Source: Chlorobium sp. (lineage in GTDB: Bacteria > Bacteroidota > Chlorobiia > Chlorobiales > Chlorobiaceae). Taken from it: 64,000 nucleotides of DNA. The position numbers and the translations under genes are program-made. The stretch is taken from NCBI GenBank assembly GCA_005843825.1, contig SZXX01000033.1, positions 1 to 64,000 of the forward strand, read 5' to 3'. Of this stretch, positions 1-64,000 are shown one piece after another; the stretch's first letter is position 1; each line of letters begins with the position of its first letter. The notes under the pieces are model-generated. The model did no database searches. It had not been told where the DNA came from and saw only the letters and a program-made list of their open reading frames with translations.

Positions 1-572
1 TGGCTGCATGCGGCGGAGCCTTAAGCGCAATGTTTTTAGCATTCTTTTTAGGTTCATTCAAAGGAAAATTTGACGTCGGTTTTTCAGTGAACGGACTCCT
101 TGGAGGATTGGTTGCCATCACTGCACCATGCTACTGGGTTTCACCGTTTGGATCAATCATTATCGGTCTTATTGCAGGTTCAATTGTTTTTGGTGGCATC
201 TACCTGCTTGAATATCTTCGTATTGATGATCCAGTAGGTGCTGTACCTGTTCATGGGCTGAACGGTATCTTTGGTACTTGGGCTATCGGTCTTTTTGCAA
301 CTGGCGAGTTTGGTGCTGCCACACCAATAGGCGCTGATAACAGTGCCCCTGTAACAGGACTGTTCTATGGTGGCGGATGGGATGTATTCATTGCTCAGTT
401 TATTGGAAATGGCATCATTACAGTAGCAACCTTTACTGTAGCTATCATACTTATGTGGACAATTAATAAATTACCATATCCATTCAAATTACGTGTTGAG
501 CCTGAAGGTGAAACAGGAGTTGGCGGATTGGATGTATTTGAACACGGTGCTGAGGCATATACCATACATTAA
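1..572 (+). CDS. amt: Ammonium transporter (Amt family), C-terminal part
   Basis: This is the 3' part of an Amt/MEP/Rh ammonium channel gene. The reading frame is open from base 3, so the true start lies outside the window. About 190 residues remain, with hydrophobic helices and the conserved stretch DDPVGAVPVHGLNGIFGT, a late Amt motif carrying the pore-lining histidine. The product sits in the cytoplasmic membrane and conducts ammonium/ammonia. A PII gene follows 74 bases downstream on the same strand, the usual amt-glnK pairing in which PII blocks the channel when nitrogen is plentiful. The tail after the last helix is short and polar and ends GAEAYTIH. The family call is firm; the paralogue is not resolved. 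Confidence 0.95.
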   Translation, partial: AACGGALSAMFLAFFLGSFKGKFDVGFSVNGLLGGLVAITAPCYWVSPFGSIIIGLIAGSIVFGGIYLLEYLRIDDPVGAVPVHGLNGIFGTWAIGLFATGEFGAATPIGADNSAPVTGLFYGGGWDVFIAQFIGNGIITVATFTVAIILMWTINKLPYPFKLRVEPEGETGVGGLDVFEHGAEAYTIH

Positions 573-646
573 TACAGTCGATTGAAAACAGGGGCTTGGT
601 AAGCACCCTGTTTTCAATCAGTTAACTTATTAAAAACTCATTGATT

Positions 647-994
647 ATGAAAAAAATTGAAGCCATCATAAGGCGTTCCAAGTTTGAAGAGGTCAAAGCG
701 GCATTGCATGCTATTGATATCGACTTCTTTTCCTACACAGAATCATACGGAGTTGGAAATGAACGGAAAAAGAAAGATGTATTCCGTGGCTCTAATGATA
801 CTGACTATATCTCTCGTTTATCGCTATCGATTGTTGTTCGCGACATCAACCTTCAAAAAACAGTTGCCTGTCTTTTGAAATCAGCGTATACCGGTGAAGT
901 GGGTGATGGCAAGATCTTCGTCTGGACTATCGAAGAGTCTTATCGCATCCGTACCGGCGAGAGTGGTGACGATTCAATGTACAACAAGGATTAG
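647..994 (+). CDS. PII-family nitrogen regulator with atypical T-loop
   Basis: A small trimeric PII signal protein that should bind ATP/ADP and 2-oxoglutarate and control the Amt channel encoded just upstream. I start at the ATG at 647 (MKKIEAII, the family N-terminus) and not at the TTG two codons earlier. The B-loop TGEVGDGKIF and the C-loop RIRTGE are intact. The T-loop is unusual. Counting from the ATG and comparing with recalled E. coli GlnB, Tyr46 is Phe46 and the uridylylated Tyr51 is Asp51, with one residue missing shortly after. Classical GlnD uridylylation at Tyr51 is therefore not possible. The C-terminus (GESGDDSMYNKD) is also slightly extended. Membership of a special PII subgroup is likely but cannot be fixed from sequence alone. 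Confidence 0.9.
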   Translation: MKKIEAIIRRSKFEEVKAALHAIDIDFFSYTESYGVGNERKKKDVFRGSNDTDYISRLSLSIVVRDINLQKTVACLLKSAYTGEVGDGKIFVWTIEESYRIRTGESGDDSMYNKD

Positions 995-1031
995 TTGAAA
1001 GCCATAAAGGACCACCTCTTCTTCTAATCAT

Positions 1032-1064
1032 AAAAGCCGCCTTTTTACGAAAGGCGGCTTTTTT
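1032..1064. terminator. Bidirectional intrinsic terminator between PII gene and pgi
   Basis: A perfect 12-bp stem (AAAAGCCGCCTT at 1032-1043 with AAGGCGGCTTTT at 1051-1062) has a 7-base loop and T runs on both strands. It lies between the convergent PII gene and pgi and can serve both. Confidence 0.9.
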
Positions 1065-1106
1065 ATTTCAGATAATATGGGTGTTGCTGGAGAAACTCAG
1101 CTTCTG

Positions 1107-2795
<1,689 letters not shown>

Positions 2796-2845
2796 AATTC
2801 TTTAATAAATAAAATTTGAAGCTGGATAGCTGTATAACTGAATTT

Positions 2846-3286
2846 TCAATAGGGAATATAACGTAACATCAGGGTTGATCCATCCTTATCACGTTCAAGA
2901 CCGATTATTTCGGCGACGCTCCTGATAATATGAACCCCCCTTCCTGACTGCTTTAATTGGCCCCATGGGGAAGCAGGGCTCGGAAGGTCATCAGGATTAA
3001 ACCCTTTACCGCAATCCCTGATGGAAACTATAAGAGAGTTAGCTGCAATAGCAAACGAACAGGTTACACTCAAATCCTTTCGCTCTCTATTGCCGTGCTT
3101 GACTGCATTGACAAAGGCCTCTTTAAGAGATAGCTGAAGGCCATCGATAAACACATTGCTGTATCCCTCCCGCTCGGCAATCGACATAATAAAATCATAC
3201 AGTACACTATACTCTGAGTATATGCCGGACAGAACAATTTCAGAATTGATCATACAATGGATAGCGCTGCAATGTTGATAACTCAA
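2846..3286 (-). CDS. Anti-sigma-factor-type serine kinase (RsbW-like HATPase)
   Basis: A 146-residue stand-alone GHKL/HATPase_c domain of the RsbW/SpoIIAB type. Members phosphorylate anti-anti-sigma (STAS) proteins or bind sigma factors. The N-box EAFVNAVKHGN, the G1 box RDCGKGFNPDD and the G2 box GRGVHIIRSVAEI are all present and in order. There is no sensor or transmembrane part. A STAS-domain protein is encoded at 23125-23715 in this window and is a possible partner, though not adjacent. Spacing to pgi (50 bases, same strand) allows cotranscription. The two start-proximal Met residues (1 and 12) leave the exact N-terminus open. Confidence 0.85.
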   Translation of the reverse strand: MSYQHCSAIHCMINSEIVLSGIYSEYSVLYDFIMSIAEREGYSNVFIDGLQLSLKEAFVNAVKHGNRERKDLSVTCSFAIAANSLIVSIRDCGKGFNPDDLPSPASPWGQLKQSGRGVHIIRSVAEIIGLERDKDGSTLMLRYIPY

Positions 3287-3532
3287 AAAATTAATTTACA
3301 ATGAAGCGACAATACTGGCAAATTCAGAAAAAACACATCATCACCTTCATTTTTTAACATCCAAAGCCAATAACCCTAATTTTTTATTACTTATTTGTAT
3401 TTTATTGTAATATATTGCTATTGTATCTGAAGGATCTCATTAAAGACTGAGAAAGTTTTTTTTATAGATCAAGAACAATACAACAACTGATTACACACAC
3501 ACAACTGAGAAACCAGAAACAGGAGTAATTCA

Positions 3533-4213
3533 ATGAAAAAAACAACAAAATTTTTAAGCCTTGCCGTCGCATTGTTTGCGGGATTAAGCGGTACAGCTCA
3601 GGCCGCGGATCCGTCAGGATTTAAGATTGGCACTGACCTTGTCTCGAGCTATGTCTGGAGAGGTACCGCCATCGGCGATTCCCCTGCCATTCAGCCAGCA
3701 CTAAGCTATACCTTCAAGGACAGCGGCATTGTTCTCGGTGCATGGGGTTCTTATGGTATAACTGGCACGCCCCGTTATCAGGAGACTGATTTTTATGCAA
3801 CTCTGCCTGTCGGACCTTTCAGCTTGACTGTGACCGATTATTATATTCCTGTCACCGGCAGCGCCAATACTGACGCTTTTTCTTTTAAGGGAGACGGCCC
3901 GAACAATGCGGAAGTCAGCCTGGCTTATGCACAGGACAATCTTAGCCTTCTAGCTGCTATAAACTTCGCTGGCAATCACCTTGACCATGCAAAGTATATT
4001 GAAGCAGGATATAAGGTTTACGAAAAAGACGGCTTTACTGGAAAAGTTTTTGCAGGAGCTGGTAACGAGCAGGAATATGCTGCTTCAACCGGCGGTACCG
4101 CTTTTAAGGTTGTCAATCTCGGATTTTCCGTATCCAAAGACAGATACACTGGCTCATACTCTTACAATCCTGACACCAAACAGGCAAACTTTGCCCTTTT
4201 GGCATCGTTCTAA
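3533..4213 (+). CDS. TorF-family putative porin (Gcw_chp family)
   Basis: A 226-residue secreted beta-strand protein. Residues 1-25 form a clear signal peptide (MKKTTKFLSLAVALFAGLS, then a cut after AQA). The mature part begins with the hallmark stretch TDLVSSYVWRGTAIGDSPA and alternates polar and aromatic residues to the final phenylalanine, as outer-membrane barrels do. This pattern matches the family of short putative porins known as TorF or Gcw_chp; the cargo is unknown. AGGAG lies 9 bases before the ATG. A 246-base AT-rich upstream region and a terminator directly downstream suggest a single-gene, possibly strongly expressed unit. Confidence 0.8.
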   Translation: MKKTTKFLSLAVALFAGLSGTAQAADPSGFKIGTDLVSSYVWRGTAIGDSPAIQPALSYTFKDSGIVLGAWGSYGITGTPRYQETDFYATLPVGPFSLTVTDYYIPVTGSANTDAFSFKGDGPNNAEVSLAYAQDNLSLLAAINFAGNHLDHAKYIEAGYKVYEKDGFTGKVFAGAGNEQEYAASTGGTAFKVVNLGFSVSKDRYTGSYSYNPDTKQANFALLASF

Positions 4214-4263
4214 TGCAAATTCTTTTTTGCTCTGTTCTTTCTTCCCGTTAGGTTACAATATAG

Positions 4264-4291
4264 AAAAAGGAGCCATGTGGCTCCTTTTTTT
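4264..4291 (+). terminator. Intrinsic terminator after the TorF-like porin gene
   Basis: A hairpin of AAAAAGGAGCCA and TGGCTCCTTTTT runs into a T tract. It lies about 50 bases after the porin stop codon. Confidence 0.9.
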
Positions 4292-4306
4292 ATCCCCTCT
4301 TCAGTC

Positions 4307-4332
4307 TGTCATCCCGAGGTACTCCGAGGGAT
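4307..4332. repeat. Dispersed GTCATCCCGA...GAGGGATCT element, copy 1
   Basis: The stretch begins GTCATCCCGAGGTACTCCGA and continues GGGATCTGATC. A related stretch (GTCATCCCGAAACGCATTGA, then GGGATCTC) occurs at 36474-36501. Both are intergenic and weakly palindromic, like the short dispersed repeats of many bacterial chromosomes. Only two copies are visible here, so the repeat status rests on this pair. Confidence 0.5.
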
Positions 4333-4370
4333 CTGATCGCCATAACGGATTACCATGTATGTGATGCCAC

Positions 4371-5504
4371 CTATATGTCGGCCTCGTAAATCACATACTC
4401 CTTGTATGGCGTCCCTCCGATAACCTTTGCAAGTTTACTCATAGGCTCATTTGCTTTGAGCACCCAGCTCATTTCACTGGCAAACACCCCATGCTTTCCT
4501 CCGTAATCGGCAATCTGGACATTGAGAATGCTATCTACTCCCTTATTGCGGTATTCCGGAAGCACACCCATGGTAATGGTTCGGACCATGGTAATATTGC
4601 GGCTGTACCAGAGATATTTCAGCAGGCCAAGCGGTGAAAACGGATTACCGTTAACATGCTTCAATGCCTGGTTAACATCGGGGAGAGAGAGCGAAAAGCC
4701 GACGGTACGTTTGTCTTTATCCTCGACAAAATAAATATAATGCGGGTTTGCAAGCGGTTTGAGGCTTTTGGCGAGAAAGTTGAACTCCTTGTCGGTCATT
4801 GGAACGAAGCCCCAGTTTTTCTCCCAGGCCTTGTTGTAAATATTGCGAATACGTTCTATTTCCCCGTCAAAGTCCTTCATGTTCATGATCCGTACCGTCA
4901 GTCCTTCCTTTTTCATGACATGCTCAGCTATACGACGCAGACGCGAGATATCGATAATTTTCTGATCGATATACCATGCGAGCAGTTCCTGCCCGATATG
5001 ATGCCCATAGTTCAGAACAAGGTCATTGTAATAAGGCGGATTATAGAGCATGAGAAAAACAGGAGGGCTGTCGTACCCTTTTGTCAGCATGCCGCACTGA
5101 TCATTCATCGACGGACTGACAGGACCACGCATGGCATTGAGCCCCTTCCCTTTCAACCACCTGGCCGCTGCATCAAAAAGCGCATTGGCAACCTTCTGAT
5201 CATTGACACACTCAAAGAAACCCCAGAAGCCAACCTTGTCGGCATGCACCTCATTGTGCCTCCGGTTTGCAATTGCGGCTATTGTTCCTGCAATTGAACC
5301 GTCTTTCCATGCAGTAAACATTGCCAGATCGGCATGATCATACAAAGGAAAGACTTTGGTATCAAGTGTCTTCATGTAATCATCAATAACCGGCGGAACC
5401 CAGTTTTTATTGAGTTCCGGATCATTGCGATAGATCTGCCACGCAAAGGTGATAAACTGCTTCCGTTCTTTTTTGGTACTGACCTGCCTGATCTCTATAG
5501 CCAT
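4371..5504 (-). CDS. GNAT-like N-acyltransferase of unknown substrate
   Basis: A 377-residue cytoplasmic protein with no signal peptide or membrane segment. Two stretches look like acyl-CoA N-acyltransferase folds: an N-terminal one with IAGTIAAIANRRHNEVHADK followed by VGFWGFFE, and a C-terminal one with MVRTITMGVLPEYRNKGVD, where VLPEYRNKGVD resembles the acetyl-CoA-binding Q/RxxGxG/A loop. Long two-domain GNAT proteins of this kind are common but mostly uncharacterised. It follows the DAHP synthase gene on the same strand (69 bases between), but no functional link can be drawn. ATG 5504 follows the only plausible start. Confidence 0.7.
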   Translation of the reverse strand: MAIEIRQVSTKKERKQFITFAWQIYRNDPELNKNWVPPVIDDYMKTLDTKVFPLYDHADLAMFTAWKDGSIAGTIAAIANRRHNEVHADKVGFWGFFECVNDQKVANALFDAAARWLKGKGLNAMRGPVSPSMNDQCGMLTKGYDSPPVFLMLYNPPYYNDLVLNYGHHIGQELLAWYIDQKIIDISRLRRIAEHVMKKEGLTVRIMNMKDFDGEIERIRNIYNKAWEKNWGFVPMTDKEFNFLAKSLKPLANPHYIYFVEDKDKRTVGFSLSLPDVNQALKHVNGNPFSPLGLLKYLWYSRNITMVRTITMGVLPEYRNKGVDSILNVQIADYGGKHGVFASEMSWVLKANEPMSKLAKVIGGTPYKEYVIYEADI

Positions 5505-5573
5505 AATATTCGCTTTTGCCCTGTTATAGTAATAGAATATTCGGCAGTGACAACTCCCCCGCCAAAGGATTAT

Positions 5574-6626
5574 TTACTTGATAAGCTTATGTATGACTGC
5601 CGCTCCTTCACGAAGCATGCGTTCAGTCTCTTCCCATGAAATACACTCATCGGTTATGGAAACTCCATACCGCAGTTTATCAGGATCCTCAGGAAACGGC
5701 TGGTTGCCCCCACAGATATTACTCTCTATCATAACACCGGCAATACTTTTATTGCCATCGGTTTTCTGCTTCAGAATGTTCTCCCAGACCTTCAGCTGCT
5801 GCTCATGTTTTTTGCCTGAATTTGCATGACTGCAATCAACAAGAATCGACTGTTCAAGCCCACCCTTGGCAATCCACGATTCAGCAAGAGCAATGCTTTC
5901 CTCGTCATAATTCGGCTTATCACCGCCACGAAGCACAAGATGTCCAAACGGGTTGCCTTTTGTCGTAATAACGCTGCTTTGCCCTTCCTGATCAATACCG
6001 AGAAAACTGTGCGGATGCATCGCCGAACGAATTGCATCGATAGCCACGTTAAGTCGACCGTCAGTAGAATTTTTGAACCCGACAGGCATGGAGAGACCAC
6101 TGGCCATCTGACGATGAGTCTGCGACTCTATTGTCCTGGCACCGATAGCGGCCCAGCTGACAACATCAGCGACATACTGGGGAGTTATCGGATCAAGAAA
6201 CTCAGTTGCTGCCGGAAGACCTATGGCATTGATATCAATCAGAAGCTTTCTGGCATAAAACAGCCCATGTACTATATCGTAGGTGTCATCAAGATGAGGG
6301 TCATTGATAAAGCCTTTCCAGCCGACAGTGGTCCGTGGCTTTTCAAAATAGACGCGCATAATGATGCACAAATCATCCTGCAGCTCAGTGCGCAATGCCG
6401 AAAGTTTCCCTGCATACTCCAGGGCAGCATCAGTATCATGTATCGAACAAGGCCCGACAATCACAAGCATCCTGGAATCCTTGCCAGTCAATATATTTTC
6501 AACCTCTCGACGTCCTCTAATAACTGTCTCAGCTATCTTTTCATCCACCGGAAGCTTATCTTTGAGAGCCTTGGGGGAAGAGAGGCGGATAATGCGTGAA
6601 ACTCTTAAATCATGTAACTTTTCCAT
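5574..6626 (-). CDS. aroG: 3-deoxy-7-phosphoheptulonate synthase (DAHP synthase, AroG/F/H type)
   Basis: Condenses phosphoenolpyruvate with erythrose-4-phosphate, the first step of the shikimate pathway. The 350 residues match the class I-alpha (E. coli AroF/G/H) size. Diagnostic stretches are [34 protein letters not shown] followed by INDP, the region [17 protein letters not shown] and the metal-site [14 protein letters not shown]. The erythrose-4-phosphate comes from the transketolase encoded elsewhere in this window. Feedback specificity (Phe, Tyr or Trp) cannot be read reliably, so the symbol is given by type. It is followed on the same strand by a GNAT-like gene; upstream lie 220 bases divergent from serA. 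Confidence 0.93.
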
Positions 6627-6846
6627 TCGTTTTCAACAATAATATCATCATAGAAATTAACAGGATACAAGATAAAAAAAACCTTTATATATAATCAGGA
6701 ACCATGCTTATTAATTCCGGCCATCTCAATCCCCCACTCATACGGCCTCTCCGTTTTTTTAATCTTAATGCCTGAAAAAAAAGAAATATATTACCCCAGT
6801 TAAGAATAAAGTCTTCACAACTTGCAATCAATAATCAAAAAATAAA

Positions 6847-8427
6847 ATGAACGTACTGATCACTGACGGTATTGATCCGCAATGCGGTCAAATCCTCTCT
6901 CAGAACGGTTTTGACGTTACAGAAATACCGAAAATCAGTAAAGAAGAGCTTAAAAAAATCATCGGCGGCTTCGAAAAACTGATCGTGAGAAGCGCTACCA
7001 AAGTTACCGCTGAAATTATCGAGTGCGGCACAAAGTTACAGCTTATCGGGAGAGCTGGTGCCGGGGTTGACAACATCGACATTGAAACTGCTACCCGTAA
7101 CGGTATTATCGTTATGAATACTCCCGGCGGCAACACCATTTCGGCAGCCGAACATACTTGCGCCATGATTCTTTCCTCTGCACGCCGCATCCCTCAGGCA
7201 ACAGCAGATCTGAAACAGGGAAACTGGAATAAAACAAAATTCACCGGCATCGAGCTCGAGGGAAAAACCCTTTCCATTATCGGTCTTGGGAAAATTGGAC
7301 GAGAAGTGGCGTCGCGCATGCAGGCTTTTGGTATGAATACCATCGCCTACGACCCCATGATTCCTGACGAATTTGCCTCCCATCTCAATATTGAGCTCCT
7401 CCCCCTTCATGAAAATTTCATGCGCGCTGATGTCATTACCATTCACTCATCACTTAACGAATCAACACGTAATCTGATTTCAAAAGATACGCTTGACCTG
7501 ATGAAGCCGGGTGTCATCATCATAAACTGCGCAAGAGGAGGAATAATTAATGAAGCCGACCTGGCTGAAGCCATAGAATCCGGAAAAGTTTCCGCCGCAG
7601 CGCTTGATGTTTTTGAAACAGAACCTGTCAACCCCGACAATCATCTTTTAAAACTTGACGCCGTCATTGCAACCCCGCATATTGCAGCATCTACAAACGA
7701 AGCACAGCAAAAGGTTGCCATTCAGATAGCCGAACAGATTGTCGAATGGAAAAGGAAAGGAAAGCTCGAAGGGGCTGTCAATGCATCAGCCGTTGAACTG
7801 GCACAGGCACCGGGTGTACAGTCATATCTCACCCTTGCTGAAAAACTTGGAGCAACGCTGGCTCAGATGAGCCCTCAGGATGCCACAAGAATGACAATCA
7901 GAACCTCAGGTGAATTCCTTCAAAAATTTAACGAAGTTATTACAGCTGCAGCTCTGAAAGGCTTTCTTGATATTCGCCAGTCAAAAGATACCAACTACAT
8001 CAATGCATTCACGATGGCAAAGGATTGCGGTATCAGCCTCTCCCAGAAGTTTGAAAAGGAAAACCCTGACTATACCAACCTCATCCGCATTGAGCTTGAA
8101 AACGGGCATGCAAAACGAATGATCGGCGGAACCGTCTTTGGTGATAAAGAGGTGCGAATTGTTATGATCGACCAGTTCCTTGTCGAATTCAAGCCGGAAG
8201 GCAACATTATCATCTACAACAATATCGACAAGCCGGGTGTCATTGCCAATGTCACCCAGCTATTGCTGCAGTATAACTTGAACATCGCCTATATCGCACT
8301 CTCAAGGGATGAAGAGAAAAAAGTCGCTATGACAGCAATCGTTGTTGACGGAGCAGTGACAAAGGAATTGCTTGACGGCATAAGAAATGTCAATGGTGTT
8401 GACATTGCAAATCTTGTTTCACTCTAA
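6847..8427 (+). CDS. serA: D-3-phosphoglycerate dehydrogenase
   Basis: Oxidises 3-phosphoglycerate to 3-phosphohydroxypyruvate with NAD, the first step of serine synthesis. The 526 residues fit the long form with an intervening domain and a C-terminal ACT domain. Visible are GRAGAGVDNIDIETATRNGI, the Rossmann loop GLGKIGREVA, the substrate Arg in NCARGGIINE, Glu in DVFETEPV and the catalytic His in TPHIAASTNEAQ. The ACT region starts near residue 450 (IIIYNNIDKPGVIANVTQLL) and may bind serine. No good Shine-Dalgarno sequence precedes the ATG; the 220-base upstream region is AT-rich and shared with divergent aroG. Confidence 0.97.
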   Translation: MNVLITDGIDPQCGQILSQNGFDVTEIPKISKEELKKIIGGFEKLIVRSATKVTAEIIECGTKLQLIGRAGAGVDNIDIETATRNGIIVMNTPGGNTISAAEHTCAMILSSARRIPQATADLKQGNWNKTKFTGIELEGKTLSIIGLGKIGREVASRMQAFGMNTIAYDPMIPDEFASHLNIELLPLHENFMRADVITIHSSLNESTRNLISKDTLDLMKPGVIIINCARGGIINEADLAEAIESGKVSAAALDVFETEPVNPDNHLLKLDAVIATPHIAASTNEAQQKVAIQIAEQIVEWKRKGKLEGAVNASAVELAQAPGVQSYLTLAEKLGATLAQMSPQDATRMTIRTSGEFLQKFNEVITAAALKGFLDIRQSKDTNYINAFTMAKDCGISLSQKFEKENPDYTNLIRIELENGHAKRMIGGTVFGDKEVRIVMIDQFLVEFKPEGNIIIYNNIDKPGVIANVTQLLLQYNLNIAYIALSRDEEKKVAMTAIVVDGAVTKELLDGIRNVNGVDIANLVSL

Positions 8428-8442
8428 AAAAAGAGTAAATCG

Positions 8443-8485
8443 GGACAATAAAAAACCTGCCGGTAAGGCAGGTTTTTTATTGTCC
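8443..8485. terminator. Perfect bidirectional terminator between serA and the ArsA-like gene
   Basis: A 19-bp perfect stem (GGACAATAAAAAACCTGCC at 8443-8461 and its exact complement at 8467-8485) encloses a 5-base loop. A and T runs on both sides of the GC-rich core let it work on either strand between two convergent genes. Confidence 0.92.
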
Positions 8486-8526
8486 GTTAAGACCAGAGAA
8501 TCTCATCCGGAGAAAAAAAGGGAAAT

Positions 8527-9714
8527 TCAGTTCGCCTTGGCAAAATCGATACTGAGCCATTTATCTTCATAGGTGGCACCTGTTGATTCCATTCCGGCAA
8601 GGAAAATCGGTAATACGACAACCTTCTGGTAATCGCCGATACGGATGGTAAGATCGTCACCAAGTTTGAGAATTTTCGGTTCCAGACCCATATTTTCCAT
8701 AAACGGCAGCCTGACCCGAACCTTGTAGTGACCGTCAGAAACCTTCTGGATATCAATCGGATTTTCCGAGAAGAAAATATCAAGAGGATTCAAGTCACCA
8801 TACACTTTTTCACCTACCCTGCGAAGCATCGGCAACCCGACAACCTCATCATCAAACAACGGGACTTCAGCAATGGGAATAGGAGCAAAGGCGTCTGTGA
8901 TCTGGTCTATATACTTCTGCTGAATAGCACGCCACTTCTGGAAATAAGGATCAGGGCTCTGATCCGGCATAACACGGTTAATGGTAATCCTGTCTACGGT
9001 AATGCCATAGAGATTAAGATAGGTCAAGGCACGCATGGACTCCTTGATGACCATCTTCTCAGGGTTCATCACAAGACGCATGGTTGTTTTTGTGTTATCA
9101 GCCAGCAGATCAATAATACCCTCTGTTGAAGAGAAGAGATTGTCAACCTTGTCATAAACCTCTACAGGAGCGACAAAATCGTTGATTTTATTGATTTTCT
9201 TTGAAAGAGGCCTGATAACCGGCTTCACCATGAATTTTTCGACATTACGGATCATTTTGATAAACCATCCGAATGTTTCAGGCAGAGAAAGAAGACGAAG
9301 AGTTTCGCCTGTAGGAGCGCAGTCAACTACAAGAAGATCGTATTCATTCTGTTCATTATAACGTTTGATATATGAGAGCGAAAAGAGCTCTTCCATTCCT
9401 GGAAGCACACCCATTTCCTCAGCATAAACACCTTCGATTCCACGTGACTCCATCAAATGTGCAAAGTGCTCTCTAACGACATCCCAGTTCAGATTAAGAT
9501 CCCCGAAAACGCTGACCTCCTGACCCCAGAGATTTTCAGCAACCTTCACGGGTGAAGGTCCAAGCTTAACATCGAGCGAATCGCCCAGACTGTGCGCCGG
9601 ATCGGTAGACATAATAAGGGTTTTGTACCCCATATCCGCTGCTTTGAGCGCTGTGGCTGCAGCAACAGAAGTTTTACCAACACCACCCTTACCGGTGAAA
9701 ATGATATTACGCAT
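8527..9714 (-). CDS. ArsA/Get3-family ATPase with C-terminal HSP20-like domain
   Basis: A 395-residue SIMIBI-class ATPase. The deviant P-loop GKGGVGKT is at residues 8-15; it is followed by the switch stretch [13 protein letters not shown] and the family signature [16 protein letters not shown]. The last 80 residues, from about 315, form a small beta-rich segment ([20 protein letters not shown] and onward) that matches the HSP20-like domain attached to many bacterial ArsA homologues. The conserved cysteines of arsenite-pump ArsA are not evident, and no arsB or arsR is nearby. A targeting or chaperone-like role is more plausible than arsenite export. ATG 9714 is the clear start. It stands alone, convergent with serA. 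Confidence 0.88.
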
Positions 9715-9894
9715 ACGTTTTAATGATTCTTATTTAAAGAATGATTGAATAAAACAGTTTTCTACCAACCTCTATTTTCCGTCAGCTGAGCAACTTGAAA
9801 AGGCTTAAGATAATAAAATTTCCGTGTAATAGACACGCTGAAATAACAAATTACCGTTTAAAAAAAGCCACATTTCTAAACCCCCGATACATCT

Positions 9895-11667
9895 CTATCG
9901 CCTGCGTCTACGAGTCGAATGGGCTGCACGTTCTTTTTTACCTTTATGACTTTTCAAACCCTTACTCCCCTTACCACTCTTGGATTGACGAGCTGAATAC
10001 CGTGGTTTTTCAAACGTCACAACCTCGCGTTCAATTTTAAGCCGCTGCCCGGGAACGACCTTCATACGATGACCGAGATTGTTCAACTCTGCAAGACTAC
10101 GAACACTGGTGCCGTACTTTCTTGCAATGGAAGAGAGTGTTTCTGACTTTCCAACCTTATGCATTACCAGCTTTTTCTTGACTGAACCTTCCCCTACCCC
10201 TTCACTCTGACTGGAACTGGTGTTATCGCCACTGCCGAAAACAACAAGTTTCTGACCGGGAGTTACATCGGGATCTTTCAGGTTATTCCAGACAATCAGC
10301 TGACTGATATAGGTACGGTAAAGCCTTGCAATAGAACCAAGAGTTTCGCCCTGTTGAACAATATGAACCTTCTCGCCCTGTCCACCGGCACTGGCGTTGA
10401 GACTTTCAACCTTTGCAAGCAGCTGCTCGCGCTCTGTGGTTTTTGACGACCTGTAGGCATAAATCTCCTGTTCCCGCCTCTGGAACTGACCGATATACTG
10501 TTTTGGCAGTTTGATAACGTTTCCTATAGAGCCGGCTGCGGGAATAATGCCAAGCTTGTACTGCGGGTTAAGAAACTGGAGATCACGCATTGGAACTCCT
10601 ATGGTGGCATTTATCTGATCAAACGCCAACAGTCGGGTGGTCCTCAGTGTGTCGATATCGTGATAGAGAAATCCCGGTTCTACCGGACGGATATTGTGTT
10701 CATTGTAGTAATTCATGATATAGTTCACCGCAATAAATGCAGGAACATAACCTCTCGTTTCAGCTGGAAGGTAATCCCATACTGCCCAGTAGTTCTTGAT
10801 ACCGCCAGCTCTCCTGATCGCTTTGTTGACATTTCCCGGGCCCGCATTATAAGCCGCAAGTGTAAGAAACCAGTCGCCATAGATATTATGGAGATCCCTT
10901 AAATATTTACATGCTGCCACAGTCGCCTTCTCCGAATCAAAGCGATCCTCTATAAAGGAAGATGACTGCATACCGTACATTTTTCCTGTTCCGTACATAA
11001 ACTGCCAAAGCCCTTTCGCTCCCGCAGGAGAGACCGCCGTTGGATTAAGGGCCGATTCCACAATGGCCAGGTACTTCATCTCAAGGGGAATGTTGTAGGC
11101 ATCAAGTTTTTCCTCAAACTGGGGAAAATAGATTTTGGTGAGCCCGAGGATTTTGGCCGTCGTATTTCTCCTGTCGACAGCATAGAGTCTTATAAACCCT
11201 CTGACATGATCATTAAAGACAAGATTGAAAGGGGTTTTCCGGGCAAGAGACGCAATTCTTGAAGCATAGACCGAATCGCTGTACTGAGGAACAAAATTTG
11301 CAGGAAATCCAAACTTTTCGCCCTCTCTCGATGTGGATGAAAAGTGTTCATCCTTGAAGTAGGTCGCATTGACAAGACTGTCAAGAATATCTGAAACCGA
11401 TGACTTTGGAAGCGCTCCCCTGATTGCTGCCGCAGGATCTGCAGCAAAAACCGGCAGCACAGGATACTGAAAAACGACCGCCAGTAACAAAACCTTTAAA
11501 ATCGTAAAGGGACTCACAACGGTTTTCAGGACGTTTTGATTGCACTTGGACGCTTCGTCCGCAAAGCTCTCAATCCGCTTACAACGATTATTGGAAATAC
11601 CCTTTTTATAAACCCTTATTTTCACTAGCGACACGTTCATTAAGAGAGGAAATACTAAACGATCCAT
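9895..11667 (-). CDS. Membrane-bound lytic murein transglycosylase, MltD-like (SLT plus two LysM)
   Basis: Cleaves the glycan strands of peptidoglycan. The central part is an SLT-type domain with the catalytic Glu in [20 protein letters not shown] and the follow-up [14 protein letters not shown]. Two LysM repeats come next ([20 protein letters not shown] and [19 protein letters not shown]), each ending in a PGQ-L motif. The tail is very basic ([20 protein letters not shown] plus five Arg), perhaps for wall binding. The start is uncertain. The hydrophobic export signal ([20 protein letters not shown], then FAAD) only begins about 50 residues in, so a later GTG at 11514 (VSPFTILK) may be used. 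Upstream lies truA on the same strand. Confidence 0.9.
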
Positions 11668-11766
11668 GCTGAAACAGCAGAAATCAACCTTGAAAAAGTA
11701 ACAATAAAAACCGTTCCTGACTAATACAATAATCTTTTACGTACACGATACACTTAAAGCCCAATA

Positions 11767-12498
11767 TCAGTAGGTAACTTTCCAGAGAAAAAGACCGTTT
11801 GCAACGGCCGGCTTCACTGAATTTAATATCACCCTTGAGTCGAGCATGCTCTGGAACTCTTCAGCACTGAGAGCTCCCATTCCTGCGCATACCATTGTAT
11901 CAACCAGATAGCGCACCATACTCCTTAAAAAACGGTTTGCTGAAATCTGAAATACCAGATAGCGATCATACCGGTACCATTCACTGGCAGTAACAGTGCA
12001 GAGGCGACCCGGATTATCCCTATCCTCCTTGGAAAAGGCTGTAAAATCTTGAGTTCCAAGTAATGAAGCGGCAATCTCCTGCATGACCTCAATATCAGGT
12101 TTTCCATACGAACACCCGGCAAAGCGACCATAAATAGCTGAAGGTTCTTCAAGAAGAAAATACCGGTACTGCCTCTGGCGGGCACTGTGCCGTGCATGAA
12201 ATTCATAAGGCATTTCCTGAGGGTCACTCACCCTGATTGTGTCAGGCAGAACTGAGTTCAGCGAATGGACAATTCTTGGAAGATCAAGTGTTGAAGCGCT
12301 TAAAAAATTAGCGATCTGCGCCTTGGCATGAACACCCTTATCGGTCCGCCCGGCGGCGGCAAGCGAAATTTTTTCCTGCAGAATCATCCCGAGTGCCGCC
12401 TCTATCTCACCCTGAACGGTTGTTATCCTGCCAGACTGCCTCTGCCATCCGGCATAAGAAGTACCATCATATTCAACTGTAATCCTGATATTCTTCAT
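11767..12498 (-). CDS. truA: tRNA pseudouridine(38-40) synthase
   Basis: Makes pseudouridine at positions 38-40 of the tRNA anticodon stem-loop. The 243 residues are typical of bacterial TruA. Visible are the N-terminal VEYDGTSYAGWQRQ, the catalytic Asp in AAGRTDKGVHAKAQIANF, HARHSARQRQYRYFL and the C-terminal ANRFLRSMVRYLVDTM. The start at 12498 gives MKNIRITVEYDG, as in homologues. It precedes the lytic transglycosylase gene on the same strand with 99 bases between; the toxin-antitoxin cluster begins about 110 bases upstream. Confidence 0.96.
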   Translation of the reverse strand: MKNIRITVEYDGTSYAGWQRQSGRITTVQGEIEAALGMILQEKISLAAAGRTDKGVHAKAQIANFLSASTLDLPRIVHSLNSVLPDTIRVSDPQEMPYEFHARHSARQRQYRYFLLEEPSAIYGRFAGCSYGKPDIEVMQEIAASLLGTQDFTAFSKEDRDNPGRLCTVTASEWYRYDRYLVFQISANRFLRSMVRYLVDTMVCAGMGALSAEEFQSMLDSRVILNSVKPAVANGLFLWKVTY

Positions 12499-12610
12499 AA
12501 CTACAAATACCTTCTATAAAACGTATGAACAAATAGAGGATCCCCCATGTAGGTTGGGGTGATTCCTGAACCCCAACAAACCCAAAGTTGTCCTCAGAGG
12601 ATAGCTCTTT

Positions 12611-13492
12611 TCAGCCCTCAGGTAAAGTTTGCCTTCCATCTTTTATCGCACCAATCAATTTTCTGAGCTTTTCGTTGAAAAAACGGGTACTCCATAGCTT
12701 AAGACTGTGTTGCTCTGCAGGAGGCAGAAATGGGGCAACATCTTCGGCCGCATCTGACCAGAATATGCTCTGAATCTTGTTCTGCATAGCTGTATTGAGC
12801 CAATCAGCGTCGATGTTCAGGTGATCTCCGGCCCATGGACCATATTGATACAGTGCATTTTGCAGAAGCAGAAAATTCGGGATAAAGCCTTTGGCAACAT
12901 ACCAGCTGAAATCGAACCAGTCTAGACCCTTTATATAAGGTCGGCACATCAGGGCATGAACCTTGAGAGCAAAATTACTCGACAGATCTTGAGCGCACAG
13001 TTCAAAATCAAGAGGAAAATCAAGGTAGCGATAATCAAATCCGGAACCCTCTGGAGGCAAAGTATCGATTTCCAGATTGACTTTTAATTTGCGTGCGTTA
13101 CTGGTCCCGTAAAATGAGAGATTAAGCTGGCTGCCAATAGAATCATCCTTCAGCATCGCCTGACGAACAGCACGATCCATATGGCCGCGATCAACAAGTT
13201 CACAATGGACACCAAATTCTGCCAACACTTCCCTGAGGGTTTTAAAATAAGGGCTCCAGATAAATTCAGGATCCGGGGTCAGGAGAATGAAATCAAGATC
13301 TTCTGAAAAACGAGACAATCCATGAAGAATGCGCAAACTGGTTCCTCCCTGAAAAGCGGCTACCTCAAAAAAACCAGCCCTCCATAACCCGTAGAGAGTT
13401 ACTTCCTGCAAAATCTCCTTGAGCGCATGCTCTTCGGACGAAGCATCAGCCGCCTTGTATTGTTGAAGGCGCTTCCGCAATAACTCAATCAT
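12611..13492 (-). CDS. AbiEii-type nucleotidyltransferase toxin
   Basis: A 293-residue nucleotidyltransferase of the AbiEii/type IV toxin family. The fold's signature is plain: FQGGTSLRILHGLSRFSEDL at the strand with the catalytic acids (SEDLDF), followed by the long helical C-terminal part typical of the family. Known AbiE toxins arrest growth and can abort phage infection, and some modify tRNA ends; whether this one does is inference. The gene starts 3 bases after the antitoxin gene ends, so the pair is one operon. It is the distal gene, as in other AbiE modules. Nothing suggests inactivation. Confidence 0.88.
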   Translation of the reverse strand: MIELLRKRLQQYKAADASSEEHALKEILQEVTLYGLWRAGFFEVAAFQGGTSLRILHGLSRFSEDLDFILLTPDPEFIWSPYFKTLREVLAEFGVHCELVDRGHMDRAVRQAMLKDDSIGSQLNLSFYGTSNARKLKVNLEIDTLPPEGSGFDYRYLDFPLDFELCAQDLSSNFALKVHALMCRPYIKGLDWFDFSWYVAKGFIPNFLLLQNALYQYGPWAGDHLNIDADWLNTAMQNKIQSIFWSDAAEDVAPFLPPAEQHSLKLWSTRFFNEKLRKLIGAIKDGRQTLPEG

Positions 13493-13495
13493 ACA

Positions 13496-14140
13496 TTACG
13501 CCCCTCCCTTAAGTGACATGATAAATGTTACAAGACGTTTATGCTGATAAACGGGGAGCATACGCTGCAACTCCTCATCCTTAATGCTTGAGAGCAGCTC
13601 TTTATCGATACGCATGCTTTCGCCAAGTACCGAGATACCGGAATAATCCCGCTTGCGCAAACAGACAAGATCCAGAAGAGCCCGTAATGGCTGTGCTACC
13701 AGCGCAGTCTGACCAACCAAAGTTACACGATCAACACCTTCCAGAAAATAGCCACTCCTTAGTGCTAAAGGATAAAAACGGAAAACACCAAAGATCGGAA
13801 CATCAATTTCCTGCTTCCGTGACCCAGGCGTGACCGACATCGTTACCGGCGTTGCTTCCGGAATCCATCCATGATAACTAAGAGCTGTTTCAAAAGAGAT
13901 ATAAGAGCCCGCTTGAAGCGACTGGGCTAAAACAAAGGGATGAACTTTTCGATTCTGCAAGGCTGATGCCACAAGATAACGGCCCCGCCGAAGGTGCAGC
14001 AACTCACCCTGGTGCAATGCCCGATTAACTAAATTATAGCGCTTTTGCGGCGAACCGTCGAGCAGCCGTGCTAACTGGCCATCGGTAACAACGCGCTCAC
14101 CCAAATCGGCCTGCTGGATTTTTTTAACAAGCATATTCAT
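13496..14140 (-). CDS. AbiEi-type antitoxin and autorepressor
   Basis: A 214-residue partner of the nucleotidyltransferase toxin. The N-terminal 80 residues form a winged-helix region (RLLDGSPQKRYNLVNRALHQ and then GELLHLRRGRYLVAS). The next block, YISFETALSYHGWIPEATPV, is characteristic of AbiEi C-terminal domains. Known AbiEi proteins bind inverted repeats in their own promoter, and a perfect 10-bp inverted repeat lies at 14149-14173, ending 8 bases before the ATG. I take the first ATG; a second lies two codons on (MNM). The toxin gene follows after 3 bases. Confidence 0.87.
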   Translation of the reverse strand: MNMLVKKIQQADLGERVVTDGQLARLLDGSPQKRYNLVNRALHQGELLHLRRGRYLVASALQNRKVHPFVLAQSLQAGSYISFETALSYHGWIPEATPVTMSVTPGSRKQEIDVPIFGVFRFYPLALRSGYFLEGVDRVTLVGQTALVAQPLRALLDLVCLRKRDYSGISVLGESMRIDKELLSSIKDEELQRMLPVYQHKRLVTFIMSLKGGA

Positions 14141-14148
14141 TTTTGCAA

Positions 14149-14173
14149 GATACTTTCATAATTTGAAAGTATC
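14149..14173 (-). promoter_or_regulatory. Operator/promoter candidate of the AbiE-type module
   Basis: A perfect inverted repeat, GATACTTTCA at 14149-14158 and TGAAAGTATC at 14164-14173, is separated by 5 bases. Read on the minus strand, TTGATA is followed after 17 bases by TATCTT, so the repeat arms nearly coincide with possible -35 and -10 boxes. If that promoter is real, transcription would begin at or very near the antitoxin ATG, giving a leaderless message repressed by AbiEi. The palindrome is seen; the promoter reading is inference. Confidence 0.7.
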
Positions 14174-14223
14174 AAACATTTAATAAAACAAGGGGTGCAA
14201 AAAGAAGGGCGAGGGAAATGATT

Positions 14224-14631
14224 CTATAAACAACCGTTTATCCTTAAGAAATCAGTAGGGTTAAGAATGGGAATATCCTTCCACAATGCCAGTTCAAGCA
14301 AATGTTTATCCCCCGATACAATAGCCTTGGCCTCGGCAGCATCCGCAGCCTCAAGCATCCGATTATCATCAGGATCAAGAGTTATAATGTCGATTGAATT
14401 TTGGGGAATCACAAACGTAAACGTATCCCTGAAGAGCCCTATTATCCGGTATACCTGCTCAGGCAAAAGTCCGAATTTTGGACGATGCAGAACCTCCTCA
14501 ACCTCTTGGATAATTTCCGGAGAGATACAATTAATTACTTTACCCGATGAACAAAGCTGCAATACTTCCCTCGGATTTCCGCCAAAAAGAAACCCGGAAA
14601 TGAGAACATTGGTATCACATACAATCCTCAT
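14224..14631 (-). CDS. PIN-domain toxin (VapC-like RNase)
   Basis: A 135-residue PIN-domain protein of the family often labelled putative toxin component near PilT. The N-terminal CDTNVLISGFLFGGNPREVL holds the first acidic residue (Asp6). LDPDDNRMLEAADAAEAKAI carries the middle acidic cluster, and SGDKHLLEL with ILNPTDFL ends the active site. Such proteins are metal-dependent RNases. The gene overlaps the end of the upstream RHH gene by 4 bases (ATGA), so the two are translationally coupled. It is the distal gene of the second module in the cluster. Confidence 0.87.
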   Translation of the reverse strand: MRIVCDTNVLISGFLFGGNPREVLQLCSSGKVINCISPEIIQEVEEVLHRPKFGLLPEQVYRIIGLFRDTFTFVIPQNSIDIITLDPDDNRMLEAADAAEAKAIVSGDKHLLELALWKDIPILNPTDFLRINGCL

Positions 14632-14879
14632 TCCGATTTGACTCTCGCAGCGCGAACAGCCTCTATCTCCCCGGCCACATCATCCTCAGTCAGCTGATTC
14701 TCCAACAACACTTTATCGCCAAGCAGAAAAAAATCATTCCACTGATTCCTGCGTTCAATATAAAGCCTCGCAGCCTCCCTGATCAGTTCAGATCGACTTC
14801 TGAATTCTTTTCTGGCTGTTTTATCGATTTCATTCAGTAATGAATCCTGAAAAGCAATATTAACAGTGACGGTTGGCAT
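14628..14879 (-). CDS. Ribbon-helix-helix antitoxin (CopG/ParD-like)
   Basis: An 83-residue protein whose N-terminus gives the DNA-binding strand TVTVNIAFQDSLLNEIDKTA, followed by the turn FRSRSELIREAARLYIERRN, a standard RHH_1 domain. The acidic C-terminal half (LTEDDVAGEIEAVRAAR) should bind the PIN toxin encoded next, whose ATG overlaps this stop codon. Two nested inverted repeats directly upstream (14893-14941) are the probable operator for autorepression. Confidence 0.87.
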   Translation of the reverse strand: MPTVTVNIAFQDSLLNEIDKTARKEFRSRSELIREAARLYIERRNQWNDFFLLGDKVLLENQLTEDDVAGEIEAVRAARVKSE

Positions 14880-14892
14880 ATCAATTTCATTT

Positions 14893-14941
14893 AAAGATTA
14901 CAAGGCAATATACAAACCTTGTACATTACATCGTAATCTTT
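14893..14941 (-). promoter_or_regulatory. Nested inverted repeats upstream of the RHH antitoxin gene
   Basis: The outer pair is AAAGATTAC (14893-14901) with GTAATCTTT (14933-14941). The inner pair, sharing bases with it, is TACAAGG (14899-14905) with CCTTGTA (14917-14923). All arms are perfect. Position and symmetry suit a dimer-of-dimers RHH operator covering the promoter. The binding protein is inferred from adjacency. Confidence 0.7.
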
Positions 14942-15046
14942 AACCCGTATAAGGCTCCACCTCACCCCAAACCCATTGGAGGAAAAGAGAAAGTTGGTAA
15001 TGTGAAAAGGATGTTGAGGGAAGTGTAGAGCCGATATGCTCTAGAG

Positions 15047-15379
15047 TTATTCGGCTTTCAGCAATCTATCAGCAAGCATGGTAATAAAATCACGACGGGT
15101 TGATACAAACATGTACACATAAACGCGCTCTGGAACAACCTCATAGATAACTCTGGTTTGACCAACTAACCTTTCGCGAATTCCTTGCAGGCCAAGCTGA
15201 ATAGCTTCATCAGGCACTAAACCAGCAGAAGGAAATTCCCCGATATTTTTCAGCATCTCTTTATACTTCAGATTTGACTCCTGCCAGACCTTGACACCAA
15301 ATTTCCTTATCACATATTTTTTAATTTCGCGATAATCGTCCTTTGCGCTCTCTAAAACAAAAACTGAATGAGCCATCAC
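15047..15379 (-). CDS. RelE/ParE-superfamily toxin
   Basis: A 110-residue small basic toxin. The N-terminal VFVLESAKDDYREIKKYVIR and the later GIRERLVGQTRVIYEVVPER with VYVYMFVSTRRDF match the RelE/ParE fold (beta-hairpin with the R-x-IYEV strand). RelE members cleave mRNA on ribosomes and ParE members poison gyrase; the split cannot be decided here, though the N-terminal helix pattern and the ending VSTRRDF resemble ParE-like proteins. The start overlaps the stop of the Phd-type antitoxin gene by 4 bases. Either of two adjacent Met codons could be used. Confidence 0.85.
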   Translation of the reverse strand: MMAHSVFVLESAKDDYREIKKYVIRKFGVKVWQESNLKYKEMLKNIGEFPSAGLVPDEAIQLGLQGIRERLVGQTRVIYEVVPERVYVYMFVSTRRDFITMLADRLLKAE

Positions 15380-15642
15380 ACTTCCTTGTCCATATCAGAA
15401 AAGAAATCCTCAGCTGACTGGAATTTACCTTGGGCAATATCTTTTTTGCCCATGTTGATGAGTTTCAGAAAAGCCATAGCCTCATTCTGTTCTTCGTAGG
15501 TACGTATGTCCATGACAACCATTTTGGCTTCACCATTCTGGGTGATAATAAGAGGACTTCGATTGTCTTCAAACCCCTTTACTATTTCAGCGGCATGGGA
15601 CTTGAGGTACGATATCGGGTGAATCTTGCTTGAAAGTTTCAT
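15376..15642 (-). CDS. Phd/YefM-type antitoxin
   Basis: An 88-residue antitoxin. The first 55 residues give the Phd/YefM DNA-binding fold: KIHPISYLKSHAAEIVKGFE, then RSPLIITQNGEAKMVVMDIR with TYEE. The acidic C-terminus (AQGKFQSAEDFFSDMDKEV) should wrap the toxin encoded downstream with a 4-base overlap. A possible Shine-Dalgarno sequence (GGAG) lies just before the ATG, and a perfect palindrome lies about 40 bases upstream. It opens the third toxin-antitoxin module of this cluster. Confidence 0.88.
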   Translation of the reverse strand: MKLSSKIHPISYLKSHAAEIVKGFEDNRSPLIITQNGEAKMVVMDIRTYEEQNEAMAFLKLINMGKKDIAQGKFQSAEDFFSDMDKEV

Positions 15643-15679
15643 TGTATCTCCTGCTTATAAAGAAAAACTATTAAGACTA

Positions 15680-15694
15680 AATATAGACTATATT
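15680..15694 (-). promoter_or_regulatory. Palindromic operator candidate of the Phd/RelE-type module
   Basis: AATATAG and CTATATT flank a single central A, giving a perfect 15-base palindrome 38 bases before the antitoxin ATG. Phd-type antitoxins autorepress by binding such short palindromes. The role is inferred from position. Confidence 0.6.
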
Positions 15695-15756
15695 CAGTTC
15701 TCCCAAAAAATATTCAGACGAGGGGCTATGTCCCCAGCCACTATTATGACTTTAAC

Positions 15757-15781
15757 AAAAAAGCCGGGTATCAACCCGGCT
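15757..15781 (-). terminator. Minus-strand intrinsic terminator with no gene ahead of it
   Basis: AGCCGGGT (15762-15769) pairs with ACCCGGCT (15774-15781). Only on the minus strand is the stem followed by a T run (TTTTTTGTTA); on the plus strand CGCTTTAG follows. No minus-strand gene is recognisable just to the right, where the maltosyltransferase-like gene runs on the plus strand. It may insulate the toxin-antitoxin cluster from antisense transcription. Confidence 0.75.
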
Positions 15782-15904
15782 CGCTTTAGTGAAGAGAGAA
15801 AAAGAAGATGATTGGATGGTCAGATTTAATATCTTTTGTACGCTAGCTTTCTCTATAATCGTTATCTTCACGTTTTCTAACCTGATAACAATACCATCCA
15901 TACG

Positions 15905-17818
15905 TTGCAGACAACTCATCTGGCATCGCTCCTCCATGCGCTGAAAAGCCTGGACAAGCATTTCCCCGCAGGCTCCTACAGTGTTCCCGGAATCTGGACA
16001 GGAAAAAACAGTGCAGTCGAACAGGTCAACCCTGCTGAATACTTTACAGCAATTATTGAAAGCATTCTTCACGGCAGTGATCACCCAGTTGCGGCAGAAC
16101 CAATTGCTGACTGGAGAGAGGGTGCTGTAGTATACAACCTCTTTATTCGTCTCACCACCGCATTTGACCATAACGGCGACGGGTCAATCGCTACAGAACC
16201 TCTTTCATGCGGATTCAGGGAAACCGGCACCCTTCTGAAAGCAATTGCGCTTCTGCCGTATATAAAAAATCTCGGCGCAAATACAGTCTATATTCTCCCG
16301 CTCACTGAAATCGGCTCTCAAAGCAAAAAGGGTTCACTGGGCTCCCCTTATGCCGTTAAAAACCCGCGCAAGCTCGATCCGATGCTTGACGAGCCGGCAC
16401 TCGGCCTCTCTCCTGAGACACTTCTCAAAGCTTTTGTCGAAGCAGCACATCTGCTTGGCATCCATGTGGTGCTTGAGTTTGTCTTTAGAACAGCCTCTAT
16501 GGACAGCAGCTGGATAAAAGAGCACCCCGATTGGTTCTACTGGATCAGGGAAAATGAAAATACATGCAATTACGGGCCTCCTCACTTCGATCCCGATACA
16601 TTAAGGTGGATTAATGAGCTTGTAGAGCGCCATGAGATGCACAATCTTCCTGCCCCTACGGCCGAATACCGGGAACAATTCGTCTCCCAGCCTGTCACAG
16701 CGCATGTTAAAGATGGTGAATATCAGGGTCGTGCTGAGGATGGCACTGTTTGCCGCATAGCAAGTGCGTTTTCAGACTGGCCGCCTGATGACCGGCAACC
16801 GGCCTGGACCGATGTGACCTATCTGAAAATGCACAACAATGACGCATTCAACTACATTGCCTACAACACCATAAGGATGTACGACAGTGCTCTTGAAAAT
16901 CCGGATAACAGCAATGCCGCGCTTTGGAATGAAATTCTGGATATCATCCCGAGTTTTCAGTCGCTTTATGGCATTGACGGCGCCATGATCGACATGGGCC
17001 ATGCCCTGCCCTCCGAACTGAAAAAAAATATTGTGCGTAAAGCCCGCGAAAGCAAACCGGACTTTGCGTTCTGGGATGAGAATTTCAATCCGGCCCCTGA
17101 AATTCGTAATGAGGGCTTCAATGCTGTATTCGGTTCCCTTCCGTTCGTCATCCACGATATTGTCTTTATCCGTGGATTGTTAAACCACCTGAACAGAACC
17201 GGGGTGGCACTGCCGTTTTTTGGTACCGGTGAAAATCACAACACGCCAAGAGTCTGCTTCCGTTACCCTCAAGAGGAGGCTGGACGAAACTTCTCAATGT
17301 TTATATTCACGCTGAGCACCATTCTGCCCGCCATCCCGTTCCTGCAATCAGGCATGGAACTCTGTGAATGGTATCCGGTCAACCTCGGACTTAATTTCAA
17401 CGATGAAGACAGGGCTCTCTATCCCCCCGAAAAGCTGCCCCTCTTCAGCGCATTCGGCTATGACTGGAAAAACACTAACGGCCTCGAGCCTCTCAACAGG
17501 TATATCAGGAAGATTCTTGATATCAGGAAGCGCTATCTCGATCTGGTCCTGTGCGGAGAAACAGGATCGATGAGCATACCCTATGTATCCGAAGCTGAAC
17601 TTTTTGCAGTGATGAGAACATCCGGCGGCCGTTCACTGCTCTTTGTCGGCAACAGCAACCTCTATGAGCATAGAACAGGGGCGCTCGAATTCAGCATGAA
17701 CAATATCTCCCTGTACGACCTCATCAGCGAAACATCTTTGCCAATCAAAGAACATAAACTTGAAGTAACCCTTGCTGCAGGACAATGCATGCTCATTGAA
17801 CTTCCGCCGGAGATTTGA
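15905..17818 (+). CDS. Maltosyltransferase-like GH13 protein with altered active site
   Basis: A 637-residue alpha-amylase-family protein. From memory, it resembles Thermotoga maritima maltosyltransferase (about 639 residues) along its length, e.g. [20 protein letters not shown] with [33 protein letters not shown] and [18 protein letters not shown]. Maltosyltransferases move maltosyl units between glucans or to phosphate. Two active-site positions are odd: in region II the usual Arg two residues before nucleophile Asp363 is Met361, and in region IV the expected Asp is Asn446 (ENHN). The acid would be Glu392. Activity may be lost or changed. No ATG is available; the start is taken as TTG 15905, which has an in-frame stop 24 bases upstream and no clear Shine-Dalgarno. 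A PfkB kinase gene follows after 62 bases. Confidence 0.8.
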
Positions 17819-17880
17819 CGAGATAATCGCCAAAAAACGTATCTTTCGTGATTTTCCATTAACCAAACAATTATCCAACT

Positions 17881-18792
17881 ATGTCTATTCTCATTGTCGG
17901 CTCTCTGGCCTTTGATGACATCGAAACGCCTTTCGGAAATTCTTATGACACGCTTGGCGGATCATCCACCTACATTGCGCTCTCGGCAAGCTATTTTGAC
18001 GACAAGGTAAAGTTGGTCGGCGTAGTCGGCTCTGACTTCGAGGATAAACATTTCGACCTGCTGCATTCCAGAAATATCGACACCAAAGGCATCAAAAAAG
18101 TGGAGGATGGCAAAACCTTCCGCTGGGCAGGGCGCTATCATTACGACATGAACACCCGCGACACGCTCGACACCCAGTTGAATGTTTTTGCTGATTTCGA
18201 CCCTCATGTACCACAGGAATACCGTGATTCAGAATTTGTCTGCCTCGGCAATATCGATCCCGAACTGCAGCTCAAAGTTCTTGACCAGATCAGCAAGCCG
18301 AAACTGGTCATCTGCGACACCATGAATTTCTGGATCGAAGGAAAACCTGCCGAACTTAAAAAAACGCTTGAACGGGTTGATATCTTCATCATCAACGACA
18401 GTGAAGCAAGAATTTTAAGCGGTGACCCGAACCTTGTCAAATCGGCACGGATCATTCGCAACATGGGACCGAAAACCCTGATCATCAAAAAAGGCGAACA
18501 CGGAGCACTCCTGTTTACCGACAGCGGCATCTTTGCCGCACCTGCATTCCCTCTCGAATCCATTTTTGACCCGACCGGTGCCGGCGATACCTTTGCAGGC
18601 GGCTTTATCGGTCACCTTGCCCGCTGTGGAACAATAAACGACCTTGAAATGCGCAGAGCTGTTCTTTACGGCAGCGCCATGGCAAGCTTCTGTGTGGAAA
18701 AGTTCGGCACTGAAAAAATTGCTGCGCTGAATATGCTCGAAATCGAAGACCGGTTCCAGAGCTTCCGTGAACTTTCACGAATCGACGGATAA
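17881..18792 (+). CDS. PfkB/ribokinase-family sugar kinase
   Basis: A 303-residue cytoplasmic kinase. The N-terminal GSLAFDDIETPFGNSYDTLG, with GGSSTYIALSASYF, is the substrate lid and GG motif. DPTGAGDTFAGGFIG at 230-244 is PfkB signature 2, with the catalytic base Asp236, and IINDSEARIL is the usual N-x-x-E site. The substrate could be a sugar or a nucleoside. The gene lies between a maltosyltransferase-like gene and a sodium/solute symporter gene on the same strand (gaps of 62 and 71 bases), so a sugar or nucleoside salvage role is possible. That link is inference. Confidence 0.88.
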   Translation: MSILIVGSLAFDDIETPFGNSYDTLGGSSTYIALSASYFDDKVKLVGVVGSDFEDKHFDLLHSRNIDTKGIKKVEDGKTFRWAGRYHYDMNTRDTLDTQLNVFADFDPHVPQEYRDSEFVCLGNIDPELQLKVLDQISKPKLVICDTMNFWIEGKPAELKKTLERVDIFIINDSEARILSGDPNLVKSARIIRNMGPKTLIIKKGEHGALLFTDSGIFAAPAFPLESIFDPTGAGDTFAGGFIGHLARCGTINDLEMRRAVLYGSAMASFCVEKFGTEKIAALNMLEIEDRFQSFRELSRIDG

Positions 18793-18863
18793 AGTAACGC
18801 GAGTCCCCTGAGAGCCACAAAACATTAAGAAGCACAGGAAAGAAACATTTAAGGGAAAAAAGC

Positions 18864-20624
18864 ATGGATCAGCTCAACATTCTTGATTACAGTTTCATCC
18901 TCGGATACCTTCTTCTGACACTGGTCATTGGACTGTGGTTCTCTTCCCGCGCTTCGGAAAATGTTGATGAGTTTTTTCTCTCCGGACGCAAACTCCCCTG
19001 GTGGATTGCCGGTACCGGAATGGTGGCGACAACATTTGCTGCCGACACACCCCTTGCCGTTGCCGGATTTGTAGCCAAAAACGGCATCGCCGGCAACTGG
19101 GTATGGTGGACGTTTGTTTCAGGAGGAATGCTCACGGTATTCTTTTTTGCCCGGCTGTGGCGAAGGGCAGAAATTCTTACTGACCTTGAATTTATTGAAC
19201 TGCGTTACAGTGGCGCCGCTGCAAGATTCCTTCGGGGATTCAAGGCAGTCTATTTCGGCCTCTTTATCAATGCTGTCATTATTGGCTGGGTCAATCTGGC
19301 CATGTTCAAGATCATCAAAATCATGGTCCCGGAACTGAATCCGGAATGGACCATTGTTGCGCTTGTCCTGCTGACTACATTTTACTCCGGCCTTTCCGGC
19401 CTCTGGGGCGTATCAATTACTGATGCGGTTCAGTTTGTCATCGCCATGGCCGGTTGTATCATTCTTGCTGTTCTCGCTGTTCAGTCACCGGCAGTGGTCT
19501 CTGCGGGTGGCCTCACCAAAGCGCTTCCAGCATGGATGTTCGACTTTTTCCCATCATTCGGCAGAGAATCAAGCACTTCGCCGACAGGCGCTGCCGCACT
19601 TCCTTTTGCCTCTTTTGCCGCGATGGCATTTGTCCAGTGGTGGTCTTCGTGGTACCCTGGCGCTGAGCCTGGTGGTGGCGGCTATATTGCCCAGCGCATG
19701 ATGAGTGCAAAAAACGAAAAACACTCTCTCCTAGCAACACTCTGGTTTACCGTTGCCCACTACTGCCTCAGACCATGGCCCTGGATCATTGTCGGCCTTG
19801 TCAGCCTCGTGATGTTCCCTCATCTTCCGATGAATCAAAAGGAGGATGGGTTTGTCTACGTCATGAAAGCTGTCCTGCCTTCCGGCCTTAAGGGCCTGCT
19901 CATCGCAGCCTTTCTTGCTGCCTATATGTCAACGCTTTCAACCCATCTGAACTGGGGCACGAGCTATCTGATCAACGATTTTTACAAGCGATTCCTTAAA
20001 ACGGATGGCGATGCAAAACATTATGTCACTATTTCGAAAATCACGACATTCCTGACCGCTGCATTTGCTCTCCACATCACCTTCTATGTACTTGAAACAA
20101 TAACCGGTGCATGGGAATTCATTATCCAGTGCGGAGCAGGTACCGGCTTTGTCCTTATTCTCCGCTGGTTCTGGTGGAGGCTCAATGCATGGTCCGAAAT
20201 CACATCCATGGTTGCTCCATTCATTGTCTTCACATGGATAAAACTGTTTACAGCAATTACCTTTCCCTTTTCGATTTTCATCATTGTCGGCGTTACCATT
20301 GCGGCAACCCTCATTGTCACCTTTCTGACACCGCCGACAGAAACTGCTCAACTTGAAACGTTCTACAGAAAAACAAGGGTCGGAGGAGTGCTTTGGAAAA
20401 AAGTGGCAAAAAACCTGCCCGATGTGGAATCCGACTCCGGATTCACCATGCTTTTTGTTGACTGGGCACTTGGCATCATTATGATCTATGCAATCCTGTT
20501 CGGCACAGGAAGAGTTATCTTTGGTGATCTTTTTCAGGGATTTCTTTTTCTCGGCGTCGGAAGTCTGGCAGGAGCGCTTATCTTTGCAGACCTTAACCGA
20601 AGGGGCTGGAACAACCTGAACTGA
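18864..20624 (+). CDS. Sodium/solute symporter (SSS family)
   Basis: A 586-residue membrane protein with about 13 or more hydrophobic segments. The first helix region reads FILGYLLLTLVIGLWFSSRA, followed by VDEFFLSGRKLPWWIAGTGM, a standard SSS-family N-terminus. SGLWGVSITDAVQF is the conserved core-helix stretch, and LIAAFLAAYMSTLSTHLNWG the sodium-site helix, where the Ser and Thr pattern is kept. The transported solute cannot be read. It follows the PfkB kinase gene by 71 bases and precedes maf by 11, so transcription probably continues into maf and miaA. Confidence 0.92.
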   Translation: MDQLNILDYSFILGYLLLTLVIGLWFSSRASENVDEFFLSGRKLPWWIAGTGMVATTFAADTPLAVAGFVAKNGIAGNWVWWTFVSGGMLTVFFFARLWRRAEILTDLEFIELRYSGAAARFLRGFKAVYFGLFINAVIIGWVNLAMFKIIKIMVPELNPEWTIVALVLLTTFYSGLSGLWGVSITDAVQFVIAMAGCIILAVLAVQSPAVVSAGGLTKALPAWMFDFFPSFGRESSTSPTGAAALPFASFAAMAFVQWWSSWYPGAEPGGGGYIAQRMMSAKNEKHSLLATLWFTVAHYCLRPWPWIIVGLVSLVMFPHLPMNQKEDGFVYVMKAVLPSGLKGLLIAAFLAAYMSTLSTHLNWGTSYLINDFYKRFLKTDGDAKHYVTISKITTFLTAAFALHITFYVLETITGAWEFIIQCGAGTGFVLILRWFWWRLNAWSEITSMVAPFIVFTWIKLFTAITFPFSIFIIVGVTIAATLIVTFLTPPTETAQLETFYRKTRVGGVLWKKVAKNLPDVESDSGFTMLFVDWALGIIMIYAILFGTGRVIFGDLFQGFLFLGVGSLAGALIFADLNRRGWNNLN

Positions 20625-20635
20625 GAAATTAATAC

Positions 20636-21217
20636 ATGGCAAAACCAACGCTTATCCTTGCATCACAGTCGCCGAGAAGAAAGGATATACTCTCATTAAT
20701 GCAGATCCCGTTTGAAACACTGGCAGTTGACACTGAGGAAATAATAGACCCGTCGCTCTCTCTTGAAGATAACATCACAAAAATAGCTTTGGCGAAAGCT
20801 GAAGCTGCTGCAGCAGTGATAGCCGGTGACAAGCGCAAGGCTGTTATTCTCGCGGCTGACACCGTCGTTGCTAAAGGAAACCAGATTCTAGGTAAACCTT
20901 CCGGATTCGACGATGCATTCAACATGCTCAAAAGCCTTCAAAACCGTTCACACCGGGTCTACACCGGATTTGTACTTCTCTTTGGCGAAAAAACCTACAC
21001 GGAATGTGTTGTTACCACCGTTGAATTCGAGCCGATGTCGGACAGTGAAATCCAGCGCTACCTTCTTTCCGTAAAGCCATACGACAAAGCGGGCGCCTAT
21101 GGCATTCAGGATCCTCTCATGGCCTGCTATATCAAACGTATTGAAGGGTGCTACTACAATGTAGTCGGGCTTCCGCTTTCGAGGGTCAGCAAGGCCTTAA
21201 AACCGCTTTTATGCTGA
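20636..21217 (+). CDS. maf: Maf-family nucleotide pyrophosphatase
   Basis: A 193-residue house-cleaning enzyme that hydrolyses non-canonical or modified nucleoside triphosphates (UTP, dTTP or modified bases, depending on subgroup). The family blocks are intact: [14 protein letters not shown] at the N-terminus, [18 protein letters not shown], the motif RVYTGF and the C-terminal [11 protein letters not shown]. The stop codon overlaps the miaA start (ATGCTGA), so translation is coupled. Lengths and borders match bacterial Maf. The older name septum formation inhibitor reflects overexpression effects. Confidence 0.95.
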
Positions 21218-22158
21218 GATCGTCCGAACAACAGGTCCATGTTATCCTCGGCCCCACAGCATCAGGCAAATCTGCACTTGCACACGCACTTGCAAAAAAT
21301 ATCGGAGCTGAAATCATTTCCGCCGATTCCCGCCAGATATACCGCGAGCTCGACATCGGCTCAGCGAAGCCTTCCCCCGAGGCGCTTCGCGATATACGAC
21401 ATCATTTTATCAATGAAAAAAATATCGGCGAGACGTTTACGGCGGGCGACTTTGCCATTGAATCCAGAGCTCGGATTCGAGAAATTCATAGCAGGGGCTT
21501 ACCAGCTGTAGTAACTGGCGGGTCCACGCTCTACCTTGAAGGGTTGCTTGAAGGCTTTGCAGAGCTGCCTCCCGGAAACCCTGAAATCAGAAAAAAGCTT
21601 CTTCAGGAACTTGAAAGCATCGGAAAAGAAGAGCTCTATAAAAAACTTCTCCAAAAAGACCCTCAGCAGGCTGCCACCCTTGATGCAACAAAGACACAGC
21701 GGCTCATACGAAGCCTTGAAATCATAGAAATAACAGGTGTAAGCGTTACGGAACTGCAGGCACAGGGAAAAGCAGTAACTGGCCTTCGCTTTCTTGCCTG
21801 GGGCCTCTCTATGCCCCGCGAGAAGCTCTACATGCGCATCAACCAGCGCACAGAGACGATGTTGGAAAATGGACTGCTTGCCGAAGTAAAAATGCTCCAT
21901 CATAAATATCGTGCAATGCTTGCAGAGGGAAAAATACCTGCACTGCAATCGGTGGGATATCAGGAACTGTTTCAACACTTTGACGGAAAGATCGATCTCT
22001 CAACCGCAATCGATCTCGTAAAACAGCATACCCGCAATTACGCAAAACGCCAGTTGACTTTTTTTAAAAACAGACTTGCTGTTACCTGGGTAGACGCTCC
22101 TGAAAACGAGAGTGAACTTGCTGCGCTTGTCGACCGGTTGGCCGGGAAACATCTATAA
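21211..22158 (+). CDS. miaA: tRNA dimethylallyltransferase
   Basis: Transfers a dimethylallyl group to A37 of tRNAs reading codons that start with U. The start at ATG 21211 overlaps the maf stop codon by 7 bases and gives [20 protein letters not shown], with the P-loop at the expected distance from the N-terminus (315 residues, the family size). Other motifs are [48 protein letters not shown] and the C-terminal [16 protein letters not shown]. An upstream in-frame ATG (21148) lies deep inside maf and is unlikely to be used. Confidence 0.96.
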
Positions 22159-22185
22159 TAGAAAATCAATTTTGGGTAACGGGTA

Positions 22186-22485
22186 TTATGCCACGTTGCT
22201 CCTGTAACGAAGAATAGAATTTATTTCCGCTTTCTTGATCCGCATTCCTTCCTCTATATCATAGTCATCCTGCAGACCCAGCCAGAACTTTGCGGAATTC
22301 CCGAAATATTGTGAAAGACGCAATGCCGTGTCTGCCGTTATACGTCTCTTCCCTTTCAATATTTCAGATATCCGGGTCTGAGGTATCCCGATATCTTTGG
22401 AAAGCCTGTAAGCCGTTATTTCTAATGGAGTTAAAAACTCCTCCATCAAAACCTCTCCCGGATGAATATTTCTGAGTTCGTTCAT
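22186..22485 (-). CDS. higA: HigA-type antitoxin (XRE HTH)
   Basis: An HTH_3 antitoxin. I start it at ATG 22485 (MNELRNIHPGEVLMEEFLTP), which leaves one base after the toxin stop codon (TGA-A-ATG) and gives about 99 residues, the usual VapI/HigA size. The helix-turn-helix reads YRLSKDIGIPQTRISEILKG with KRRITADTALRLSQYFGNSA, ending in the family's FWLGLQDDYD. A longer frame reaches back to 22527 inside the toxin gene but is not needed. HigA neutralises HigB and represses the operon. Confidence 0.9.
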   Translation of the reverse strand: MNELRNIHPGEVLMEEFLTPLEITAYRLSKDIGIPQTRISEILKGKRRITADTALRLSQYFGNSAKFWLGLQDDYDIEEGMRIKKAEINSILRYRSNVA

Positions 22486-22486
22486 T

Positions 22487-22768
22487 TCAGTGATAGTCAA
22501 TAATTTCTGCTTCGGATGCATTTCCATCAGCCCATTTGAATATGATCCGCCATTGATCGTTAATCCGGATGCTGTAAAAATCTTTGTTCTTACCCGAAAG
22601 CTTTTCCAGACGATTTGCCGGAGGAACTCTTAAATCAATGATATGTAATGAGTTGTTAATCATTCTCAACTTCCTCCTCGCTGTCTCCTGGATTTCATTT
22701 GGCAAACCCCTTACTCGTTCTCCATGCCAAATGTTTTCAGTCTCTTTGGAACCAAACGAAACAATCAT
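22487..22768 (-). CDS. higB: HigB-type RelE toxin
   Basis: A 93-residue ribosome-dependent mRNA interferase of the HigB (plasmid maintenance killer) family. Characteristic are MIVSFGSKETENIWHGERVR at the start, DLRVPPANRLEKLSGKNKD, and YSIRINDQWRIIFKW with the active-site Arg. The order is toxin first and antitoxin second, the reverse of most modules but normal for HigBA. Palindromes upstream at 22787-22809 are operator candidates. All expected motifs are intact, so the module should be functional. Confidence 0.9.
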   Translation of the reverse strand: MIVSFGSKETENIWHGERVRGLPNEIQETARRKLRMINNSLHIIDLRVPPANRLEKLSGKNKDFYSIRINDQWRIIFKWADGNASEAEIIDYH

Positions 22769-22786
22769 ACTCTCGACCTAAGTTAC

Positions 22787-22809
22787 TAACGTTAAAGGTA
22801 AGTATACCT
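22787..22809 (-). promoter_or_regulatory. Operator candidate of the higBA operon
   Basis: The 8-base palindrome TAACGTTA (22787-22794) is followed by AGGTA and TACCT arms around four bases (22796-22809). They lie 19-41 bases before the higB start codon, where HigA operators usually sit. The assignment rests on symmetry and position. Confidence 0.5.
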
Positions 22810-23124
22810 CCTCAAAAAACCAAACCAAACCTGTCTTCATTTTATGTAAAGTGAAATATACGTAATTATAATATAAGGAAAAGGGGTTTTGATATTTCCT
22901 GCTGTCAGGTATGACGGATAGTTTTTTTCGGGAGGGCGAAAACAGAATATTTACTTCGGAAAATAAATATTAACTATGGGCTTTTTTTTTACCTTAGTGA
23001 GTAAAGGCTTCAGCATAAGATGAAGTTGATAAAATTTCTTATTGATCGTCCTGCCCCCCGCCAACAAGAAATGCCTTTAAATACTTGTATAGCAATTTTT
23101 TACAGTTATTAAAGTATAAGGTTT
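22810..23124. other. Noncoding AT-rich interval between higBA and the STAS gene
   Basis: Just over 300 bases with no convincing gene on either strand. It contains long A and T runs (for example a run of nine T near 22982). It separates divergent units and must hold the promoter of the STAS gene, but I cannot assign clear boxes. Confidence 0.6.
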
Positions 23125-23715
23125 ATGAATTACTCCGTATCGAGCCGTAAAGAGTTAACCATCATGAAAATCGAGGAAGAGGTGTTTGATTTTCGTCATG
23201 GCGACTGGTTCAAGGTGGCTATTGACGAAATCGTCAATAAGAACCAAAGCAAAAACCTGATCATAGATTTTTCTCAAGTAAAAGCCATTGATTCGTGCGG
23301 TATCAGTTCAATGCTGCTTGCTCATCAGCTATCCAATCAATCAGGCGGATTGGCGATTTTTGTCTCTCTTTGCAAACAGATCAAGGATCTGCTGAAGTTG
23401 ACGAATCTCGACAAACAGCTCTACATTTTTTCATCCATCAATGAGGTGATAACACTCATTGAACCGGCAATGAAAAGCAAGCGGGGTTCGAGAGGGAAAT
23501 CTCAGGCTCCCGCCTATGAAGCCATTGATGAACTGAGCGATGACCTTGACCTTATTGCCATACCGGAACTCAATGAAGCCCATCTTGAGGAACATCTTGA
23601 CGAACACATGCTGGACCCGGACGACATAACCGAACAACCGGAACTCTCCGAAGCACCTGATGGAAAAGAGCCTGGCTCCAAAAAAAGAGGGCGCCCGAAA
23701 AAAGCTGACCTGTAG
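23125..23715 (+). CDS. STAS-domain anti-anti-sigma protein with acidic linker and AT-hook-like tail
   Basis: A 196-residue protein in three parts. Residues 15-113 form a STAS (SpoIIAA/RsbV) domain, with the phosphorylatable Ser expected at IDSCGISSMLL (Ser57). Residues about 130-180 are strongly acidic (LSDDLDLIAIPELNEAHLEE and onward). The C-terminus ends GSKKRGRPKKADL, a match to the AT-hook core that binds the minor groove of AT-rich DNA. STAS proteins bind RsbW-type kinases; one is encoded at 2846-3286. Start choice is between ATG 23125 and ATG 23164 (MKIEEEV); the STAS domain is complete in both. Confidence 0.8.
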   Translation: MNYSVSSRKELTIMKIEEEVFDFRHGDWFKVAIDEIVNKNQSKNLIIDFSQVKAIDSCGISSMLLAHQLSNQSGGLAIFVSLCKQIKDLLKLTNLDKQLYIFSSINEVITLIEPAMKSKRGSRGKSQAPAYEAIDELSDDLDLIAIPELNEAHLEEHLDEHMLDPDDITEQPELSEAPDGKEPGSKKRGRPKKADL

Positions 23716-23755
23716 CCTTCTCCCTCATCCTGCATCATGACAAGCCGAAAAAGGC

Positions 23756-23784
23756 TTGACCACTACGAGCTTTTTACGTAAATT
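23756..23784 (+). promoter_or_regulatory. Probable sigma-70-type promoter of the cfa gene
   Basis: TTGACC (23756-23761), a 17-base spacer and TAAATT (23779-23784) give a near-consensus promoter 90 bases before the cyclopropane synthase ATG. A small hairpin (CAAGCC with GGCTTG, 23741-23758) overlaps the -35 box and has no T tract after it, so it is not a normal terminator. Confidence 0.6.
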
Positions 23785-23873
23785 ATCACAAAGCGTTCAC
23801 GACTCCGTCCTTGGAGCAGAAAACCCCTGAATTTGCAGCATTGTGAGGCCAAATAATAAAAATTTGTCCACTC

Positions 23874-25100
23874 ATGACACAAATTTATACGCAAACGGAA
23901 AAGGCAGGCATCTCGCCTGAAACTGTGAGGTCATCACAGTTACGAGATAACCATTCCCCTCCAACACCCCACTCGCGGGAAGTTATTGACAACTTCTGCA
24001 AAAAACAGCTTGAGCGAATCTTCGATGCTGCAGATATCAACATCGGAGGTAACCGCCCATGGGACATCCACATCCACAAGCCCATTGTTTTTCGTCGCGC
24101 CATCACTGAAGGAAACCTTGGCCTTGGTGAATCCTACATGGACGGCTTATGGGATTGTGATGACCTTGAAGAGTTTGTTTTCCGGCTGGTCAGTTCAAAA
24201 GCTGATGAAAAAATATTAGCACCGGTAATGTTCATAGGAAAATGGATCGGCAAAACATATAACCTGCAGCGACCCTCCAGAGCTTTCACAGTCGGAGAAA
24301 CACATTACAATACCGGCAATGATCTTTTTAAGGCCATGCTCGACCATCGAATGATCTACAGTTGCGGATACTGGAAAGGGGCTGACACTCTTGATGAAGC
24401 CCAGGAAAAGAAGCTTCGGCTGATTTTTGATAAACTGCAGCTTCAACCCGGAATGCAGCTGCTTGATATCGGCTGCGGCTGGGGTGGCGCTGCCCGGTTC
24501 GCTGCCGAACATTATGACGTTTCAGTCACTGGAATAACAATTTCAACCGAACAGGCCAAAATTGCAAGGGAACAATGTGCCGGGCTGCCTGTTACCATTG
24601 AACTGGCTGATTACCGCAGGCAGCAGGGTTCCTTCGACCGAATATATTCGATCGGCATGTTCGAGCATGTCGGTTATAAAAATTATCGCAGTTATTTCGA
24701 CCTGGCAAGCAGGTGTCTGAAGCAGGACGGCTTAACCCTGCTGCACACCATAGGCTGTAACACTCCCTGCACTATTGGCGATCCATGGAGCAGTAAATAC
24801 ATCTTTCCAAATTCGATGCTTCCATCGGCAAGCCAGATAACGAAAACCTACGAGGGACTCTTTATGCTGGAAGACTGGCACGTCTTCACCTATGACTACT
24901 CTCTGACACTTAAAGCCTGGCATGAGAACTTTGAAAAACAGTGGCCGGCTCTTCAATCGAGCTATTCAGAAAGGTTTCACCGCATGTGGCGCTACTATCT
25001 CCTGAGCTTTTCAGGTGCTTTTCGATCCCGTTCCATTCAGCTCTGGCAGGTACTGCTTTCAAAAAACGGACTGCCGGGCAGGACAGACATTGCCAGGTAA
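23874..25100 (+). CDS. cfa: Cyclopropane-fatty-acyl-phospholipid synthase family methyltransferase
   Basis: Adds a methylene group from S-adenosylmethionine across a cis double bond of membrane phospholipid acyl chains. The 408 residues match the family. Visible are VGETHYNTGNDLFKAMLDHR with MIYSCGYW, the SAM site LDIGCGWGGAARFAAEHYDV, YSIGMFEHVGYKNYRSYFDL and LLHTIGCN near the active site. The N-terminal 40 residues are polar and lack a membrane segment. The gene stands alone with its own promoter candidate and ends 9 bases before a convergent DUF1343 gene. Confidence 0.94.
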   Translation: MTQIYTQTEKAGISPETVRSSQLRDNHSPPTPHSREVIDNFCKKQLERIFDAADINIGGNRPWDIHIHKPIVFRRAITEGNLGLGESYMDGLWDCDDLEEFVFRLVSSKADEKILAPVMFIGKWIGKTYNLQRPSRAFTVGETHYNTGNDLFKAMLDHRMIYSCGYWKGADTLDEAQEKKLRLIFDKLQLQPGMQLLDIGCGWGGAARFAAEHYDVSVTGITISTEQAKIAREQCAGLPVTIELADYRRQQGSFDRIYSIGMFEHVGYKNYRSYFDLASRCLKQDGLTLLHTIGCNTPCTIGDPWSSKYIFPNSMLPSASQITKTYEGLFMLEDWHVFTYDYSLTLKAWHENFEKQWPALQSSYSERFHRMWRYYLLSFSGAFRSRSIQLWQVLLSKNGLPGRTDIAR

Positions 25101-25109
25101 CAGGGTGAC

Positions 25110-26372
25110 TCACTGGTAGAGCAGCTTTACAGGAGTTGTCCGGCTGAATTGCTCTATCTGCCTAAGGCTCTCCACCATAATATCGTCAAGCGGCACTTGT
25201 TTGCAGATCATCTCCCGGAACAGCGGAGAGCCTGCCAGTCTGTCGAAGAAAATATTGCCTTTCTGAAGGCCTGTTTTCTCCGGATAGAGATGCTGCAGGG
25301 CAAGAAGAATCGCAGCTCCGGTTTTGAAGGGAATAAATGTTTTTCTGTCCGTGACTGAAAGCTTCACTCCCTCGCAGCGTTCACCCTTGAACTTGCTTGA
25401 CGCCGGCTGAAAAACAACAGCATCAAACAACACGCCTGGCAGTTTATACTGCCTGAGAAGAGCTGCAAGTTCCCTCCCGTTGATGAACGGCGCACCAAGC
25501 TGCATAAAGGGAGCGTCTGTCCCACGCCCTTCGCTTATGGGTGTCGCTTCAAGAAACACGGTCGCAGGATAGACTATTGCCGTCTCAACACTTCTGATAT
25601 TCGGTGAAGGAGAGATAAACCTGAAGCCCGGATATTCATCGGCAAACAAACGCCGATTGTAACCCGACATCGATATCACTCTCAGATCCAGTCGTTTATA
25701 CTTTTGTTCTTTCAGCAGGGAGGCAATCTCACCGACTGTCATGGAATGAATAAAGGGAATATCGACATCCCCTACAAACGATTCATATCCCGGCACCAGC
25801 ATAAACCCTGAAGGAGAAAGTGGAATAACCGGATTGGGACGATCAAGCACCATAAAGGGGATGCCGGACTCCTCACAGGCCTGCATGGCGTTCTTCATGG
25901 TAGAGATATAGGTATAACAGCGAGACCCAATGTCCTGAAGGTCAAAAAGCAGGATGTCAATACTTTTCAGCTGACGGATATCCGGTTTTTTTGAAGTCCC
26001 ATAGAGTGAAAAGACCGGAAGGGTATCATGAACAACTGAACCCCCGACACTTTTACCGGCTTCAATATCAGCCGAAAATCCATGCTCCGGTGCCATGATA
26101 AACTTGAGCCTCACTCCACTTCGGAGCATGACGGCATAATCCGGTTCCGCCTTGCGGCTGACTCCCGCAACATTGGTAATGAGACCGACTTTCAAACCCG
26201 ATAGCTCACTGAATCCTGACGCCTCAAGGCGGTCTATACCGCAGAGTAACGGTTCCGCTGAAACAGGAGATGCTGAAATAAGAGATAAAAGAAAAAGGAG
26301 CAGGGAAAAGGAAAAAAAGCGCTTAGCGCCTGCAAAAAAAAGTGGAGAAAAAAAAGAGCTCTCAATATCCAT
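25110..26372 (-). CDS. DUF1343 / NamZ-type exo-beta-N-acetylmuramidase
   Basis: A 420-residue exported protein. A hydrophobic stretch (FFSFSLLLFLLSLISASPVS, then AEP) near residues 19-41 is a signal peptide or lipid-free anchor. The family blocks follow: GLKVGLITNVAGVSRKAEPD, FIMAPEHGFSADIEAGKSVG, LLFDLQDIGSRCYTYISTMK and the conserved MVLDRPNP. Characterised members remove terminal N-acetylmuramic acid from peptidoglycan fragments, so a wall-recycling role is likely. It is convergent with cfa. Confidence 0.88.
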   Translation of the reverse strand: MDIESSFFSPLFFAGAKRFFSFSLLLFLLSLISASPVSAEPLLCGIDRLEASGFSELSGLKVGLITNVAGVSRKAEPDYAVMLRSGVRLKFIMAPEHGFSADIEAGKSVGGSVVHDTLPVFSLYGTSKKPDIRQLKSIDILLFDLQDIGSRCYTYISTMKNAMQACEESGIPFMVLDRPNPVIPLSPSGFMLVPGYESFVGDVDIPFIHSMTVGEIASLLKEQKYKRLDLRVISMSGYNRRLFADEYPGFRFISPSPNIRSVETAIVYPATVFLEATPISEGRGTDAPFMQLGAPFINGRELAALLRQYKLPGVLFDAVVFQPASSKFKGERCEGVKLSVTDRKTFIPFKTGAAILLALQHLYPEKTGLQKGNIFFDRLAGSPLFREMICKQVPLDDIMVESLRQIEQFSRTTPVKLLYQ

Positions 26373-26497
26373 GTGTGACAGTAACTCTAACCGAACATTG
26401 TCAAGCCTGAAAAGACGCTTCCATCCGCACTTCTTAAGAACAAGCGTCGGTAACAGGGTTAAAATACACAGTTAGGGAGACAAAAAACGAATTGAAC

Positions 26498-26525
26498 AAA
26501 AAAAAGCCGCCTGTTGATGGGCGAC
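26498..26525 (-). terminator. Terminator after the initiator tRNA gene
   Basis: On the minus strand GTCGCC and GGCGGC (one G-T pair) form a stem around CATCAACA, followed by eight T. It lies just beyond the 3' end of the tRNA and would end the metG-tRNA unit. Confidence 0.75.
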
Positions 26526-26533
26526 TTTACTTG

Positions 26534-26606
<73 letters not shown>

Positions 26607-26652
26607 ATGTTTGTGCTACAATGTACGGAATAAAATCACTTAAGCAAGCATT

Positions 26653-28761
26653 TTATTGTATTTGTTTACCATTTATATCTTGTCCATCAGGTTCTATGAC
26701 AAAGAGTTTCCCGTCAGCCCCTTCAACAGCAAGAATCATCCCCTCTGAAACTTCGTCACGAATGGTGCGTTCAGCAAGATTGGCAACCAGTACCACATGT
26801 TTGCCAACCATCTCTTCAGGCGTGTAATAGCGAGCAATCCCGGCAAGAACCTGTTTTGTTACAGAGCCTACCTGCAGTTGCAGCTTGAGAAGTTTTCCTG
26901 CTTTTTTAACTGTTTCAGCAGCTATAACTGTAGCAACCCGCAAGTCAACCTTTAAAAAATCATCAAAAGTGATCACAGGCTTGAACTCCATACGATCCTG
27001 TTCAGCTCCTGCTTCCCGCTTCTCTGCTTCGGCGAGCAATGCCTCAATTTTCCTGAGCTCCGGAGCGATATCGGCATCCTCGATTTTTGTAAAGAGTATT
27101 TCCGATGCGGCCCTGAGCTTATGCCCTTTCGATAGAGCAGGGCTGAGCAGAGATTGCGCGAGAGAGCTTCCCTTGGTAAAACGATCTTCGATTGAATCCT
27201 GAAATCCCAGCATCGCATAAATCCGGTTGCTGGTTTCAGGTATGACCGGATAGAGTGCAACAGCGAGCGCATGACAAAGGTTCAGTGAAAGAGCCATAGC
27301 TCTGGCCGCTGCATCGCGGTCAACCTTGATTACTTTCCATGGTTCTGATTCTGTAAGAAACCGGTTGGCGGCTCTGGCTATCTCCATGCCAAGAGAGGTC
27401 GCTTCCCTGAAGTGAAACTCTTCAAACGCCATGTCAAGCTGGCGAAGGGTATCCTGCCAGTTAATGCCAAGAGAGTCCCAATCTTCCTGGGTAGACTCAC
27501 AGGGCACCTCTCCATCAAAACGGGCATTGGTAAAATCAACCGACCGTTTGATAAAATTCCCGAGAGTATCGGCCAGCTCGCCATTCGTCCTGTTCTGATA
27601 ATCCTGCCAGCTGAAATCACTATCCTTGTTTTCAGGATAATTCATTGCAATACTGTAGCGCAGGGTATCTGCCGGAAATTTTTCAAGGAATTCACCAAGA
27701 TAGACCGCATAGTTCCTTGACTTTGAAAACTTTCTCCCTTCGAAATTCATGAACTCCGATGCGGGCACATTATCGGCAAGATTATAGCGCCCGCTCTCCA
27801 GCCCTTCGTTCCATGCCATGAGAATAGCAGGAAACATCAGCGTATGAAACACGACATTATCCTTGCCGATAAAGTGAATGAGGCGGCTTTCGGGATCCTG
27901 CCAGTACTCTTTCCAGCGATCACCCTGCCCACGTTTTTCTGCCCACTCTTTTGTAAACGAAATATATCCGAGCACGGCATCGAACCATACATAGAGCACC
28001 TTGCCTGCAGCTTCCGCCGTGTCGAGAGGCACCTTGATACCCCAGCTCAAATCACGGGTTATAGCCCGGTCGTTCAATCCCTGTTTAAGCCATGTGCGGC
28101 TGTAATTCAGCACATTCTGCCGCCAGTCATCCTCATGGCTGTCTACATACTCTTCAAGCTGTTTCTGGAAGCGCCCAAGGGGAAAATACCAGTGCATGGT
28201 TTCGCGCAACTCCGGTGTCGCATCGGAAAGCTTGCTTTTCGGGTTGATAAGTTCAAGCGGACTTAAATGAGTGCCGCACTGTTCACACTGATCACCGTTA
28301 GCCTCCCCGTTATTGCATATAGGGCAGGTACCGGTAACATAGCGATCCGAAAGAAAGCGGTCAGCTTTGCGATCAAAGAAAAGCTTTTCAGTCTTTTTGG
28401 TAAAAATTCCTTTCTTCTCAATCTCTAGAAAAAATTCCTGTGCCGTTTTATGATGAAGCTCAGAAGTTGTTCGTCCATAATAATCAAACGAAATACCACA
28501 CCGCAAGAACGCATCAACGTTCATGGCATGGTATCTATCCACAACATCCTTGGGGGAAATACCCTCTTTCTCAGCCGTAATGGTAATAGGGACACCGTGT
28601 TCATCAGAACCGCCGATATGAATGACATCCTCACCCTTGAGTCTTTTATATCGAACATAAATATCTGCAGGGAGGTAAACGCCTGCCAGGTGACCGAGAT
28701 GAACCGGTCCATTGGCGTATGGAAGCGCCGTTGTGACCAGAGTTCTTTTAAACTGAAGCAT
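26653..28761 (-). CDS. metG: Methionyl-tRNA synthetase
   Basis: Charges elongator and initiator tRNA-Met. The 702 residues include the class I HIGH-type motif in PYANGPVHLGHLAGVYLP, the zinc knuckle CPICNNGEANGDQCEQCG, and a KMSKS variant in GRKFSKSRNY. The C-terminal 110 residues (FDDFLKVDLRVATVIAAETV and onward) form the EMAP/Trbp111 tRNA-binding and dimerising domain. The start MLQFKRTLVTTALPYANGP is normal. RicT/PSP1 precedes it by 12 bases, and the initiator tRNA follows by 46, so enzyme and one substrate tRNA probably share a transcript. Confidence 0.97.
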   Translation of the reverse strand: MLQFKRTLVTTALPYANGPVHLGHLAGVYLPADIYVRYKRLKGEDVIHIGGSDEHGVPITITAEKEGISPKDVVDRYHAMNVDAFLRCGISFDYYGRTTSELHHKTAQEFFLEIEKKGIFTKKTEKLFFDRKADRFLSDRYVTGTCPICNNGEANGDQCEQCGTHLSPLELINPKSKLSDATPELRETMHWYFPLGRFQKQLEEYVDSHEDDWRQNVLNYSRTWLKQGLNDRAITRDLSWGIKVPLDTAEAAGKVLYVWFDAVLGYISFTKEWAEKRGQGDRWKEYWQDPESRLIHFIGKDNVVFHTLMFPAILMAWNEGLESGRYNLADNVPASEFMNFEGRKFSKSRNYAVYLGEFLEKFPADTLRYSIAMNYPENKDSDFSWQDYQNRTNGELADTLGNFIKRSVDFTNARFDGEVPCESTQEDWDSLGINWQDTLRQLDMAFEEFHFREATSLGMEIARAANRFLTESEPWKVIKVDRDAAARAMALSLNLCHALAVALYPVIPETSNRIYAMLGFQDSIEDRFTKGSSLAQSLLSPALSKGHKLRAASEILFTKIEDADIAPELRKIEALLAEAEKREAGAEQDRMEFKPVITFDDFLKVDLRVATVIAAETVKKAGKLLKLQLQVGSVTKQVLAGIARYYTPEEMVGKHVVLVANLAERTIRDEVSEGMILAVEGADGKLFVIEPDGQDINGKQIQ

Positions 28762-28773
28762 ACTGAAATGGAC

Positions 28774-29751
28774 CTATTTTTTTACAAACATGGCATTGAA
28801 CTTCTCAAGGGGAATCCTGCGAGTCTGATCGCTCTTCTGGTAGCGAAGGTAGACAAGGTTTTTCTGGGCATCAACATTTTCAACAACTGCAGCTCCCTCT
28901 GGAGTATTCACCCTGCTTCCTACCGGAGGAAGAGCTATCTGGGCAGCTGGCTGCGCATGACACCCCTTCTCATGTTTCGAATAACCAAGGCAGCATTTCG
29001 GGCGGTTGCATATTCCTGTGACATTAAAGGCATGGTTATCATTTCCGTTGGATTCGGAATATTGAGATTTTTCAGAAAACGGATTCGCGTGGATCTTCGG
29101 CAGCCAGCTCGAACAGCACAAAAGACAGCCGCACGGCCCAAACGCATTTGCCCTTCTGGCCTCTTCACGAGTTGTGATCTGCACCATCTGGATTCTTGCC
29201 TTGAACTCCCCTGCCAAATCACGAACAAGAGTCCTGAAATCAACGCGATGTGAGGATGTATAGTAAACCGACAGTTTCTGCTGGTCCATCCGCAACTCTA
29301 CATCAACCAGTTTCAGATCAAGTTCATGCTTTTTAATCTTGCTCTGGCAAACCTCACGAATCTCCGACTGCCGTTTTTTCAGTTCAAAAATTGCCAGATT
29401 GTCATTCTCATCGGCAATTCGCAACACCGCAGTACACTCAGTGCCATTTTTATCCAGGCCTTTCAGCTGAAACTTTTTGCGGGCAATCTGCCCTATGGAA
29501 TAAACAACGCCAAAATCATACCCGCCATCAGACTCAATAATAACCTGCATACCTATAGTGAAAGGGATACCGGTATTGTTGAGAAAAAATTCACGGCGGC
29601 AGCCCTGCAGCTCAACCTCACAGATATCATCCACAACCTCTTCAGTAACTGCCCCGTATATCGCCTCCATCTCACTATGCAGCAATTGTGAAAGCCGCAG
29701 CCTGACCTTTGCATTATCACCTAAAAGACAACTGCATATAACATTACTCAT
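28774..29751 (-). CDS. PSP1-domain protein (RicT/YaaT-like)
   Basis: A 325-residue cytoplasmic protein. The PSP1 C-terminal domain is recognised by RTLVRDLAGEFKARIQMVQI and the Cys-rich NAFGPCGCLLCCSSWLPKIH, followed by FNVTGICNRPKCCLGY. In Bacillus, RicT carries such cysteines, binds an iron-sulfur cluster in the Ric complex and affects RNA maturation by RNase Y; that function is not shown for green sulfur bacteria. A RicA or RicF partner is not visible here. The gene ends 12 bases before metG, and most likely shares its transcript. Confidence 0.87.
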   Translation of the reverse strand: MSNVICSCLLGDNAKVRLRLSQLLHSEMEAIYGAVTEEVVDDICEVELQGCRREFFLNNTGIPFTIGMQVIIESDGGYDFGVVYSIGQIARKKFQLKGLDKNGTECTAVLRIADENDNLAIFELKKRQSEIREVCQSKIKKHELDLKLVDVELRMDQQKLSVYYTSSHRVDFRTLVRDLAGEFKARIQMVQITTREEARRANAFGPCGCLLCCSSWLPKIHANPFSEKSQYSESNGNDNHAFNVTGICNRPKCCLGYSKHEKGCHAQPAAQIALPPVGSRVNTPEGAAVVENVDAQKNLVYLRYQKSDQTRRIPLEKFNAMFVKK

Positions 29752-29812
29752 AAAAGATTATGTTTTTTTAATTCTGAAACATGAAACACTACCGTTTTCC
29801 ATGTATAACTTT

Positions 29813-30577
29813 CTACCGTTTTTCAAGACCAAAAAAACGCGTAACCGCTTCCATACGCTTGTTTATTGATTCCCTTCCTTTAACCAGAGTCAGGGCTTCA
29901 TACAGCCGTCCCTTCCTGATCTTGCCACCAAGCTCGTCAAGGTGCCGCTCCGTCGTCCCCTGCATGTAAGCGGTCAGATCATCAGCATTTGAATATTCGT
30001 CCCTGGTGAGCAACCGGGGCTCCAAAAAAGAGAGTGACAGCTCAGGTTTTTGTTCACCAAGATATTCAATCCGACTGACAACTGAAACAAGGTAAATCGA
30101 AGGGGTTTTCTCAAGAACGCGCGAAACAATGGATGCTGTCCCTTTTAAAAAAAGAAGTGGCCGCTGGTCAACAGGCTCAATCTTACCCTGGGGAAAAATC
30201 CACAAGGCATTCTGTCGATCACTATCAGCTGTGATCAGCTCAGCAGCATAACGAAGCGTATCGAGCACGCTTCTCGGGCGGGACCGATCGATGGAAAAAG
30301 CACCAATACGGGTAAAAAACCGATGTTTCTTTAACTGCTGATACTCGATAATGATATGCAGGTTCTGATGAAAAAATTCTTCGGTGCATAGCTGCGACCA
30401 GAACCCGTCCCACCAGTAGGCATGGTTGGCATAAAAAATAACCGGAATACGGGGATTCATCTCCCGTACTCCGGCCTGCATAAAAACGCGTACCGAGTTA
30501 AAATACCGCTTGAACTGCCGGCGGGAATACCAGCTGAACCATAGGGTATAGAGCCTGCTCCGTCGGACTTTGAGCAT
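29813..30577 (-). CDS. PlsC-like acyltransferase
   Basis: A 254-residue acyltransferase of the lysophosphatidate/glycerol-phosphate type. The catalytic H-x4-D box is NHAYWWDGFW (residues about 51-60). The second block reads FSIDRSRPRSVLDTLRYAAE, and the third ALWIFPQGKIEPVDQRPL contains the usual FPxG-like motif. Green sulfur bacteria use such enzymes both for phospholipids and, in the CruD case, for acylating carotenoid glycosides; I cannot say which this is. The gene follows the aspartate aminotransferase gene by 6 bases on the same strand. Confidence 0.82.
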   Translation of the reverse strand: MLKVRRSRLYTLWFSWYSRRQFKRYFNSVRVFMQAGVREMNPRIPVIFYANHAYWWDGFWSQLCTEEFFHQNLHIIIEYQQLKKHRFFTRIGAFSIDRSRPRSVLDTLRYAAELITADSDRQNALWIFPQGKIEPVDQRPLLFLKGTASIVSRVLEKTPSIYLVSVVSRIEYLGEQKPELSLSFLEPRLLTRDEYSNADDLTAYMQGTTERHLDELGGKIRKGRLYEALTLVKGRESINKRMEAVTRFFGLEKR

Positions 30578-30583
30578 CCGCGC

Positions 30584-31792
30584 TTATTTGAACGCTCTCC
30601 TGATACGGTTTATCGCCTCCTCCAGCGAGGAGATTGAGGCCGCATAGGAAAGACGCAGGTTTTCAGGAGCACCGAAGGCATCTCCTGGAACTGTGGCAAC
30701 ATGATGCACTTTCAGAAGATATTCGGCAACATCTGCAGAATCCTTCATGACCACTCCGTTAAAGGTCTGGCCAAACACTCCGCTGACATCCGGGAAAATA
30801 TAAAAAGCTCCCTTCGGCAGGGCTGTTTTGAAACCGGGAATACTGTTAAGAGCCTGATACATATAATCACGACGCTTTTCAAATTCGGCACGGCGCTCTT
30901 CCACAATCCCCTGATCCCCTGTCAGAGCCGCAACAGCAGCTTTCTGGGCAATAGCATTCGGATTCGATGTTGTCTGCGACTGTATCTTGTCACAGGCATC
31001 AATAAGCCATTTCGGTCCGGCAAGATAGCCGATTCTCCAGCCGGTCATGGCATAGGTTTTCGATACGCCGTTACTGACGATAACCCAATCCTTGATAGCA
31101 GGAATCCTTGCTGGAGAAAAAGGACGGACATCGCCATAAACGATCATATCATACATTTCATCAGACACGACAAAAATCCCGCGTCCTTCAATAACCTTAA
31201 CCAGTGCACGCACCTCATCTTCACTATACACCGATCCTGTCGGATTCGATGGCGAATTGAGGACAAGCACCTTGGTTTTCGGGGTAATGGCAGCTTCAAG
31301 CTGCGCCGGAGTCATTTTATACTCATTTTCCAGCGTGGTATGGACAATAACCGGAGTAGCACTGGCGAGACGAACCATTTCGGGAAAACTCACCCAATAT
31401 GGTGCAGGAACAATCACCTCATCACCCTCCTGACAAAGCGCAAGAAAGGTATTGGCAAGAGTCTGCTTTCCTCCGTTGCTGACAATTATCTGGTTTGTTT
31501 GAAACTCCAGATCATTATCACGCCTGAACTTCGCAAGAATGGCTTGTTTAAGCTCAGGAATACCGGAATTGGTAGTATATCGGGTAAACCCTGCATTTAT
31601 GGCTGCAATAGCAGCCTGATTAACATTGTCAGGAGTTGGAAAATCCGGCTCACCTGCTGAAAGGCTGACAATATCCTTGCCTTCTGCCTTCATTGTAGCC
31701 GCAAGATTGCTGATTCGCATGGTCTGCGACTCCTGCATGCTGAGAACCCTGCGTGTCAGATATTTTTCTTCAAGAATATGCGTTGTCGACAT
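30584..31792 (-). CDS. Class I aspartate/aromatic aminotransferase
   Basis: A 402-residue PLP enzyme of the I-gamma aspartate aminotransferase type. [20 protein letters not shown] holds the PLP-binding Lys. Also present are the N-terminal [20 protein letters not shown] with [19 protein letters not shown] with the cofactor-site Asn, and YDMIVYGD. Members move the amino group between aspartate and oxaloacetate, and some also act on prephenate. It sits between coaD and the acyltransferase gene, with gaps of 24 and 6 bases, within a long minus-strand run. Confidence 0.92.
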
Positions 31793-31816
31793 TTCGAATG
31801 GTTATTAATGATTTAT

Positions 31817-32308
31817 TTATTGTTGTTCATCTCGTTTATGATGCAGCATTTCCAGAACACATGGATGCACAAATTTACTGACATCCCCACCCAGCAAAGC
31901 CACTTCCTTGATAATCGACGAAGCGACATAGGTGTATTTGACATTCGGCATCAAAAACACCGTTGTAACCTCAGGATAGAGCTGGCGGTTCAAAAGCGAC
32001 ATTTGAAACTCATACTCAAAATCCTTGACCTGCCGTACGCCCCTGACAATGGCCCTTGCGCCTAACTGTCGGGCATAATCAGCAAGAAGCCCGTCATGCA
32101 GCATCTCAACACTCACGGTGGAATAATCGGCAATAACCTCCCTGATCATTCCAAGCCTCTCTTCAGCGCTGAACAGTGCATGTTTATTACTGTTTGCCGC
32201 AATGACGACAATGACTTCCTCAAAAATATTAAGCGCACGTTCAAGGACATCGAGATGGCCATTGGTGAAGGGATCGAACGTCCCCGGGTATATGGCTTTC
32301 TGTTTCAT
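31817..32308 (-). CDS. coaD: Phosphopantetheine adenylyltransferase
   Basis: Transfers AMP to 4'-phosphopantetheine, the penultimate step to coenzyme A. The nucleotidyltransferase motif [19 protein letters not shown] is at the N-terminus, and [20 protein letters not shown] (ISSTxVRE-like) near the C-terminus. [15 protein letters not shown] is the conserved middle block. I choose ATG 32308 (MKQKAIYPG), giving 163 residues; an upstream TTG would add three. rsmD ends 16 bases upstream, the usual rsmD-coaD pair. Confidence 0.96.
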
Positions 32309-32324
32309 CGGCAGCAATAATTGT

Positions 32325-32861
32325 TCAGTGCTGAAAAAAAGTAACTCTTGTCATACCATAATCCCTGTGAAAAGAATAATACGGCGACTGCTTGAAATCA
32401 ATATGAGTACTATGCTCGATAAGCAGAAAGCCCTCTTCTGCAAGCAGTTTCCCTCCGACAATTTTTTCAATCAGCAGGTTGTAATCAGGCCAGGAATACG
32501 GTGGATCACAAAAGACAAGATCAAATGCTTCTACAGCACGACCAAGAAATGCAGAAACATCCGAATTCACAATCTTGATACGATCCTGAACACCTAACTG
32601 AAGGGTTGTAGACTTTAAAGCTTTGAGTGCATCAACATGCTGATCAACAAAACAAACAAAACCTGCACCACGGCTCAACGCCTCAAAACCAAGAGAACCG
32701 AACCCTGCAAACACATCGAGAACAGAAACCCCTTCAAAGTCTATTCTCCCCTCAAGAATATCAAACAGAGACTTTTTCACACGGCTGCTGCAGGGACGTA
32801 TTGCCTGAGACGATGAGCTCCTGATTTTGCGCCCTTTGTATGTACCCGCCAGAATCTGCAC
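32325..32861 (-). CDS. rsmD: 16S rRNA (guanine(966)-N2)-methyltransferase
   Basis: Methylates G966 of 16S rRNA. The 178 residues contain the start [13 protein letters not shown], the block [15 protein letters not shown], the SAM loop [20 protein letters not shown] and the catalytic [11 protein letters not shown] (DPPY, typical for N2-guanine and N6-adenine methylation). coaD follows after 16 bases and the transketolase N-subunit gene precedes by 15 bases, on the same strand. Confidence 0.95.
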
Positions 32862-32876
32862 TAAATCCCTGGCAGC

Positions 32877-33788
32877 CTAAAAGTCACCGAATACGGTCTC
32901 CGTAAGGATGGCGAGTGCTTTCTCAGCATCACCCTTTGACGGCGGCTTTCCGTGCCAGTTGGACTTGTCCGGCATAGTCCCTTCAAAAAACGGAACACCT
33001 TTACCCATAATGGTTACGGCAAGCACAACCGATGGTCTTGTGCGATTTTCATCAGCCCTGATAGCTTCAACAGTACTTGCAAAATCCTCAATATCGTTTC
33101 CATCGCAATGATAGACATCCCAGCCAAATGAGCGCCACTTATCAGCAAATGGTTCAACGCGCATAATATCGTTGACCTCACCGTCGATCTGCTCATTATT
33201 GCAGTCAACAATACCGATAAGTTTTCCAAGCCCGTAATGGGAGGCACTCATGGCAGCTTCCCAGATCTGTCCTTCCTGGCACTCGCCATCTCCCATCAGA
33301 CAGAACACATCACGATCATTGCCGTCAATACGCAGGCCAAGTGCAGCTCCGACTGCAGCAGAAAGACCCTGACCCAGTGAGCCTGAAGCGATTCTGATAC
33401 CGGGAAGCCTGGCCTCGGATGTCGGATGTCCCTGCAGGTATGAGCCGATCTCGCGCAGGGAGTTCAGCTCGTTGAGAGGAAAATAGCCTGAACGGGCAAG
33501 CACACTGTACCATACGGGAGCAATGTGTCCATTGGAAAGAAAAACAAGGTCCTGATCATCACTCTGCCAGAAGTGGTGCGGATCCTTCTGAAGCACCCTG
33601 AAATAGAGCGCTGTAAAAATATCAGCCATACCAAGGGAACCTCCCGTATGACCGGAATTGGCCCTGGCAAGCATTCTGATAATATCCCGTCGTACCTGAC
33701 GGGCCATCTCATTGAGTTCATCAATGGTGGCAAGCTGAAGAAGCTCGCCTTTTTTTTCCGCAGGATACATTTTTAAGTCTTTTGCCAT
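32877..33788 (-). CDS. Transketolase, N-terminal (thiamine pyrophosphate) subunit
   Basis: The first half of a split transketolase, 303 residues. The TPP-binding motif is GDGECQEGQIWEAAMSASHY, followed by DCNNEQIDG. Also visible are RANSGHTGGSLGMADIFTAL, SNGHIAPVWYSVLA and ASGSLGQGLSAAVGAALG. It needs the C-terminal subunit, encoded at 58014-58997, to form the enzyme, which shuffles two-carbon units and makes erythrose-4-phosphate for aroG. The split form is known in archaea and many bacteria, but the halves are usually adjacent. Its start lies 74 bases after DedA on the same strand. Confidence 0.93.
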   Translation of the reverse strand: MAKDLKMYPAEKKGELLQLATIDELNEMARQVRRDIIRMLARANSGHTGGSLGMADIFTALYFRVLQKDPHHFWQSDDQDLVFLSNGHIAPVWYSVLARSGYFPLNELNSLREIGSYLQGHPTSEARLPGIRIASGSLGQGLSAAVGAALGLRIDGNDRDVFCLMGDGECQEGQIWEAAMSASHYGLGKLIGIVDCNNEQIDGEVNDIMRVEPFADKWRSFGWDVYHCDGNDIEDFASTVEAIRADENRTRPSVVLAVTIMGKGVPFFEGTMPDKSNWHGKPPSKGDAEKALAILTETVFGDF

Positions 33789-33862
33789 GGCAGGTCAACA
33801 AAATTCTCGCGAATTAATAAAAAAGGTGCAGTTTAAGGGTCGGGTGATAATAACAAAAAAAA

Positions 33863-34507
33863 TTATTCATGTTCGCGCTTTCTTTCCCTGAAAAACTTCC
33901 ATACCGAAAAAGAAAGAAGAAGAACAAATATAATCGATACTGGAACAGTGTACAGAGCTGCATAACCGCCAATCTGCTTCCAGTTGCTTCCCAGTAAAAA
34001 TCCACCGTACAGCAAGAGTACATTCCATGCGGTAGCGCTTATGGCTGCAGCAAGAAAGACTAACGGGGTTCTAAGATCCATCAACCCTGACATGACTGAA
34101 ATAACTGCCCTGGAGCCAAACAGAAAGCGGTTTACCAGCACAGCTGCATAACCATGAGCAGCAAATTTCCGGCGGAGAAGATCCATATCGGAAGGAGGGA
34201 AAAACTTATGAGCACTTTTTGACAGCCAGTTCTCAACCGATGTACCTCCCTCGGCATATAACTTCATGCCTAGATATTTACTGAGCAGATACACAACCAT
34301 GAAGCCGGCCGTCGAGCCCGCAGAAGCCCAGAATAAAGCCCCGGCAAAAGTGATCCCGCTTGAATAGATCAGATAACCTATAAAAGCAACAGGCACATCA
34401 CCAGGAATCGGCGGCACTATATTTTCAAAAAAGGCAATCAGAAAAAGAAACAGATAGATCGAAAACGGATCAGCATGCTGCAGATAAGCAATCGCAGACT
34501 CAAGCAT
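33863..34507 (-). CDS. DedA-family membrane protein
   Basis: A 214-residue inner-membrane protein of the DedA/SNARE-associated family with about five hydrophobic segments. Diagnostic are FFENIVPPIPGDVPVAFIGY (the re-entrant E-x-x-x-P-x-P-x-E/D loop) and VLVNRFLFGSRAVISVMSGL (the F/G-x-R-x2 motif in the second loop). Family members are linked to phospholipid flipping and membrane-potential maintenance. The C-terminal tail is very basic (FFRERKREHE). It lies between purC and the transketolase N-subunit gene. Confidence 0.9.
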   Translation of the reverse strand: MLESAIAYLQHADPFSIYLFLFLIAFFENIVPPIPGDVPVAFIGYLIYSSGITFAGALFWASAGSTAGFMVVYLLSKYLGMKLYAEGGTSVENWLSKSAHKFFPPSDMDLLRRKFAAHGYAAVLVNRFLFGSRAVISVMSGLMDLRTPLVFLAAAISATAWNVLLLYGGFLLGSNWKQIGGYAALYTVPVSIIFVLLLSFSVWKFFRERKREHE

Positions 34508-34537
34508 TCAACCTCCCTCTCTTCAGTAATTTCAGCC

Positions 34538-35248
34538 TCAATCGAGCTCGAGCACCCTTCTCTGAACTTCACTGTAAGCATCCTCTACACCGCCAAGGTC
34601 AAAGCGGAAACGATCCTTATCCAGTTTTTCATTGGTTTCAAGATCCCATAACCGGCAGGTATCAGGGCTTATTTCATCACCAAGAAGAATTTCGCCATTG
34701 TGCCTGCCGAACTCGAGCTTGAAATCAACAAGCTTCAGTTTTCTGTCGGCAAAAAACTTTTTGAGCACCGCATTAATAGCCTCTGCACGGTTTTTCAGCA
34801 CAGACAGCTCCTCAAGGGTTGCAACACCAAGCGCAACAGCATGAGACTCATTCATCAATGGATCATCCAGATCGTCATCCTTCAGATAGAACTCTACTAT
34901 GGGTTTTGCAAGCACAGTTCCTTCTGCAAACCCATACCGCTTTACAAGTGAACCGGCGGCAATGTTTCGCACCACAACCTCAACCTTTATAATATCAAGA
35001 TGGCGGCAAAGCATATCGCGATCAGAAAGCTTCTCGACCAGATGAGTATGAATCCCTTCATGCTCAAGGAGCGTAAAAAGCTTGCAGGAAATAGCGTTGT
35101 TCACAACACCCTTGTCTGCAATAGTGCCTTTTTTCTTGTTGTTGAAAGCAGTCGCATCATCCTTGAACTCCTGTATGACCAGGTTGCTGTCTTCCGTTAA
35201 AAAAACCTTTTTAGCCTTGCCTTCGTAAAGCTGCGTCGTCTTTTTCAT
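34538..35248 (-). CDS. purC: Phosphoribosylaminoimidazole-succinocarboxamide synthase
   Basis: Joins CAIR with aspartate in purine synthesis. The 236 residues are the short bacterial form. The N-terminal LYEGKAKKVFLTEDSNLVIQ, the block IKVEVVVRNIAAGSLVKRYG, LVDFKLEFGRHNGEILLGDE and ISPDTCRLWD are all standard. ATG 35248 is the only good start. It opens, or lies near the head of, the long minus-strand run down to metG; the gap to DedA is 30 bases. Confidence 0.97.
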   Translation of the reverse strand: MKKTTQLYEGKAKKVFLTEDSNLVIQEFKDDATAFNNKKKGTIADKGVVNNAISCKLFTLLEHEGIHTHLVEKLSDRDMLCRHLDIIKVEVVVRNIAAGSLVKRYGFAEGTVLAKPIVEFYLKDDDLDDPLMNESHAVALGVATLEELSVLKNRAEAINAVLKKFFADRKLKLVDFKLEFGRHNGEILLGDEISPDTCRLWDLETNEKLDKDRFRFDLGGVEDAYSEVQRRVLELD

Positions 35249-35322
35249 GTAAACCGATTTTATTTGTGATTTGCTATCGCGGCATGTTAACGTGTCTGGA
35301 ACCTGAAACTTCTCTCTTCAAG

Positions 35323-35721
35323 CTACCCTTCACTATCGGAAGCTGCCTGTTCAACCGCCCCGGTAAGCACAATGGTAATTTGTTCATCGGTAAGCCCCTT
35401 GTCTTTCAAAAAACTCATAAACCTGAACACCCCAAGGTCTGAAAGCATGGCTTTCGGCTGATCCTGTACACTGAGCCCTCTGGTGCGGCTGTACTCTCCG
35501 GATGTCTTGATCCAGTCATCAATGAACTGTTCCGATTTTCCGTTTTCAAGAAAAAACCCGGTCACAATCCGTTCAACGTCATCCTTTGATGGTTCCGGAT
35601 GAGCCGTAAAGAGCAACTGCATCTCTTCAGAAATCCTTGACAACACAATAACCGCCTCTTTGTCCAGGGTCTCTTCAAGGATATCTTTCGCCTGTTCCTT
35701 GACACCACTCTTCTGGGGCAT
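35323..35721 (-). CDS. Hypothetical protein, cytoplasmic and mostly helical
   Basis: I do not recognise this 132-residue protein. It is acidic, has no signal peptide or membrane segment, and looks all-helical. The C-terminal half reads like a small helical bundle with a repeated GLxxx pattern (FMSFLKDKGLTDEQITIVLT). Codon use looks like that of its neighbours. It lies 74 bases before purC on the same strand and might share its transcript. It could be lineage-specific. The ATG at 35721 (MPQKSGVKEQ) is the likely start. Confidence 0.6.
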   Translation of the reverse strand: MPQKSGVKEQAKDILEETLDKEAVIVLSRISEEMQLLFTAHPEPSKDDVERIVTGFFLENGKSEQFIDDWIKTSGEYSRTRGLSVQDQPKAMLSDLGVFRFMSFLKDKGLTDEQITIVLTGAVEQAASDSEG

Positions 35722-35849
35722 ACTGTTTTCCGGATCGTTGGATAATAAAATATTGATAGCAGAAAAATCCCGAATAAGTTACAAAGAAAAATAGCAAATA
35801 CATAAGAGATCATACGTTGTCTTTCTTCTCCTTAAATACACGGCCCGCC

Positions 35850-35862
35850 TGACAACCTGTCA
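35850..35862. promoter_or_regulatory. Inverted repeat, possible relic operator of the decayed higBA locus
   Basis: TGACA and TGTCA flank three bases. The site lies shortly before the remaining higB codons, where the operator of an intact higBA operon would be. Arms are only 5 bp, so chance is possible. Confidence 0.35.
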
Positions 35863-35887
35863 TAAAATAAAACCCCACCACACAGGG

Positions 35888-35998
35888 CAAACGTCAAGAA
35901 ATAAATACCTTTTGTGCCATGTTTTGCTAATGTATTTTCGATTTGGCACCCATAAAGCCTATGACAACATCGACCCAGCAACCATTCAGCAAGAGTAA
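35888..35998 (+). pseudogene. Remnant of a higB-type toxin gene (C-terminal end)
   Basis: In the frame ending at TAA 35996-35998 the bases read NKYLLCHVLLMYFRFGTHKA and then YDNIDPATIQQE. This resembles the C-terminus of the HigB toxin family that pairs with HTH antitoxins of the type encoded next (NKYRL..., then RFVGTHxEYDxIDAxTI in members I recall). No start codon or N-terminal half precedes it: the frame hits a stop at 35792-35794 and the codons in between do not look like HigB. The toxin appears deleted and decayed, ending 16 bases before the antitoxin ATG. Confidence 0.7.
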
Positions 35999-36014
35999 AC
36001 GAAAAGAGGTGACC

Positions 36015-36395
36015 ATGAAAATCAGAACTGTTGCTCAATATGAAAAAGCGCTCATAACGATTGAATCCTTAATGAACGCCTTTCCTGACGGAGAAAATGC
36101 AGCTAACGACAGCAAGATCGCTGAACTGGCAAAAGCCATTGAAGAGTACGAAGATCGTCATGCTGTCATGCCGATATCACTGGTGATAAAAAATCCGGAA
36201 ACCCTGCATGACGTGATTGAACTCAAAATGTTTGAGAAGCAGATGAAACGCAAGGATATGGCAAAACTGCTGGGAATAACAGATACACGCCTTTCGGAGG
36301 TCATGCATGGCAAACGTAAGGTCAATATGGAACTGGCTAAACGGCTTTATAAAACCCTGGGCGTTGACCCCAAGTTTATCCTTGAAAAATCATAA
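36015..36395 (+). CDS. HigA-type antitoxin without an intact toxin
   Basis: A protein of about 126 residues from ATG 36015, preceded by GAGGTGA. It is a COG5499-type HigA: the N-terminal half is a helical region with LAKAIEEYEDRHAVMPIS, and the C-terminal half an XRE helix-turn-helix, with KRKDMAKLLGITDTRLSEVM and then HGKRKVNMELAKRLY. The partner gene should lie directly upstream; only a higB fragment is there. The antitoxin itself looks intact and could still bind DNA or neutralise a related toxin from elsewhere. A start further upstream would read through the remnant and is not favoured. Confidence 0.85.
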   Translation: MKIRTVAQYEKALITIESLMNAFPDGENAANDSKIAELAKAIEEYEDRHAVMPISLVIKNPETLHDVIELKMFEKQMKRKDMAKLLGITDTRLSEVMHGKRKVNMELAKRLYKTLGVDPKFILEKS

Positions 36396-36870
36396 GGATA
36401 TGGTCAATCAGATAGGCCATCCACGGAAGGGCATAGTCACCACGCTCTGCAAGAAGAAGCAGATAGTTCTTTGTCATCCCGAAACGCATTGAGGGATCTC
36501 TTTTCTCCCCTCACGCCATAAACCCTCGTCTTTTATCACTCCCATAAGTCCCATCCGTCCTATAGGTCCTATTCCTATCAAGCAAACCATCAAAAAGCAC
36601 TTTTTGGGATCATGACGGGGACTCCTTAGCAGATATCTCAACCATTGCTCGCCCGGCAGGCATTGTTATCTATAGCTGTTTCGAGCTTCGGGGTTTAATC
36701 GGCACCCCAGTTATTGTTGATTCCTGTCTTCGCTGTTGTGAACAAAAAAACAAAGAATCTGCTTGTGGAGCAAAGAAATTTAATTGATCTATTTACGAGT
36801 TCTTGGGATATAGATATTTGAGATGGGTTATTCAGAGAGGAAAAGGCTGAATTCGCAGGTCCATCCCTGT
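36396..36870. other. Noncoding interval with short degenerate repeats
   Basis: About 475 bases without a recognisable gene. It holds the second GTCATCCCGA element (36474-36501) and a run of related short units (CCATAAGTCCCATCCGTCCT followed by ATAGGTCCTATT, 36541-36574). A frame from about 36575 to 36787 stays open but has no start codon or known motif. Confidence 0.6.
36474..36501. repeat. Dispersed GTCATCCCGA...GAGGGATCT element, copy 2
   Basis: GTCATCCCGAAACGCATTGA and then GGGATCTC. It shares the outer GTCATCCCGA and GAGGGATCT with the copy at 4307-4332, while the middle differs. Both copies are intergenic. Confidence 0.5.
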
Positions 36871-37557
36871 TCAATTGACTCTTCCAAATTTCGAGTCCAG
36901 GAACACAAGATGTTCCACGTCGGTTCGGCCACTGATCATTCTGCGAGTTGTCTCTAACCTACCTACACAAAACTGCATTCGGTTCTCACTTATCCTTTCC
37001 TCGCGGAACGACTGGATGTGACTAATAAGTTCATTGAAAAGAAGAACACCTTCAGGGCGCGAGGTTTTGAACTCTGCATCACCAGTGAAGACTACAACTG
37101 ACCGGACATCTTCCGCAGGAAGAAAGTCTAGCACGTCCCGAACTGTCATTACGTGTTTGTAGTTCTGATGTATGGGATTCTGAAATCGACTTCTTTTGTG
37201 AAAAACTACTTGCGTCCATGTTGGATTTGAAGCATCTCCGAAAATCCAACCTGTGTAATGCTTAGTCTCTATTACAAAGACTCCGAAACGTGAGATCAAT
37301 ATATGGTCAATCTGAGTTGTCCCACCCCCAATTGGCAAGGTGACGCTATTCATAAGGTGAAAGTCTTTGCCAGCGAATACTATTGAGAGCAGCCTTCGAA
37401 CTGCAGCCTCTCCAGTGTTTTCCTCTGATCGTCTTCGCCGTTTACCCAGAGTGTATCCAGCCAGGTAGGCGAGGAATAAAGCCAATCCAATGAGGAATCC
37501 AACTACAACAAGGAAAGTCATCGAATATGGCATGCTACTGAAATTCTTCGATAGCAT
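36871..37557 (-). CDS. NERD-domain (nuclease-related) membrane-anchored protein
   Basis: A 228-residue protein with one N-terminal membrane segment (MTFLVVVGFLIGLALFLAYL, residues about 13-32), followed by a basic stop-transfer patch (GKRRRRSEE). The rest is a NERD domain: TGEAAVRRLLSIVF, then TTQIDHILISRFGVFVIETK with the D...E-x-K pattern of nuclease folds, and GWIFGDASNPTWTQVV. Biochemical function is largely unknown in the family; the pattern suggests nucleic-acid binding or cleavage. It is isolated in a region of decayed sequence, which hints at accessory DNA. Confidence 0.83.
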   Translation of the reverse strand: MLSKNFSSMPYSMTFLVVVGFLIGLALFLAYLAGYTLGKRRRRSEENTGEAAVRRLLSIVFAGKDFHLMNSVTLPIGGGTTQIDHILISRFGVFVIETKHYTGWIFGDASNPTWTQVVFHKRSRFQNPIHQNYKHVMTVRDVLDFLPAEDVRSVVVFTGDAEFKTSRPEGVLLFNELISHIQSFREERISENRMQFCVGRLETTRRMISGRTDVEHLVFLDSKFGRVN

Positions 37558-37612
37558 ATTTTCCTAGCAATAATTATAAATGCGGTAACCTGAACGGCCA
37601 TGAATAAATGGT

Positions 37613-37756
37613 AGATTAAATATTACGCATAAATTATGGGTTTCTGAATTGAAATCAGTTTTAATTTCCTTTCACTTCCTTTGCCTTCACAACCGCCTTA
37701 GCGATTTTTCTCATGAATGCGTTCATGGATACACTGTCGAAGAGTTGCTGATAGAT
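37613..37756. repeat. Diverged repeat element, copy A
   Basis: About 140 bases related to 47612-47744. The best blocks are AAATATTACGCATAAATTATG and, near the other end, GCGTTCATGGATACACTGTC followed by GAAGAGTTGCTGAT. The middle has diverged and differs in length. On the minus strand both copies read similarly (LFDSVSMNAFMRKI versus LFDRVSMNAYMRTI), so it may be a decayed coding or transposon end. It occupies the gap between the NERD and CheB-like genes. Confidence 0.65.
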
Positions 37757-37916
37757 CACTCTTTCTGAACCGAGGCAAAAAAGGTGCAGATGAAGAATTT
37801 CAAAGAGCTGGATATTTAATTGTCTGGCAGCTCACAGTTATAGCGTGTCAGGGTGCCACAAGGCGCATTTGCCGGTGCTGGAGCTATTTGAACGACGTTC
37901 TATGCGTGACGTGACA

Positions 37917-38537
37917 CTATATTGATCGTGCGATTCTAGCGATTTCTGTAGCGATACTCTCAGGTGCGAGGATGAAGTCGATGCACCCGGTCTCTATTGC
38001 GCTCTCGGGCATGTCTGGCTGTGTCGCCGTGTCGAGCCTCTGGGCAATGGTGATGCCGCCCACTTCCTTGATGCCGCAAAGCGCAGCCGCACCGTCGCCG
38101 TCATAGCCGGAGACGATGACGGCGATGAGCTTCCCTTCCCAGTTGGCCGTGAGTGAACGCAGGAAGACCGTGATCACGTCAGGCCATCCCCTGGGCTTGG
38201 AAATCGGTTCAAGGCGGAATTCGCCATCAAGAACATGCAGGTCACGCTTCTCCGGGATGATGAACACATGGTTGGGCTCAATGACCAGGTCGTCGGTGAT
38301 CAACTCAACTGGCATCGTCGTGTATTTCGGGAGGATCTTGTGCAACATGGTAGCCACGGTTCTAAGGTGATTGACGATGACGATGGCCACCCCCAAGTCA
38401 GCCGGCAGATTCTGCAGCAGCCGAATGTATGCATCAAGACCACCAGCCGAACCTCCCACGCATACGACTGGGAAGTCCCTGGGTGCACTCTTAGCTTTCA
38501 TTGAGAAATCTGGCTGAATATCCCGATGCACCGGCAA
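37917..38537 (-). CDS. Stand-alone CheB-type methylesterase domain
   Basis: A 206-residue protein with only the CheB catalytic domain and no response-regulator part. The triad is visible as the Ser in VCVGGSAGGLDAYIRLL, His in IVNHLRTVATML and Asp in VSGYDGDGAAALCGIKEVGG. Most orphan CheB domains act with CheR on chemoreceptors or in hybrid sensor proteins, but no CheR or receptor gene is present here. The sequence appears richer in G and C than its neighbours and lies among decayed DNA, consistent with acquisition. The start may be ATG 38537 or the in-frame ATG 12 codons later (MKAKSAP). Confidence 0.83.
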   Translation of the reverse strand: MPVHRDIQPDFSMKAKSAPRDFPVVCVGGSAGGLDAYIRLLQNLPADLGVAIVIVNHLRTVATMLHKILPKYTTMPVELITDDLVIEPNHVFIIPEKRDLHVLDGEFRLEPISKPRGWPDVITVFLRSLTANWEGKLIAVIVSGYDGDGAAALCGIKEVGGITIAQRLDTATQPDMPESAIETGCIDFILAPESIATEIARIARSI

Positions 38538-38565
38538 CGAGCATTTTTTTCATACGGGTCATTGG

Positions 38566-39033
38566 TTATCCCAGTTGATCAGCGAGATAGTTCTGGATAC
38601 CCATCTGGCTGATCTGGCTAATCTGTGCTTCAAGCCAGTCAAGGTGCCCCTCTTCATCTTTGAGAATTGATTCCAGCAGTTCACGAGTACCGCTATCACC
38701 GACCTCTACCGAAAGCTTTATGCCATTATTGTACAAGGCTATAGTTTCGATTTCTGAATTCATGTCGTTTTTGTGCTGTGCAGCAATATCCGAACCGATT
38801 GAAATTTTATTAAGACGGCTGACGACAGGAATTCCTTCGAGAAAGAGAATTCTCGTAATAAGCTGTTCAGCATGCTTCATTTCATCGATTGCACGCTTTT
38901 CATCGGCTTTGTGCAGTTTTTCATATCCCCAATTGCTGCAGATTTCAGAATGCACAATGTACTGGTTAATAGCTGTCAGCTCACCAGCAAGCAAGGCGTT
39001 GAGAATTTCAATAATTTTCGGATTTCCGTTCAT
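38566..39033 (-). CDS. bfr: Bacterioferritin
   Basis: A 155-residue haem-containing iron-storage protein forming 24-subunit shells. The ferroxidase ligands are in place: Glu in NALLAGELTAINQY, Glu and His in AIDEMKHAEQLI, and Glu and His in KDEEGHLDWLEAQ. Met in DEMKH is the haem ligand, so this is Bfr and not plain ferritin. It detoxifies ferrous iron and peroxide. Start ATG 39033 (MNGNPKIIEILN) is normal. It stands alone with an AT-rich upstream region shared with the divergent small-protein gene at 39306. Confidence 0.95.
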   Translation of the reverse strand: MNGNPKIIEILNALLAGELTAINQYIVHSEICSNWGYEKLHKADEKRAIDEMKHAEQLITRILFLEGIPVVSRLNKISIGSDIAAQHKNDMNSEIETIALYNNGIKLSVEVGDSGTRELLESILKDEEGHLDWLEAQISQISQMGIQNYLADQLG

Positions 39034-39255
39034 GATGCTCTCCTTGAAGTTTTATTGATGCATTGGCTTTGTGGAATGCCTCCACTCTCTGTTCGTTACC
39101 GGTCTTGAAGCAAGCTAAGCCCCTTAAGACCCATACCTATATTATATATAAAAACTCAATACGCAACCTTAAAAACTGCTTATTCTGAAAAAAATAACAC
39201 TTTTATGAATAAATAATATATAAAATGAGTATATAAGAGGAGGGATTGATAGACA

Positions 39256-39282
39256 TTGGTCTATGTAATTTTGGTCTATGTA
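39256..39282 (+). promoter_or_regulatory. Direct repeat in the promoter region of the small membrane protein gene
   Basis: TTGGTCTATGTA occurs at 39256-39267 and again at 39271-39282, a 15-base spacing. It lies 24-50 bases before the ATG at 39306. Spaced direct repeats of this kind often bind regulators; no binding protein is known. Confidence 0.4.
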
Positions 39283-39305
39283 CTCATACTTAAAAGGAGA
39301 GAGAA

Positions 39306-39452
39306 ATGCTTGAAACTATCGCAGTAATCCTGATTGTCCTCTGGCTTTTAGGACTTGTTACCTCATACACGATGGGTGGGCTTATTCATGCCCTTCTGGT
39401 TATCGCAATCGTGGTAATAGTAATCCGTGTTCTTCAGGGCCGAAGTATTTAA
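39306..39452 (+). CDS. Small membrane protein, lmo0937 family
   Basis: A 48-residue membrane protein (MLETIAVILIVLWLLGLVTS and then YTMGGLIHALLVIAIVVIVI, ending RVLQGRSI) with two hydrophobic segments joined by a Gly-rich turn. It matches the lmo0937/DUF5670 family of tiny two-helix proteins, common near stress genes but without known function. AAGGAGAG precedes the ATG at a good distance. It begins a plus-strand cassette of small envelope or stress proteins. Confidence 0.82.
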   Translation: MLETIAVILIVLWLLGLVTSYTMGGLIHALLVIAIVVIVIRVLQGRSI

Positions 39453-39550
39453 CAACACTGAAAGAGTGCCTGGCAGTGCACTCTCCTTCCTCACTGCTCA
39501 AAGATTCACGAGATAAAAACTTACAAACATAGTAACAGGAGAAAGTAATG

Positions 39551-40094
39551 ATGAAAAAAAACTATATGGATAGCAGCAGGAATTACCGGAATGCTTCTTG
39601 GTAATCCTGCCTGTGATGCCAAGGCTGAATTGAATATCAGAATCGGTGCCCGGCCTGAGTTTATCCAATTGAGAAATCTTGGATTTTCAGTAGCCGTAGG
39701 GAGCCCTTACGATATTGTGTACTACGGTAATTTGTACTACCTGAACCAGAACGGTTTATGGTATCGCTCTTCTGACTACCGTGGCCCATGGATGAGTGTC
39801 AGGGAAAGCCAGCTTCCACCAAGTATAAGAAGGCATCGTCTGGATGATATCAGAAGGTTCCGGGATACTGAGTATCGTAGTATCTACAGCACGAGAACTC
39901 TGGAACAGAGGCGCAGTGATGAAAACAACAGAAGACTCCTGGATCAGCAGCGCACTGACGAAAACAACAAGAGAAATCTGGATCAGCAGCGCAGTGATGA
40001 AAACAACAAGAGAATGCTGGATCAGCAACGCACCGACGACAACAACAGAAGACTTCTAGAGCAGCAGCGCAGTGATGAAAACCGTAACCGATAA
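39551..40094 (+). CDS. Secreted repeat protein, frameshifted in a poly-A tract
   Basis: From ATG 39551 the frame runs through eight A (39554-39561) and stops after 16 codons. With seven A it would give MKKTIWIAAGITGMLLGNPA (a signal peptide) continuing in frame into the long frame 39591-40094. A relative at 44222 begins MKKTMLIAIGIAGMFLGTP with seven A. So this gene carries a +1 shift in a homopolymer: a lost gene, phase variation, transcriptional slippage or a sequencing error. The mature part has a compact N-terminal domain (YDIVYYGNLYYLNQNGLWYR) and five 13-residue repeats rich in Asp, Gln, Arg and Asn (LDQQRSDENNKR). AGGAG lies before the ATG pair at 39548. Confidence 0.75.
39900..40091 (+). 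repeat. 39-bp tandem repeat coding for a 13-residue unit
   Basis: Five units at 39900, 39939, 39978, 40017 and 40056 (the last is one codon short). Each encodes L-(D/E)-Q-(Q/R)-R-(S/T)-D-(E/D)-N-N-(K/R)-R-x. Near-identical copies at DNA level suggest recent expansion and copy-number change. Confidence 0.9.
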
Positions 40095-40158
40095 CATCTT
40101 TTTCAGCATGAAAATGCCGAACGGTGACTTACTGATTCTATGATCACGATAAAAGCAA

Positions 40159-40194
40159 AGGGAAGCTGTAGAAACGAGCAGCTTCCTCTTATTT
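40159..40194 (+). terminator. Terminator after the repeat-protein gene
   Basis: GGAAGCTG (40161-40168) pairs with CAGCTTCC (40179-40186), flanked by AA and TCTTATTT. It lies about 65 bases after the stop codon at 40094. Confidence 0.6.
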
Positions 40195-40241
40195 GAATAG
40201 TGTCATCAACAGAAAATTTCAATCAATAAAGGAGATTCGTT

Positions 40242-40532
40242 ATGAGTGTAAGAGATGCCTATAAAAAGAAAGCAGAGGCAGAAGTGGATCTTGCGCATGC
40301 CCGGCTTGCAGAATTCAAGGCCAACGTTAAGGAGAGTAAAGCAGATGCCCGTATTACCTATGCCAAAGAGGTTGATCATCTAGAAAAAGCTGTTGAAGAT
40401 GCAACAAAGATGTTGAAGGAATTGGGCGAAGCCGGTGAGGATGTCTGGGAGAAACTCAAGGAGGGTGTTGAAGGTGCGTTGCGTTCATTAAGTGCCTCCA
40501 TTAAGGATATCGCTGACAAGATTAAAAATTGA
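40242..40532 (+). CDS. Small amphipathic helical (coiled-coil) stress-type protein
   Basis: A 96-residue, Lys/Glu-rich soluble protein with no signal peptide. It is almost entirely helical, with heptad-like spacing (VDLAHARLAEFKANVKESKA; VDHLEKAVEDATKMLKELGE). Such proteins occur with lmo0937 and CsbD-like genes in stress regions of many bacteria, but no function is established. AAAGGAGA precedes the ATG by 7 bases. It sits between the repeat-protein gene and the sigma-like gene on the same strand. Confidence 0.7.
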   Translation: MSVRDAYKKKAEAEVDLAHARLAEFKANVKESKADARITYAKEVDHLEKAVEDATKMLKELGEAGEDVWEKLKEGVEGALRSLSASIKDIADKIKN

Positions 40533-40571
40533 ACGGTGACTGAGATTTAATTCAAGCGGGTTTGCGGTCAA

Positions 40572-40599
40572 TTAACAGCCACAGATCCGCTTGTATAAT
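40572..40599 (+). promoter_or_regulatory. Probable promoter of the sigma-like/glycosyltransferase pair
   Basis: TTAACA (40572-40577), a 16-base spacer and a perfect TATAAT (40594-40599). AAGGAG follows at 40607 and the ATG at 40618, so the leader would be very short. Confidence 0.55.
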
Positions 40600-40617
40600 C
40601 ATATCCAAGGAGATTCT

Positions 40618-41076
40618 ATGATCAAGGCACAAAGAACACCGCTGGATTTAATGGATGATATTTACAGTCTGGCCCATTGGCTTACCGGTTCAGAGACAAA
40701 AGCCACTGAACTGGTGAACAGCACCTATCTGAATGTTCGTAATAAAAGTTCGGAAACTGAAGTGTTTACAACATTCAGAACCTGCTATCTAGACAGTATT
40801 GATCAGGATGATGCATACAGCCTGCCCGAAACACCCTGCTTTTCCAAAGAAACCCCTGAAACTACCCGTCTCAGGCAGGATGCAGATATACGCCTTTCAG
40901 TCCTGTTGTCCGCAATTTCCGGGCTCAAACACCGCGCTATTTCCAGAATAATCGGAAAGCCTCTCAAAACCATAAGAGTCTGGTTATCCGAGGGGCGTAA
41001 GGCACTGGTGCATGGCTCTCGTTTTGAAAGCCTCTTTTTGAACGTCGGCGGTTACATAAGGAGTGAAGCGTCATGA
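40618..41076 (+). CDS. Degenerate ECF sigma-factor-like protein
   Basis: A 152-residue protein from ATG 40618, with AAGGAG in front. Its layout resembles an ECF sigma factor: an N-terminal helical region comparable to region 2 (DDIYSLAHWLTGSETKATEL and then VNSTYLNV), and a C-terminal helix-turn-helix comparable to region 4 (LKHRAISRIIGKPLKTIRVW, then LSEGRKAL). Region 2.3-2.4 motifs and the start of region 4 are weak, so it may not direct polymerase. It could instead be a regulator derived from a sigma factor. It overlaps the glycosyltransferase gene by 4 bases (ATGA), so the two are translationally coupled. Confidence 0.65.
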   Translation: MIKAQRTPLDLMDDIYSLAHWLTGSETKATELVNSTYLNVRNKSSETEVFTTFRTCYLDSIDQDDAYSLPETPCFSKETPETTRLRQDADIRLSVLLSAISGLKHRAISRIIGKPLKTIRVWLSEGRKALVHGSRFESLFLNVGGYIRSEAS

Positions 41077-42155
41077 AAAAACTACGCATTGCTCAAATCG
41101 CCCCCTTGGTAGAAAGGGTGCCACCAAAAAAATACGGAGGAACAGAGCGTGTTGTCTACCATTTGACTGAAGGACTGGTCGAGAAGGGACATGATGTCAC
41201 CCTGTTTGCTTCCGGCGACTCCCTGACAACTGCCCGCCTCGTGGCGCCGATCAGAGAGAGTCTTCGGCTTGGAAAAAAGCCGCATACGCCGATAATGGTC
41301 AACATGATGATGTTAAGCCGGGTCTATGAGAAAATGGCCCATGAATTTGACATCATTCACTCCCATCTCGAGTTTTTGACCTTGCCGTATGCTTATAAGG
41401 CCGAAGTACCGACCGTCCTGACCATGCATGGCAGACTGGATCTCGGTGACACTGCCGCAATAATGCGTACATATCCGGATATGGCCTATGTCTCCATCAG
41501 TGATTCCCAGCGGCGTCCTGTCAAGGAGGTCAACTGGGTCAAAACTATTTATCACGGCTACCCTGAATCCATCTTTGAATTCAACGACAAACCTGACGAT
41601 TATTTTCTCTATCTGGGACGTTTTTCAGAAGAGAAAAAGCCTCAGGAAGCAATCATGCTTGCCAGGGCATGCAACATACCCCTGAAAATTGCCGCTAAAA
41701 TTGATCCGGCCGATAAAGGCTTTTTTGAGGAAAAAATCAGGCCTCTGCTTAATCATCCGCTTATTGAGTATGTCGGTGAGGTGGATGACAGGCGCAAGGT
41801 TGAACTGCTGAAAAATGCGAAAGCCCTCTTGAATACCATCGACTGGCCGGAACCGTTCGGTCTGGTGATGATTGAGGCGCTTGCCTGCGGAACTCCGGTT
41901 ATAGTTACAGGATGCGGTTCAGCTCCGGAAGTGATTACCCATGGCAAGACAGGGTTTATCTGTGAGAAAAAACTTGATTTTATCAAGGCTATTCACAATG
42001 TCGACCAGATATCGAGAAAAACCTGCCGCAAGGAGTTTGAACAGCGGTTTTCAAGAGAGTGTATGGTGGATAATTACGAAGAGCTCTACTACAATCTTCT
42101 GCCATCTCATCTGTTCAACAATGCTACCGTATCGCGATACATGAGTGCCGTTTGA
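41073..42155 (+). CDS. Glycosyltransferase family 4
   Basis: A 360-residue GT-B glycosyltransferase. The N-terminal domain starts LRIAQIAPLVERVPPKKYGG, followed by TERVVYHLTEGLVEKGHDVT. The C-terminal domain has FLYLGRFSEEKKPQEAIMLA and PFGLVMIEALACGTPVIVTG, the E-x7-E motif of GT4. There is no membrane segment. Acceptor and sugar are unknown; an envelope polysaccharide or lipid is likely. Its start overlaps the sigma-like gene, which might control it. Confidence 0.88.
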   Translation: MKKLRIAQIAPLVERVPPKKYGGTERVVYHLTEGLVEKGHDVTLFASGDSLTTARLVAPIRESLRLGKKPHTPIMVNMMMLSRVYEKMAHEFDIIHSHLEFLTLPYAYKAEVPTVLTMHGRLDLGDTAAIMRTYPDMAYVSISDSQRRPVKEVNWVKTIYHGYPESIFEFNDKPDDYFLYLGRFSEEKKPQEAIMLARACNIPLKIAAKIDPADKGFFEEKIRPLLNHPLIEYVGEVDDRRKVELLKNAKALLNTIDWPEPFGLVMIEALACGTPVIVTGCGSAPEVITHGKTGFICEKKLDFIKAIHNVDQISRKTCRKEFEQRFSRECMVDNYEELYYNLLPSHLFNNATVSRYMSAV

Positions 42156-42498
42156 TAACCCTTTCCGCTGACCCCGGATGAAGATGTGCTTCGATTATTA
42201 ACTGTTGACAGCTTGATTAACGATGAAGGGGCTCAGCGGATTATATTATTGCAACTGTTACATAAAAAAAAACATGACCGGAGATTTAATAACTCCACCC
42301 TCAGCACCAGCAACGCCCACTCTCGACTCATCCCTTTTCCACTCAGCGCTTCCCTTCCCCCGCTATCGTACCAACAAAAAAAATGGCTTCAAAGCTGCTC
42401 TTCTCAAAAAGAGTCAGCCTTGAAACCATCCACACACAACCACCAACGAAAGAACAACTCACACAACTCTTCTGAATTTTATAACAACCTCAGGTCTG
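42156..42498. other. Interval with a possible nitroreductase gene fragment
   Basis: The 343 bases between the glycosyltransferase gene and pal hold no intact gene. A 30-codon frame at 42383-42475 reads LLFSKRVSLETIHTQPPTKE with QLTQLF, and resembles the N-terminus of YdjA-like nitroreductases (LLxxRRSxxxLxxPAPTxEQL). It then stops, so at most a relic is present. Confidence 0.45.
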
Positions 42499-42966
42499 TT
42501 ATTCAGTAACAAAGTGAGCCCTTCTGTTCTGCGCCCATGCCTCTTCGTTATGACCATCTGCAAAAGGTTTTTCTTCACCATAGCTTACGGTCTTCAGACG
42601 GGCAGGCTCAACGCCTAGATTAACGATGTAATCTTTTGCACTGTTTGCTCGACGCTCACCAAGAGCAAGATTGTACTCATTGGTGCCTCTCTCGTCACAA
42701 TGACCTTCGATGACAACCTTCCTTGCTCCATTTGACTGTATCCAGTTGGCATTGGTCTTCAGCTGTGCGACAGCATCCGAGCGAAGTTCGGATTTATCAA
42801 AATCATAAAACACATCACCGAGGCCAGGCACAACAACCTCGACTCGCTGTGGAGGAGGTGGCGCCGGAGCTTCAACCACAGGCCTTTCATGGCAACAGGC
42901 ACCAAGAAAGATCATTCCTGGAACAAACATTGCCTTTACTACTAATGACGATGTAAACGGTTTCAT
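42499..42966 (-). CDS. pal: Pal/OmpA-family lipoprotein
   Basis: A 155-residue peptidoglycan-associated lipoprotein. The N-terminal export signal ends in the lipobox FLGACCHE, with Cys as the first mature residue. A proline-rich linker ([14 protein letters not shown]) is followed by the OmpA_C domain: [20 protein letters not shown], and the peptidoglycan-binding [20 protein letters not shown] with [14 protein letters not shown]. It should tie the outer membrane to the wall. No tolB or tolA is adjacent, so this may be a second, stand-alone copy. Confidence 0.9.
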
Positions 42967-43293
42967 TTTTCACCTCAATTTATTTAGTTTTTTTTCAGAA
43001 AATCGACACCCTCACAAAACAAAAACAGAAGACTTTCTCTGCCAAAGCTGGATCTGACCGCTATCCTCCAGTTTGAAATACTCTTCATCTCTATAAATCC
43101 TGCCGGCAGTCATCACGCCTTACATGCCCCGCACTCTATTAGTACATATTAAATATATATTAAATTCCAGAAGAAACACTTATTATATAATAAATATTTG
43201 AATTATTACCCAGTAACTTAAGTTTACTATAGTTATATTATATATGATCTATATTAGTACTTGAGCTTTATGAACAAAACCCATGAAAAAACC

Positions 43294-43878
43294 ATGAAAA
43301 AGATTTATTCACTCCTTGCCGCAGCCGTGATAACTGGCTTTTCGGCGGCCCCCGCATCAGCTGAAACCTACATCAGTGGAAATGTCGGCAGTTCCTGGAT
43401 GAACGACACCAAGGATGGCGCGTACAAATATGGACTGAGTAACGGCCTTACTGCTCTCGGCGCAATTGGAATGAGGGAGCATTGCTACCGTTTTGAAGGC
43501 GAGTTCGGCTATCAGAAAAATACCGTGGACAAACGCTATGGCCCGTCATCTACCATTACTTACAACGGAGATGTTGAAGTAGTCTCTCTGTTGGCAAACG
43601 CCTACTGGGACATCTATACCGGCAGCGGAGTCAAGCCATACCTTACTGCAGGTGTAGGCCCGGCTCGCGTTCAATTTGAGAGCGTTGGTGGATGGTCCGA
43701 GCATGACAGTGTTTTTGCCTACCAGCTTGGTGCCGGCGTATCGATTCCTATCAGCCATAAAGTGAAGCTTGATGCCCGCTATCGCTACTTCTCAACTGCT
43801 GAATTCACGTTGAATGATGGTAACCAGAGCCGACTTTCAAGCAACAGCGTCTTGCTCGGTCTCAGATTTGGACTGTAA
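43294..43878 (+). CDS. Outer-membrane beta-barrel protein (OmpA/OmpW-like)
   Basis: A protein of 194 residues from ATG 43294. The signal peptide is MKKIYSLLAAAVITGFSAAP, cut after ASA. The mature part shows regular amphipathic strands (YISGNVGSSWMNDTK; GVKPYLTAGVGPARVQFESV; HKVKLDARYRYFSTAEF) and ends in LLGLRFGL, with a beta-barrel C-terminal signature. It resembles small eight-stranded porin-like proteins. Earlier in-frame starts (43261 TTG, 43270 ATG) would put extra residues before the signal peptide. A long AT-rich upstream region (42967-43260) probably carries its promoter. Confidence 0.85.
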   Translation: MKKIYSLLAAAVITGFSAAPASAETYISGNVGSSWMNDTKDGAYKYGLSNGLTALGAIGMREHCYRFEGEFGYQKNTVDKRYGPSSTITYNGDVEVVSLLANAYWDIYTGSGVKPYLTAGVGPARVQFESVGGWSEHDSVFAYQLGAGVSIPISHKVKLDARYRYFSTAEFTLNDGNQSRLSSNSVLLGLRFGL

Positions 43879-43991
43879 CGTTACGAGTTATAACAAAGAG
43901 AGGATGAACAGGTTGAGGATTTTGGCAAGGTGACAGGTTGGCTGAGTTGCAACTCTCTTGCTGAACAGAACAGAAAAACAAGGAGACTCGT

Positions 43992-44159
43992 ATGAAGATC
44001 AAAGCAGTAACAGTAGTTGCACTACTGATGACGCTCGCAGGATGCTCAGCTTCTATCTGGGCTGATGATGCAGGTGTTAAAAATCCGGCAAACGCAAAAA
44101 GCGGATACGTGGCAAACCAGACAGGGACAACCCAGAGTGGTGTCTCTGCAGCAAAATGA
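43992..44159 (+). CDS. Small lipoprotein of unknown function
   Basis: A 55-residue protein (MKIKAVTVVALLMTLAGCSA as the signal, with LAGC the lipobox), then about 37 polar residues ending SGVSAAK. Lipidation at the Cys and export are likely; the body is too short for a domain. AGGAGA precedes the ATG. It lies 113 bases after the barrel gene and 60 bases before the next small secreted gene, on the same strand. Confidence 0.65.
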   Translation: MKIKAVTVVALLMTLAGCSASIWADDAGVKNPANAKSGYVANQTGTTQSGVSAAK

Positions 44160-44218
44160 CCGGAAACTGACAAGCGGCTATTGCTGTCGTTATTTAACAA
44201 CAACTGAACAGGAGATTA

Positions 44219-44425
44219 ATGATGAAAAAAACCATGTTGATAGCCATAGGAATTGCCGGAATGTTTTTGGGCACTCCCGTTGCTGATTCTCAAGCCAGTG
44301 TAGGTGTAAATATTAACTTAGGGGGAAGGAGGCATCATCACCGCCATTATTACTACCGCAATGGGCATAGAAGATACCGCCATTCAGGGTTGACAACATC
44401 AGCCACAGCCCTGAAAGTAGTATAA
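44219..44425 (+). CDS. Small secreted His/Tyr/Arg-rich protein
   Basis: A 67- or 68-residue protein with a signal peptide (MKKTMLIAIGIAGMFLGTPV and a probable cut after SQA). The mature part begins SVGVNINLGGRRHHHRHYYY and is strongly basic with many His and Tyr. Such sequences occur in many bacterial envelope proteins of unknown role; metal binding is possible but unproven. The signal peptide is a paralogue of the frameshifted gene at 39551. AGGAG lies before the ATG pair. Confidence 0.7.
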   Translation: MMKKTMLIAIGIAGMFLGTPVADSQASVGVNINLGGRRHHHRHYYYRNGHRRYRHSGLTTSATALKVV

Positions 44426-44457
44426 ACGTTACTCATTGATTCTTTAATCGATGACCA

Positions 44458-44495
44458 AAGAGAGAGAGTTGTAAAGAATATCAACTCTCTCTTTT
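44458..44495 (+). terminator. Strong terminator ending the small-protein cassette
   Basis: GAGAGAGTTG (44462-44471) pairs with CAACTCTCTC (44482-44491), extended by A and T on the sides, and is followed by TTTT. It lies 33 bases after the His-rich protein gene. Confidence 0.85.
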
Positions 44496-44619
44496 CGTAT
44501 CTGAAACACCAATCCTGATCCATTTATTGAAGATAAAGCAAGACCTCATAGACGGCGAAACAGAAGGGAACACCAAAAGGAGTGAGGTATTAGCTTTTGT
44601 TGCCCTTTTAACTATGCAT

Positions 44620-44961
44620 TCAACCGGCTTGCAGTGCGTTGGTTTTACCGGCCATTATAAAATCATTCATATGCACTCCATTTACAGTGTGTGTCCACCA
44701 GATTACTGTCACTTTTCCCCATTCAGTAACAAGTTTTGGATGATGCTGTTCGACCTCAGCCAGCTCACCTACCTTGTTAGTGAAAGCGATTGCACTCTTG
44801 AAATCCTTAAACGTAAAGGTGCGCTGTAATCGGCTTATACCATCATCTGCTGTTACTTCCCATTCCGGAATATCAGCTAATAACTTATGTATCTCGCCTG
44901 GAGGTATAGGTTCCAGGCCTTCCGAACAGGTCACGCAGGTTTTGTTTTTCAGTTCGCTCAT
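44620..44961 (-). CDS. phhB: 4a-hydroxytetrahydrobiopterin dehydratase (PCD/PhhB family)
   Basis: Recycles the carbinolamine form of pterin cofactors. The 113 residues from ATG 44961 (MSELKNKTCVTC) have a good Shine-Dalgarno sequence (GGAGAGAGG). The family core is present: FTFKDFKSAIAFTNKVGELA, the catalytic EQHHPKLVTEWGKVTVIWWT and the closing His in HTVNGVHMNDFI. A longer upstream frame exists but lacks a start signal. No phenylalanine hydroxylase is nearby, so a moonlighting or molybdopterin-linked role is possible. Confidence 0.9.
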   Translation of the reverse strand: MSELKNKTCVTCSEGLEPIPPGEIHKLLADIPEWEVTADDGISRLQRTFTFKDFKSAIAFTNKVGELAEVEQHHPKLVTEWGKVTVIWWTHTVNGVHMNDFIMAGKTNALQAG

Positions 44962-45190
44962 TTTCCTCTCTCCAATAATGTTGAACATTTGAAAGACCGG
45001 ATAAGACGCAAGACGCTTATAATTGCAGAAAAAGAAAGCTTTGGTGATCAATGGGGCGATAACTGCATTGATACTCCTCTCACAAAATCTGCGATTGAGG
45101 CTGGCAGCATCGGGTTTTCAAACATAATGGCTCTTGTCACCTATTCTCATTCCAAATATCCTCAGCCCAGTAATTCATGAACCCTGCGTA

Positions 45191-46114
45191 TTACTTATAA
45201 GCTTGAGAGGTAATTTTAATCCCCTCAGCATAGGAGGCCGGCTCATATCCGAATGCCTTTGAAAACTTTGATGAATCGAAAACATATTCGGCTTCACTCT
45301 GGTAAAGCATCTCGTAAGACTCTCTGACATTTGAATCAAACAAACCAGCAACCATTACAAGCGGGCGTTTGAGTACTCTGTGTTTCGGTTTAACACCGAA
45401 CCCCTTTGCCGCAAGGTTGATAAATTCCTTGCCAGTTGGAGGATTTGCCGCTGTCGGAACATGCCATGTCTGATTCCAAGCTGTTTCGGATTCGGCTAGT
45501 ATGACAAGACTTTTCGCAACATCACGGGTAAAGGTATAGGAGTGTGGAACTGAATCATTGACAAGCCACATAGCAGATCCGCCCTTGGAAAATTTGTCGA
45601 ACACAAGCATATTCGCGACGCTATTTCTGGCGCCGGGACCATAAAAATCTGCAGATCGTGCAATAGTGGCATTAAGCCCGCCAGAGCTGATCTCGCTTAG
45701 TAAGGTAGTGGCTATCCGTGCACGAATATCACCCTTTTTGCTGCATGGGTTAAAAGGCGTCTCCTCGGTCATATGTCCGTTGACCTTTCCATACATATAC
45801 GCGTTATCAAAAAAAACCAGTCTTGCATTTGCTCTTTTACAGGCCTCAATCGTGTTATTCATGATAAGCGACCACAGTTCAGTCCACACTTTCAAGTCAT
45901 ATTTAAGGCCAACGAGCAAGTAAACTACAGTCGATCCGGAAACTGCACGGATTGTTTCATGGAGATTTGAAATATCTGCCGCAACAATTTCAAGCGAACC
46001 CGGTACCTTAGTAGGGTTTCGACCAACAAGACGTACTTGATGACCGGCTGTAACAAGTTCCATGACCAATCCCGCTCCAATTGCCCCCCCGGCTCCCAGT
46101 ATCGTATGCATCAC
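45191..46114 (-). CDS. NAD(P)-dependent epimerase/dehydratase family protein
   Basis: A 307-residue extended short-chain dehydrogenase. The N-terminal Rossmann motif is ILGAGGAIGAGLVMELVTAG, and the Y-x3-K active pair occurs in NAYMYGKVNGHMTEE. The C-terminal part (FGVKPKHRVLKRPLVMVAGL and onward) recalls atypical members that reduce or isomerise sugars or small molecules. No sugar cluster is adjacent, so the substrate is open. It is divergent from the alpha/beta hydrolase gene, with a long AT-rich gap. Confidence 0.82.
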   Translation of the reverse strand: MMHTILGAGGAIGAGLVMELVTAGHQVRLVGRNPTKVPGSLEIVAADISNLHETIRAVSGSTVVYLLVGLKYDLKVWTELWSLIMNNTIEACKRANARLVFFDNAYMYGKVNGHMTEETPFNPCSKKGDIRARIATTLLSEISSGGLNATIARSADFYGPGARNSVANMLVFDKFSKGGSAMWLVNDSVPHSYTFTRDVAKSLVILAESETAWNQTWHVPTAANPPTGKEFINLAAKGFGVKPKHRVLKRPLVMVAGLFDSNVRESYEMLYQSEAEYVFDSSKFSKAFGYEPASYAEGIKITSQAYK

Positions 46115-46491
46115 GGCTCTCCTATGTATTCTTGAATAAATAAAGCGGTTCTTTTGCGCCAGCGTTCAATTCAGCCAATCGGGACTGCACCAGTTCCAAC
46201 TCTGCCTCTGCCTACTTGTTATAAATCTAATACTGGCTCATAATAGATCTCAGCTGTCAGATAGAATTTGAAATTTTCAGATCCTTTTCCATCGCCTGCT
46301 GATATGGATTGTCGAACTCGGACAACAGATCAATCAAAACTCCAACACATATAATGTATAGTTGTTTTATTTACAAAACGTTTTAAAATATTCACAATTA
46401 ATTATATTTTTGTCAACTGATCAATGATTTTTATATAATTTATATATAAACCGAACTTCCATTGCTACAGATAAACAAAAGGATGGTATTG
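46115..46491. other. Divergent intergenic region, AT-rich, with a possible gene relic
   Basis: The 377 bases between the epimerase gene (minus) and the hydrolase gene (plus) hold their promoters; the 46330-46460 part is very AT-rich. On the minus strand, the part near 46250-46345 reads as a frame ending LLSEFDNPYQQAMEKDLKIS with a stop shortly after, perhaps a decayed 3' end. I cannot name it. Confidence 0.4.
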
Positions 46492-47316
46492 ATGAATATG
46501 ATTACGATGCAAGACGGTACACAGATCTTCTATAAGGACTGGGGAGCAGGGTTGCCTGTAGTCTTCAGCCATGGTTGGCCGCTCTGTTCGGATAGCTGGG
46601 AAGCTCAGATGCTGTTTTTGGCTTCGAACGGTTATCGCTGTATAGCTCATGACCGTCGTGGCCATGGAAGGTCGAGCCAGCCCTGGAATGGTAATGATAT
46701 GGACACTTATGCTGATGACCTCTCAGAGCTCATCGAAATGCTTGACCTGAATGGTGCTGTACTGATCGGTTTTTCCGCGGGCGGGGGCGAAGTTGCACGC
46801 TATATTGGTCGTCACGGCACAAAACGTATCTCAAAAGCCGCGCTGATCTCCGCTGTTCCGCCATTGATGCTGAAAACAGCAGATAATCCCGATGGATTGC
46901 CGATAGAGGTGTTCGACCAGATTCGCCTCAATGCAGTCGCTGACCGGTCACAGCTCTACAAGGATTTCGCCAGCGGACCGTTCTTCGGTGCAAATAGAGA
47001 CGGCTCCAAGGTCTCTCGAGGCATGATCGACTCCTTCTGGCTCCAGGGAATGCAGGCCGGTCACAAAAACACCTACGACTGTATCAAGGCGTTCTCCGAA
47101 ACGGACTTCACTGAAAACCTCAAGAAGTTCGACGTCCCGACATTGATCATTCATGGTGACGACGATCAGATTGTCCCGATCGCTGCTTCAGCGTTACATT
47201 CTGCCAGACTGATAAAAAATGCGACACTGAAGATTTACGAGGGTGCACCTCACGGTCTGACAGAGACGCACAAAGAGAAGCTCAACAATGACCTGTTGGA
47301 ATTTCTGAGAAGTTGA
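46492..47316 (+). CDS. Alpha/beta hydrolase, non-haem chloroperoxidase/arylesterase-like
   Basis: A protein of 274 residues from ATG 46492 ([17 protein letters not shown]), with AGGATGG in front. The triad is the Ser in [14 protein letters not shown], Asp in [11 protein letters not shown] and His in EGAPHGL. The oxyanion region reads [20 protein letters not shown], and the [13 protein letters not shown] block is characteristic of this subgroup (perhydrolases/esterases). There is no signal peptide. Earlier in-frame starts (46462, 46483) lack signals. The natural substrate is unknown. Confidence 0.9.
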
Positions 47317-47778
47317 AAATTGTTGTGTTGCCAGGTGCGGGGTGTGGTAGAACAAACCGAAAAAACTCACTATGACCAAGGGAGCCTGGCATTTACTTAT
47401 TGCAAAAGGAGTCGCCTCAGAAACCGGATTTTAAAGCCCGTTAATGGCTATTGGATGCGGGAATCCATCGGTAGGTCGTCGGAACAGATACTCCAGGATC
47501 TTTTGCAACATCCATACCCTGGCATAACCGATAAGTTTGAGGACAGCTTTCACGCAAAAAAGCTTCAAGAAATACCTGCGGGTTCAGCTCTTCTGCGGTT
47601 GCCTTAAGTGAATGGATGATAAAATATTACGCATAAATTATGCTTTTCTGGATTAAATTCAGTTATCATTTCATTCACAACTTCCATTGTGATTGTTCTC
47701 ATGTATGCGTTCATGGATACTCTGTCGAAGAGTTACTGATACATCAACAGAATGATTCAGAAAGAATAGAACGAGGAT
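47317..47778. other. Noncoding interval with repeat copy B and possible transposase relic
   Basis: 462 bases without an intact gene. The right part is repeat copy B. The part 47440-47610 read on the minus strand gives KATAEELNPQVFLEAFLRES and further on a short helix-turn-helix-like segment (DPGVSVPTTYRWI), perhaps a transposase fragment. Stops and frame changes rule out an active gene. Confidence 0.4.
47612..47744. repeat. Diverged repeat element, copy B
   Basis: Counterpart of 37613-37756. Shared blocks are AAATATTACGCATAAATTATG, and GCGTTCATGGATACTCTGTC followed by GAAGAGTTACTGAT. The separation is nearly the same in both copies, while the middle has diverged. It lies between the hydrolase and EEP genes. 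Confidence 0.65.
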
Positions 47779-48807
47779 ATGCGAAAATTACTCTCTTCTG
47801 CTTTTCTCTTTTTCGGAATGGCTTATAGTCTTTCCTGCCCTGCCACAGCCAATCCAAAGCCAGAAAAATCAGTGCTTTTTATGTGGTGGAATGTTGAGAA
47901 TCTTTTCGATCCCGCAAACGACCCGGCTACTGATGACGATGACTTCACTCCTGAAGGGAGCATGAACTGGACGGAGAAGAAACTCCTTTTGAAACAGATG
48001 CGCGTCCGCCATACCCTTTTGGTAATAAAGGCGCACCCCGACTACAAGAAGTATCCGGACATCATTGCGTTTGCGGAAGTGGAAAACGAGCGAGTCTTCA
48101 AGGGAACACTCGACCCCATAAGCGGCATCAGGTACAAAACCATATACTATGAGTCAACGGACCCGAGAGGCATCGATGTTGCTCTGGCCTATAACCCGCA
48201 AACGCTTCGTGCAATAGCATCGAAAGCCTACACTGTACCAATGGAAGGCCGCTCGACAAGAAAGATCATTGTCGCCGGATTTTCTGCTGCAGGCCACCCC
48301 TTTCACGTTATTCTGAACCACTGGCCGTCACGCTCCTTCGATACTGAGTGGACGGAACGCAAGCGAATTTCGGCTGCAACAGTAACAAGGCATATTCTCG
48401 ACAGCCTGCGTGTCGGAAACCCTGCTGCTGATATCATTGTCATGGGCGATTTCAACGACGAGCCTGAAAACCGCTCACTGAAAGAGGTGCTTGGTTCAAC
48501 AGAGGATGCTGCAAAGGTTAACTCAAACGGCAGGGATTTCGTCTACAACTGCTGGAGCGGTTATGAGGGAATTGGAAGTTTCTCCTTCCACAACAAATGG
48601 CAGCACATCGACCAGATTCTTCTCTCCTCCGGCATGCTGGACAACAAAGGCCTTTATGCTCGAAAGAGTGCCTTCCGCTGCTTCTCGTTTTCAAAAATGC
48701 TAGACGAATCCGGTAAAAGGCCCTATGCAACCTATGAAAAAAGAAAATATAAAGGCGGTTACTCCGACCACCTCCCGCTCCTTTTGAAAGCAGGTATTGC
48801 GCAGTAG
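47779..48807 (+). CDS. Secreted endonuclease/exonuclease/phosphatase (EEP) family protein
   Basis: A 342-residue exported metal-dependent hydrolase. The signal peptide is MRKLLSSAFLFFGMAYSLSC, cut near ATA. EEP motifs are MWWNVENLFDPANDP (Asn), FAEVENERVF (catalytic Glu), LNHWPSRSFDTEWTERKRI (H-W-x-S/P), VMGDFNDEPENRSL (D-x-N) and GGYSDHLPLLL (D-H). The family cleaves phosphodiesters or phosphomonoesters in DNA, lipids or inositol phosphates; the export signal suggests an extracytoplasmic substrate. It ends one base before the stop of the convergent P-type ATPase gene. Confidence 0.87.
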   Translation: MRKLLSSAFLFFGMAYSLSCPATANPKPEKSVLFMWWNVENLFDPANDPATDDDDFTPEGSMNWTEKKLLLKQMRVRHTLLVIKAHPDYKKYPDIIAFAEVENERVFKGTLDPISGIRYKTIYYESTDPRGIDVALAYNPQTLRAIASKAYTVPMEGRSTRKIIVAGFSAAGHPFHVILNHWPSRSFDTEWTERKRISAATVTRHILDSLRVGNPAADIIVMGDFNDEPENRSLKEVLGSTEDAAKVNSNGRDFVYNCWSGYEGIGSFSFHNKWQHIDQILLSSGMLDNKGLYARKSAFRCFSFSKMLDESGKRPYATYEKRKYKGGYSDHLPLLLKAGIAQ

Positions 48808-48808
48808 T

Positions 48809-51406
48809 TCATCCGGCTTTTGTCTTATTTCTAAAAAAGCCAAACCATTTCAGTGCCTCAAACCAGAGCACACTTGCAAGCCCAGCCAGAAAACAAATAA
48901 CAAGATCAAGGGGATGGATGCCGGCAAACTTGAATAACGTTACAAAAAAAGGAACATAGAGCACAACCGCAAGCAGGAGAACCGCACCAGCAAGTAACGG
49001 CAGCAAAGCATAATTGTAAGAACGCAGTGTTGCGATAAATGTTCGGCTCCACGACCGGTTAGTCAAAATCAGGGCAAGATTTGAAATAATCAGTGTTGTA
49101 AAGGTCAATGCCCGCAATTCCGGCTCACTATCTCCCCTGTTGAGGGAATACCAAAAAACACCAAGAACAACAGCAAGAACAATAACTCCCTGCATGATAC
49201 TTAAAGCTATCGTTTGACGACTGAAAAGGGGCTCTCTGGAGTTACGGGGCCGTCGCTTCATAACATCTTCTTCCTCCTCTTCAGCTTCAAAAACAATGGA
49301 ACAGGCCGGATCAATGATGAGTTCAAGAAAAGCGATATGTGCAGGCAAAAGAACAAGCGGAAAGTTAAACAGCACCGGAAAGATCAGCATCCCTGCAATA
49401 GGAACATGAACCGCCAGAGTATAGGCCATGGCTTTTCTGATATTGTCAAAAATCCTGCGTCCAATCCTTACCGCCTGCACAATCGAAGAAAAATCATCAT
49501 CAAGGAGCACCAGTGAAGCCGACTCCCTGGCAACATCAGTTCCTCGTCCACCCATAGCTATTCCAATGCTGGCGGCTTTCAGAGCCGGGGCATCATTGAC
49601 TCCATCCCCTGTCATCGCAACAATTTCTTCATTTGCCTTGAATGCCTTGACAAGTCTCAATTTCTGCTCAGGCACAACCCTTGCAAAAATATTCACATCA
49701 TTAATCATCTTCTGAAGATCAATGTCCGTCATAGCCTGCATTTCGGAGCCTGTCATAACCTTATCTGCATCATTCAGTCCTATCTGGCGGGCAATATTCC
49801 TGGCAGTACCGGGATAATCACCTGTAATCATCACCACACGGATTCCCGCACCATAGCATTCGGAAATTGCCGATGGCACCGTTGGCCGGACCGGATCAGC
49901 AAGCCCTATGAGACCAAGAAATTCAAAAACAAAATCATGCTGCTTTTCAGGTAATAATTGCTGCTGACTGAGTGCCCTTGCCACACCCAGTACCCGTAAC
50001 CCCTTATCGGCCATTTCGCTGATATGAGCTGACAGGAGCTCTTTCTCGGCGGCATCAAAATGACAAAGATCAATGATTGCCTCAGGAGCCCCTTTAGTAG
50101 CAACCACATACTCTTCTCTATCCGGTGATTTCCATACGCGGGAAAGTGAAAGCAGCTCTTTCGATAGCGGATATTCATGCACAAGCGTCCAGTCATGGTG
50201 CAGATGCTCACTCTCTCGGAGATAGTCTCTCCCTGTCTGCTTTATTGCCTGTTCCATAGGATCAAAAGGATCAAGCTGACTGGCAAGAATACTGTATTCG
50301 ATCAGTTCATGAAAGCCTTTCGGCATAGAGCCTTTTTGGTCCGATCCAATAGCAATAACCTCTCCCCCGGCAAAGAGTTTACTTACCGTCATACGGTTCA
50401 TGGTGAGCGTACCCGTCTTGTCAACACAGAGAACAGTCGCCGAGCCGAGAGCTTCTATCGCCGGCATACGTCGTGTAAGTACCTGTTTTTTTGACATGCG
50501 CCATGCCCCGAGGGCAAGAAAAATCATCAGAATAACAGGCAGCTCTTCAGGCAGGATTGACATGGCAAGGGTAATCCCGGCAAGTATGCCATTCAAGAGA
50601 TCGCCTCGGCTGAGACTATAGAATACAATCACCACAACGCATAAGAAAAGCCCGACAAACGCGAGATTACGAACCCATACCCCTGTTTCCTGCTGCAATG
50701 GGGTCTTTTCCGTCTCCACAGCCTGCAAAACCTTTCCGATTTTCCCGATTTCACTCCTGATACCGGTTGCTGTAACACGGGCAATCCCCTGCCCCTGAAC
50801 AACAAGGGTTCCCGAATAGATGAAAGGAAGATCATCTCCTCCCGGATGCACCTCTTTGCCGTCCGTTTCATTATCGGATTTTCTGACAGGAACAGATTCA
50901 CCGGTTAAAAAAGATTCATCAACCGAAAGATTGAGGCAGGAGAGAAGTCGGGCATCGGCAGGAACCCGATCACCCTCATTGACAATAACGATATCACCCT
51001 CAACCACATCGCGTCCAGCAATGCGCCGTTCACTGCCATCCCTGATAACCAGAGCTCGGGGGCTGGAAAGATCCCTTAAGGCTTCGAGCGCATTTTCGGT
51101 TTTTCGTTCCTGATAAAGGGTCAATCCCATAACAAAAAACACAAACCCAAGAAGCATGAGAGCCTCCTGTACATCGCCAAGAACCAGATAGACAGCTCCG
51201 CACGAAACCAGCAGCAGCAGCATCGGTTCTCGAATTACCTCAAAGGCGGTAGAAAAAATGCTCCGTCGCCCGGCAGATGGCAGCTCATTGTAACCGTCCA
51301 AAGCCAACCGTTCTGCAACCTCTGCAGCAGAAAGGCCAGCAAATCCATCGGAAGTTATATCGTTTTTCATAACCTGCATTTCGTGAAAGAAATGACTACT
51401 GAACAA
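48809..51406 (-). CDS. Cation-transporting P-type ATPase (P2A, calcium-type or similar)
   Basis: An 865-residue P-type ATPase. Order: cation-ATPase N-terminus (GFAGLSAAEVAERLALDGYN), actuator with LTGES, phosphorylation site CVDKTGTLTMNRM, and GDGVNDAPALKAASIGIAMG, then a C-terminal membrane domain with about ten segments in total. The M4 motif is ILPEELPVIL and not the PEGLP of SERCA-like pumps, so the ion (calcium, magnesium or monovalent) is uncertain. ATG 51370 (MKNDITSDG) is an equally good start. The PfkB-AAA-RyR gene lies 29 bases upstream on the same strand, close enough for one transcript. Confidence 0.92.
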   Translation of the reverse strand: MFSSHFFHEMQVMKNDITSDGFAGLSAAEVAERLALDGYNELPSAGRRSIFSTAFEVIREPMLLLLVSCGAVYLVLGDVQEALMLLGFVFFVMGLTLYQERKTENALEALRDLSSPRALVIRDGSERRIAGRDVVEGDIVIVNEGDRVPADARLLSCLNLSVDESFLTGESVPVRKSDNETDGKEVHPGGDDLPFIYSGTLVVQGQGIARVTATGIRSEIGKIGKVLQAVETEKTPLQQETGVWVRNLAFVGLFLCVVVIVFYSLSRGDLLNGILAGITLAMSILPEELPVILMIFLALGAWRMSKKQVLTRRMPAIEALGSATVLCVDKTGTLTMNRMTVSKLFAGGEVIAIGSDQKGSMPKGFHELIEYSILASQLDPFDPMEQAIKQTGRDYLRESEHLHHDWTLVHEYPLSKELLSLSRVWKSPDREEYVVATKGAPEAIIDLCHFDAAEKELLSAHISEMADKGLRVLGVARALSQQQLLPEKQHDFVFEFLGLIGLADPVRPTVPSAISECYGAGIRVVMITGDYPGTARNIARQIGLNDADKVMTGSEMQAMTDIDLQKMINDVNIFARVVPEQKLRLVKAFKANEEIVAMTGDGVNDAPALKAASIGIAMGGRGTDVARESASLVLLDDDFSSIVQAVRIGRRIFDNIRKAMAYTLAVHVPIAGMLIFPVLFNFPLVLLPAHIAFLELIIDPACSIVFEAEEEEEDVMKRRPRNSREPLFSRQTIALSIMQGVIVLAVVLGVFWYSLNRGDSEPELRALTFTTLIISNLALILTNRSWSRTFIATLRSYNYALLPLLAGAVLLLAVVLYVPFFVTLFKFAGIHPLDLVICFLAGLASVLWFEALKWFGFFRNKTKAG

Positions 51407-51435
51407 TCATAAATGAACATAGCGAAGCTTGCCGA

Positions 51436-54081
51436 TCATGTATTGGAGAGCTTTACTATTGTATAACCGGCCTCCTTCAGTAAACGAGGGATACTTTCTG
51501 AAACCAGCGAGCTGTCTTTATCTTTTTCCTCTTTCGACAGTCTTTCCCAATCGACAAGAAGAGCATGGAGCTTTTTCTCTTTGTTGGTATGAGGAGAATA
51601 TGTCCACCCATCTTTCAGTTTGGCATCCATCCACCTCTCATGTTCAAGTTTAGCCATTTCCTTCAGCTCCGGAATCGGGAATTCAACCGCTTGCTCATTG
51701 TTACGCATTGGAACAATGGCGTATCCAAACGTCGCGAGTTTATTGGGGATATCTCGGACAGCCGCACGATTCTCTTCACGTTCATGGGGTGACAGTGCCG
51801 TAAAGCTGACAAGGGAGCTGTGCGTTTTTGGATCCGCATCTTCATCGGTCACCTTTCCCCATATGTAGCCTTGGCTTTTAAGATTGTTATAAAACAATTT
51901 ATGGTTAAGACGGGCTAATTTTTCGAGAAGTTGTTCCCGGAGTTCAAGGTGATGAACAAGTGCCACAAAAGAGTGAGGATCAACATGCAGTCTTAGTTGC
52001 TCTTCGGGAGGGAGGTAGGAGCGATTGAAATGTGTTGCGTTTCCAAGCCTGCTCATAGCAACAATTGCCTCCATCGAACGGGACCCATGGCGATAAGAAT
52101 CAACCCGGAGAAAAGCTCGCATGATTCCGGTATCAATTCGGAGTTTATGGTTTACATCAAACAATTGAGGGGTCAACCGCTCGAACAATGATCGCAGAAG
52201 AAGTGCCCGTCGTACTATAAAATAAGGGTCATCACGTTCCTCAGAGAGTTGAGGATTCGGCCCAAGGACGTTGAGAAACCCTTTCAGGCGACTTAAAAAG
52301 TCGGGGGCTTTTGCTTCGACAAACTGGTTTTGTTTTTTTGATTTCGTAAAGGAATCGAGACTGGAGGAGGTGCCACCTGCAAAAACAAAAATAGCTTTCC
52401 CTATTGGATGGGTCAGTTGTCCTTGCTGAAACTCGCCGTCCTGCATTGGAGCAAGAAAAAAACGCAACCAGCCCAAAGGTTTCCCGTCGAGCGATGAATC
52501 AAACTCATCCCAGAACGCCAAAGGAATCTTACCTGATAAGGCTATATCCCTGATTTGATGAAAAGCATCAATGAGGTCAGCCGGACCTTTGAACTGAGAA
52601 AGATTAAAGGTAAGAGTTTTCTCAGCAATTTTTTTATCAGGACTGGCAACCTTGGCAATTTGCTTGACGGCAAATGATTTGCCTGACCCCGGAGGGCCAA
52701 AAACTGCTATTGAAACCGGACGCTCTTCCTGCTGATTACAATATTCTGCAATCAGACTATGAATACTTCTGAGTGACTCAATCTCCTGACGATCCACTGT
52801 AACCAGTTCTCCGAACTCACCAATTGGAACATTTTTCAATGCAGCTTTGGCGCCTTCAAGCACAATCCGGTGACTCAACTCTTCAAGGTCATCATGGTAT
52901 CGATCTCTGAGAATTGTCCAGGAAGAGGGCTGTGATTTGTTTTCTATATCAAATATTGGAAAATCAGCAGTTGCCAGTGGCGTCTCCAGACTTTTCAACG
53001 AAGTAACGACACCTTCAATGGGAAAGCGCAATCGGGGCGAAACGTCAGTATCTTTCTCATATCCGGCTTTATGGAGATAACGCATTGCAGTAACGCCGGA
53101 CTGAATTCCTTTGGTAAGATCAGGATTTTCAGTGTTGATGATGATTTCACGAACAATTCCAGCTAACAATACCGATGTTTTGCCGATAATTTTCCCCTTT
53201 CCTGCCGGCCATTCACGTTCCATGTAAAATGGATCAAAAAGAAGTTGAGGAGCTTCATCACTCTTTTTATGTCCGGGAAGAAGCACTGCTCCAGTCGGAC
53301 CAAAAGAAACAACACTATATGCTGAATGAGTTAGAGTATTGATCATGGGATTGTGAGTCAGTTCCCAGATAAGTTCCTGGGCTGTTTTTTCCCATGAAAT
53401 TTGAGCGCTGACCTGAATGGCCGACTGCCGCAAATCGTTAATGGATAAAACAACAATCAGGCGATCCGAAAATTTTGACACAAGATGCTCCCATAAGGCC
53501 CCCTCAGCGACAGGCCCTGACATCTTAACAATAATCCAGGGAGCTTTTTTATCCTTTAGAGGCTGACGTATCGACTGGGGCCAATGAGCAGGGTGATCTC
53601 TGAACCCAAGGTTTCCATCATCGATAACAATAATATCTGCATTTTTGGAACTCGCGGGCACATTGTCAACGCCATTGTGTTCCGTGGCTATTTTGGATGA
53701 CCGGTCAAGACCAAGAAAGCGCTCAACCCGCCAGATAAGGGTATCGGGAGCGTCCATGTCAGGGTAAGGAGCCCAGACAGAGTAACAATGGTAGTAGTGC
53801 GGGTCGTATGGATCAATCGGCTCTTGTGAGGTTGTATGAGTACTTGTAATCTCTATGGAAAAAAGCAGTTCTTCCTTGAGCTGATTCGACATGGCCGTAA
53901 TGAGGTCGACAAGAAGAGCTGCGCTGCCATATTGCCAGCTCATTCTGCAAATATCTTCTCCAATCCAGTCAGTTTGTTCATGCGATCCACGTGAGACATG
54001 TGCGATATTCCAGTCAATCGTAACATCACCTGTAACAAAAACTGAAAGAGCATCCTTTTTTTTCCGCATTGCCGGTAACAT
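51436..54081 (-). CDS. PfkB-like/AAA+/RyR-domain protein
   Basis: An 881-residue cytoplasmic protein in three parts. (1) Residues about 10-345 look like a PfkB/ribokinase fold (SVFVTGDVTIDWN; NADIIVIDDGNLGFRDHPA; SGPVAEGALWEHLV), but where the catalytic DTGAGD motif is expected there is IIGKTSVLLAG, so it is probably not a kinase. (2) Residues 455-640 are an AAA+ ATPase: Walker A GPPGSGKS (462-469), Walker B LAFWDEFDS (521-529), sensor FVFAGGTSSS (565-574). (3) Residues 770-875 match the RyR domain: LEHERWMDAKLKDGWTYSP (812-830), then HALLVDWERLSKEEKDKD. Function is unknown. RyR domains in bacteria have been proposed as ligand sensors in conflict systems; this is inference here. The P-type ATPase gene follows. 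Confidence 0.85.
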   Translation of the reverse strand: MLPAMRKKKDALSVFVTGDVTIDWNIAHVSRGSHEQTDWIGEDICRMSWQYGSAALLVDLITAMSNQLKEELLFSIEITSTHTTSQEPIDPYDPHYYHCYSVWAPYPDMDAPDTLIWRVERFLGLDRSSKIATEHNGVDNVPASSKNADIIVIDDGNLGFRDHPAHWPQSIRQPLKDKKAPWIIVKMSGPVAEGALWEHLVSKFSDRLIVVLSINDLRQSAIQVSAQISWEKTAQELIWELTHNPMINTLTHSAYSVVSFGPTGAVLLPGHKKSDEAPQLLFDPFYMEREWPAGKGKIIGKTSVLLAGIVREIIINTENPDLTKGIQSGVTAMRYLHKAGYEKDTDVSPRLRFPIEGVVTSLKSLETPLATADFPIFDIENKSQPSSWTILRDRYHDDLEELSHRIVLEGAKAALKNVPIGEFGELVTVDRQEIESLRSIHSLIAEYCNQQEERPVSIAVFGPPGSGKSFAVKQIAKVASPDKKIAEKTLTFNLSQFKGPADLIDAFHQIRDIALSGKIPLAFWDEFDSSLDGKPLGWLRFFLAPMQDGEFQQGQLTHPIGKAIFVFAGGTSSSLDSFTKSKKQNQFVEAKAPDFLSRLKGFLNVLGPNPQLSEERDDPYFIVRRALLLRSLFERLTPQLFDVNHKLRIDTGIMRAFLRVDSYRHGSRSMEAIVAMSRLGNATHFNRSYLPPEEQLRLHVDPHSFVALVHHLELREQLLEKLARLNHKLFYNNLKSQGYIWGKVTDEDADPKTHSSLVSFTALSPHEREENRAAVRDIPNKLATFGYAIVPMRNNEQAVEFPIPELKEMAKLEHERWMDAKLKDGWTYSPHTNKEKKLHALLVDWERLSKEEKDKDSSLVSESIPRLLKEAGYTIVKLSNT

Positions 54082-54496
54082 TAGATTTAGAAAAAAAAGC
54101 CGGGAGAGGCTTCTCCCTTCTTTTTAGAATATGATACCAACACGCCGAACCCACATAAGGTGCTATTGTATCCACGACTTTCAGAAATGATGGCTTTACA
54201 GTAGAAAATGTGCTTTACCAACCACATCCTGAATGTCGACAGTATATATTAAACCTATATTACATGGAATAAGTTTGAAACAGGACCCACTATAAGTTGA
54301 TTATTAATACACGATGAAAGCAACAGCCAAAAAAGCTGGCCTCATAAAGAAATAATGGGGCGCTGTACCAATAATTTCCAGTCTGATTATTTTGGCATTG
54401 CAACCGTTCTGATGACGGTCACTTCTCTTTTCCTTCTATGGAATTTTCTTGGCAACTGACGCATGGTGAACAAAGGGCTCGCGCGGTATAAAACGG
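54082..54496. other. Noncoding interval before the RyR-domain gene
   Basis: About 415 bases with no convincing gene. It must hold the promoter of the minus-strand PfkB-AAA-RyR gene. A short A/T-rich stretch (GTATATATTAAACCTATATT at 54241-54260) is a possible core. Nothing else is recognisable. Confidence 0.55.
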
Positions 54497-54530
54497 AAAA
54501 AGGCGACCACGGAACTTGCCGTAATCGCCT
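54497..54530 (-). terminator. Terminator after the tRNA-Pro gene
   Basis: On the minus strand GGCGATTACGG pairs with CCGTGGTCGCC (two wobble positions) around CAAGTT, then a run of T. It begins 7 bases after the tRNA end. Confidence 0.7.
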
Positions 54531-54536
54531 CTGGTG

Positions 54537-54609
54537 TCGGGGTGGCGGGATTCGAACCCACGACCTCTGCGTCCCGAACGCAGCACTCTACCAACTGAGC
54601 CACACCCCG
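54537..54609 (-). tRNA. tRNA-Pro (CGG)
   Basis: A 73-base cloverleaf on the minus strand: acceptor CGGGGTG/CACCCCG, D arm GCTC...GAGT, anticodon stem CTGCG/CGCAG with loop TTCGGGA (anticodon CGG), T arm GTGGG-TTCGAAT-CCCGC. CCA is not encoded. It is downstream of tRNA-Arg with 16 bases between, so both are probably on one transcript. Confidence 0.95.
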
Positions 54610-54625
54610 AAATGCCTCTTATCTG

Positions 54626-54698
54626 TGCCCTTGGGCAGACTTGAACTGCCGACCTTTAGTTTCGGAAACTACTGCTCTATCCACTGAGCTACAAGGGC
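54626..54698 (-). tRNA. tRNA-Arg (CCG)
   Basis: A 73-base cloverleaf on the minus strand: acceptor GCCCTTG/CAAGGGC, D arm GCTC/GAGC, anticodon loop TTCCGAA (anticodon CCG), T arm GGCAG-TTCAAGT-CTGCC. The outermost anticodon-stem pair is a G-A mismatch by this folding. CCA is not encoded. Confidence 0.93.
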
Positions 54699-54811
54699 CT
54701 GTTGTCAATTCACACTATTGAATCAGGGAACTGAAGATAATATTTTCTCTCTCTTAACAGAATCATTTTATGTTTTCAACAGATTTTTTGCTGTTGACAA
54801 TCTTGAACTGT

Positions 54812-55372
54812 TTACTGTACTGCCTGCTTTTTTTCTGTGTTTTTGATCTTTTCTCCCTTCGGCGGAAGAAATGGCTTCACACCTTCTTCATACTTCTTCA
54901 GCAGATTCACAATTTTATTCCAGTATGGCCAACCCCAGCCATCAAGCTTTCCATCCATAAGAACCAGAGGAGTCAATTCTGCATTAGTAATTGATCTGCT
55001 GTTACTGCTTATGTCAGTGCAATAAATCAACAACTCGAAGACATGACGTTTAGACCGGTATTTTTCTATACGGTAGGGATTTTTGAACATGCCTTGAGTG
55101 CTTATGCCTGGCGCAATTCCCATTATGGCCAGAACCTTCTGCCTTGACATACCAGGACAAAGCCTCATCAGGTTTTTCTTGTTTTGAGCACTGGTTGAAC
55201 CGTTTTGAATGCGAAGTGGAGCTTTTTTTTGACTGCCTGAAGTAAGTGAAGCTATTTTAGAACCATTTTCAGAGCTGTTTTGAGAACCGTCTTGAGAATT
55301 AATTGATTCCACTGAAGTGCAACCTGCAATACTCAGGCTCATTATGATTGCAGGAACCAAAATTTTCATCAT
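54812..55372 (-). CDS. Putative lipoprotein with BamE/SmpA-like region
   Basis: A 186-residue exported protein. The signal MMKILVPAIIMSLSIAGCTS has a lipobox (IAGC). Residues about 20-65 are a Ser/Gln/Asn-rich linker. The folded part begins near LMRLCPGMSRQKVLAIMGIA, a pattern shared by BamE/SmpA and DUF3192-like small domains, and ends with GKLDGWGWPYWNKIV. The C-terminal tail is Lys-rich. It lies upstream of the tRNA pair on the same strand, and 200 bases from the carotene desaturase gene. Confidence 0.65.
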   Translation of the reverse strand: MMKILVPAIIMSLSIAGCTSVESINSQDGSQNSSENGSKIASLTSGSQKKAPLRIQNGSTSAQNKKNLMRLCPGMSRQKVLAIMGIAPGISTQGMFKNPYRIEKYRSKRHVFELLIYCTDISSNSRSITNAELTPLVLMDGKLDGWGWPYWNKIVNLLKKYEEGVKPFLPPKGEKIKNTEKKQAVQ

Positions 55373-55571
55373 AGATGTTCAGCCGGTTTTTTTAAATCAG
55401 AAACAGGGCGTATCCTATCGACTATGACAGAGTTATTTCGACGCATACCTGCCCTCTTAATTTACGCCATTTCTTCAATAAATACAGTAGTGTCCGGAAA
55501 AAATAAAGAGGTTCTGCATGGACTTGCCGCTGCAGAATGGAGGCCTGACGCGCCAGGCCCCACCGTTACTA

Positions 55572-56960
55572 TCAGTAGTTGTTCAAACCCGCTTGCTTCA
55601 CTAAGCCCTCTACTGCCAAATTTGCGCTCATCACTGCACCACCCATTGAATCGTAATAGAGCTGTCGGGAAAATCCTCCTGCGAGAAAGAGATTGCGAAC
55701 CGGTGTAGTCTGGGTCGGGCGGTACTGCTCCATGAAAGGGGCTGGAGCATAGACAGAGTGAGGAATTTTTACCAGCGTTGATTTCAGAATCCGGGCCCCG
55801 CGTGAGGTTTCGGGATAGCAGTTTCTCACACTGAGATCAACCTGCCGGATAATCTCCTCCGTGGAAAGTCCCATGAGATTTTTTGCCGGTGCCACGCAGA
55901 ACTCAAAACGGGTTTTGCCGCTGAAAGGCATACTCCTGAGCGTACGGTAATCAGGCGTCGTTTGTGCAAGGTTTGCATAAACCGGAATAACACCGTCAGG
56001 AGAGAACAGCACGTTGTTATCGGTGGCGATTTCCCGATCGTACCATATCTGCACGGAAATCACCGGGACAGCATCAAGATTATCAAGTCCACCGAAAAAA
56101 CGGTCATGTTTTTTCAGACTCCCCGGCAGTACCCTGTTCAGGTTATGAATCGGAAGCGCACAAAGATAGTAGTCAGCCGTCAGTATTTCACCGTTACGCA
56201 GCTGAACGCCTTTTATTTCACCCCCGTCATAGAGCAGTTCGTCGACAGCTGTCCTGTTCTTGAAAACAGCCCCTTTTGATGTCGAATAGTCTAAAAGCGG
56301 CTGATGGATATATTCCTGGGGCGCCCCTTTCAGAAATCCCATACAGGATGACTTAGGAAGCCGGTAAAAGGTCTCAATAACATCAAGGATTATTTTGGCG
56401 GATATCTCTTCAGGCGGAATAAACTTCAGGGCCAGAGCCATCGGACGGAACATTTTATCCATCAGGCGACGCCCGAATTTATGCTGCTCCGCCCATTCAG
56501 CAAAGGTCAGGTGGTCCTGTGTCGGCGCATATTGATCCTTTTGCAGTGCCAATGGAATGAGCGCTTTCGAAAAAGCCGCCATTTCGCCAAGGGTAAAATA
56601 GCCGTTTTTTGCAATCGCCGGCAGCAGATGAAGCGGACTGGGCATATCCCAGGTATTGAAGGTGAAGCGCTCACCGCCGGTAAGAGTATAGGTCAGCTGG
56701 TGCTCTTTCCACACAACGGCATGACCGGTTTTAATCTCCTTCAGAAGATCATAGAGCACGGTGTAGGCTCCAAAAAAGCAGTGCGTGCCGGATTCAATCC
56801 AGTCTCCTTCATTATCTTTCCATGAAGAGACCTTACCTCCGAAAATCTCCCTTTTTTCAAGCACCTTGACCTGAAACCCTTTATCTGTCAAGCGCTTGGC
56901 TGCGGTCAAACCGGCCAGGCCTCCGCCAAGGATCAAGACTGACTTTTTTTCTGAACTCAT
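55572..56960 (-). CDS. crtP: Plant/cyanobacterial-type carotene desaturase (CrtP/CrtQ family)
   Basis: A FAD enzyme adding double bonds to phytoene or zeta-carotene on the way to chlorobactene or isorenieratene. I start at ATG 56960 ([20 protein letters not shown]), which places the dinucleotide-binding loop at the N-terminus; a longer frame adds 32 residues without signals. Further motifs are [54 protein letters not shown] and the C-terminal [20 protein letters not shown]. Compared from memory with Synechocystis enzymes it is nearer CrtP (phytoene desaturase) than CrtQ, so the symbol is tentative. It overlaps no gene; recR follows upstream on the same strand. Confidence 0.8.
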
Positions 56961-56985
56961 TAATTGTGGAGTTAAAACAGAATTG

Positions 56986-57600
56986 CTAAACAGCAGAACG
57001 CCCTTCCATCGCCCGCGAAAGGGTTGCTTCGTCAATAAACTCAAGCTCAGCTCCAACAGGTATCCCCCGTGCTATTTTTGTAACCAGTATACCGAGCGGC
57101 TTGAGAAGTTTGCTGAGGTAGAGAGCTGTAGTTTCTCCCTCAATCGTTGGATTAAGCGCAAGAACAACCTCTTTGACTTCCGAAGGGTCATGGGCGGAAA
57201 TCCGGGCGAGCAGTTCGCGAACCTTGATATCATCGGGTCCTATGCCGTCAAGCGGCGAAATGACGCCGTGAAGCACATGATAGAGTCCTTTATAGTAGCC
57301 GGTTTTCTCAAAGGCGAGCATATCAACCGGTGATTCCACCACGCAGATCACCGAACGGTCGCGAGCCCTGCTGGTACACACAGCACAGGGATCTGCGCCT
57401 ATATCGGTGACATTCTGGCAGACTGAACAGCGAATAACCTTGTCCTTAACTTCAAGCAGGGCGTCAGCCAGCTTCGCCGCCTCACTTCTCGGCTCATGCA
57501 GTATATGCATCGCGAGTCGCTGAGCGGTTTTGCGTCCCACACCGGGAAGTTTTGCAAATTCATCAATAAGAGCCTCAATGGAGACTGAGCTATAATGCAT
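56986..57600 (-). CDS. recR: Recombination protein RecR
   Basis: Acts with RecF and RecO in gap repair by loading RecA. The 204 residues contain the helix-hairpin-helix region [20 protein letters not shown], the zinc finger [18 protein letters not shown], and the Toprim domain starting [23 protein letters not shown] 57600 ([11 protein letters not shown]) is the normal start. It is preceded by the ybaB homologue with 5 bases between, the classical ybaB-recR pair, and followed by the carotene desaturase gene. Confidence 0.97.
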
Positions 57601-57605
57601 GAAGG

Positions 57606-57941
57606 CTATTTACCGAGATTCAGGTTTTTGAGCATATCGGCAGGATTGATCATTCCTCCGGTGGCTTTGGATATCTCTTCCTGGGCAAGTTTGGCAGCCT
57701 CGTCCAGCGCATTGTTCACGGCAGCCAGCACAAGGTCCTGAACCATTTCCGCATCATCCATAATATCAGGATCAATAGTGAGACTGAGCACTTTCTGCTT
57801 TCCGCTGACACTGACCTTTACCATCCCGCCTCCAGCCTCTCCATAGGCTACGATCTTTTCGAGCTGTTTCTGCACATCCTGCATCTTTTCACCAGCCTGC
57901 TGGATCTGCTTCATCATATCACCAAAATTAGGCATTGCCAT
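57606..57941 (-). CDS. YbaB/EbfC nucleoid-associated protein
   Basis: A 111-residue small DNA-binding protein that forms dimers shaped like tweezers. The family stretch runs from [20 protein letters not shown] through [20 protein letters not shown] to [20 protein letters not shown]. It sits 5 bases before recR. Two Met codons (1 and 3) are possible starts. Confidence 0.95.
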
Positions 57942-58013
57942 AGCTTGAGTCTCCCCTGCGTTAAAAAATTGTCAATCCCTTATCATCCTTTTCCTGTGCT
58001 TAGAACCGTAACA

Positions 58014-58997
58014 TCAATTCTTTCTGCGCAGAGCCAGATAAATTTTTTCAAGAATATCTCCTGTTGTCAGCTTGTATTTTTCAAGAAGATCATCAGCTTT
58101 TCCTGACTCACCAAACTGATCCTCAACAGCCACCATCTCGATAGGCACCGGAATATTCAGGGCACAGACATGAGCCACAGCATCGCCGAGTCCATTATAC
58201 ATCTGGTGTTCTTCAGCCGTAACAATGGCACCGGTATCGTTGGCGGCACGGACGATGGCCAGCGTATCTATCGGTTTAATGGTATGCATATTGATAACCC
58301 TGACGCCAACACCCTCTTTCTCAAGAATAAGGGCGGCTTCAAGGGCTTTCCATACCATGATGCCGCAGGCAATAACAGTTACGTCCTTGCCGGGATGAAG
58401 CTCAATCGACTTGCCGATTTCAAACCCGTCATCATCAAGGGTAAAATCAGGAACATTCGGCCTGCCAAAACGCAGGTAGACGGGGCCATTATGTTTTATA
58501 ACTGCTTTTGTCGCCCGTACAGTTTCGCTGTAATCACAAGGTACGACAACCGTCATTCTCGGCAATCCGCGCATAAGGCCGATATCTTCAAGAATCTGGT
58601 GAGTAGCGCCATCTTCACCAAGCGTAAGGCCGGCATGCGAGGCACATATCTTGACATTAAGGTTCGAATAGCAGACCGACTGGCGGATCTGGTCAAAAAC
58701 CCTGCCGGTAGCAAACACCGCAAAACTTGCTGCAACCGGTATTTTTCCTGTAGTGGCAAGGCCGGCAGCCATGGAAATCATGTTGGCCTCAGCTATACCT
58801 GTCTGTATAAAACGGTCAGGAAAAGCTTCACGGAACAGATTCATGTTTAAGGATCCTGTAAGATCGGCGCATAAGGCGACAACAGAGCTGTCCTCCCGGC
58901 CGATTTCAAGCAAAGCGTCACCAAACCCGGTTCGAGTAGCCTTGTTTCCCCGCGAAACGTATTTCGCCGCTGCGGCCCCGATGATATTATCTTCCAT
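58014..58997 (-). CDS. Transketolase, C-terminal subunit
   Basis: The second half of the split transketolase, 327 residues: a pyrimidine-binding domain with [18 protein letters not shown] (the catalytic Glu) and [18 protein letters not shown], and a C-terminal domain with [20 protein letters not shown] and [18 protein letters not shown]. Its partner is encoded at 32877-33788, about 24 kb away on the same strand. Transketolase-like C-halves can be confused with 1-deoxyxylulose-5-phosphate synthase parts, but the blocks fit transketolase. ybaB-recR follow downstream. Confidence 0.92.
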
Positions 58998-59074
58998 TAC
59001 TTCCAGAATAACTTAAATTATAAAAACTAGTTCCGCCTCTGCTTTGCCGACTGAATTAATGCTAAACCTCTCTG

Positions 59075-59863
59075 ATGAGAAAAGTTGAATATAAGGATAC
59101 TGAAATAGCGGTGAAAAAAAAATTAGGTCAAAACTTTCTGACCGACCGCAATATCACAAGAAAAATAGTAACCGCATCCGGGGCTGGGTCTGAAGAGAAC
59201 ATCCTGGAAATCGGTCCGGGGTTCGGAGCCCTTACAAGGGAGATTATTGACGTCTGTCCTGCCTTTACCGTCATTGAAAAAGATCGGAGACTGGCGGAAT
59301 TCATCCGAACCGAATACCCTCAGCTTACCCTTATTGAGGGCGATTTCCTTGAAATTGACCTGAACCCCCTGGCAGAAGAAAAACCACTGCGAGTGCTCGG
59401 CAATATCCCCTACTCCATTACAACGCCCATTCTTTTCAGACTTCTGGAATACCGCCAATCCCTTCTTTCAGCAACCCTGATGATGCAGCACGAAGTTGCC
59501 ATGAGAATAGTTGCAAAACCACGTACAAAGGAGTACGGCATCCTGGCCGTCCAGATGCAGGCATCTTTTGATGTCGACTACCTCTTCAAGGTCGGGCGAA
59601 AAGTCTTTCGACCGCAGCCGAACGTAGACAGCGCCGTTATCCGAATGACGCCAAAAAAAGAGGAAAGACTGGAAGACCAGCCGGGATTCGGCCGTTTTGT
59701 CAGAACAGCCTTTCACCAGCGCCGCAAAACGCTGCTGAACAATTTAAAAGAGAGCTATAATCTTGAGTCAGTAGACAGCAATACCCTTACACTGCGCGCT
59801 GAAGCACTGTCGATTGAAGATTTTTTCAAACTATTCAGCCAGCTCAGGCCGCTTTCAGAATAA
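59075..59863 (+). CDS. rsmA: 16S rRNA (adenine(1518/1519)-N6)-dimethyltransferase
   Basis: Dimethylates two adjacent adenines near the 3' end of 16S rRNA. The 262 residues include KKKLGQNFLTDRNITRKIV, the SAM loop ILEIGPGFGALTREIID, the catalytic NIPYSITTPILFRLL (N-x-P-Y) and the C-terminal FVRTAFHQRRKTLLNNLK. ATG 59075 is followed by an extra ten residues before the core, still normal for the family. It is divergent from the transketolase C-subunit gene and followed by 307 noncoding bases. Confidence 0.96.
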   Translation: MRKVEYKDTEIAVKKKLGQNFLTDRNITRKIVTASGAGSEENILEIGPGFGALTREIIDVCPAFTVIEKDRRLAEFIRTEYPQLTLIEGDFLEIDLNPLAEEKPLRVLGNIPYSITTPILFRLLEYRQSLLSATLMMQHEVAMRIVAKPRTKEYGILAVQMQASFDVDYLFKVGRKVFRPQPNVDSAVIRMTPKKEERLEDQPGFGRFVRTAFHQRRKTLLNNLKESYNLESVDSNTLTLRAEALSIEDFFKLFSQLRPLSE

Positions 59864-60170
59864 ATTTCAAGGGAAAAAGTTGACACCATCAATACCTGCC
59901 GCTGGACTCCAGCAATACCTTCCGATTGCATCCATGCACCTTTTCAGCTCTTCCGAATCTTACCCTCACCTCGTTTCAAACCCAATGGCCTTCTTTTCCA
60001 ACTATAATTGTTCATTGTTCGAATGTGTATTTTTTGTTAACATTAGGTTTAAAACAAACAAGCCATACCAGTTCATGCTCTTCTTTTACCCTACCGCCAG
60101 TTGTTGCACTCTTAGTAATCCACCCTCCCTTATTTTTCATTAAATCATTATTTATCAGGGGGTCACTCGT
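59864..60170. other. Intergenic region ahead of the propionyl-CoA ligase gene
   Basis: 307 bases, moderately AT-rich, without a plausible gene. TTGTTC...TATTTT-like boxes can be picked near 60007-60035, but none is convincing. It separates rsmA from prpE and must hold the prpE promoter. Confidence 0.5.
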
Positions 60171-62099
60171 ATGCCGCAGTCCTTCAATACCGTCTATCAG
60201 AACTCAATCCAGAATCCGGAAGCATTCTGGGGAGAAGCCGGAGAACAGCTTCACTGGTACAAAAAATGGAACACGGTTTTAGATACAAGTAACCCGCCCT
60301 TTTACCGATGGTTTGCCGGAGGAATCACCAACACCTGCTACAACGCCCTTGACCGCCATGTCGATGAGGGACGCGGCAACCAGTTAGCCGTTATTTATGA
60401 CAGTCCGGTAACTGGAACCAAGCAACGCTACACCTACCGTGAATTTCGCGACATCGTAGCACTCTTCGCCGGAGCCCTGCAGTCACGGGGAGTCCGCAAG
60501 GGAGACCGGGTTATCATCTATATGCCCATGATACCCGAAGCCGTTGTCGCCATGCTTGCCTGTGCAAGGATCGGAGCCATCCATTCCGTAGTGTTCGGCG
60601 GTTTTGCTTCTCATGAACTTGCCATACGAATTGACGACTGCAAGCCAAAAGTCATCATTTCAGCATCATGCGGCATTGAGCACAGTAAAATTATCGATTA
60701 TAAACGACTCCTTGATTTCGCCATTGAACTGGCCCACTTCAAGCCTGAAATCTGTATCATCAAACAGCGTGACCAGCTCAAGGCTGAACTGAACGAAGAA
60801 CGCGACCTTACCTGGAACCAGTCCCTTCTCGGCGCAGAACCGGCACAATGTGTCCCTGTTGAATCTTCCGATCCCCTTTATATTCTCTACACCTCAGGCA
60901 CAACCGGTCAGCCTAAGGGCATTGTGCGCGATCACGGCGGCCACATGGTAGCGCTGCAATGGTCAATGAAAAACATCTACAACGTCGAACCCGGAGAGGT
61001 ATTCTGGGCGGCAAGTGATGTCGGCTGGGTTGTCGGCCACTCCTACATAGTGTACGCGCCTCTTCTTCAGGGTTGCACCACTCTCATTTTTGAAGGAAAA
61101 CCGGTCGGCACTCCCGATCCCGGAACCTTCTGGAGAATCATCAGCGAATACAACGTCTCAGTCCTCTTTACGGCACCCACAGCATTCAGGGCCATCAAAA
61201 AAGAAGATCCGAACGGCACCTATCTCAAAAACTATGATTTAGGAAATTTCCGCACGCTGTTTCTTGCCGGAGAACGGGCTGATCCCGATACGGTAAAATG
61301 GGCTGAAGAAAAACTCAAAGTGCCGGTTATAGACCATTGGTGGCAGACGGAGACCGGATGGGCAATTGCCGCAAACTGCCAGGGCATTGAACCCGGACCG
61401 GTCAAATACGGGTCAGCATCAAGGGCGGTTCCCGGCTATAATGTGCAGGTCATTAATGCAGATATGCATGAGCTTCCGGCCGGACAGATGGGCGATATAG
61501 TTGTAAAACTCCCTCTTCCTCCGGGCTGCATGCTCACCCTGTGGAAAGCTGACAACCGGTTTGTTGAAAGCTATATGAAAGAGTTCCCCGGATACTACCA
61601 GACCAGTGATGCCGGCTTTATCGACGAAGATGGCTACATCAATATCATGTCTCGTACTGATGACATTATCAATGTTGCCGGGCACAGGCTTTCAACCGGT
61701 GGCATTGAGGGGGCTCTCTGCGAACATCCTGATGTTGCTGAAAGTGCGGTTATCGGTGTCCATGACGACCTTAAAGGACAGATCCCGCTCGGCTTCCTTG
61801 TGCTTAAAAATGATGTCGAAACTCCACACAACCTTATCATCAAGCACGTTATCGAGTACGTCCGTGAGAATATCGGACCGGTTGCTTCGTTCAAGAGTGC
61901 AATTATTGTCAATCGTCTGCCAAAAACCCGGTCAGGAAAAATTCTCCGCGGCACCATGAGAAAAATTGCCAACGGTGAAGAGTATACCATGCCCGCAACG
62001 ATTGACGATCCGATGATTCTCGAAGAGATAACAGCGGAATTGCAAACAATCGGATACGCTCAACCAAAGCAAAAAACACCAGCAGCAAAAAGTAAATGA
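60171..62099 (+). CDS. prpE: Acyl-CoA synthetase, propionyl-CoA ligase (PrpE) type
   Basis: A 642-residue AMP-forming enzyme of the acetyl/propionyl-CoA ligase group. YILYTSGTTGQPKGIVRDHG is the AMP motif, DHWWQTETGWAIAANC the adenylate-binding block, and PKTRSGKILRGTMRKIANGE contains the acetylatable catalytic Lys. The N-terminal WFAGGITNTCYNALDRHV is as expected. The context (methylmalonyl-CoA epimerase with a 4-base overlap, then an acyl-CoA carboxyltransferase) and the sequence type point to propionate and not acetate. Green sulfur bacteria can photoassimilate both. Confidence 0.88.
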   Translation: MPQSFNTVYQNSIQNPEAFWGEAGEQLHWYKKWNTVLDTSNPPFYRWFAGGITNTCYNALDRHVDEGRGNQLAVIYDSPVTGTKQRYTYREFRDIVALFAGALQSRGVRKGDRVIIYMPMIPEAVVAMLACARIGAIHSVVFGGFASHELAIRIDDCKPKVIISASCGIEHSKIIDYKRLLDFAIELAHFKPEICIIKQRDQLKAELNEERDLTWNQSLLGAEPAQCVPVESSDPLYILYTSGTTGQPKGIVRDHGGHMVALQWSMKNIYNVEPGEVFWAASDVGWVVGHSYIVYAPLLQGCTTLIFEGKPVGTPDPGTFWRIISEYNVSVLFTAPTAFRAIKKEDPNGTYLKNYDLGNFRTLFLAGERADPDTVKWAEEKLKVPVIDHWWQTETGWAIAANCQGIEPGPVKYGSASRAVPGYNVQVINADMHELPAGQMGDIVVKLPLPPGCMLTLWKADNRFVESYMKEFPGYYQTSDAGFIDEDGYINIMSRTDDIINVAGHRLSTGGIEGALCEHPDVAESAVIGVHDDLKGQIPLGFLVLKNDVETPHNLIIKHVIEYVRENIGPVASFKSAIIVNRLPKTRSGKILRGTMRKIANGEEYTMPATIDDPMILEEITAELQTIGYAQPKQKTPAAKSK

Positions 62100-62503
62100 T
62101 TACAAAAATTGACCACATAGCCATTGCCGTTCAAAACCTTGAAAGCGCACTCGAAACGTTCCGGAACGTTATCGGGTGCGCCGGGGAAGCAATCAGGATC
62201 GAAGAGGTTGCTTCCGAAAAAGTCAGAGTGGCATTTATTACCGTTGGAGAGACAAAAATCGAACTGCTTGAGCCGTTGAGCGATGAAAGCCCGATTGCAA
62301 AATTTATTGCAAAAAACGGGGATGGAATGCATCATATAGCGCTTCAGACAGACGACATCAACAAAGAAACAGAACGGCTTGAATCACTGAACATTAAACC
62401 ACTCAGCTTGCCAAAAGAGGGGGCAGGCGGAAAAAAAATCATGTTTCTTCATCCGAAAGAGACAAACAAGGTACTTATTGAGTTTGCGCAGAAAAAGCAT
62501 TAA
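62096..62503 (+). CDS. mce: Methylmalonyl-CoA epimerase
   Basis: Converts (S)- to (R)-methylmalonyl-CoA, linking propionyl-CoA to succinyl-CoA. The 135 residues are a two-module VOC fold with metal ligands in IDHIAIAVQNLESALETFRN (His), IELLEPL (Glu), MHHIALQTDDINKETERL (His) and VLIEFAQKKH (Glu). Its ATG overlaps the prpE stop by 4 bases, so the two are coupled. The fused carboxyltransferase gene follows after 28 bases, completing a propionyl-CoA to methylmalonyl-CoA module. Confidence 0.94.
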   Translation: MITKIDHIAIAVQNLESALETFRNVIGCAGEAIRIEEVASEKVRVAFITVGETKIELLEPLSDESPIAKFIAKNGDGMHHIALQTDDINKETERLESLNIKPLSLPKEGAGGKKIMFLHPKETNKVLIEFAQKKH

Positions 62504-62531
62504 CCAATCAAGACAAAGAAGCTTGTAACCA

Positions 62532-64000
62532 GTGAAACATTTTTATCTGCCTTTTGAAAAACGAGAGGGCTTCAGCTACTCTCACGAGAGTATTGAAAAG
62601 CTGACTGAATACGAAAAGTATCAACTCTCCTTTCACCCCGAACGCCCAAAACACCTTGACTACCTGACAGTATTTGATGACGCTGAAGCGTGCCTTGAGA
62701 ACAACCTTCACGGCAGCTGCATCATCCAGACCCACCGGGCAGTTCTGCGAAATGGAGCAAACGCATGGCCGGTCATGCTTATCGGGCAGCAATCAGGACC
62801 GACATCTGATTATAAGCTCATGCGCACGCTGTTGAAAAACCCTGTCGAGATGCAAAAATGGAATCAGGGAATGCCGACGCCTGCCGCATTTGAAAAAGCG
62901 AACGCTGCCATTAAACTCGCTGAAGAGGAAAACCGGATCATCATTACCGTCATTGACACTGCAGGTGCTGATCCAACGGAACAATCCGAAGCTGGCGGCA
63001 TCGCCTGGAAGATCGGACGATGCATGCAGCTGCTGGCAGAAGCAACTGTTCCAACCCTGTCTGTCATTATCAACCGCGGCTGCAGCGGTGGAGCCATTGC
63101 GCTGACCGGATGCGATGCTGTTCTGGCAATGGAATACTCCACCTACATGGTTATTTCGCCTGAAGCGTGTTCATCAATCCTCTTCCGCACAAGGGAAAAA
63201 GCCGGTTTTGCTGCTGAGATTTCGCAAATTACAGCTCAGGAGGCATTGAAAAACCGCATCATTGATGACATTATCGTAGAACCTGAAGGCCCTGCACACC
63301 ATTACCGTAAGTCTGCCCTTAAGTCGTTCAAAACATCAATGGCGAAGTGGCTCGACAAACTGAGCAAAATACCGCCGCAAGAGATTTTTTCACAAAGAAT
63401 GGAACGCTGGGAAAAAATCGGCCAGTGGAATACCATTACTGAAGAGGAAATTGCTGACTTCGAAAAATCGGTATCCTTCTTTATCCCTAAACCCGACAGG
63501 GTCCTTTTCGTTGCCAGGCACAAAAACTGTCACAACCTGGCTGGAAAAAAAGTGCTCGACCCGGTACTCTACACAAAACTGCTTGCCGACAATTTTGTGT
63601 GCGAAACGTGCGGACACCGCTATGTCAGGCTGACTGCCCATGACTACATCGACCTGATCCTTGACCCCGGTTCATTTCAGGAACACCCGGAAACCCGATA
63701 CATTGTCGACAAGGATATCCTTACGTTTCCCGATTACCAGCAGAAAATTGAGGATGCCCAGCACAAAACCGGTGCTGCTGCATCGTTTATAACCGGTGAT
63801 GCGACAATCAATGGAGAACCTGTCGTCTTTTGTGCCACAAACTTCAACTTTCTTGGTGGATCGTTCTGCATGTCGACCGCAGAAAAAATCTGGCGAGCCA
63901 GCAAATCCGCCATCAAACAGGGAGTGCCGCTTATCGTCCAGGCTACAGGAGGTGGAGCAAGAATGCATGAAGGATGTTCTTCGATGGTCGGTCTGCCCAA
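62532..64000 (+). CDS. Fused AccA-AccD-type acyl-CoA carboxyltransferase, 5' part
   Basis: Open from GTG 62532 to the window edge (at least 489 residues), so the 3' end is missing. The first half resembles AccA: VIDTAGADPTEQSEAGGIAW, INRGCSGGAIALTG, EYSTYMVISPEACSSIL, AHHYRKSALK. The second half resembles AccD, with a zinc-ribbon trace (H330-K-N-C333 and CETC at 357-360) followed by YIDLILDPGSFQEHP and FNFLGGSFCMSTAEKI. Carboxylates acetyl- or propionyl-CoA using carboxybiotin. Both halves being in one chain, alpha first, and the degenerate zinc knuckle are unusual. The start is a GTG, with a stop two codons earlier. Confidence 0.88.
   Translation, partial: MKHFYLPFEKREGFSYSHESIEKLTEYEKYQLSFHPERPKHLDYLTVFDDAEACLENNLHGSCIIQTHRAVLRNGANAWPVMLIGQQSGPTSDYKLMRTLLKNPVEMQKWNQGMPTPAAFEKANAAIKLAEEENRIIITVIDTAGADPTEQSEAGGIAWKIGRCMQLLAEATVPTLSVIINRGCSGGAIALTGCDAVLAMEYSTYMVISPEACSSILFRTREKAGFAAEISQITAQEALKNRIIDDIIVEPEGPAHHYRKSALKSFKTSMAKWLDKLSKIPPQEIFSQRMERWEKIGQWNTITEEEIADFEKSVSFFIPKPDRVLFVARHKNCHNLAGKKVLDPVLYTKLLADNFVCETCGHRYVRLTAHDYIDLILDPGSFQEHPETRYIVDKDILTFPDYQQKIEDAQHKTGAAASFITGDATINGEPVVFCATNFNFLGGSFCMSTAEKIWRASKSAIKQGVPLIVQATGGGARMHEGCSSMVGLP

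Follow-up and report, generated by a model that had tools for sequence, protein, structure and literature searches.

A frameshift in the 5′ poly(A) tract of the Listeria monocytogenes gene inlA is described as leaving a product of eight residues (Orsi et al. 2010, PMC2831843). The locus analysed here, which lies in a 64,000-nucleotide stretch of Chlorobium DNA (the window), resembles inlA as presented in that account: a one-base change falls in a short 5′ A run of a gene for an exported protein, the frame is lost within a few codons and intact alleles are found elsewhere. The A6/A7 difference in inlA is a known strain polymorphism whose reversion is reported there as measured, whereas the Chlorobium locus comes from one assembly, has A8 where other species have A7 and is known from sequence alone.

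A run of eight A with offset frames is also a feature of dnaX, for which programmed transcriptional realignment is described (Antonov et al., PMC3711429; PMC1088944). The Chlorobium locus differs from dnaX as set out in these sources in that its offset is unconserved, its break falls at codons 3–5 of a signal peptide, and frame rescue by transcriptional slippage would require the removal of one A or the addition of two.

Among described protein families, the encoded protein belongs to the WXXGXW family (Pfam PF12779), since residues 57–77 of the long reading frame (39732–39794, plus strand) score 26.2 bits against a curated cut-off of 18. It differs from other members of the family in that only one short stretch matches; the signal peptide, the beta domain and the 13-residue helical repeats appear to be genus-specific in our searches.

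The offset start and the protein behind it

Two start codons, ATG at 39548 and ATG at 39551, are preceded by a Shine–Dalgarno-like AGGAG found by pattern match (39537–39541) and run directly into eight A (39554–39561; seven in orthologues), after which the next base is C (all on the plus strand). The frame of the two start codons (39548–39604, plus strand) comprises 18 codons, translates as MMKKNYMDSSRNYRNASW and terminates with TAA at 39602–39604. The initial annotation had described ATG at 39551, the A8 run and an early stop of this frame, and it is correct in both coordinates and description.

One base out of register lies a long frame (39555–40094, plus strand) that carries the rest of the signal peptide, the WXXGXW domain and a series of repeats, and that has its stop codon at 40092–40094. 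It opens at 39555 because TGA at 39552–39554 overlaps the start codon, so that no start codon is available to it upstream of the A run; its first in-frame ATG, at 39591, is situated within the signal peptide. All 176 codons are open, with no second stop or lesion. The offset is not the artefact of a chance open reading frame, since relatives that are in frame can be aligned with the long frame over its whole length.

The core and cleavage region of the signal peptide, IWIAAGITGMLLGNPACDAKA, spans 39564–39626 (plus strand, with the boundary inferred by eye) and is stereotyped in the genus, where the consensus read by eye is MKKxIWLAAGIAGMLLGNP. A repeat search reveals a 39-base tandem repeat of 4.8 copies at 39894–40082 (plus strand), corresponding to 13-residue repeats in a long helix predicted by AlphaFold. 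The model of the long frame has a mean pLDDT of 72, with six strands at residues 32–79 and a helix at residues 93–174. A fold search of the PDB with this model gave no match at E ≤ 0.001 (best 1.6), a sequence search of the PDB with the long-frame protein gave none either, and we therefore assign no function from the predicted structure. An NCBIfam search returned no family for the long-frame protein, and the plasmid records searched contained no match.

The window contains two occurrences of ATGATG followed by A7, where 0.01 would be expected. A comparison gene of 68 amino acids (44219–44425, plus strand) begins with ATGATG and A7 and is in frame. It had been put forward, from its ATG at 44222, as a related gene with seven A in the same place; the run and the frame are as claimed, but the relationship is limited to the signal peptide (identity at 11 of 25 residues), and the gene has no Pfam match. 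It backs the idea of a broken start through its signal peptide only. A near-identical type of signal peptide stands ahead of unrelated mature parts (39555–39626 and 44219–44296 in the window; L285, L306 and others), as if this type were used like a cassette in Chlorobium.

The broken gene belongs to a small block on the plus strand, with a gene for an lmo0937/DUF5670 membrane protein upstream (39306–39452, profile matches) and a gene for an sll1863-family stress response protein downstream (40242–40532, profile match). In the close relative G005, the three-gene block matches a separate contig (C45) with 79% identity; most of the flanking backbone is approximately 92–93% identical to G005 and is found there on C81 and C17. 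The window itself is part of contig C7 (118,033 bases) in an assembly of 57 contigs and 2.55 Mb that is 97.95% complete. Between backbone regions, the window contains a variable stretch (36.5–47.8 kb) that matches only scattered short contigs of G005, and parts of this stretch recur at 91.9–99.5 kb of the same contig. A short element at 12527–12660 of the window recurs in dozens of copies spread over the G005 genome and matches no Rfam family; it looks like a dispersed repeat of the palindromic type.

Family members and constraint

Matches to the family were found in all 37 genomes of the genus that we searched, and a search of 24 genomes outside the genus gave no match. The best-matching relatives are metagenome bins of Chlorobium or Chlorobiaceae, one of them listed under Pelodictyon luteolum. 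The 115 loci that were read represent 114 places (L028 and L114 coincide), of which three (L117, L120 and L170) fall at the edges of contigs or fetched pieces and escape assessment, and a flag raised on L168 proved a false alarm; second domains and short fragments, including one on G005:C98, stand outside the count. In 109 of the 111 assessable places across the 37 genomes, the signal peptide is in frame with the mature part. The two broken places are the window copy, interrupted at its A run, and a G019 copy, which breaks at a G9 run. Family members whose start carries a run of A7 or more number at least 28 (a lower bound, with some members such as L138 and L149 uncounted and L017 counted for its neighbour), and one of these, the window copy, is broken at this run.

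The broken G019 copy (L032, G019:C33, minus strand) has its G9 run just downstream of the signal peptide, whereas the A9 run at its start leaves the frame intact. The family fragment in G005 (G005:C98:3868–4117) consists of pieces that match in two different frames.

ATGATG and A7 are in frame in each of the five genomes that contain the closest relatives (L036, L007/L037, L038, L039 and L048). Conservation of the run and of the frame offset in orthologues, which would mark programmed slippage, is thus absent from these genomes.

We calculated a dN/dS of 0.14 for the long frame against L036 (29 non-synonymous and 41 synonymous differences) and of 0.13–0.14 against L037, L038 and L039. Among these four relatives themselves the values are 0.06–0.11, and the window copy is therefore slightly less constrained. 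Codon changes confined to the window copy, with the four others agreeing, comprise 8 synonymous and 7 non-synonymous changes. Taken with the low dN/dS, they indicate that constraint on the long frame lasted until recently. The extra stops, frameshifts and relaxed constraint of a decayed pseudogene are absent (176 open codons; dN/dS 0.13–0.14), and the locus instead has the attributes of a recent gene loss by a single indel, namely intact relatives, a single lesion and retained constraint. Since A7 keeps the relatives in frame, the long frame is still constrained and a second lesion is absent, we regard the event as recent and not as a conserved recoding signal; on the same grounds, a newly lost gene is the best supported of the alternatives that the initial annotation had offered.

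We consider it probable that a real and recent expansion from A7 to A8 silenced a dispensable WXXGXW paralogue, in principle reversibly. Slipped-strand replication would have added one A to the run just 3′ of the start codon, and the signal peptide and mature domain of the exported repeat protein would thereby have been thrown out of frame. Ribosomes starting at 39548 or 39551 would produce an 18-residue peptide, and the copy would be off, or would yield a trace-level product with no working signal peptide, so that the mature protein would not be exported. The host genome has six family places including the broken copy, and the loss would be tolerated because at least five other family members are present. 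The copy is thus presumably dispensable, and the same kind of slippage could in principle restore it.

Homopolymer runs and other starts in the host assembly

Assemblies err most often in calling single bases of homopolymers, and a sequencing or assembly error at this site would imply a normal gene with A7 in the actual DNA. We regard such an error as unlikely, though it deserves the most weight among the alternatives. In its favour, no other family member shares this frame transition, and singleton frame transitions are attributed in PMC3711429 to indel mutation or sequencing error. Against it stand the long runs of the host genome, which weaken this alternative of the earlier description: of 123 runs of eight or more in 497,645 bases, 87 are unbroken inside frames of at least 100 codons. 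Five flagged runs were inspected by eye and gave no clear break, two being gene boundaries, one an antisense artefact and two adjacent (C50:89321/89330) in one low-complexity stretch.

An alignment of 65,966 bases of C7 to G005 contains 25 non-triplet indels in open reading frames. On inspection by eye these are mutually compensating, near the ends of reading frames or in spurious short ones; a long homopolymer with an evident break is not among them. A systematic homopolymer error is thus unsupported by the unbroken runs, the five flagged runs and the indels between C7 and G005. An error is further disfavoured by other host genes that start with A8 and A10 in frame, for example an RNase H-like gene with A10.

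Across the host genome, ATG is followed by A7 at 63 places, by A8 at 17 and by A9 or more at 5. Applying a mechanical rule, we counted 33 in-frame starts of genes with A7 or more and two broken ones, the window copy and a second gene for an exported protein. At C48:20207 (L207 1501–2224, corresponding to G000:C48:20207–20930), ATG with A9 is offset from the 239-codon frame of a PEP-CTERM protein (P0002); relatives in G005, G016 and G021 start in frame, with runs that are shorter or interrupted. Other candidates for broken starts were rejected. L181 likely uses a later start (MKAKSAPR), L203 is a gene boundary (presumably ftsI/murE), L067 is in frame with an upstream start, and L238, which we take to be rnpA-like, keeps the same arrangement in G005 and G016. 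Loss of mismatch repair through MutS was also rejected, as the frames of 872 and 801 codons each contain an intact MutS_V domain.

We found the pattern AGGAG–ATG–A8 in 31 of 61 genomes, at 53 places in all. Thirty of these places were examined: 28 are in frame, one is internal to another frame and one, the window copy, is broken. Broken starts of this pattern amount to two of three in the host assembly versus none of 28 in relatives (Fisher 0.006, post hoc and with the finding itself included), and the breaks therefore belong to the host assembly or lineage. A mutable lineage, chance and an assembly-specific slip are each compatible with this difference. That a second start (A9) of the same assembly is broken, and that the sampled relatives show none, speaks for an error; the two broken starts out of three could equally mean an assembly-specific error at such sites, which counts against a loss by slippage.

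Switching, frame rescue and significance

Low-frequency on/off switches made of slippage-prone A runs might be kept by Chlorobium in the stereotyped signal peptides of exported stress and surface proteins, with two of them caught OFF in this assembly. We regard this as improbable; the A8 run would then possibly be read through in part by a slipping RNA polymerase. Quite improbable is selected phase variation, in which the 5′ A run would act as a contingency switch of exported proteins and an OFF cell line would have been assembled. Such switching is physically plausible because the A tract is prone to slippage, and 5′ poly(A) tracts of inlA are reported to mutate approximately 1000-fold above point mutations (PMC2831843). 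The length of a simple repeat at the coding start does decide between off and on here (A8 off in the window, A7 on in five relatives), and the A7 run is kept in those five genomes. Two exported-protein genes are OFF at 5′ A runs (at 39551 and, for the PEP-CTERM protein, at C48:20207), as is the G019 family member at its G9 run. However, OFF copies do not recur across the family, with one break at the start run among the 28 or more members and two among all 111 places. None of the 28 other A8 starts in the genus is broken, and a frequently used switch should give more OFF copies; the tracts are also short. Phase variation is hardly discussed in the Chlorobium literature that we searched, where PMC9716671 was the only paper listed as having Chlorobium or phase variation in its abstract.

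Transcriptional slippage on A8, which would restore the frame in part of the mRNA and leave the gene working, is very doubtful. Constraint on the long frame persists, and frame transitions at A8 and A7 in dnaX of two Chlorobium species are listed in PMC3711429, with realignment proposed. The broken arrangement is nevertheless unconserved, many genomes are reported to show evident selection against A/T runs once these reach nine bases (PMC1088944), and E. coli RNA polymerase shows no slippage in the direction of deletion on the poly(A) runs examined in PMC6260861. The transcriptional rescue suggested earlier is thus left without conservation and, for the E. coli enzyme on those runs, without the deletion that would be needed. 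Ribosomal −1 frameshifting at A_AAA_AAC was rejected, as it enters the third frame and meets a stop after EKKLYG.

It is hardly credible that translation begins internally at ATG 39591 and yields a cytoplasmic protein that has taken on a new role. The short frame reaches its stop 11 bases after this ATG, so that reinitiation is possible, and AGGA lies nine bases upstream of the ATG, but the same Met is within the signal peptide of most relatives and is the sole start in none, and the product would be left without the lysines of the basic end and without half of the signal peptide's hydrophobic core.

The probable explanation thus remains a recent loss by slippage, and a gene broken at A8 is an ordinary, well-understood kind of mutation. 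If switching by A runs were true, it would represent phase variation in a free-living phototroph. If the A7 to A8 expansion is real, the locus would provide a clean and recent case in which slippage in a 5′ homopolymer has silenced an exported protein of a free-living green sulfur bacterium.

Follow-up and report, generated by a model that had tools for sequence, protein, structure and literature searches.

A gene in a 64,000-nt stretch of Chlorobium sp. DNA (contig SZXX01000033.1; this whole stretch is called the window) raises the question of what a bacterium does with a single protein that joins a probable PfkB-like part, an AAA+ ATPase and RyR domains. The reading frame of 881 codons plus stop is uninterrupted on the minus strand in an ORF check of the window (Table 1). 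The protein has full-length homologues with 31-96% identity, and pairwise dN/dS values against orthologues and a 61% paralogue are about 0.06-0.15, indicating that the 881-aa ORF is no chance frame. The gene is under strong purifying selection, with the lowest dN/dS of the three parts in the AAA+ region and the highest dN, in most comparisons, in the N-terminus. The three-part layout proposed in the first-pass annotation holds up, with the PfkB part probable rather than proven. A full-length AlphaFold model based on a 12-sequence alignment has a mean pLDDT of 34 and was set aside.

Table 1. Features of the RyR/AAA+ locus in window coordinates
Feature	Coordinates	Strand	Basis
Gene for the 881-aa protein, pseudo-PfkB-like / AAA+ / RyR-RyR	51436..54081	-	ORF, homologues, alignment, dN/dS
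N-terminal region, residues 1-365, probable ribokinase/PfkB-like fold without GAGD	52987..54081	-	hhalign; weak fold-search trend
AAA+ ATPase region, residues ~434-690	52012..52782	-	Pfam/PDB search, 12-member alignment
Walker A GPPGSGKS, residues 462-469	52675..52698	-	translation, alignment
Walker B PLAFWDEFD, residues 520-528	52498..52524	-	translation, alignment
RyR repeat 1, residues 716-789	51715..51936	-	PF02026 32.6 bits, above cut-off
RyR repeat 2, residues 807-876	51454..51663	-	PF02026 46.9 bits, above cut-off
Unit common to the L032 and L033 copies: gene plus ~220 bp leader	51421..54302	-	alignment
Leader hairpin then U-tract, terminator-like, shortly before the start codon	54102..54117	-	leader comparison
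tRNA-Pro 54536-54609 and tRNA-Arg 54625-54698, insertion-site neighbours	54536..54698	-	window annotation, empty-site comparison
P-type cation ATPase, downstream neighbour	48809..51406	-	homologue distribution

The RyR family profile (PF02026) matches the protein with E = 2.3e-19 and 69.9 bits over its whole length, against a curated cut-off of 27.4 bits, and the PDB matches of the C-terminus are ryanodine-receptor repeats and bacterial structures labelled 'putative ryanodine receptor'. A RyR core had been placed at residues 812-870; the profile search confirms the domain but not its single copy, since there are two repeats (716-789 and 808-876), each of which passes the family cut-off of 27.4 bits in the genome search that gave the per-repeat scores. 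Phage RyR-domain proteins were recently shown to bind or cleave cADPR immune signals (preprint PMC13232231); one of them, RyDEP, touches 3'cADPR via H75, W78, H100 and D117, of which H75 and D117 form the catalytic dyad (PMC13232231). Repeat 2 of the window protein carries H814, W817, H839 and D856, and the offsets of the last three from the first (+3, +25 and +42) are identical to those of the RyDEP residues. All 23 RyR modules in the comparison keep H814, W817, W826 and H839, those of the TrkA_N-RyR proteins of other families included, while orthologues at the queD and rfbA sites have Y, Q or R in place of D856. Binding therefore looks shared and hydrolysis does not, so that the property common to these RyR modules would be ligand binding. 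In repeat 1, H727, H754 and N771 are kept within the genus, with N at the position of the catalytic D of RyDEP.

The AAA+ region is 46-48% identical to the corresponding regions of a Methylobacterium and a Streptomyces homologue. The Walker A motif lies exactly where it was first annotated, and the Walker B motif is confirmed at a position one residue earlier than the proposed 521-529. The key Walker residues (including D525 and E526), R598 (in SRL) and R668 (in GSRS) are invariant or nearly so in 12 homologues down to 34-35% identity, and by their placement R598 may be the arginine finger and R668 sensor 2. The AAA profile PF00004 scores 18.7 bits on the 881-aa protein, under its cut-off, and PDB matches of the region are weak and scattered over AAA-type and other P-loop proteins. 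The region thus reads as a divergent AAA+ core with intact motifs.

Pfam gives no match to the N-terminus, even with the threshold relaxed to E = 10, and a PDB sequence search with it returns nothing significant. Compared by hhalign with PfkB proteins encoded in the same phylum, its profile reaches 30.2 (local) and 28.4 (global), whereas 60 column shuffles peak at 20.0 and 11.6 and reversal of the profile gives 12.3 and 4.1. The initial GDxxxD corresponds to that of PfkB, and the weaker segments IxxDD and GxxGA follow in the same order and are mostly collinear. The structure model of this part has a pLDDT of 45 and a pTM of 0.52, with a better core at residues 150-335, and a fold search with this low-confidence model places ribokinase-type kinases among the highest-probability matches, none of them significant. 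The earlier PfkB-like assignment thus has moderate support, from the profile comparison and a suggestive, non-significant fold-search trend but not from Pfam or PDB sequence matches, and a PfkB-like N-terminus is probable. The usual GAGD-type catalytic motif is, as first noted, missing: the aligned homologues have a GKGKIIGKTS-type sequence instead, so that a PfkB-like N-terminus would be a pseudokinase.

No system-level match to the 881-aa protein is found in PADLOC and NCBIfam, and none of the Pfam, NCBIfam and PADLOC libraries searched contains the PfkB-like/AAA+/RyR-RyR architecture. Within the reach of these tools, the host-side combination is apparently undescribed, while nucleotide-gated immune effectors and phage RyR-domain cADPR binders are already known. 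Of 65 genomes sampled from the window's genus, 23 carry family members, some near-identical and others more distant; three of the 23 (G044, G291 and G327) hold deleted remnants only. These remnants lie in place with internal deletions (L020/L041 in G044, L028 in G291, L023/L097 in G327), and the one in G044 has lost residues 97-512. Two genomes each carry two different family members at separate sites (G213:C34 and G213:C37; C25 and C28/C10 of G071). A sister genus has a 44% copy cut by a contig end, and the relatives that bear names in the genome collection are uncultured Chlorobiaceae MAGs. A scan of genome contigs, sensitive to close relatives only, finds relatives in Chlorobiaceae only, and a scan of viral contigs finds none. 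Distribution outside the phylum rests on plasmid and phage matches. A Methylobacterium plasmid encodes a full-length 31% homologue annotated 'RyR domain-containing protein', and a Streptomyces plasmid encodes a 34% homologue that spans residues 5-710 and is without the RyR module.

The gene had been described as accessory, and this is borne out by its patchy homologues, by at least seven genomic sites (tRNA-Pro/P-type ATPase in the window, OGG/secA, queD/radC, rfbA, purF, a SLATT operon and an HsdR/PIN region; queD, radC, rfbA, purF and secA named by reading of the sequences) and by an empty site in G157, G141 and G173, where the same tRNA pair is directly followed by the ATPase gene. The HsdR/PIN-containing site also holds tRNA fragments. 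The decayed region described beside the gene does not stand, as the stretch up to the tRNA pair consists of the gene's own leader and the tRNA terminator. The stem of the leader hairpin is spelled differently but can still pair in L032 and L034 and is absent in L031, and base-paired stem variants occur in several homologous leaders; the hairpin could possibly serve as an attenuator or insulate a mobile unit. In L032 and L033, copies at other sites, the match to the window runs through 54302-51421 and is followed by 85-117 bp from the beginning of the ATPase gene. These scraps of the ATPase gene's 5' end lie downstream of the RyR genes at L032:8148-8232 and L033:12666-12780. On the simplest reading, these copies would have left an ATPase-side locus and carried a scrap of the neighbour with them, and the comparisons together mark the gene as mobile. 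A fragment (9761-9806) and a longer copy (12021-12169) in L032 match the tRNA region of the window about 2.3 kb apart, and these duplicates are possibly the attachment-site duplication of a small island.

In the survey of homologue neighbourhoods, most copies stand alone among housekeeping genes and not in classical defence islands; a paralogue subfamily lies with a SLATT-type gene. In G213, the 61% paralogue is located 41 bp upstream of a 569-aa SLATT-type gene on the same strand, and G248 shows the same arrangement with its RyR gene cut by a contig end (spacing 41-47 bp, co-directional, in the two genomes). SLATT models match the 569-aa gene only below their cut-offs, the NCBIfam model SLATT_1 giving E 2.6e-8. 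The N-terminal half of this partner looks SLOG-like by eye (RIGVTGHR, SPLAKGADR), and no Pfam model backs SLOG there; calling it SLOG is no more than a hunch. In G213, the far side is taken by a DUF4062-NACHT-TPR gene, and DUF4062 was recently reported as a TIR-like NADase (PMC13174449). Elsewhere in the genus, SLATT-type homologues lie beside TIR and STAND genes (G044, G193), beside TIR and TrkA_N channel genes (G173), and beside a TIR gene with no confirmed STAND gene (G197); these neighbours are confirmed by Pfam in G044 and G173 and assigned by matching sequence in G193 and G197. One cluster in G173 (L111 in contig C5, 3652-11232) contains two TIR genes, a TrkA_N channel-like gene and a SLATT-type gene.

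Outside the genus, a search of 394 genomes from the phylum yields full-length RyR proteins only in the form of four TrkA_N-RyR proteins (G216, G034, G013 and G002, two of them from the same genus); G096 has a RyR fragment and G089 a sub-threshold match. The genes beside the TrkA_N-RyR genes of G216 and G034 have Pfam-confirmed TIR domains, and those in G013 and G002 are TIR-like by N-terminal sequence only. A Priestia plasmid has a 94-aa solo RyR gene whose direct neighbour encodes a nucleotide cyclase; a Pycsar effector and a TIR gene are close by. This Pycsar-type island (L175, 569-8778) includes the nucleotide cyclase, the solo RyR gene and the TIR gene downstream. The Methylobacterium plasmid homologue is close to a gene for a 2082-aa SIR2 protein with a ThsA-like stretch. 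The TIR/SLATT neighbourhoods are those of relatives of the RyR module and of the paralogue subfamily, not of the window copy itself. The RyDEP residue match, the TIR neighbours of other RyR proteins and the operon with the SLATT-type partner all lend weight to the earlier idea of a nucleotide-like ligand; a published survey of NAD and ADP-ribose in viruses does not mention RyR.

The window's genome, which is 98% complete, has no match to TIR, TIR_2 or DUF4062, and the SLATT-type partner is absent from it. Within the genus, TIR is found in 15 of 20 genomes with the RyR gene and in 28 of 45 without it (p = 0.40 on raw counts that ignore kinship). Because TIR occurs independently of the gene and the window's genome has no TIR match, a TIR signal from the same genome is no general requirement. 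Possible sources of the signal are a phage, a mobile element or a different NAD-consuming enzyme; alternatively, the protein may recognise some other nucleotide.

We propose that the 881-aa protein is a nucleotide-gated AAA+ ATPase in the NAD+/ADP-ribose signalling branch of bacterial conflict systems. The ligand of the tandem RyR module would contain adenine and be of the ADP-ribose type (2'/3'cADPR or ADPR), and it would be bound mainly by repeat 2, with repeat 1 as a degenerate partner that completes a two-fold unit, as in the RyR R12 domains or the RyDEP dimer. Ligand binding would switch the AAA+ ring, and the catalytically dead PfkB-like N-terminus would be a second part for recognition of a ligand or a protein. 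In one paralogue subfamily the output would probably be passed to the SLATT-type membrane effector, and in solitary copies, including that of the window, the protein itself may be both sensor and effector or may feed an unlinked effector. The RyR and AAA+ domains, the conserved ligand residues, the purifying selection, the mobility and the operon and TIR neighbourhoods of relatives are observed; the identity of the ligand, its coupling to the ATPase and a role in phage defence are inferred. We give about even weight to the reading of the protein as an ADP-ribose-type nucleotide receptor with a coupled AAA+ ATPase, and it is a credible candidate for a bacterial receptor of NAD-derived immune signals. 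The best reading of the gene is that of a mobile, mostly single-gene immune accessory. Only tentatively do we put forward the fuller picture of a one-gene mobile bacterial immune receptor, in which the tandem RyR module would read an ADP-ribose-type alarm and drive an AAA+ machine with a dead-kinase head; the alarm would possibly be made by a phage or an unrecognised enzyme, because the window's genome has no TIR or DUF4062 match. The Streptomyces homologue without RyR counts against the receptor reading, as it indicates that the core can work without the RyR module. The absence of TIR, DUF4062 and SLATT-type matches from the window's genome, the independence of TIR from the gene across the genus and the solitary state of most copies weigh the same way.

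Were the RyR module a sensor of general adenine nucleotides (ATP, ADP, AMP or NAD), the protein would instead be a metabolic or stress AAA+ chaperone or regulator with no immune role. In favour of this, ligands that contain adenine are bound by animal RyR R12 domains (PMC13232231), solitary copies are flanked by housekeeping genes, and recognised enzymes for ADPR signals are missing from the window's genome; the patchy presence of the gene, its decay in situ in close relatives, its repeated relocation and the TIR/SLATT neighbourhood of relatives with the same module nevertheless make such a general role unlikely. The same module could also hydrolyse or sequester cADPR-type signals, as the phage RyDEP does, and thereby shield a mobile element from host TIR systems or end an immune response. 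The window protein has the full H/W/H/D set of RyDEP with both residues of the catalytic dyad, the gene is mobile, and it also occurs in TIR-less genomes, where a sponge would be idle cargo and no pathway would be left broken. However, lineages at the queD and rfbA sites have Y, Q or R in place of the catalytic D, which rules out hydrolysis as the function shared by all; a strongly conserved AAA+ motor would be superfluous in a sponge, yet dN/dS is lowest there; and the operon with a SLATT-type gene suggests output rather than silencing. We regard an eraser or sponge as distinctly unlikely.

We judge it improbable that the protein is a toxin-like or abortive-infection effector, in which the pseudo-PfkB N-terminus would sense a phage trigger while RyR, bound to a normal metabolite, holds the AAA+ part off. 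The high dN of the N-terminus could suit a pathogen-facing part and single-gene mobility fits such an effector, but there is no known phage trigger and no direct evidence of toxicity. Least probable by far is a partnership with the neighbouring P-type cation ATPase, which would echo RyR-calcium biology in a bacterium and is invited by the shared strand and the 29 bp between the two genes. Close homologues of the ATPase are present in most genomes of the genus, far more than carry the RyR gene, and regardless of it; the ATPase gene follows the tRNA pair directly where the RyR gene is absent, and it is not adjacent in most genomes that have the RyR gene. The ATPase is thus probably no functional partner, a candidate largely refuted by its distribution and the neighbourhood survey.

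Among the closest known systems are RyDEP and the sponge-type phage RyR proteins (PF02026; PMC13232231), which belong to the same fold family and whose ligand and catalytic residues have an H-x2-W-...-H-...-D spacing identical to that of repeat 2 in the window protein. Whereas RyDEP is a phage homodimer, the window protein is the product of a bacterial gene with two non-identical repeats fused to an AAA+ part, and some of its orthologues have lost the catalytic D. The TrkA_N-RyR proteins (L092, L093, L026/L094 and L027/L095) have the same C-terminal R1-R2 tandem, with H, W, W, H and D kept in repeat 2, but they are putative ion channels with a neighbouring TIR gene, whereas the window protein has an AAA+ part in a genome without a TIR match. 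Thoeris (ThsB TIR and ThsA SIR2-SLOG) follows the same logic, in which an ADPR-type signal acts on a nucleotide-binding domain that gates the output; in the window protein, by contrast, the sensor would be RyR and the output AAA+, again in a genome without a TIR match, and PADLOC finds no ThsA match in the window protein. SLATT systems are 2TM effectors tied to nucleotide signals (PMC9503650), and the paralogue subfamily is operonic with a SLATT-type gene, whereas the window copy is without such a partner. QatA, the ATPase of the Qat anti-phage system, shows weak similarity in the AAA region (E 0.002), but the score is 16.7 bits against a 600-bit equivalog cut-off, QatA is without RyR, and no qatBCD genes adjoin the window gene. 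The PfkB/ribokinase family shares the GDxxxD start, IxxDD and GxxGA with the window protein, which is without GAGD and falls below Pfam detection.

If the one-gene immune receptor proves true, the protein would be a host-side counterpart of the phage RyDEP and would be related, on the bacterial side, to the animal RyR R12 regulatory domains; it would also touch the long-standing question of whether cADPR-type ligands are recognised by animal ryanodine receptors by means of the same domain. The family offers host-side candidates with the RyDEP pocket residues and natural variants at the catalytic position (D versus Y, Q or R), together with a SLATT-type-linked paralogue and TIR-linked channel-like relatives. 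Elsewhere in the window, positions 12611-15379 hold what looks like an AbiEii/AbiEi-type pair followed by PIN-like and RelE-like small genes, as judged by eye.
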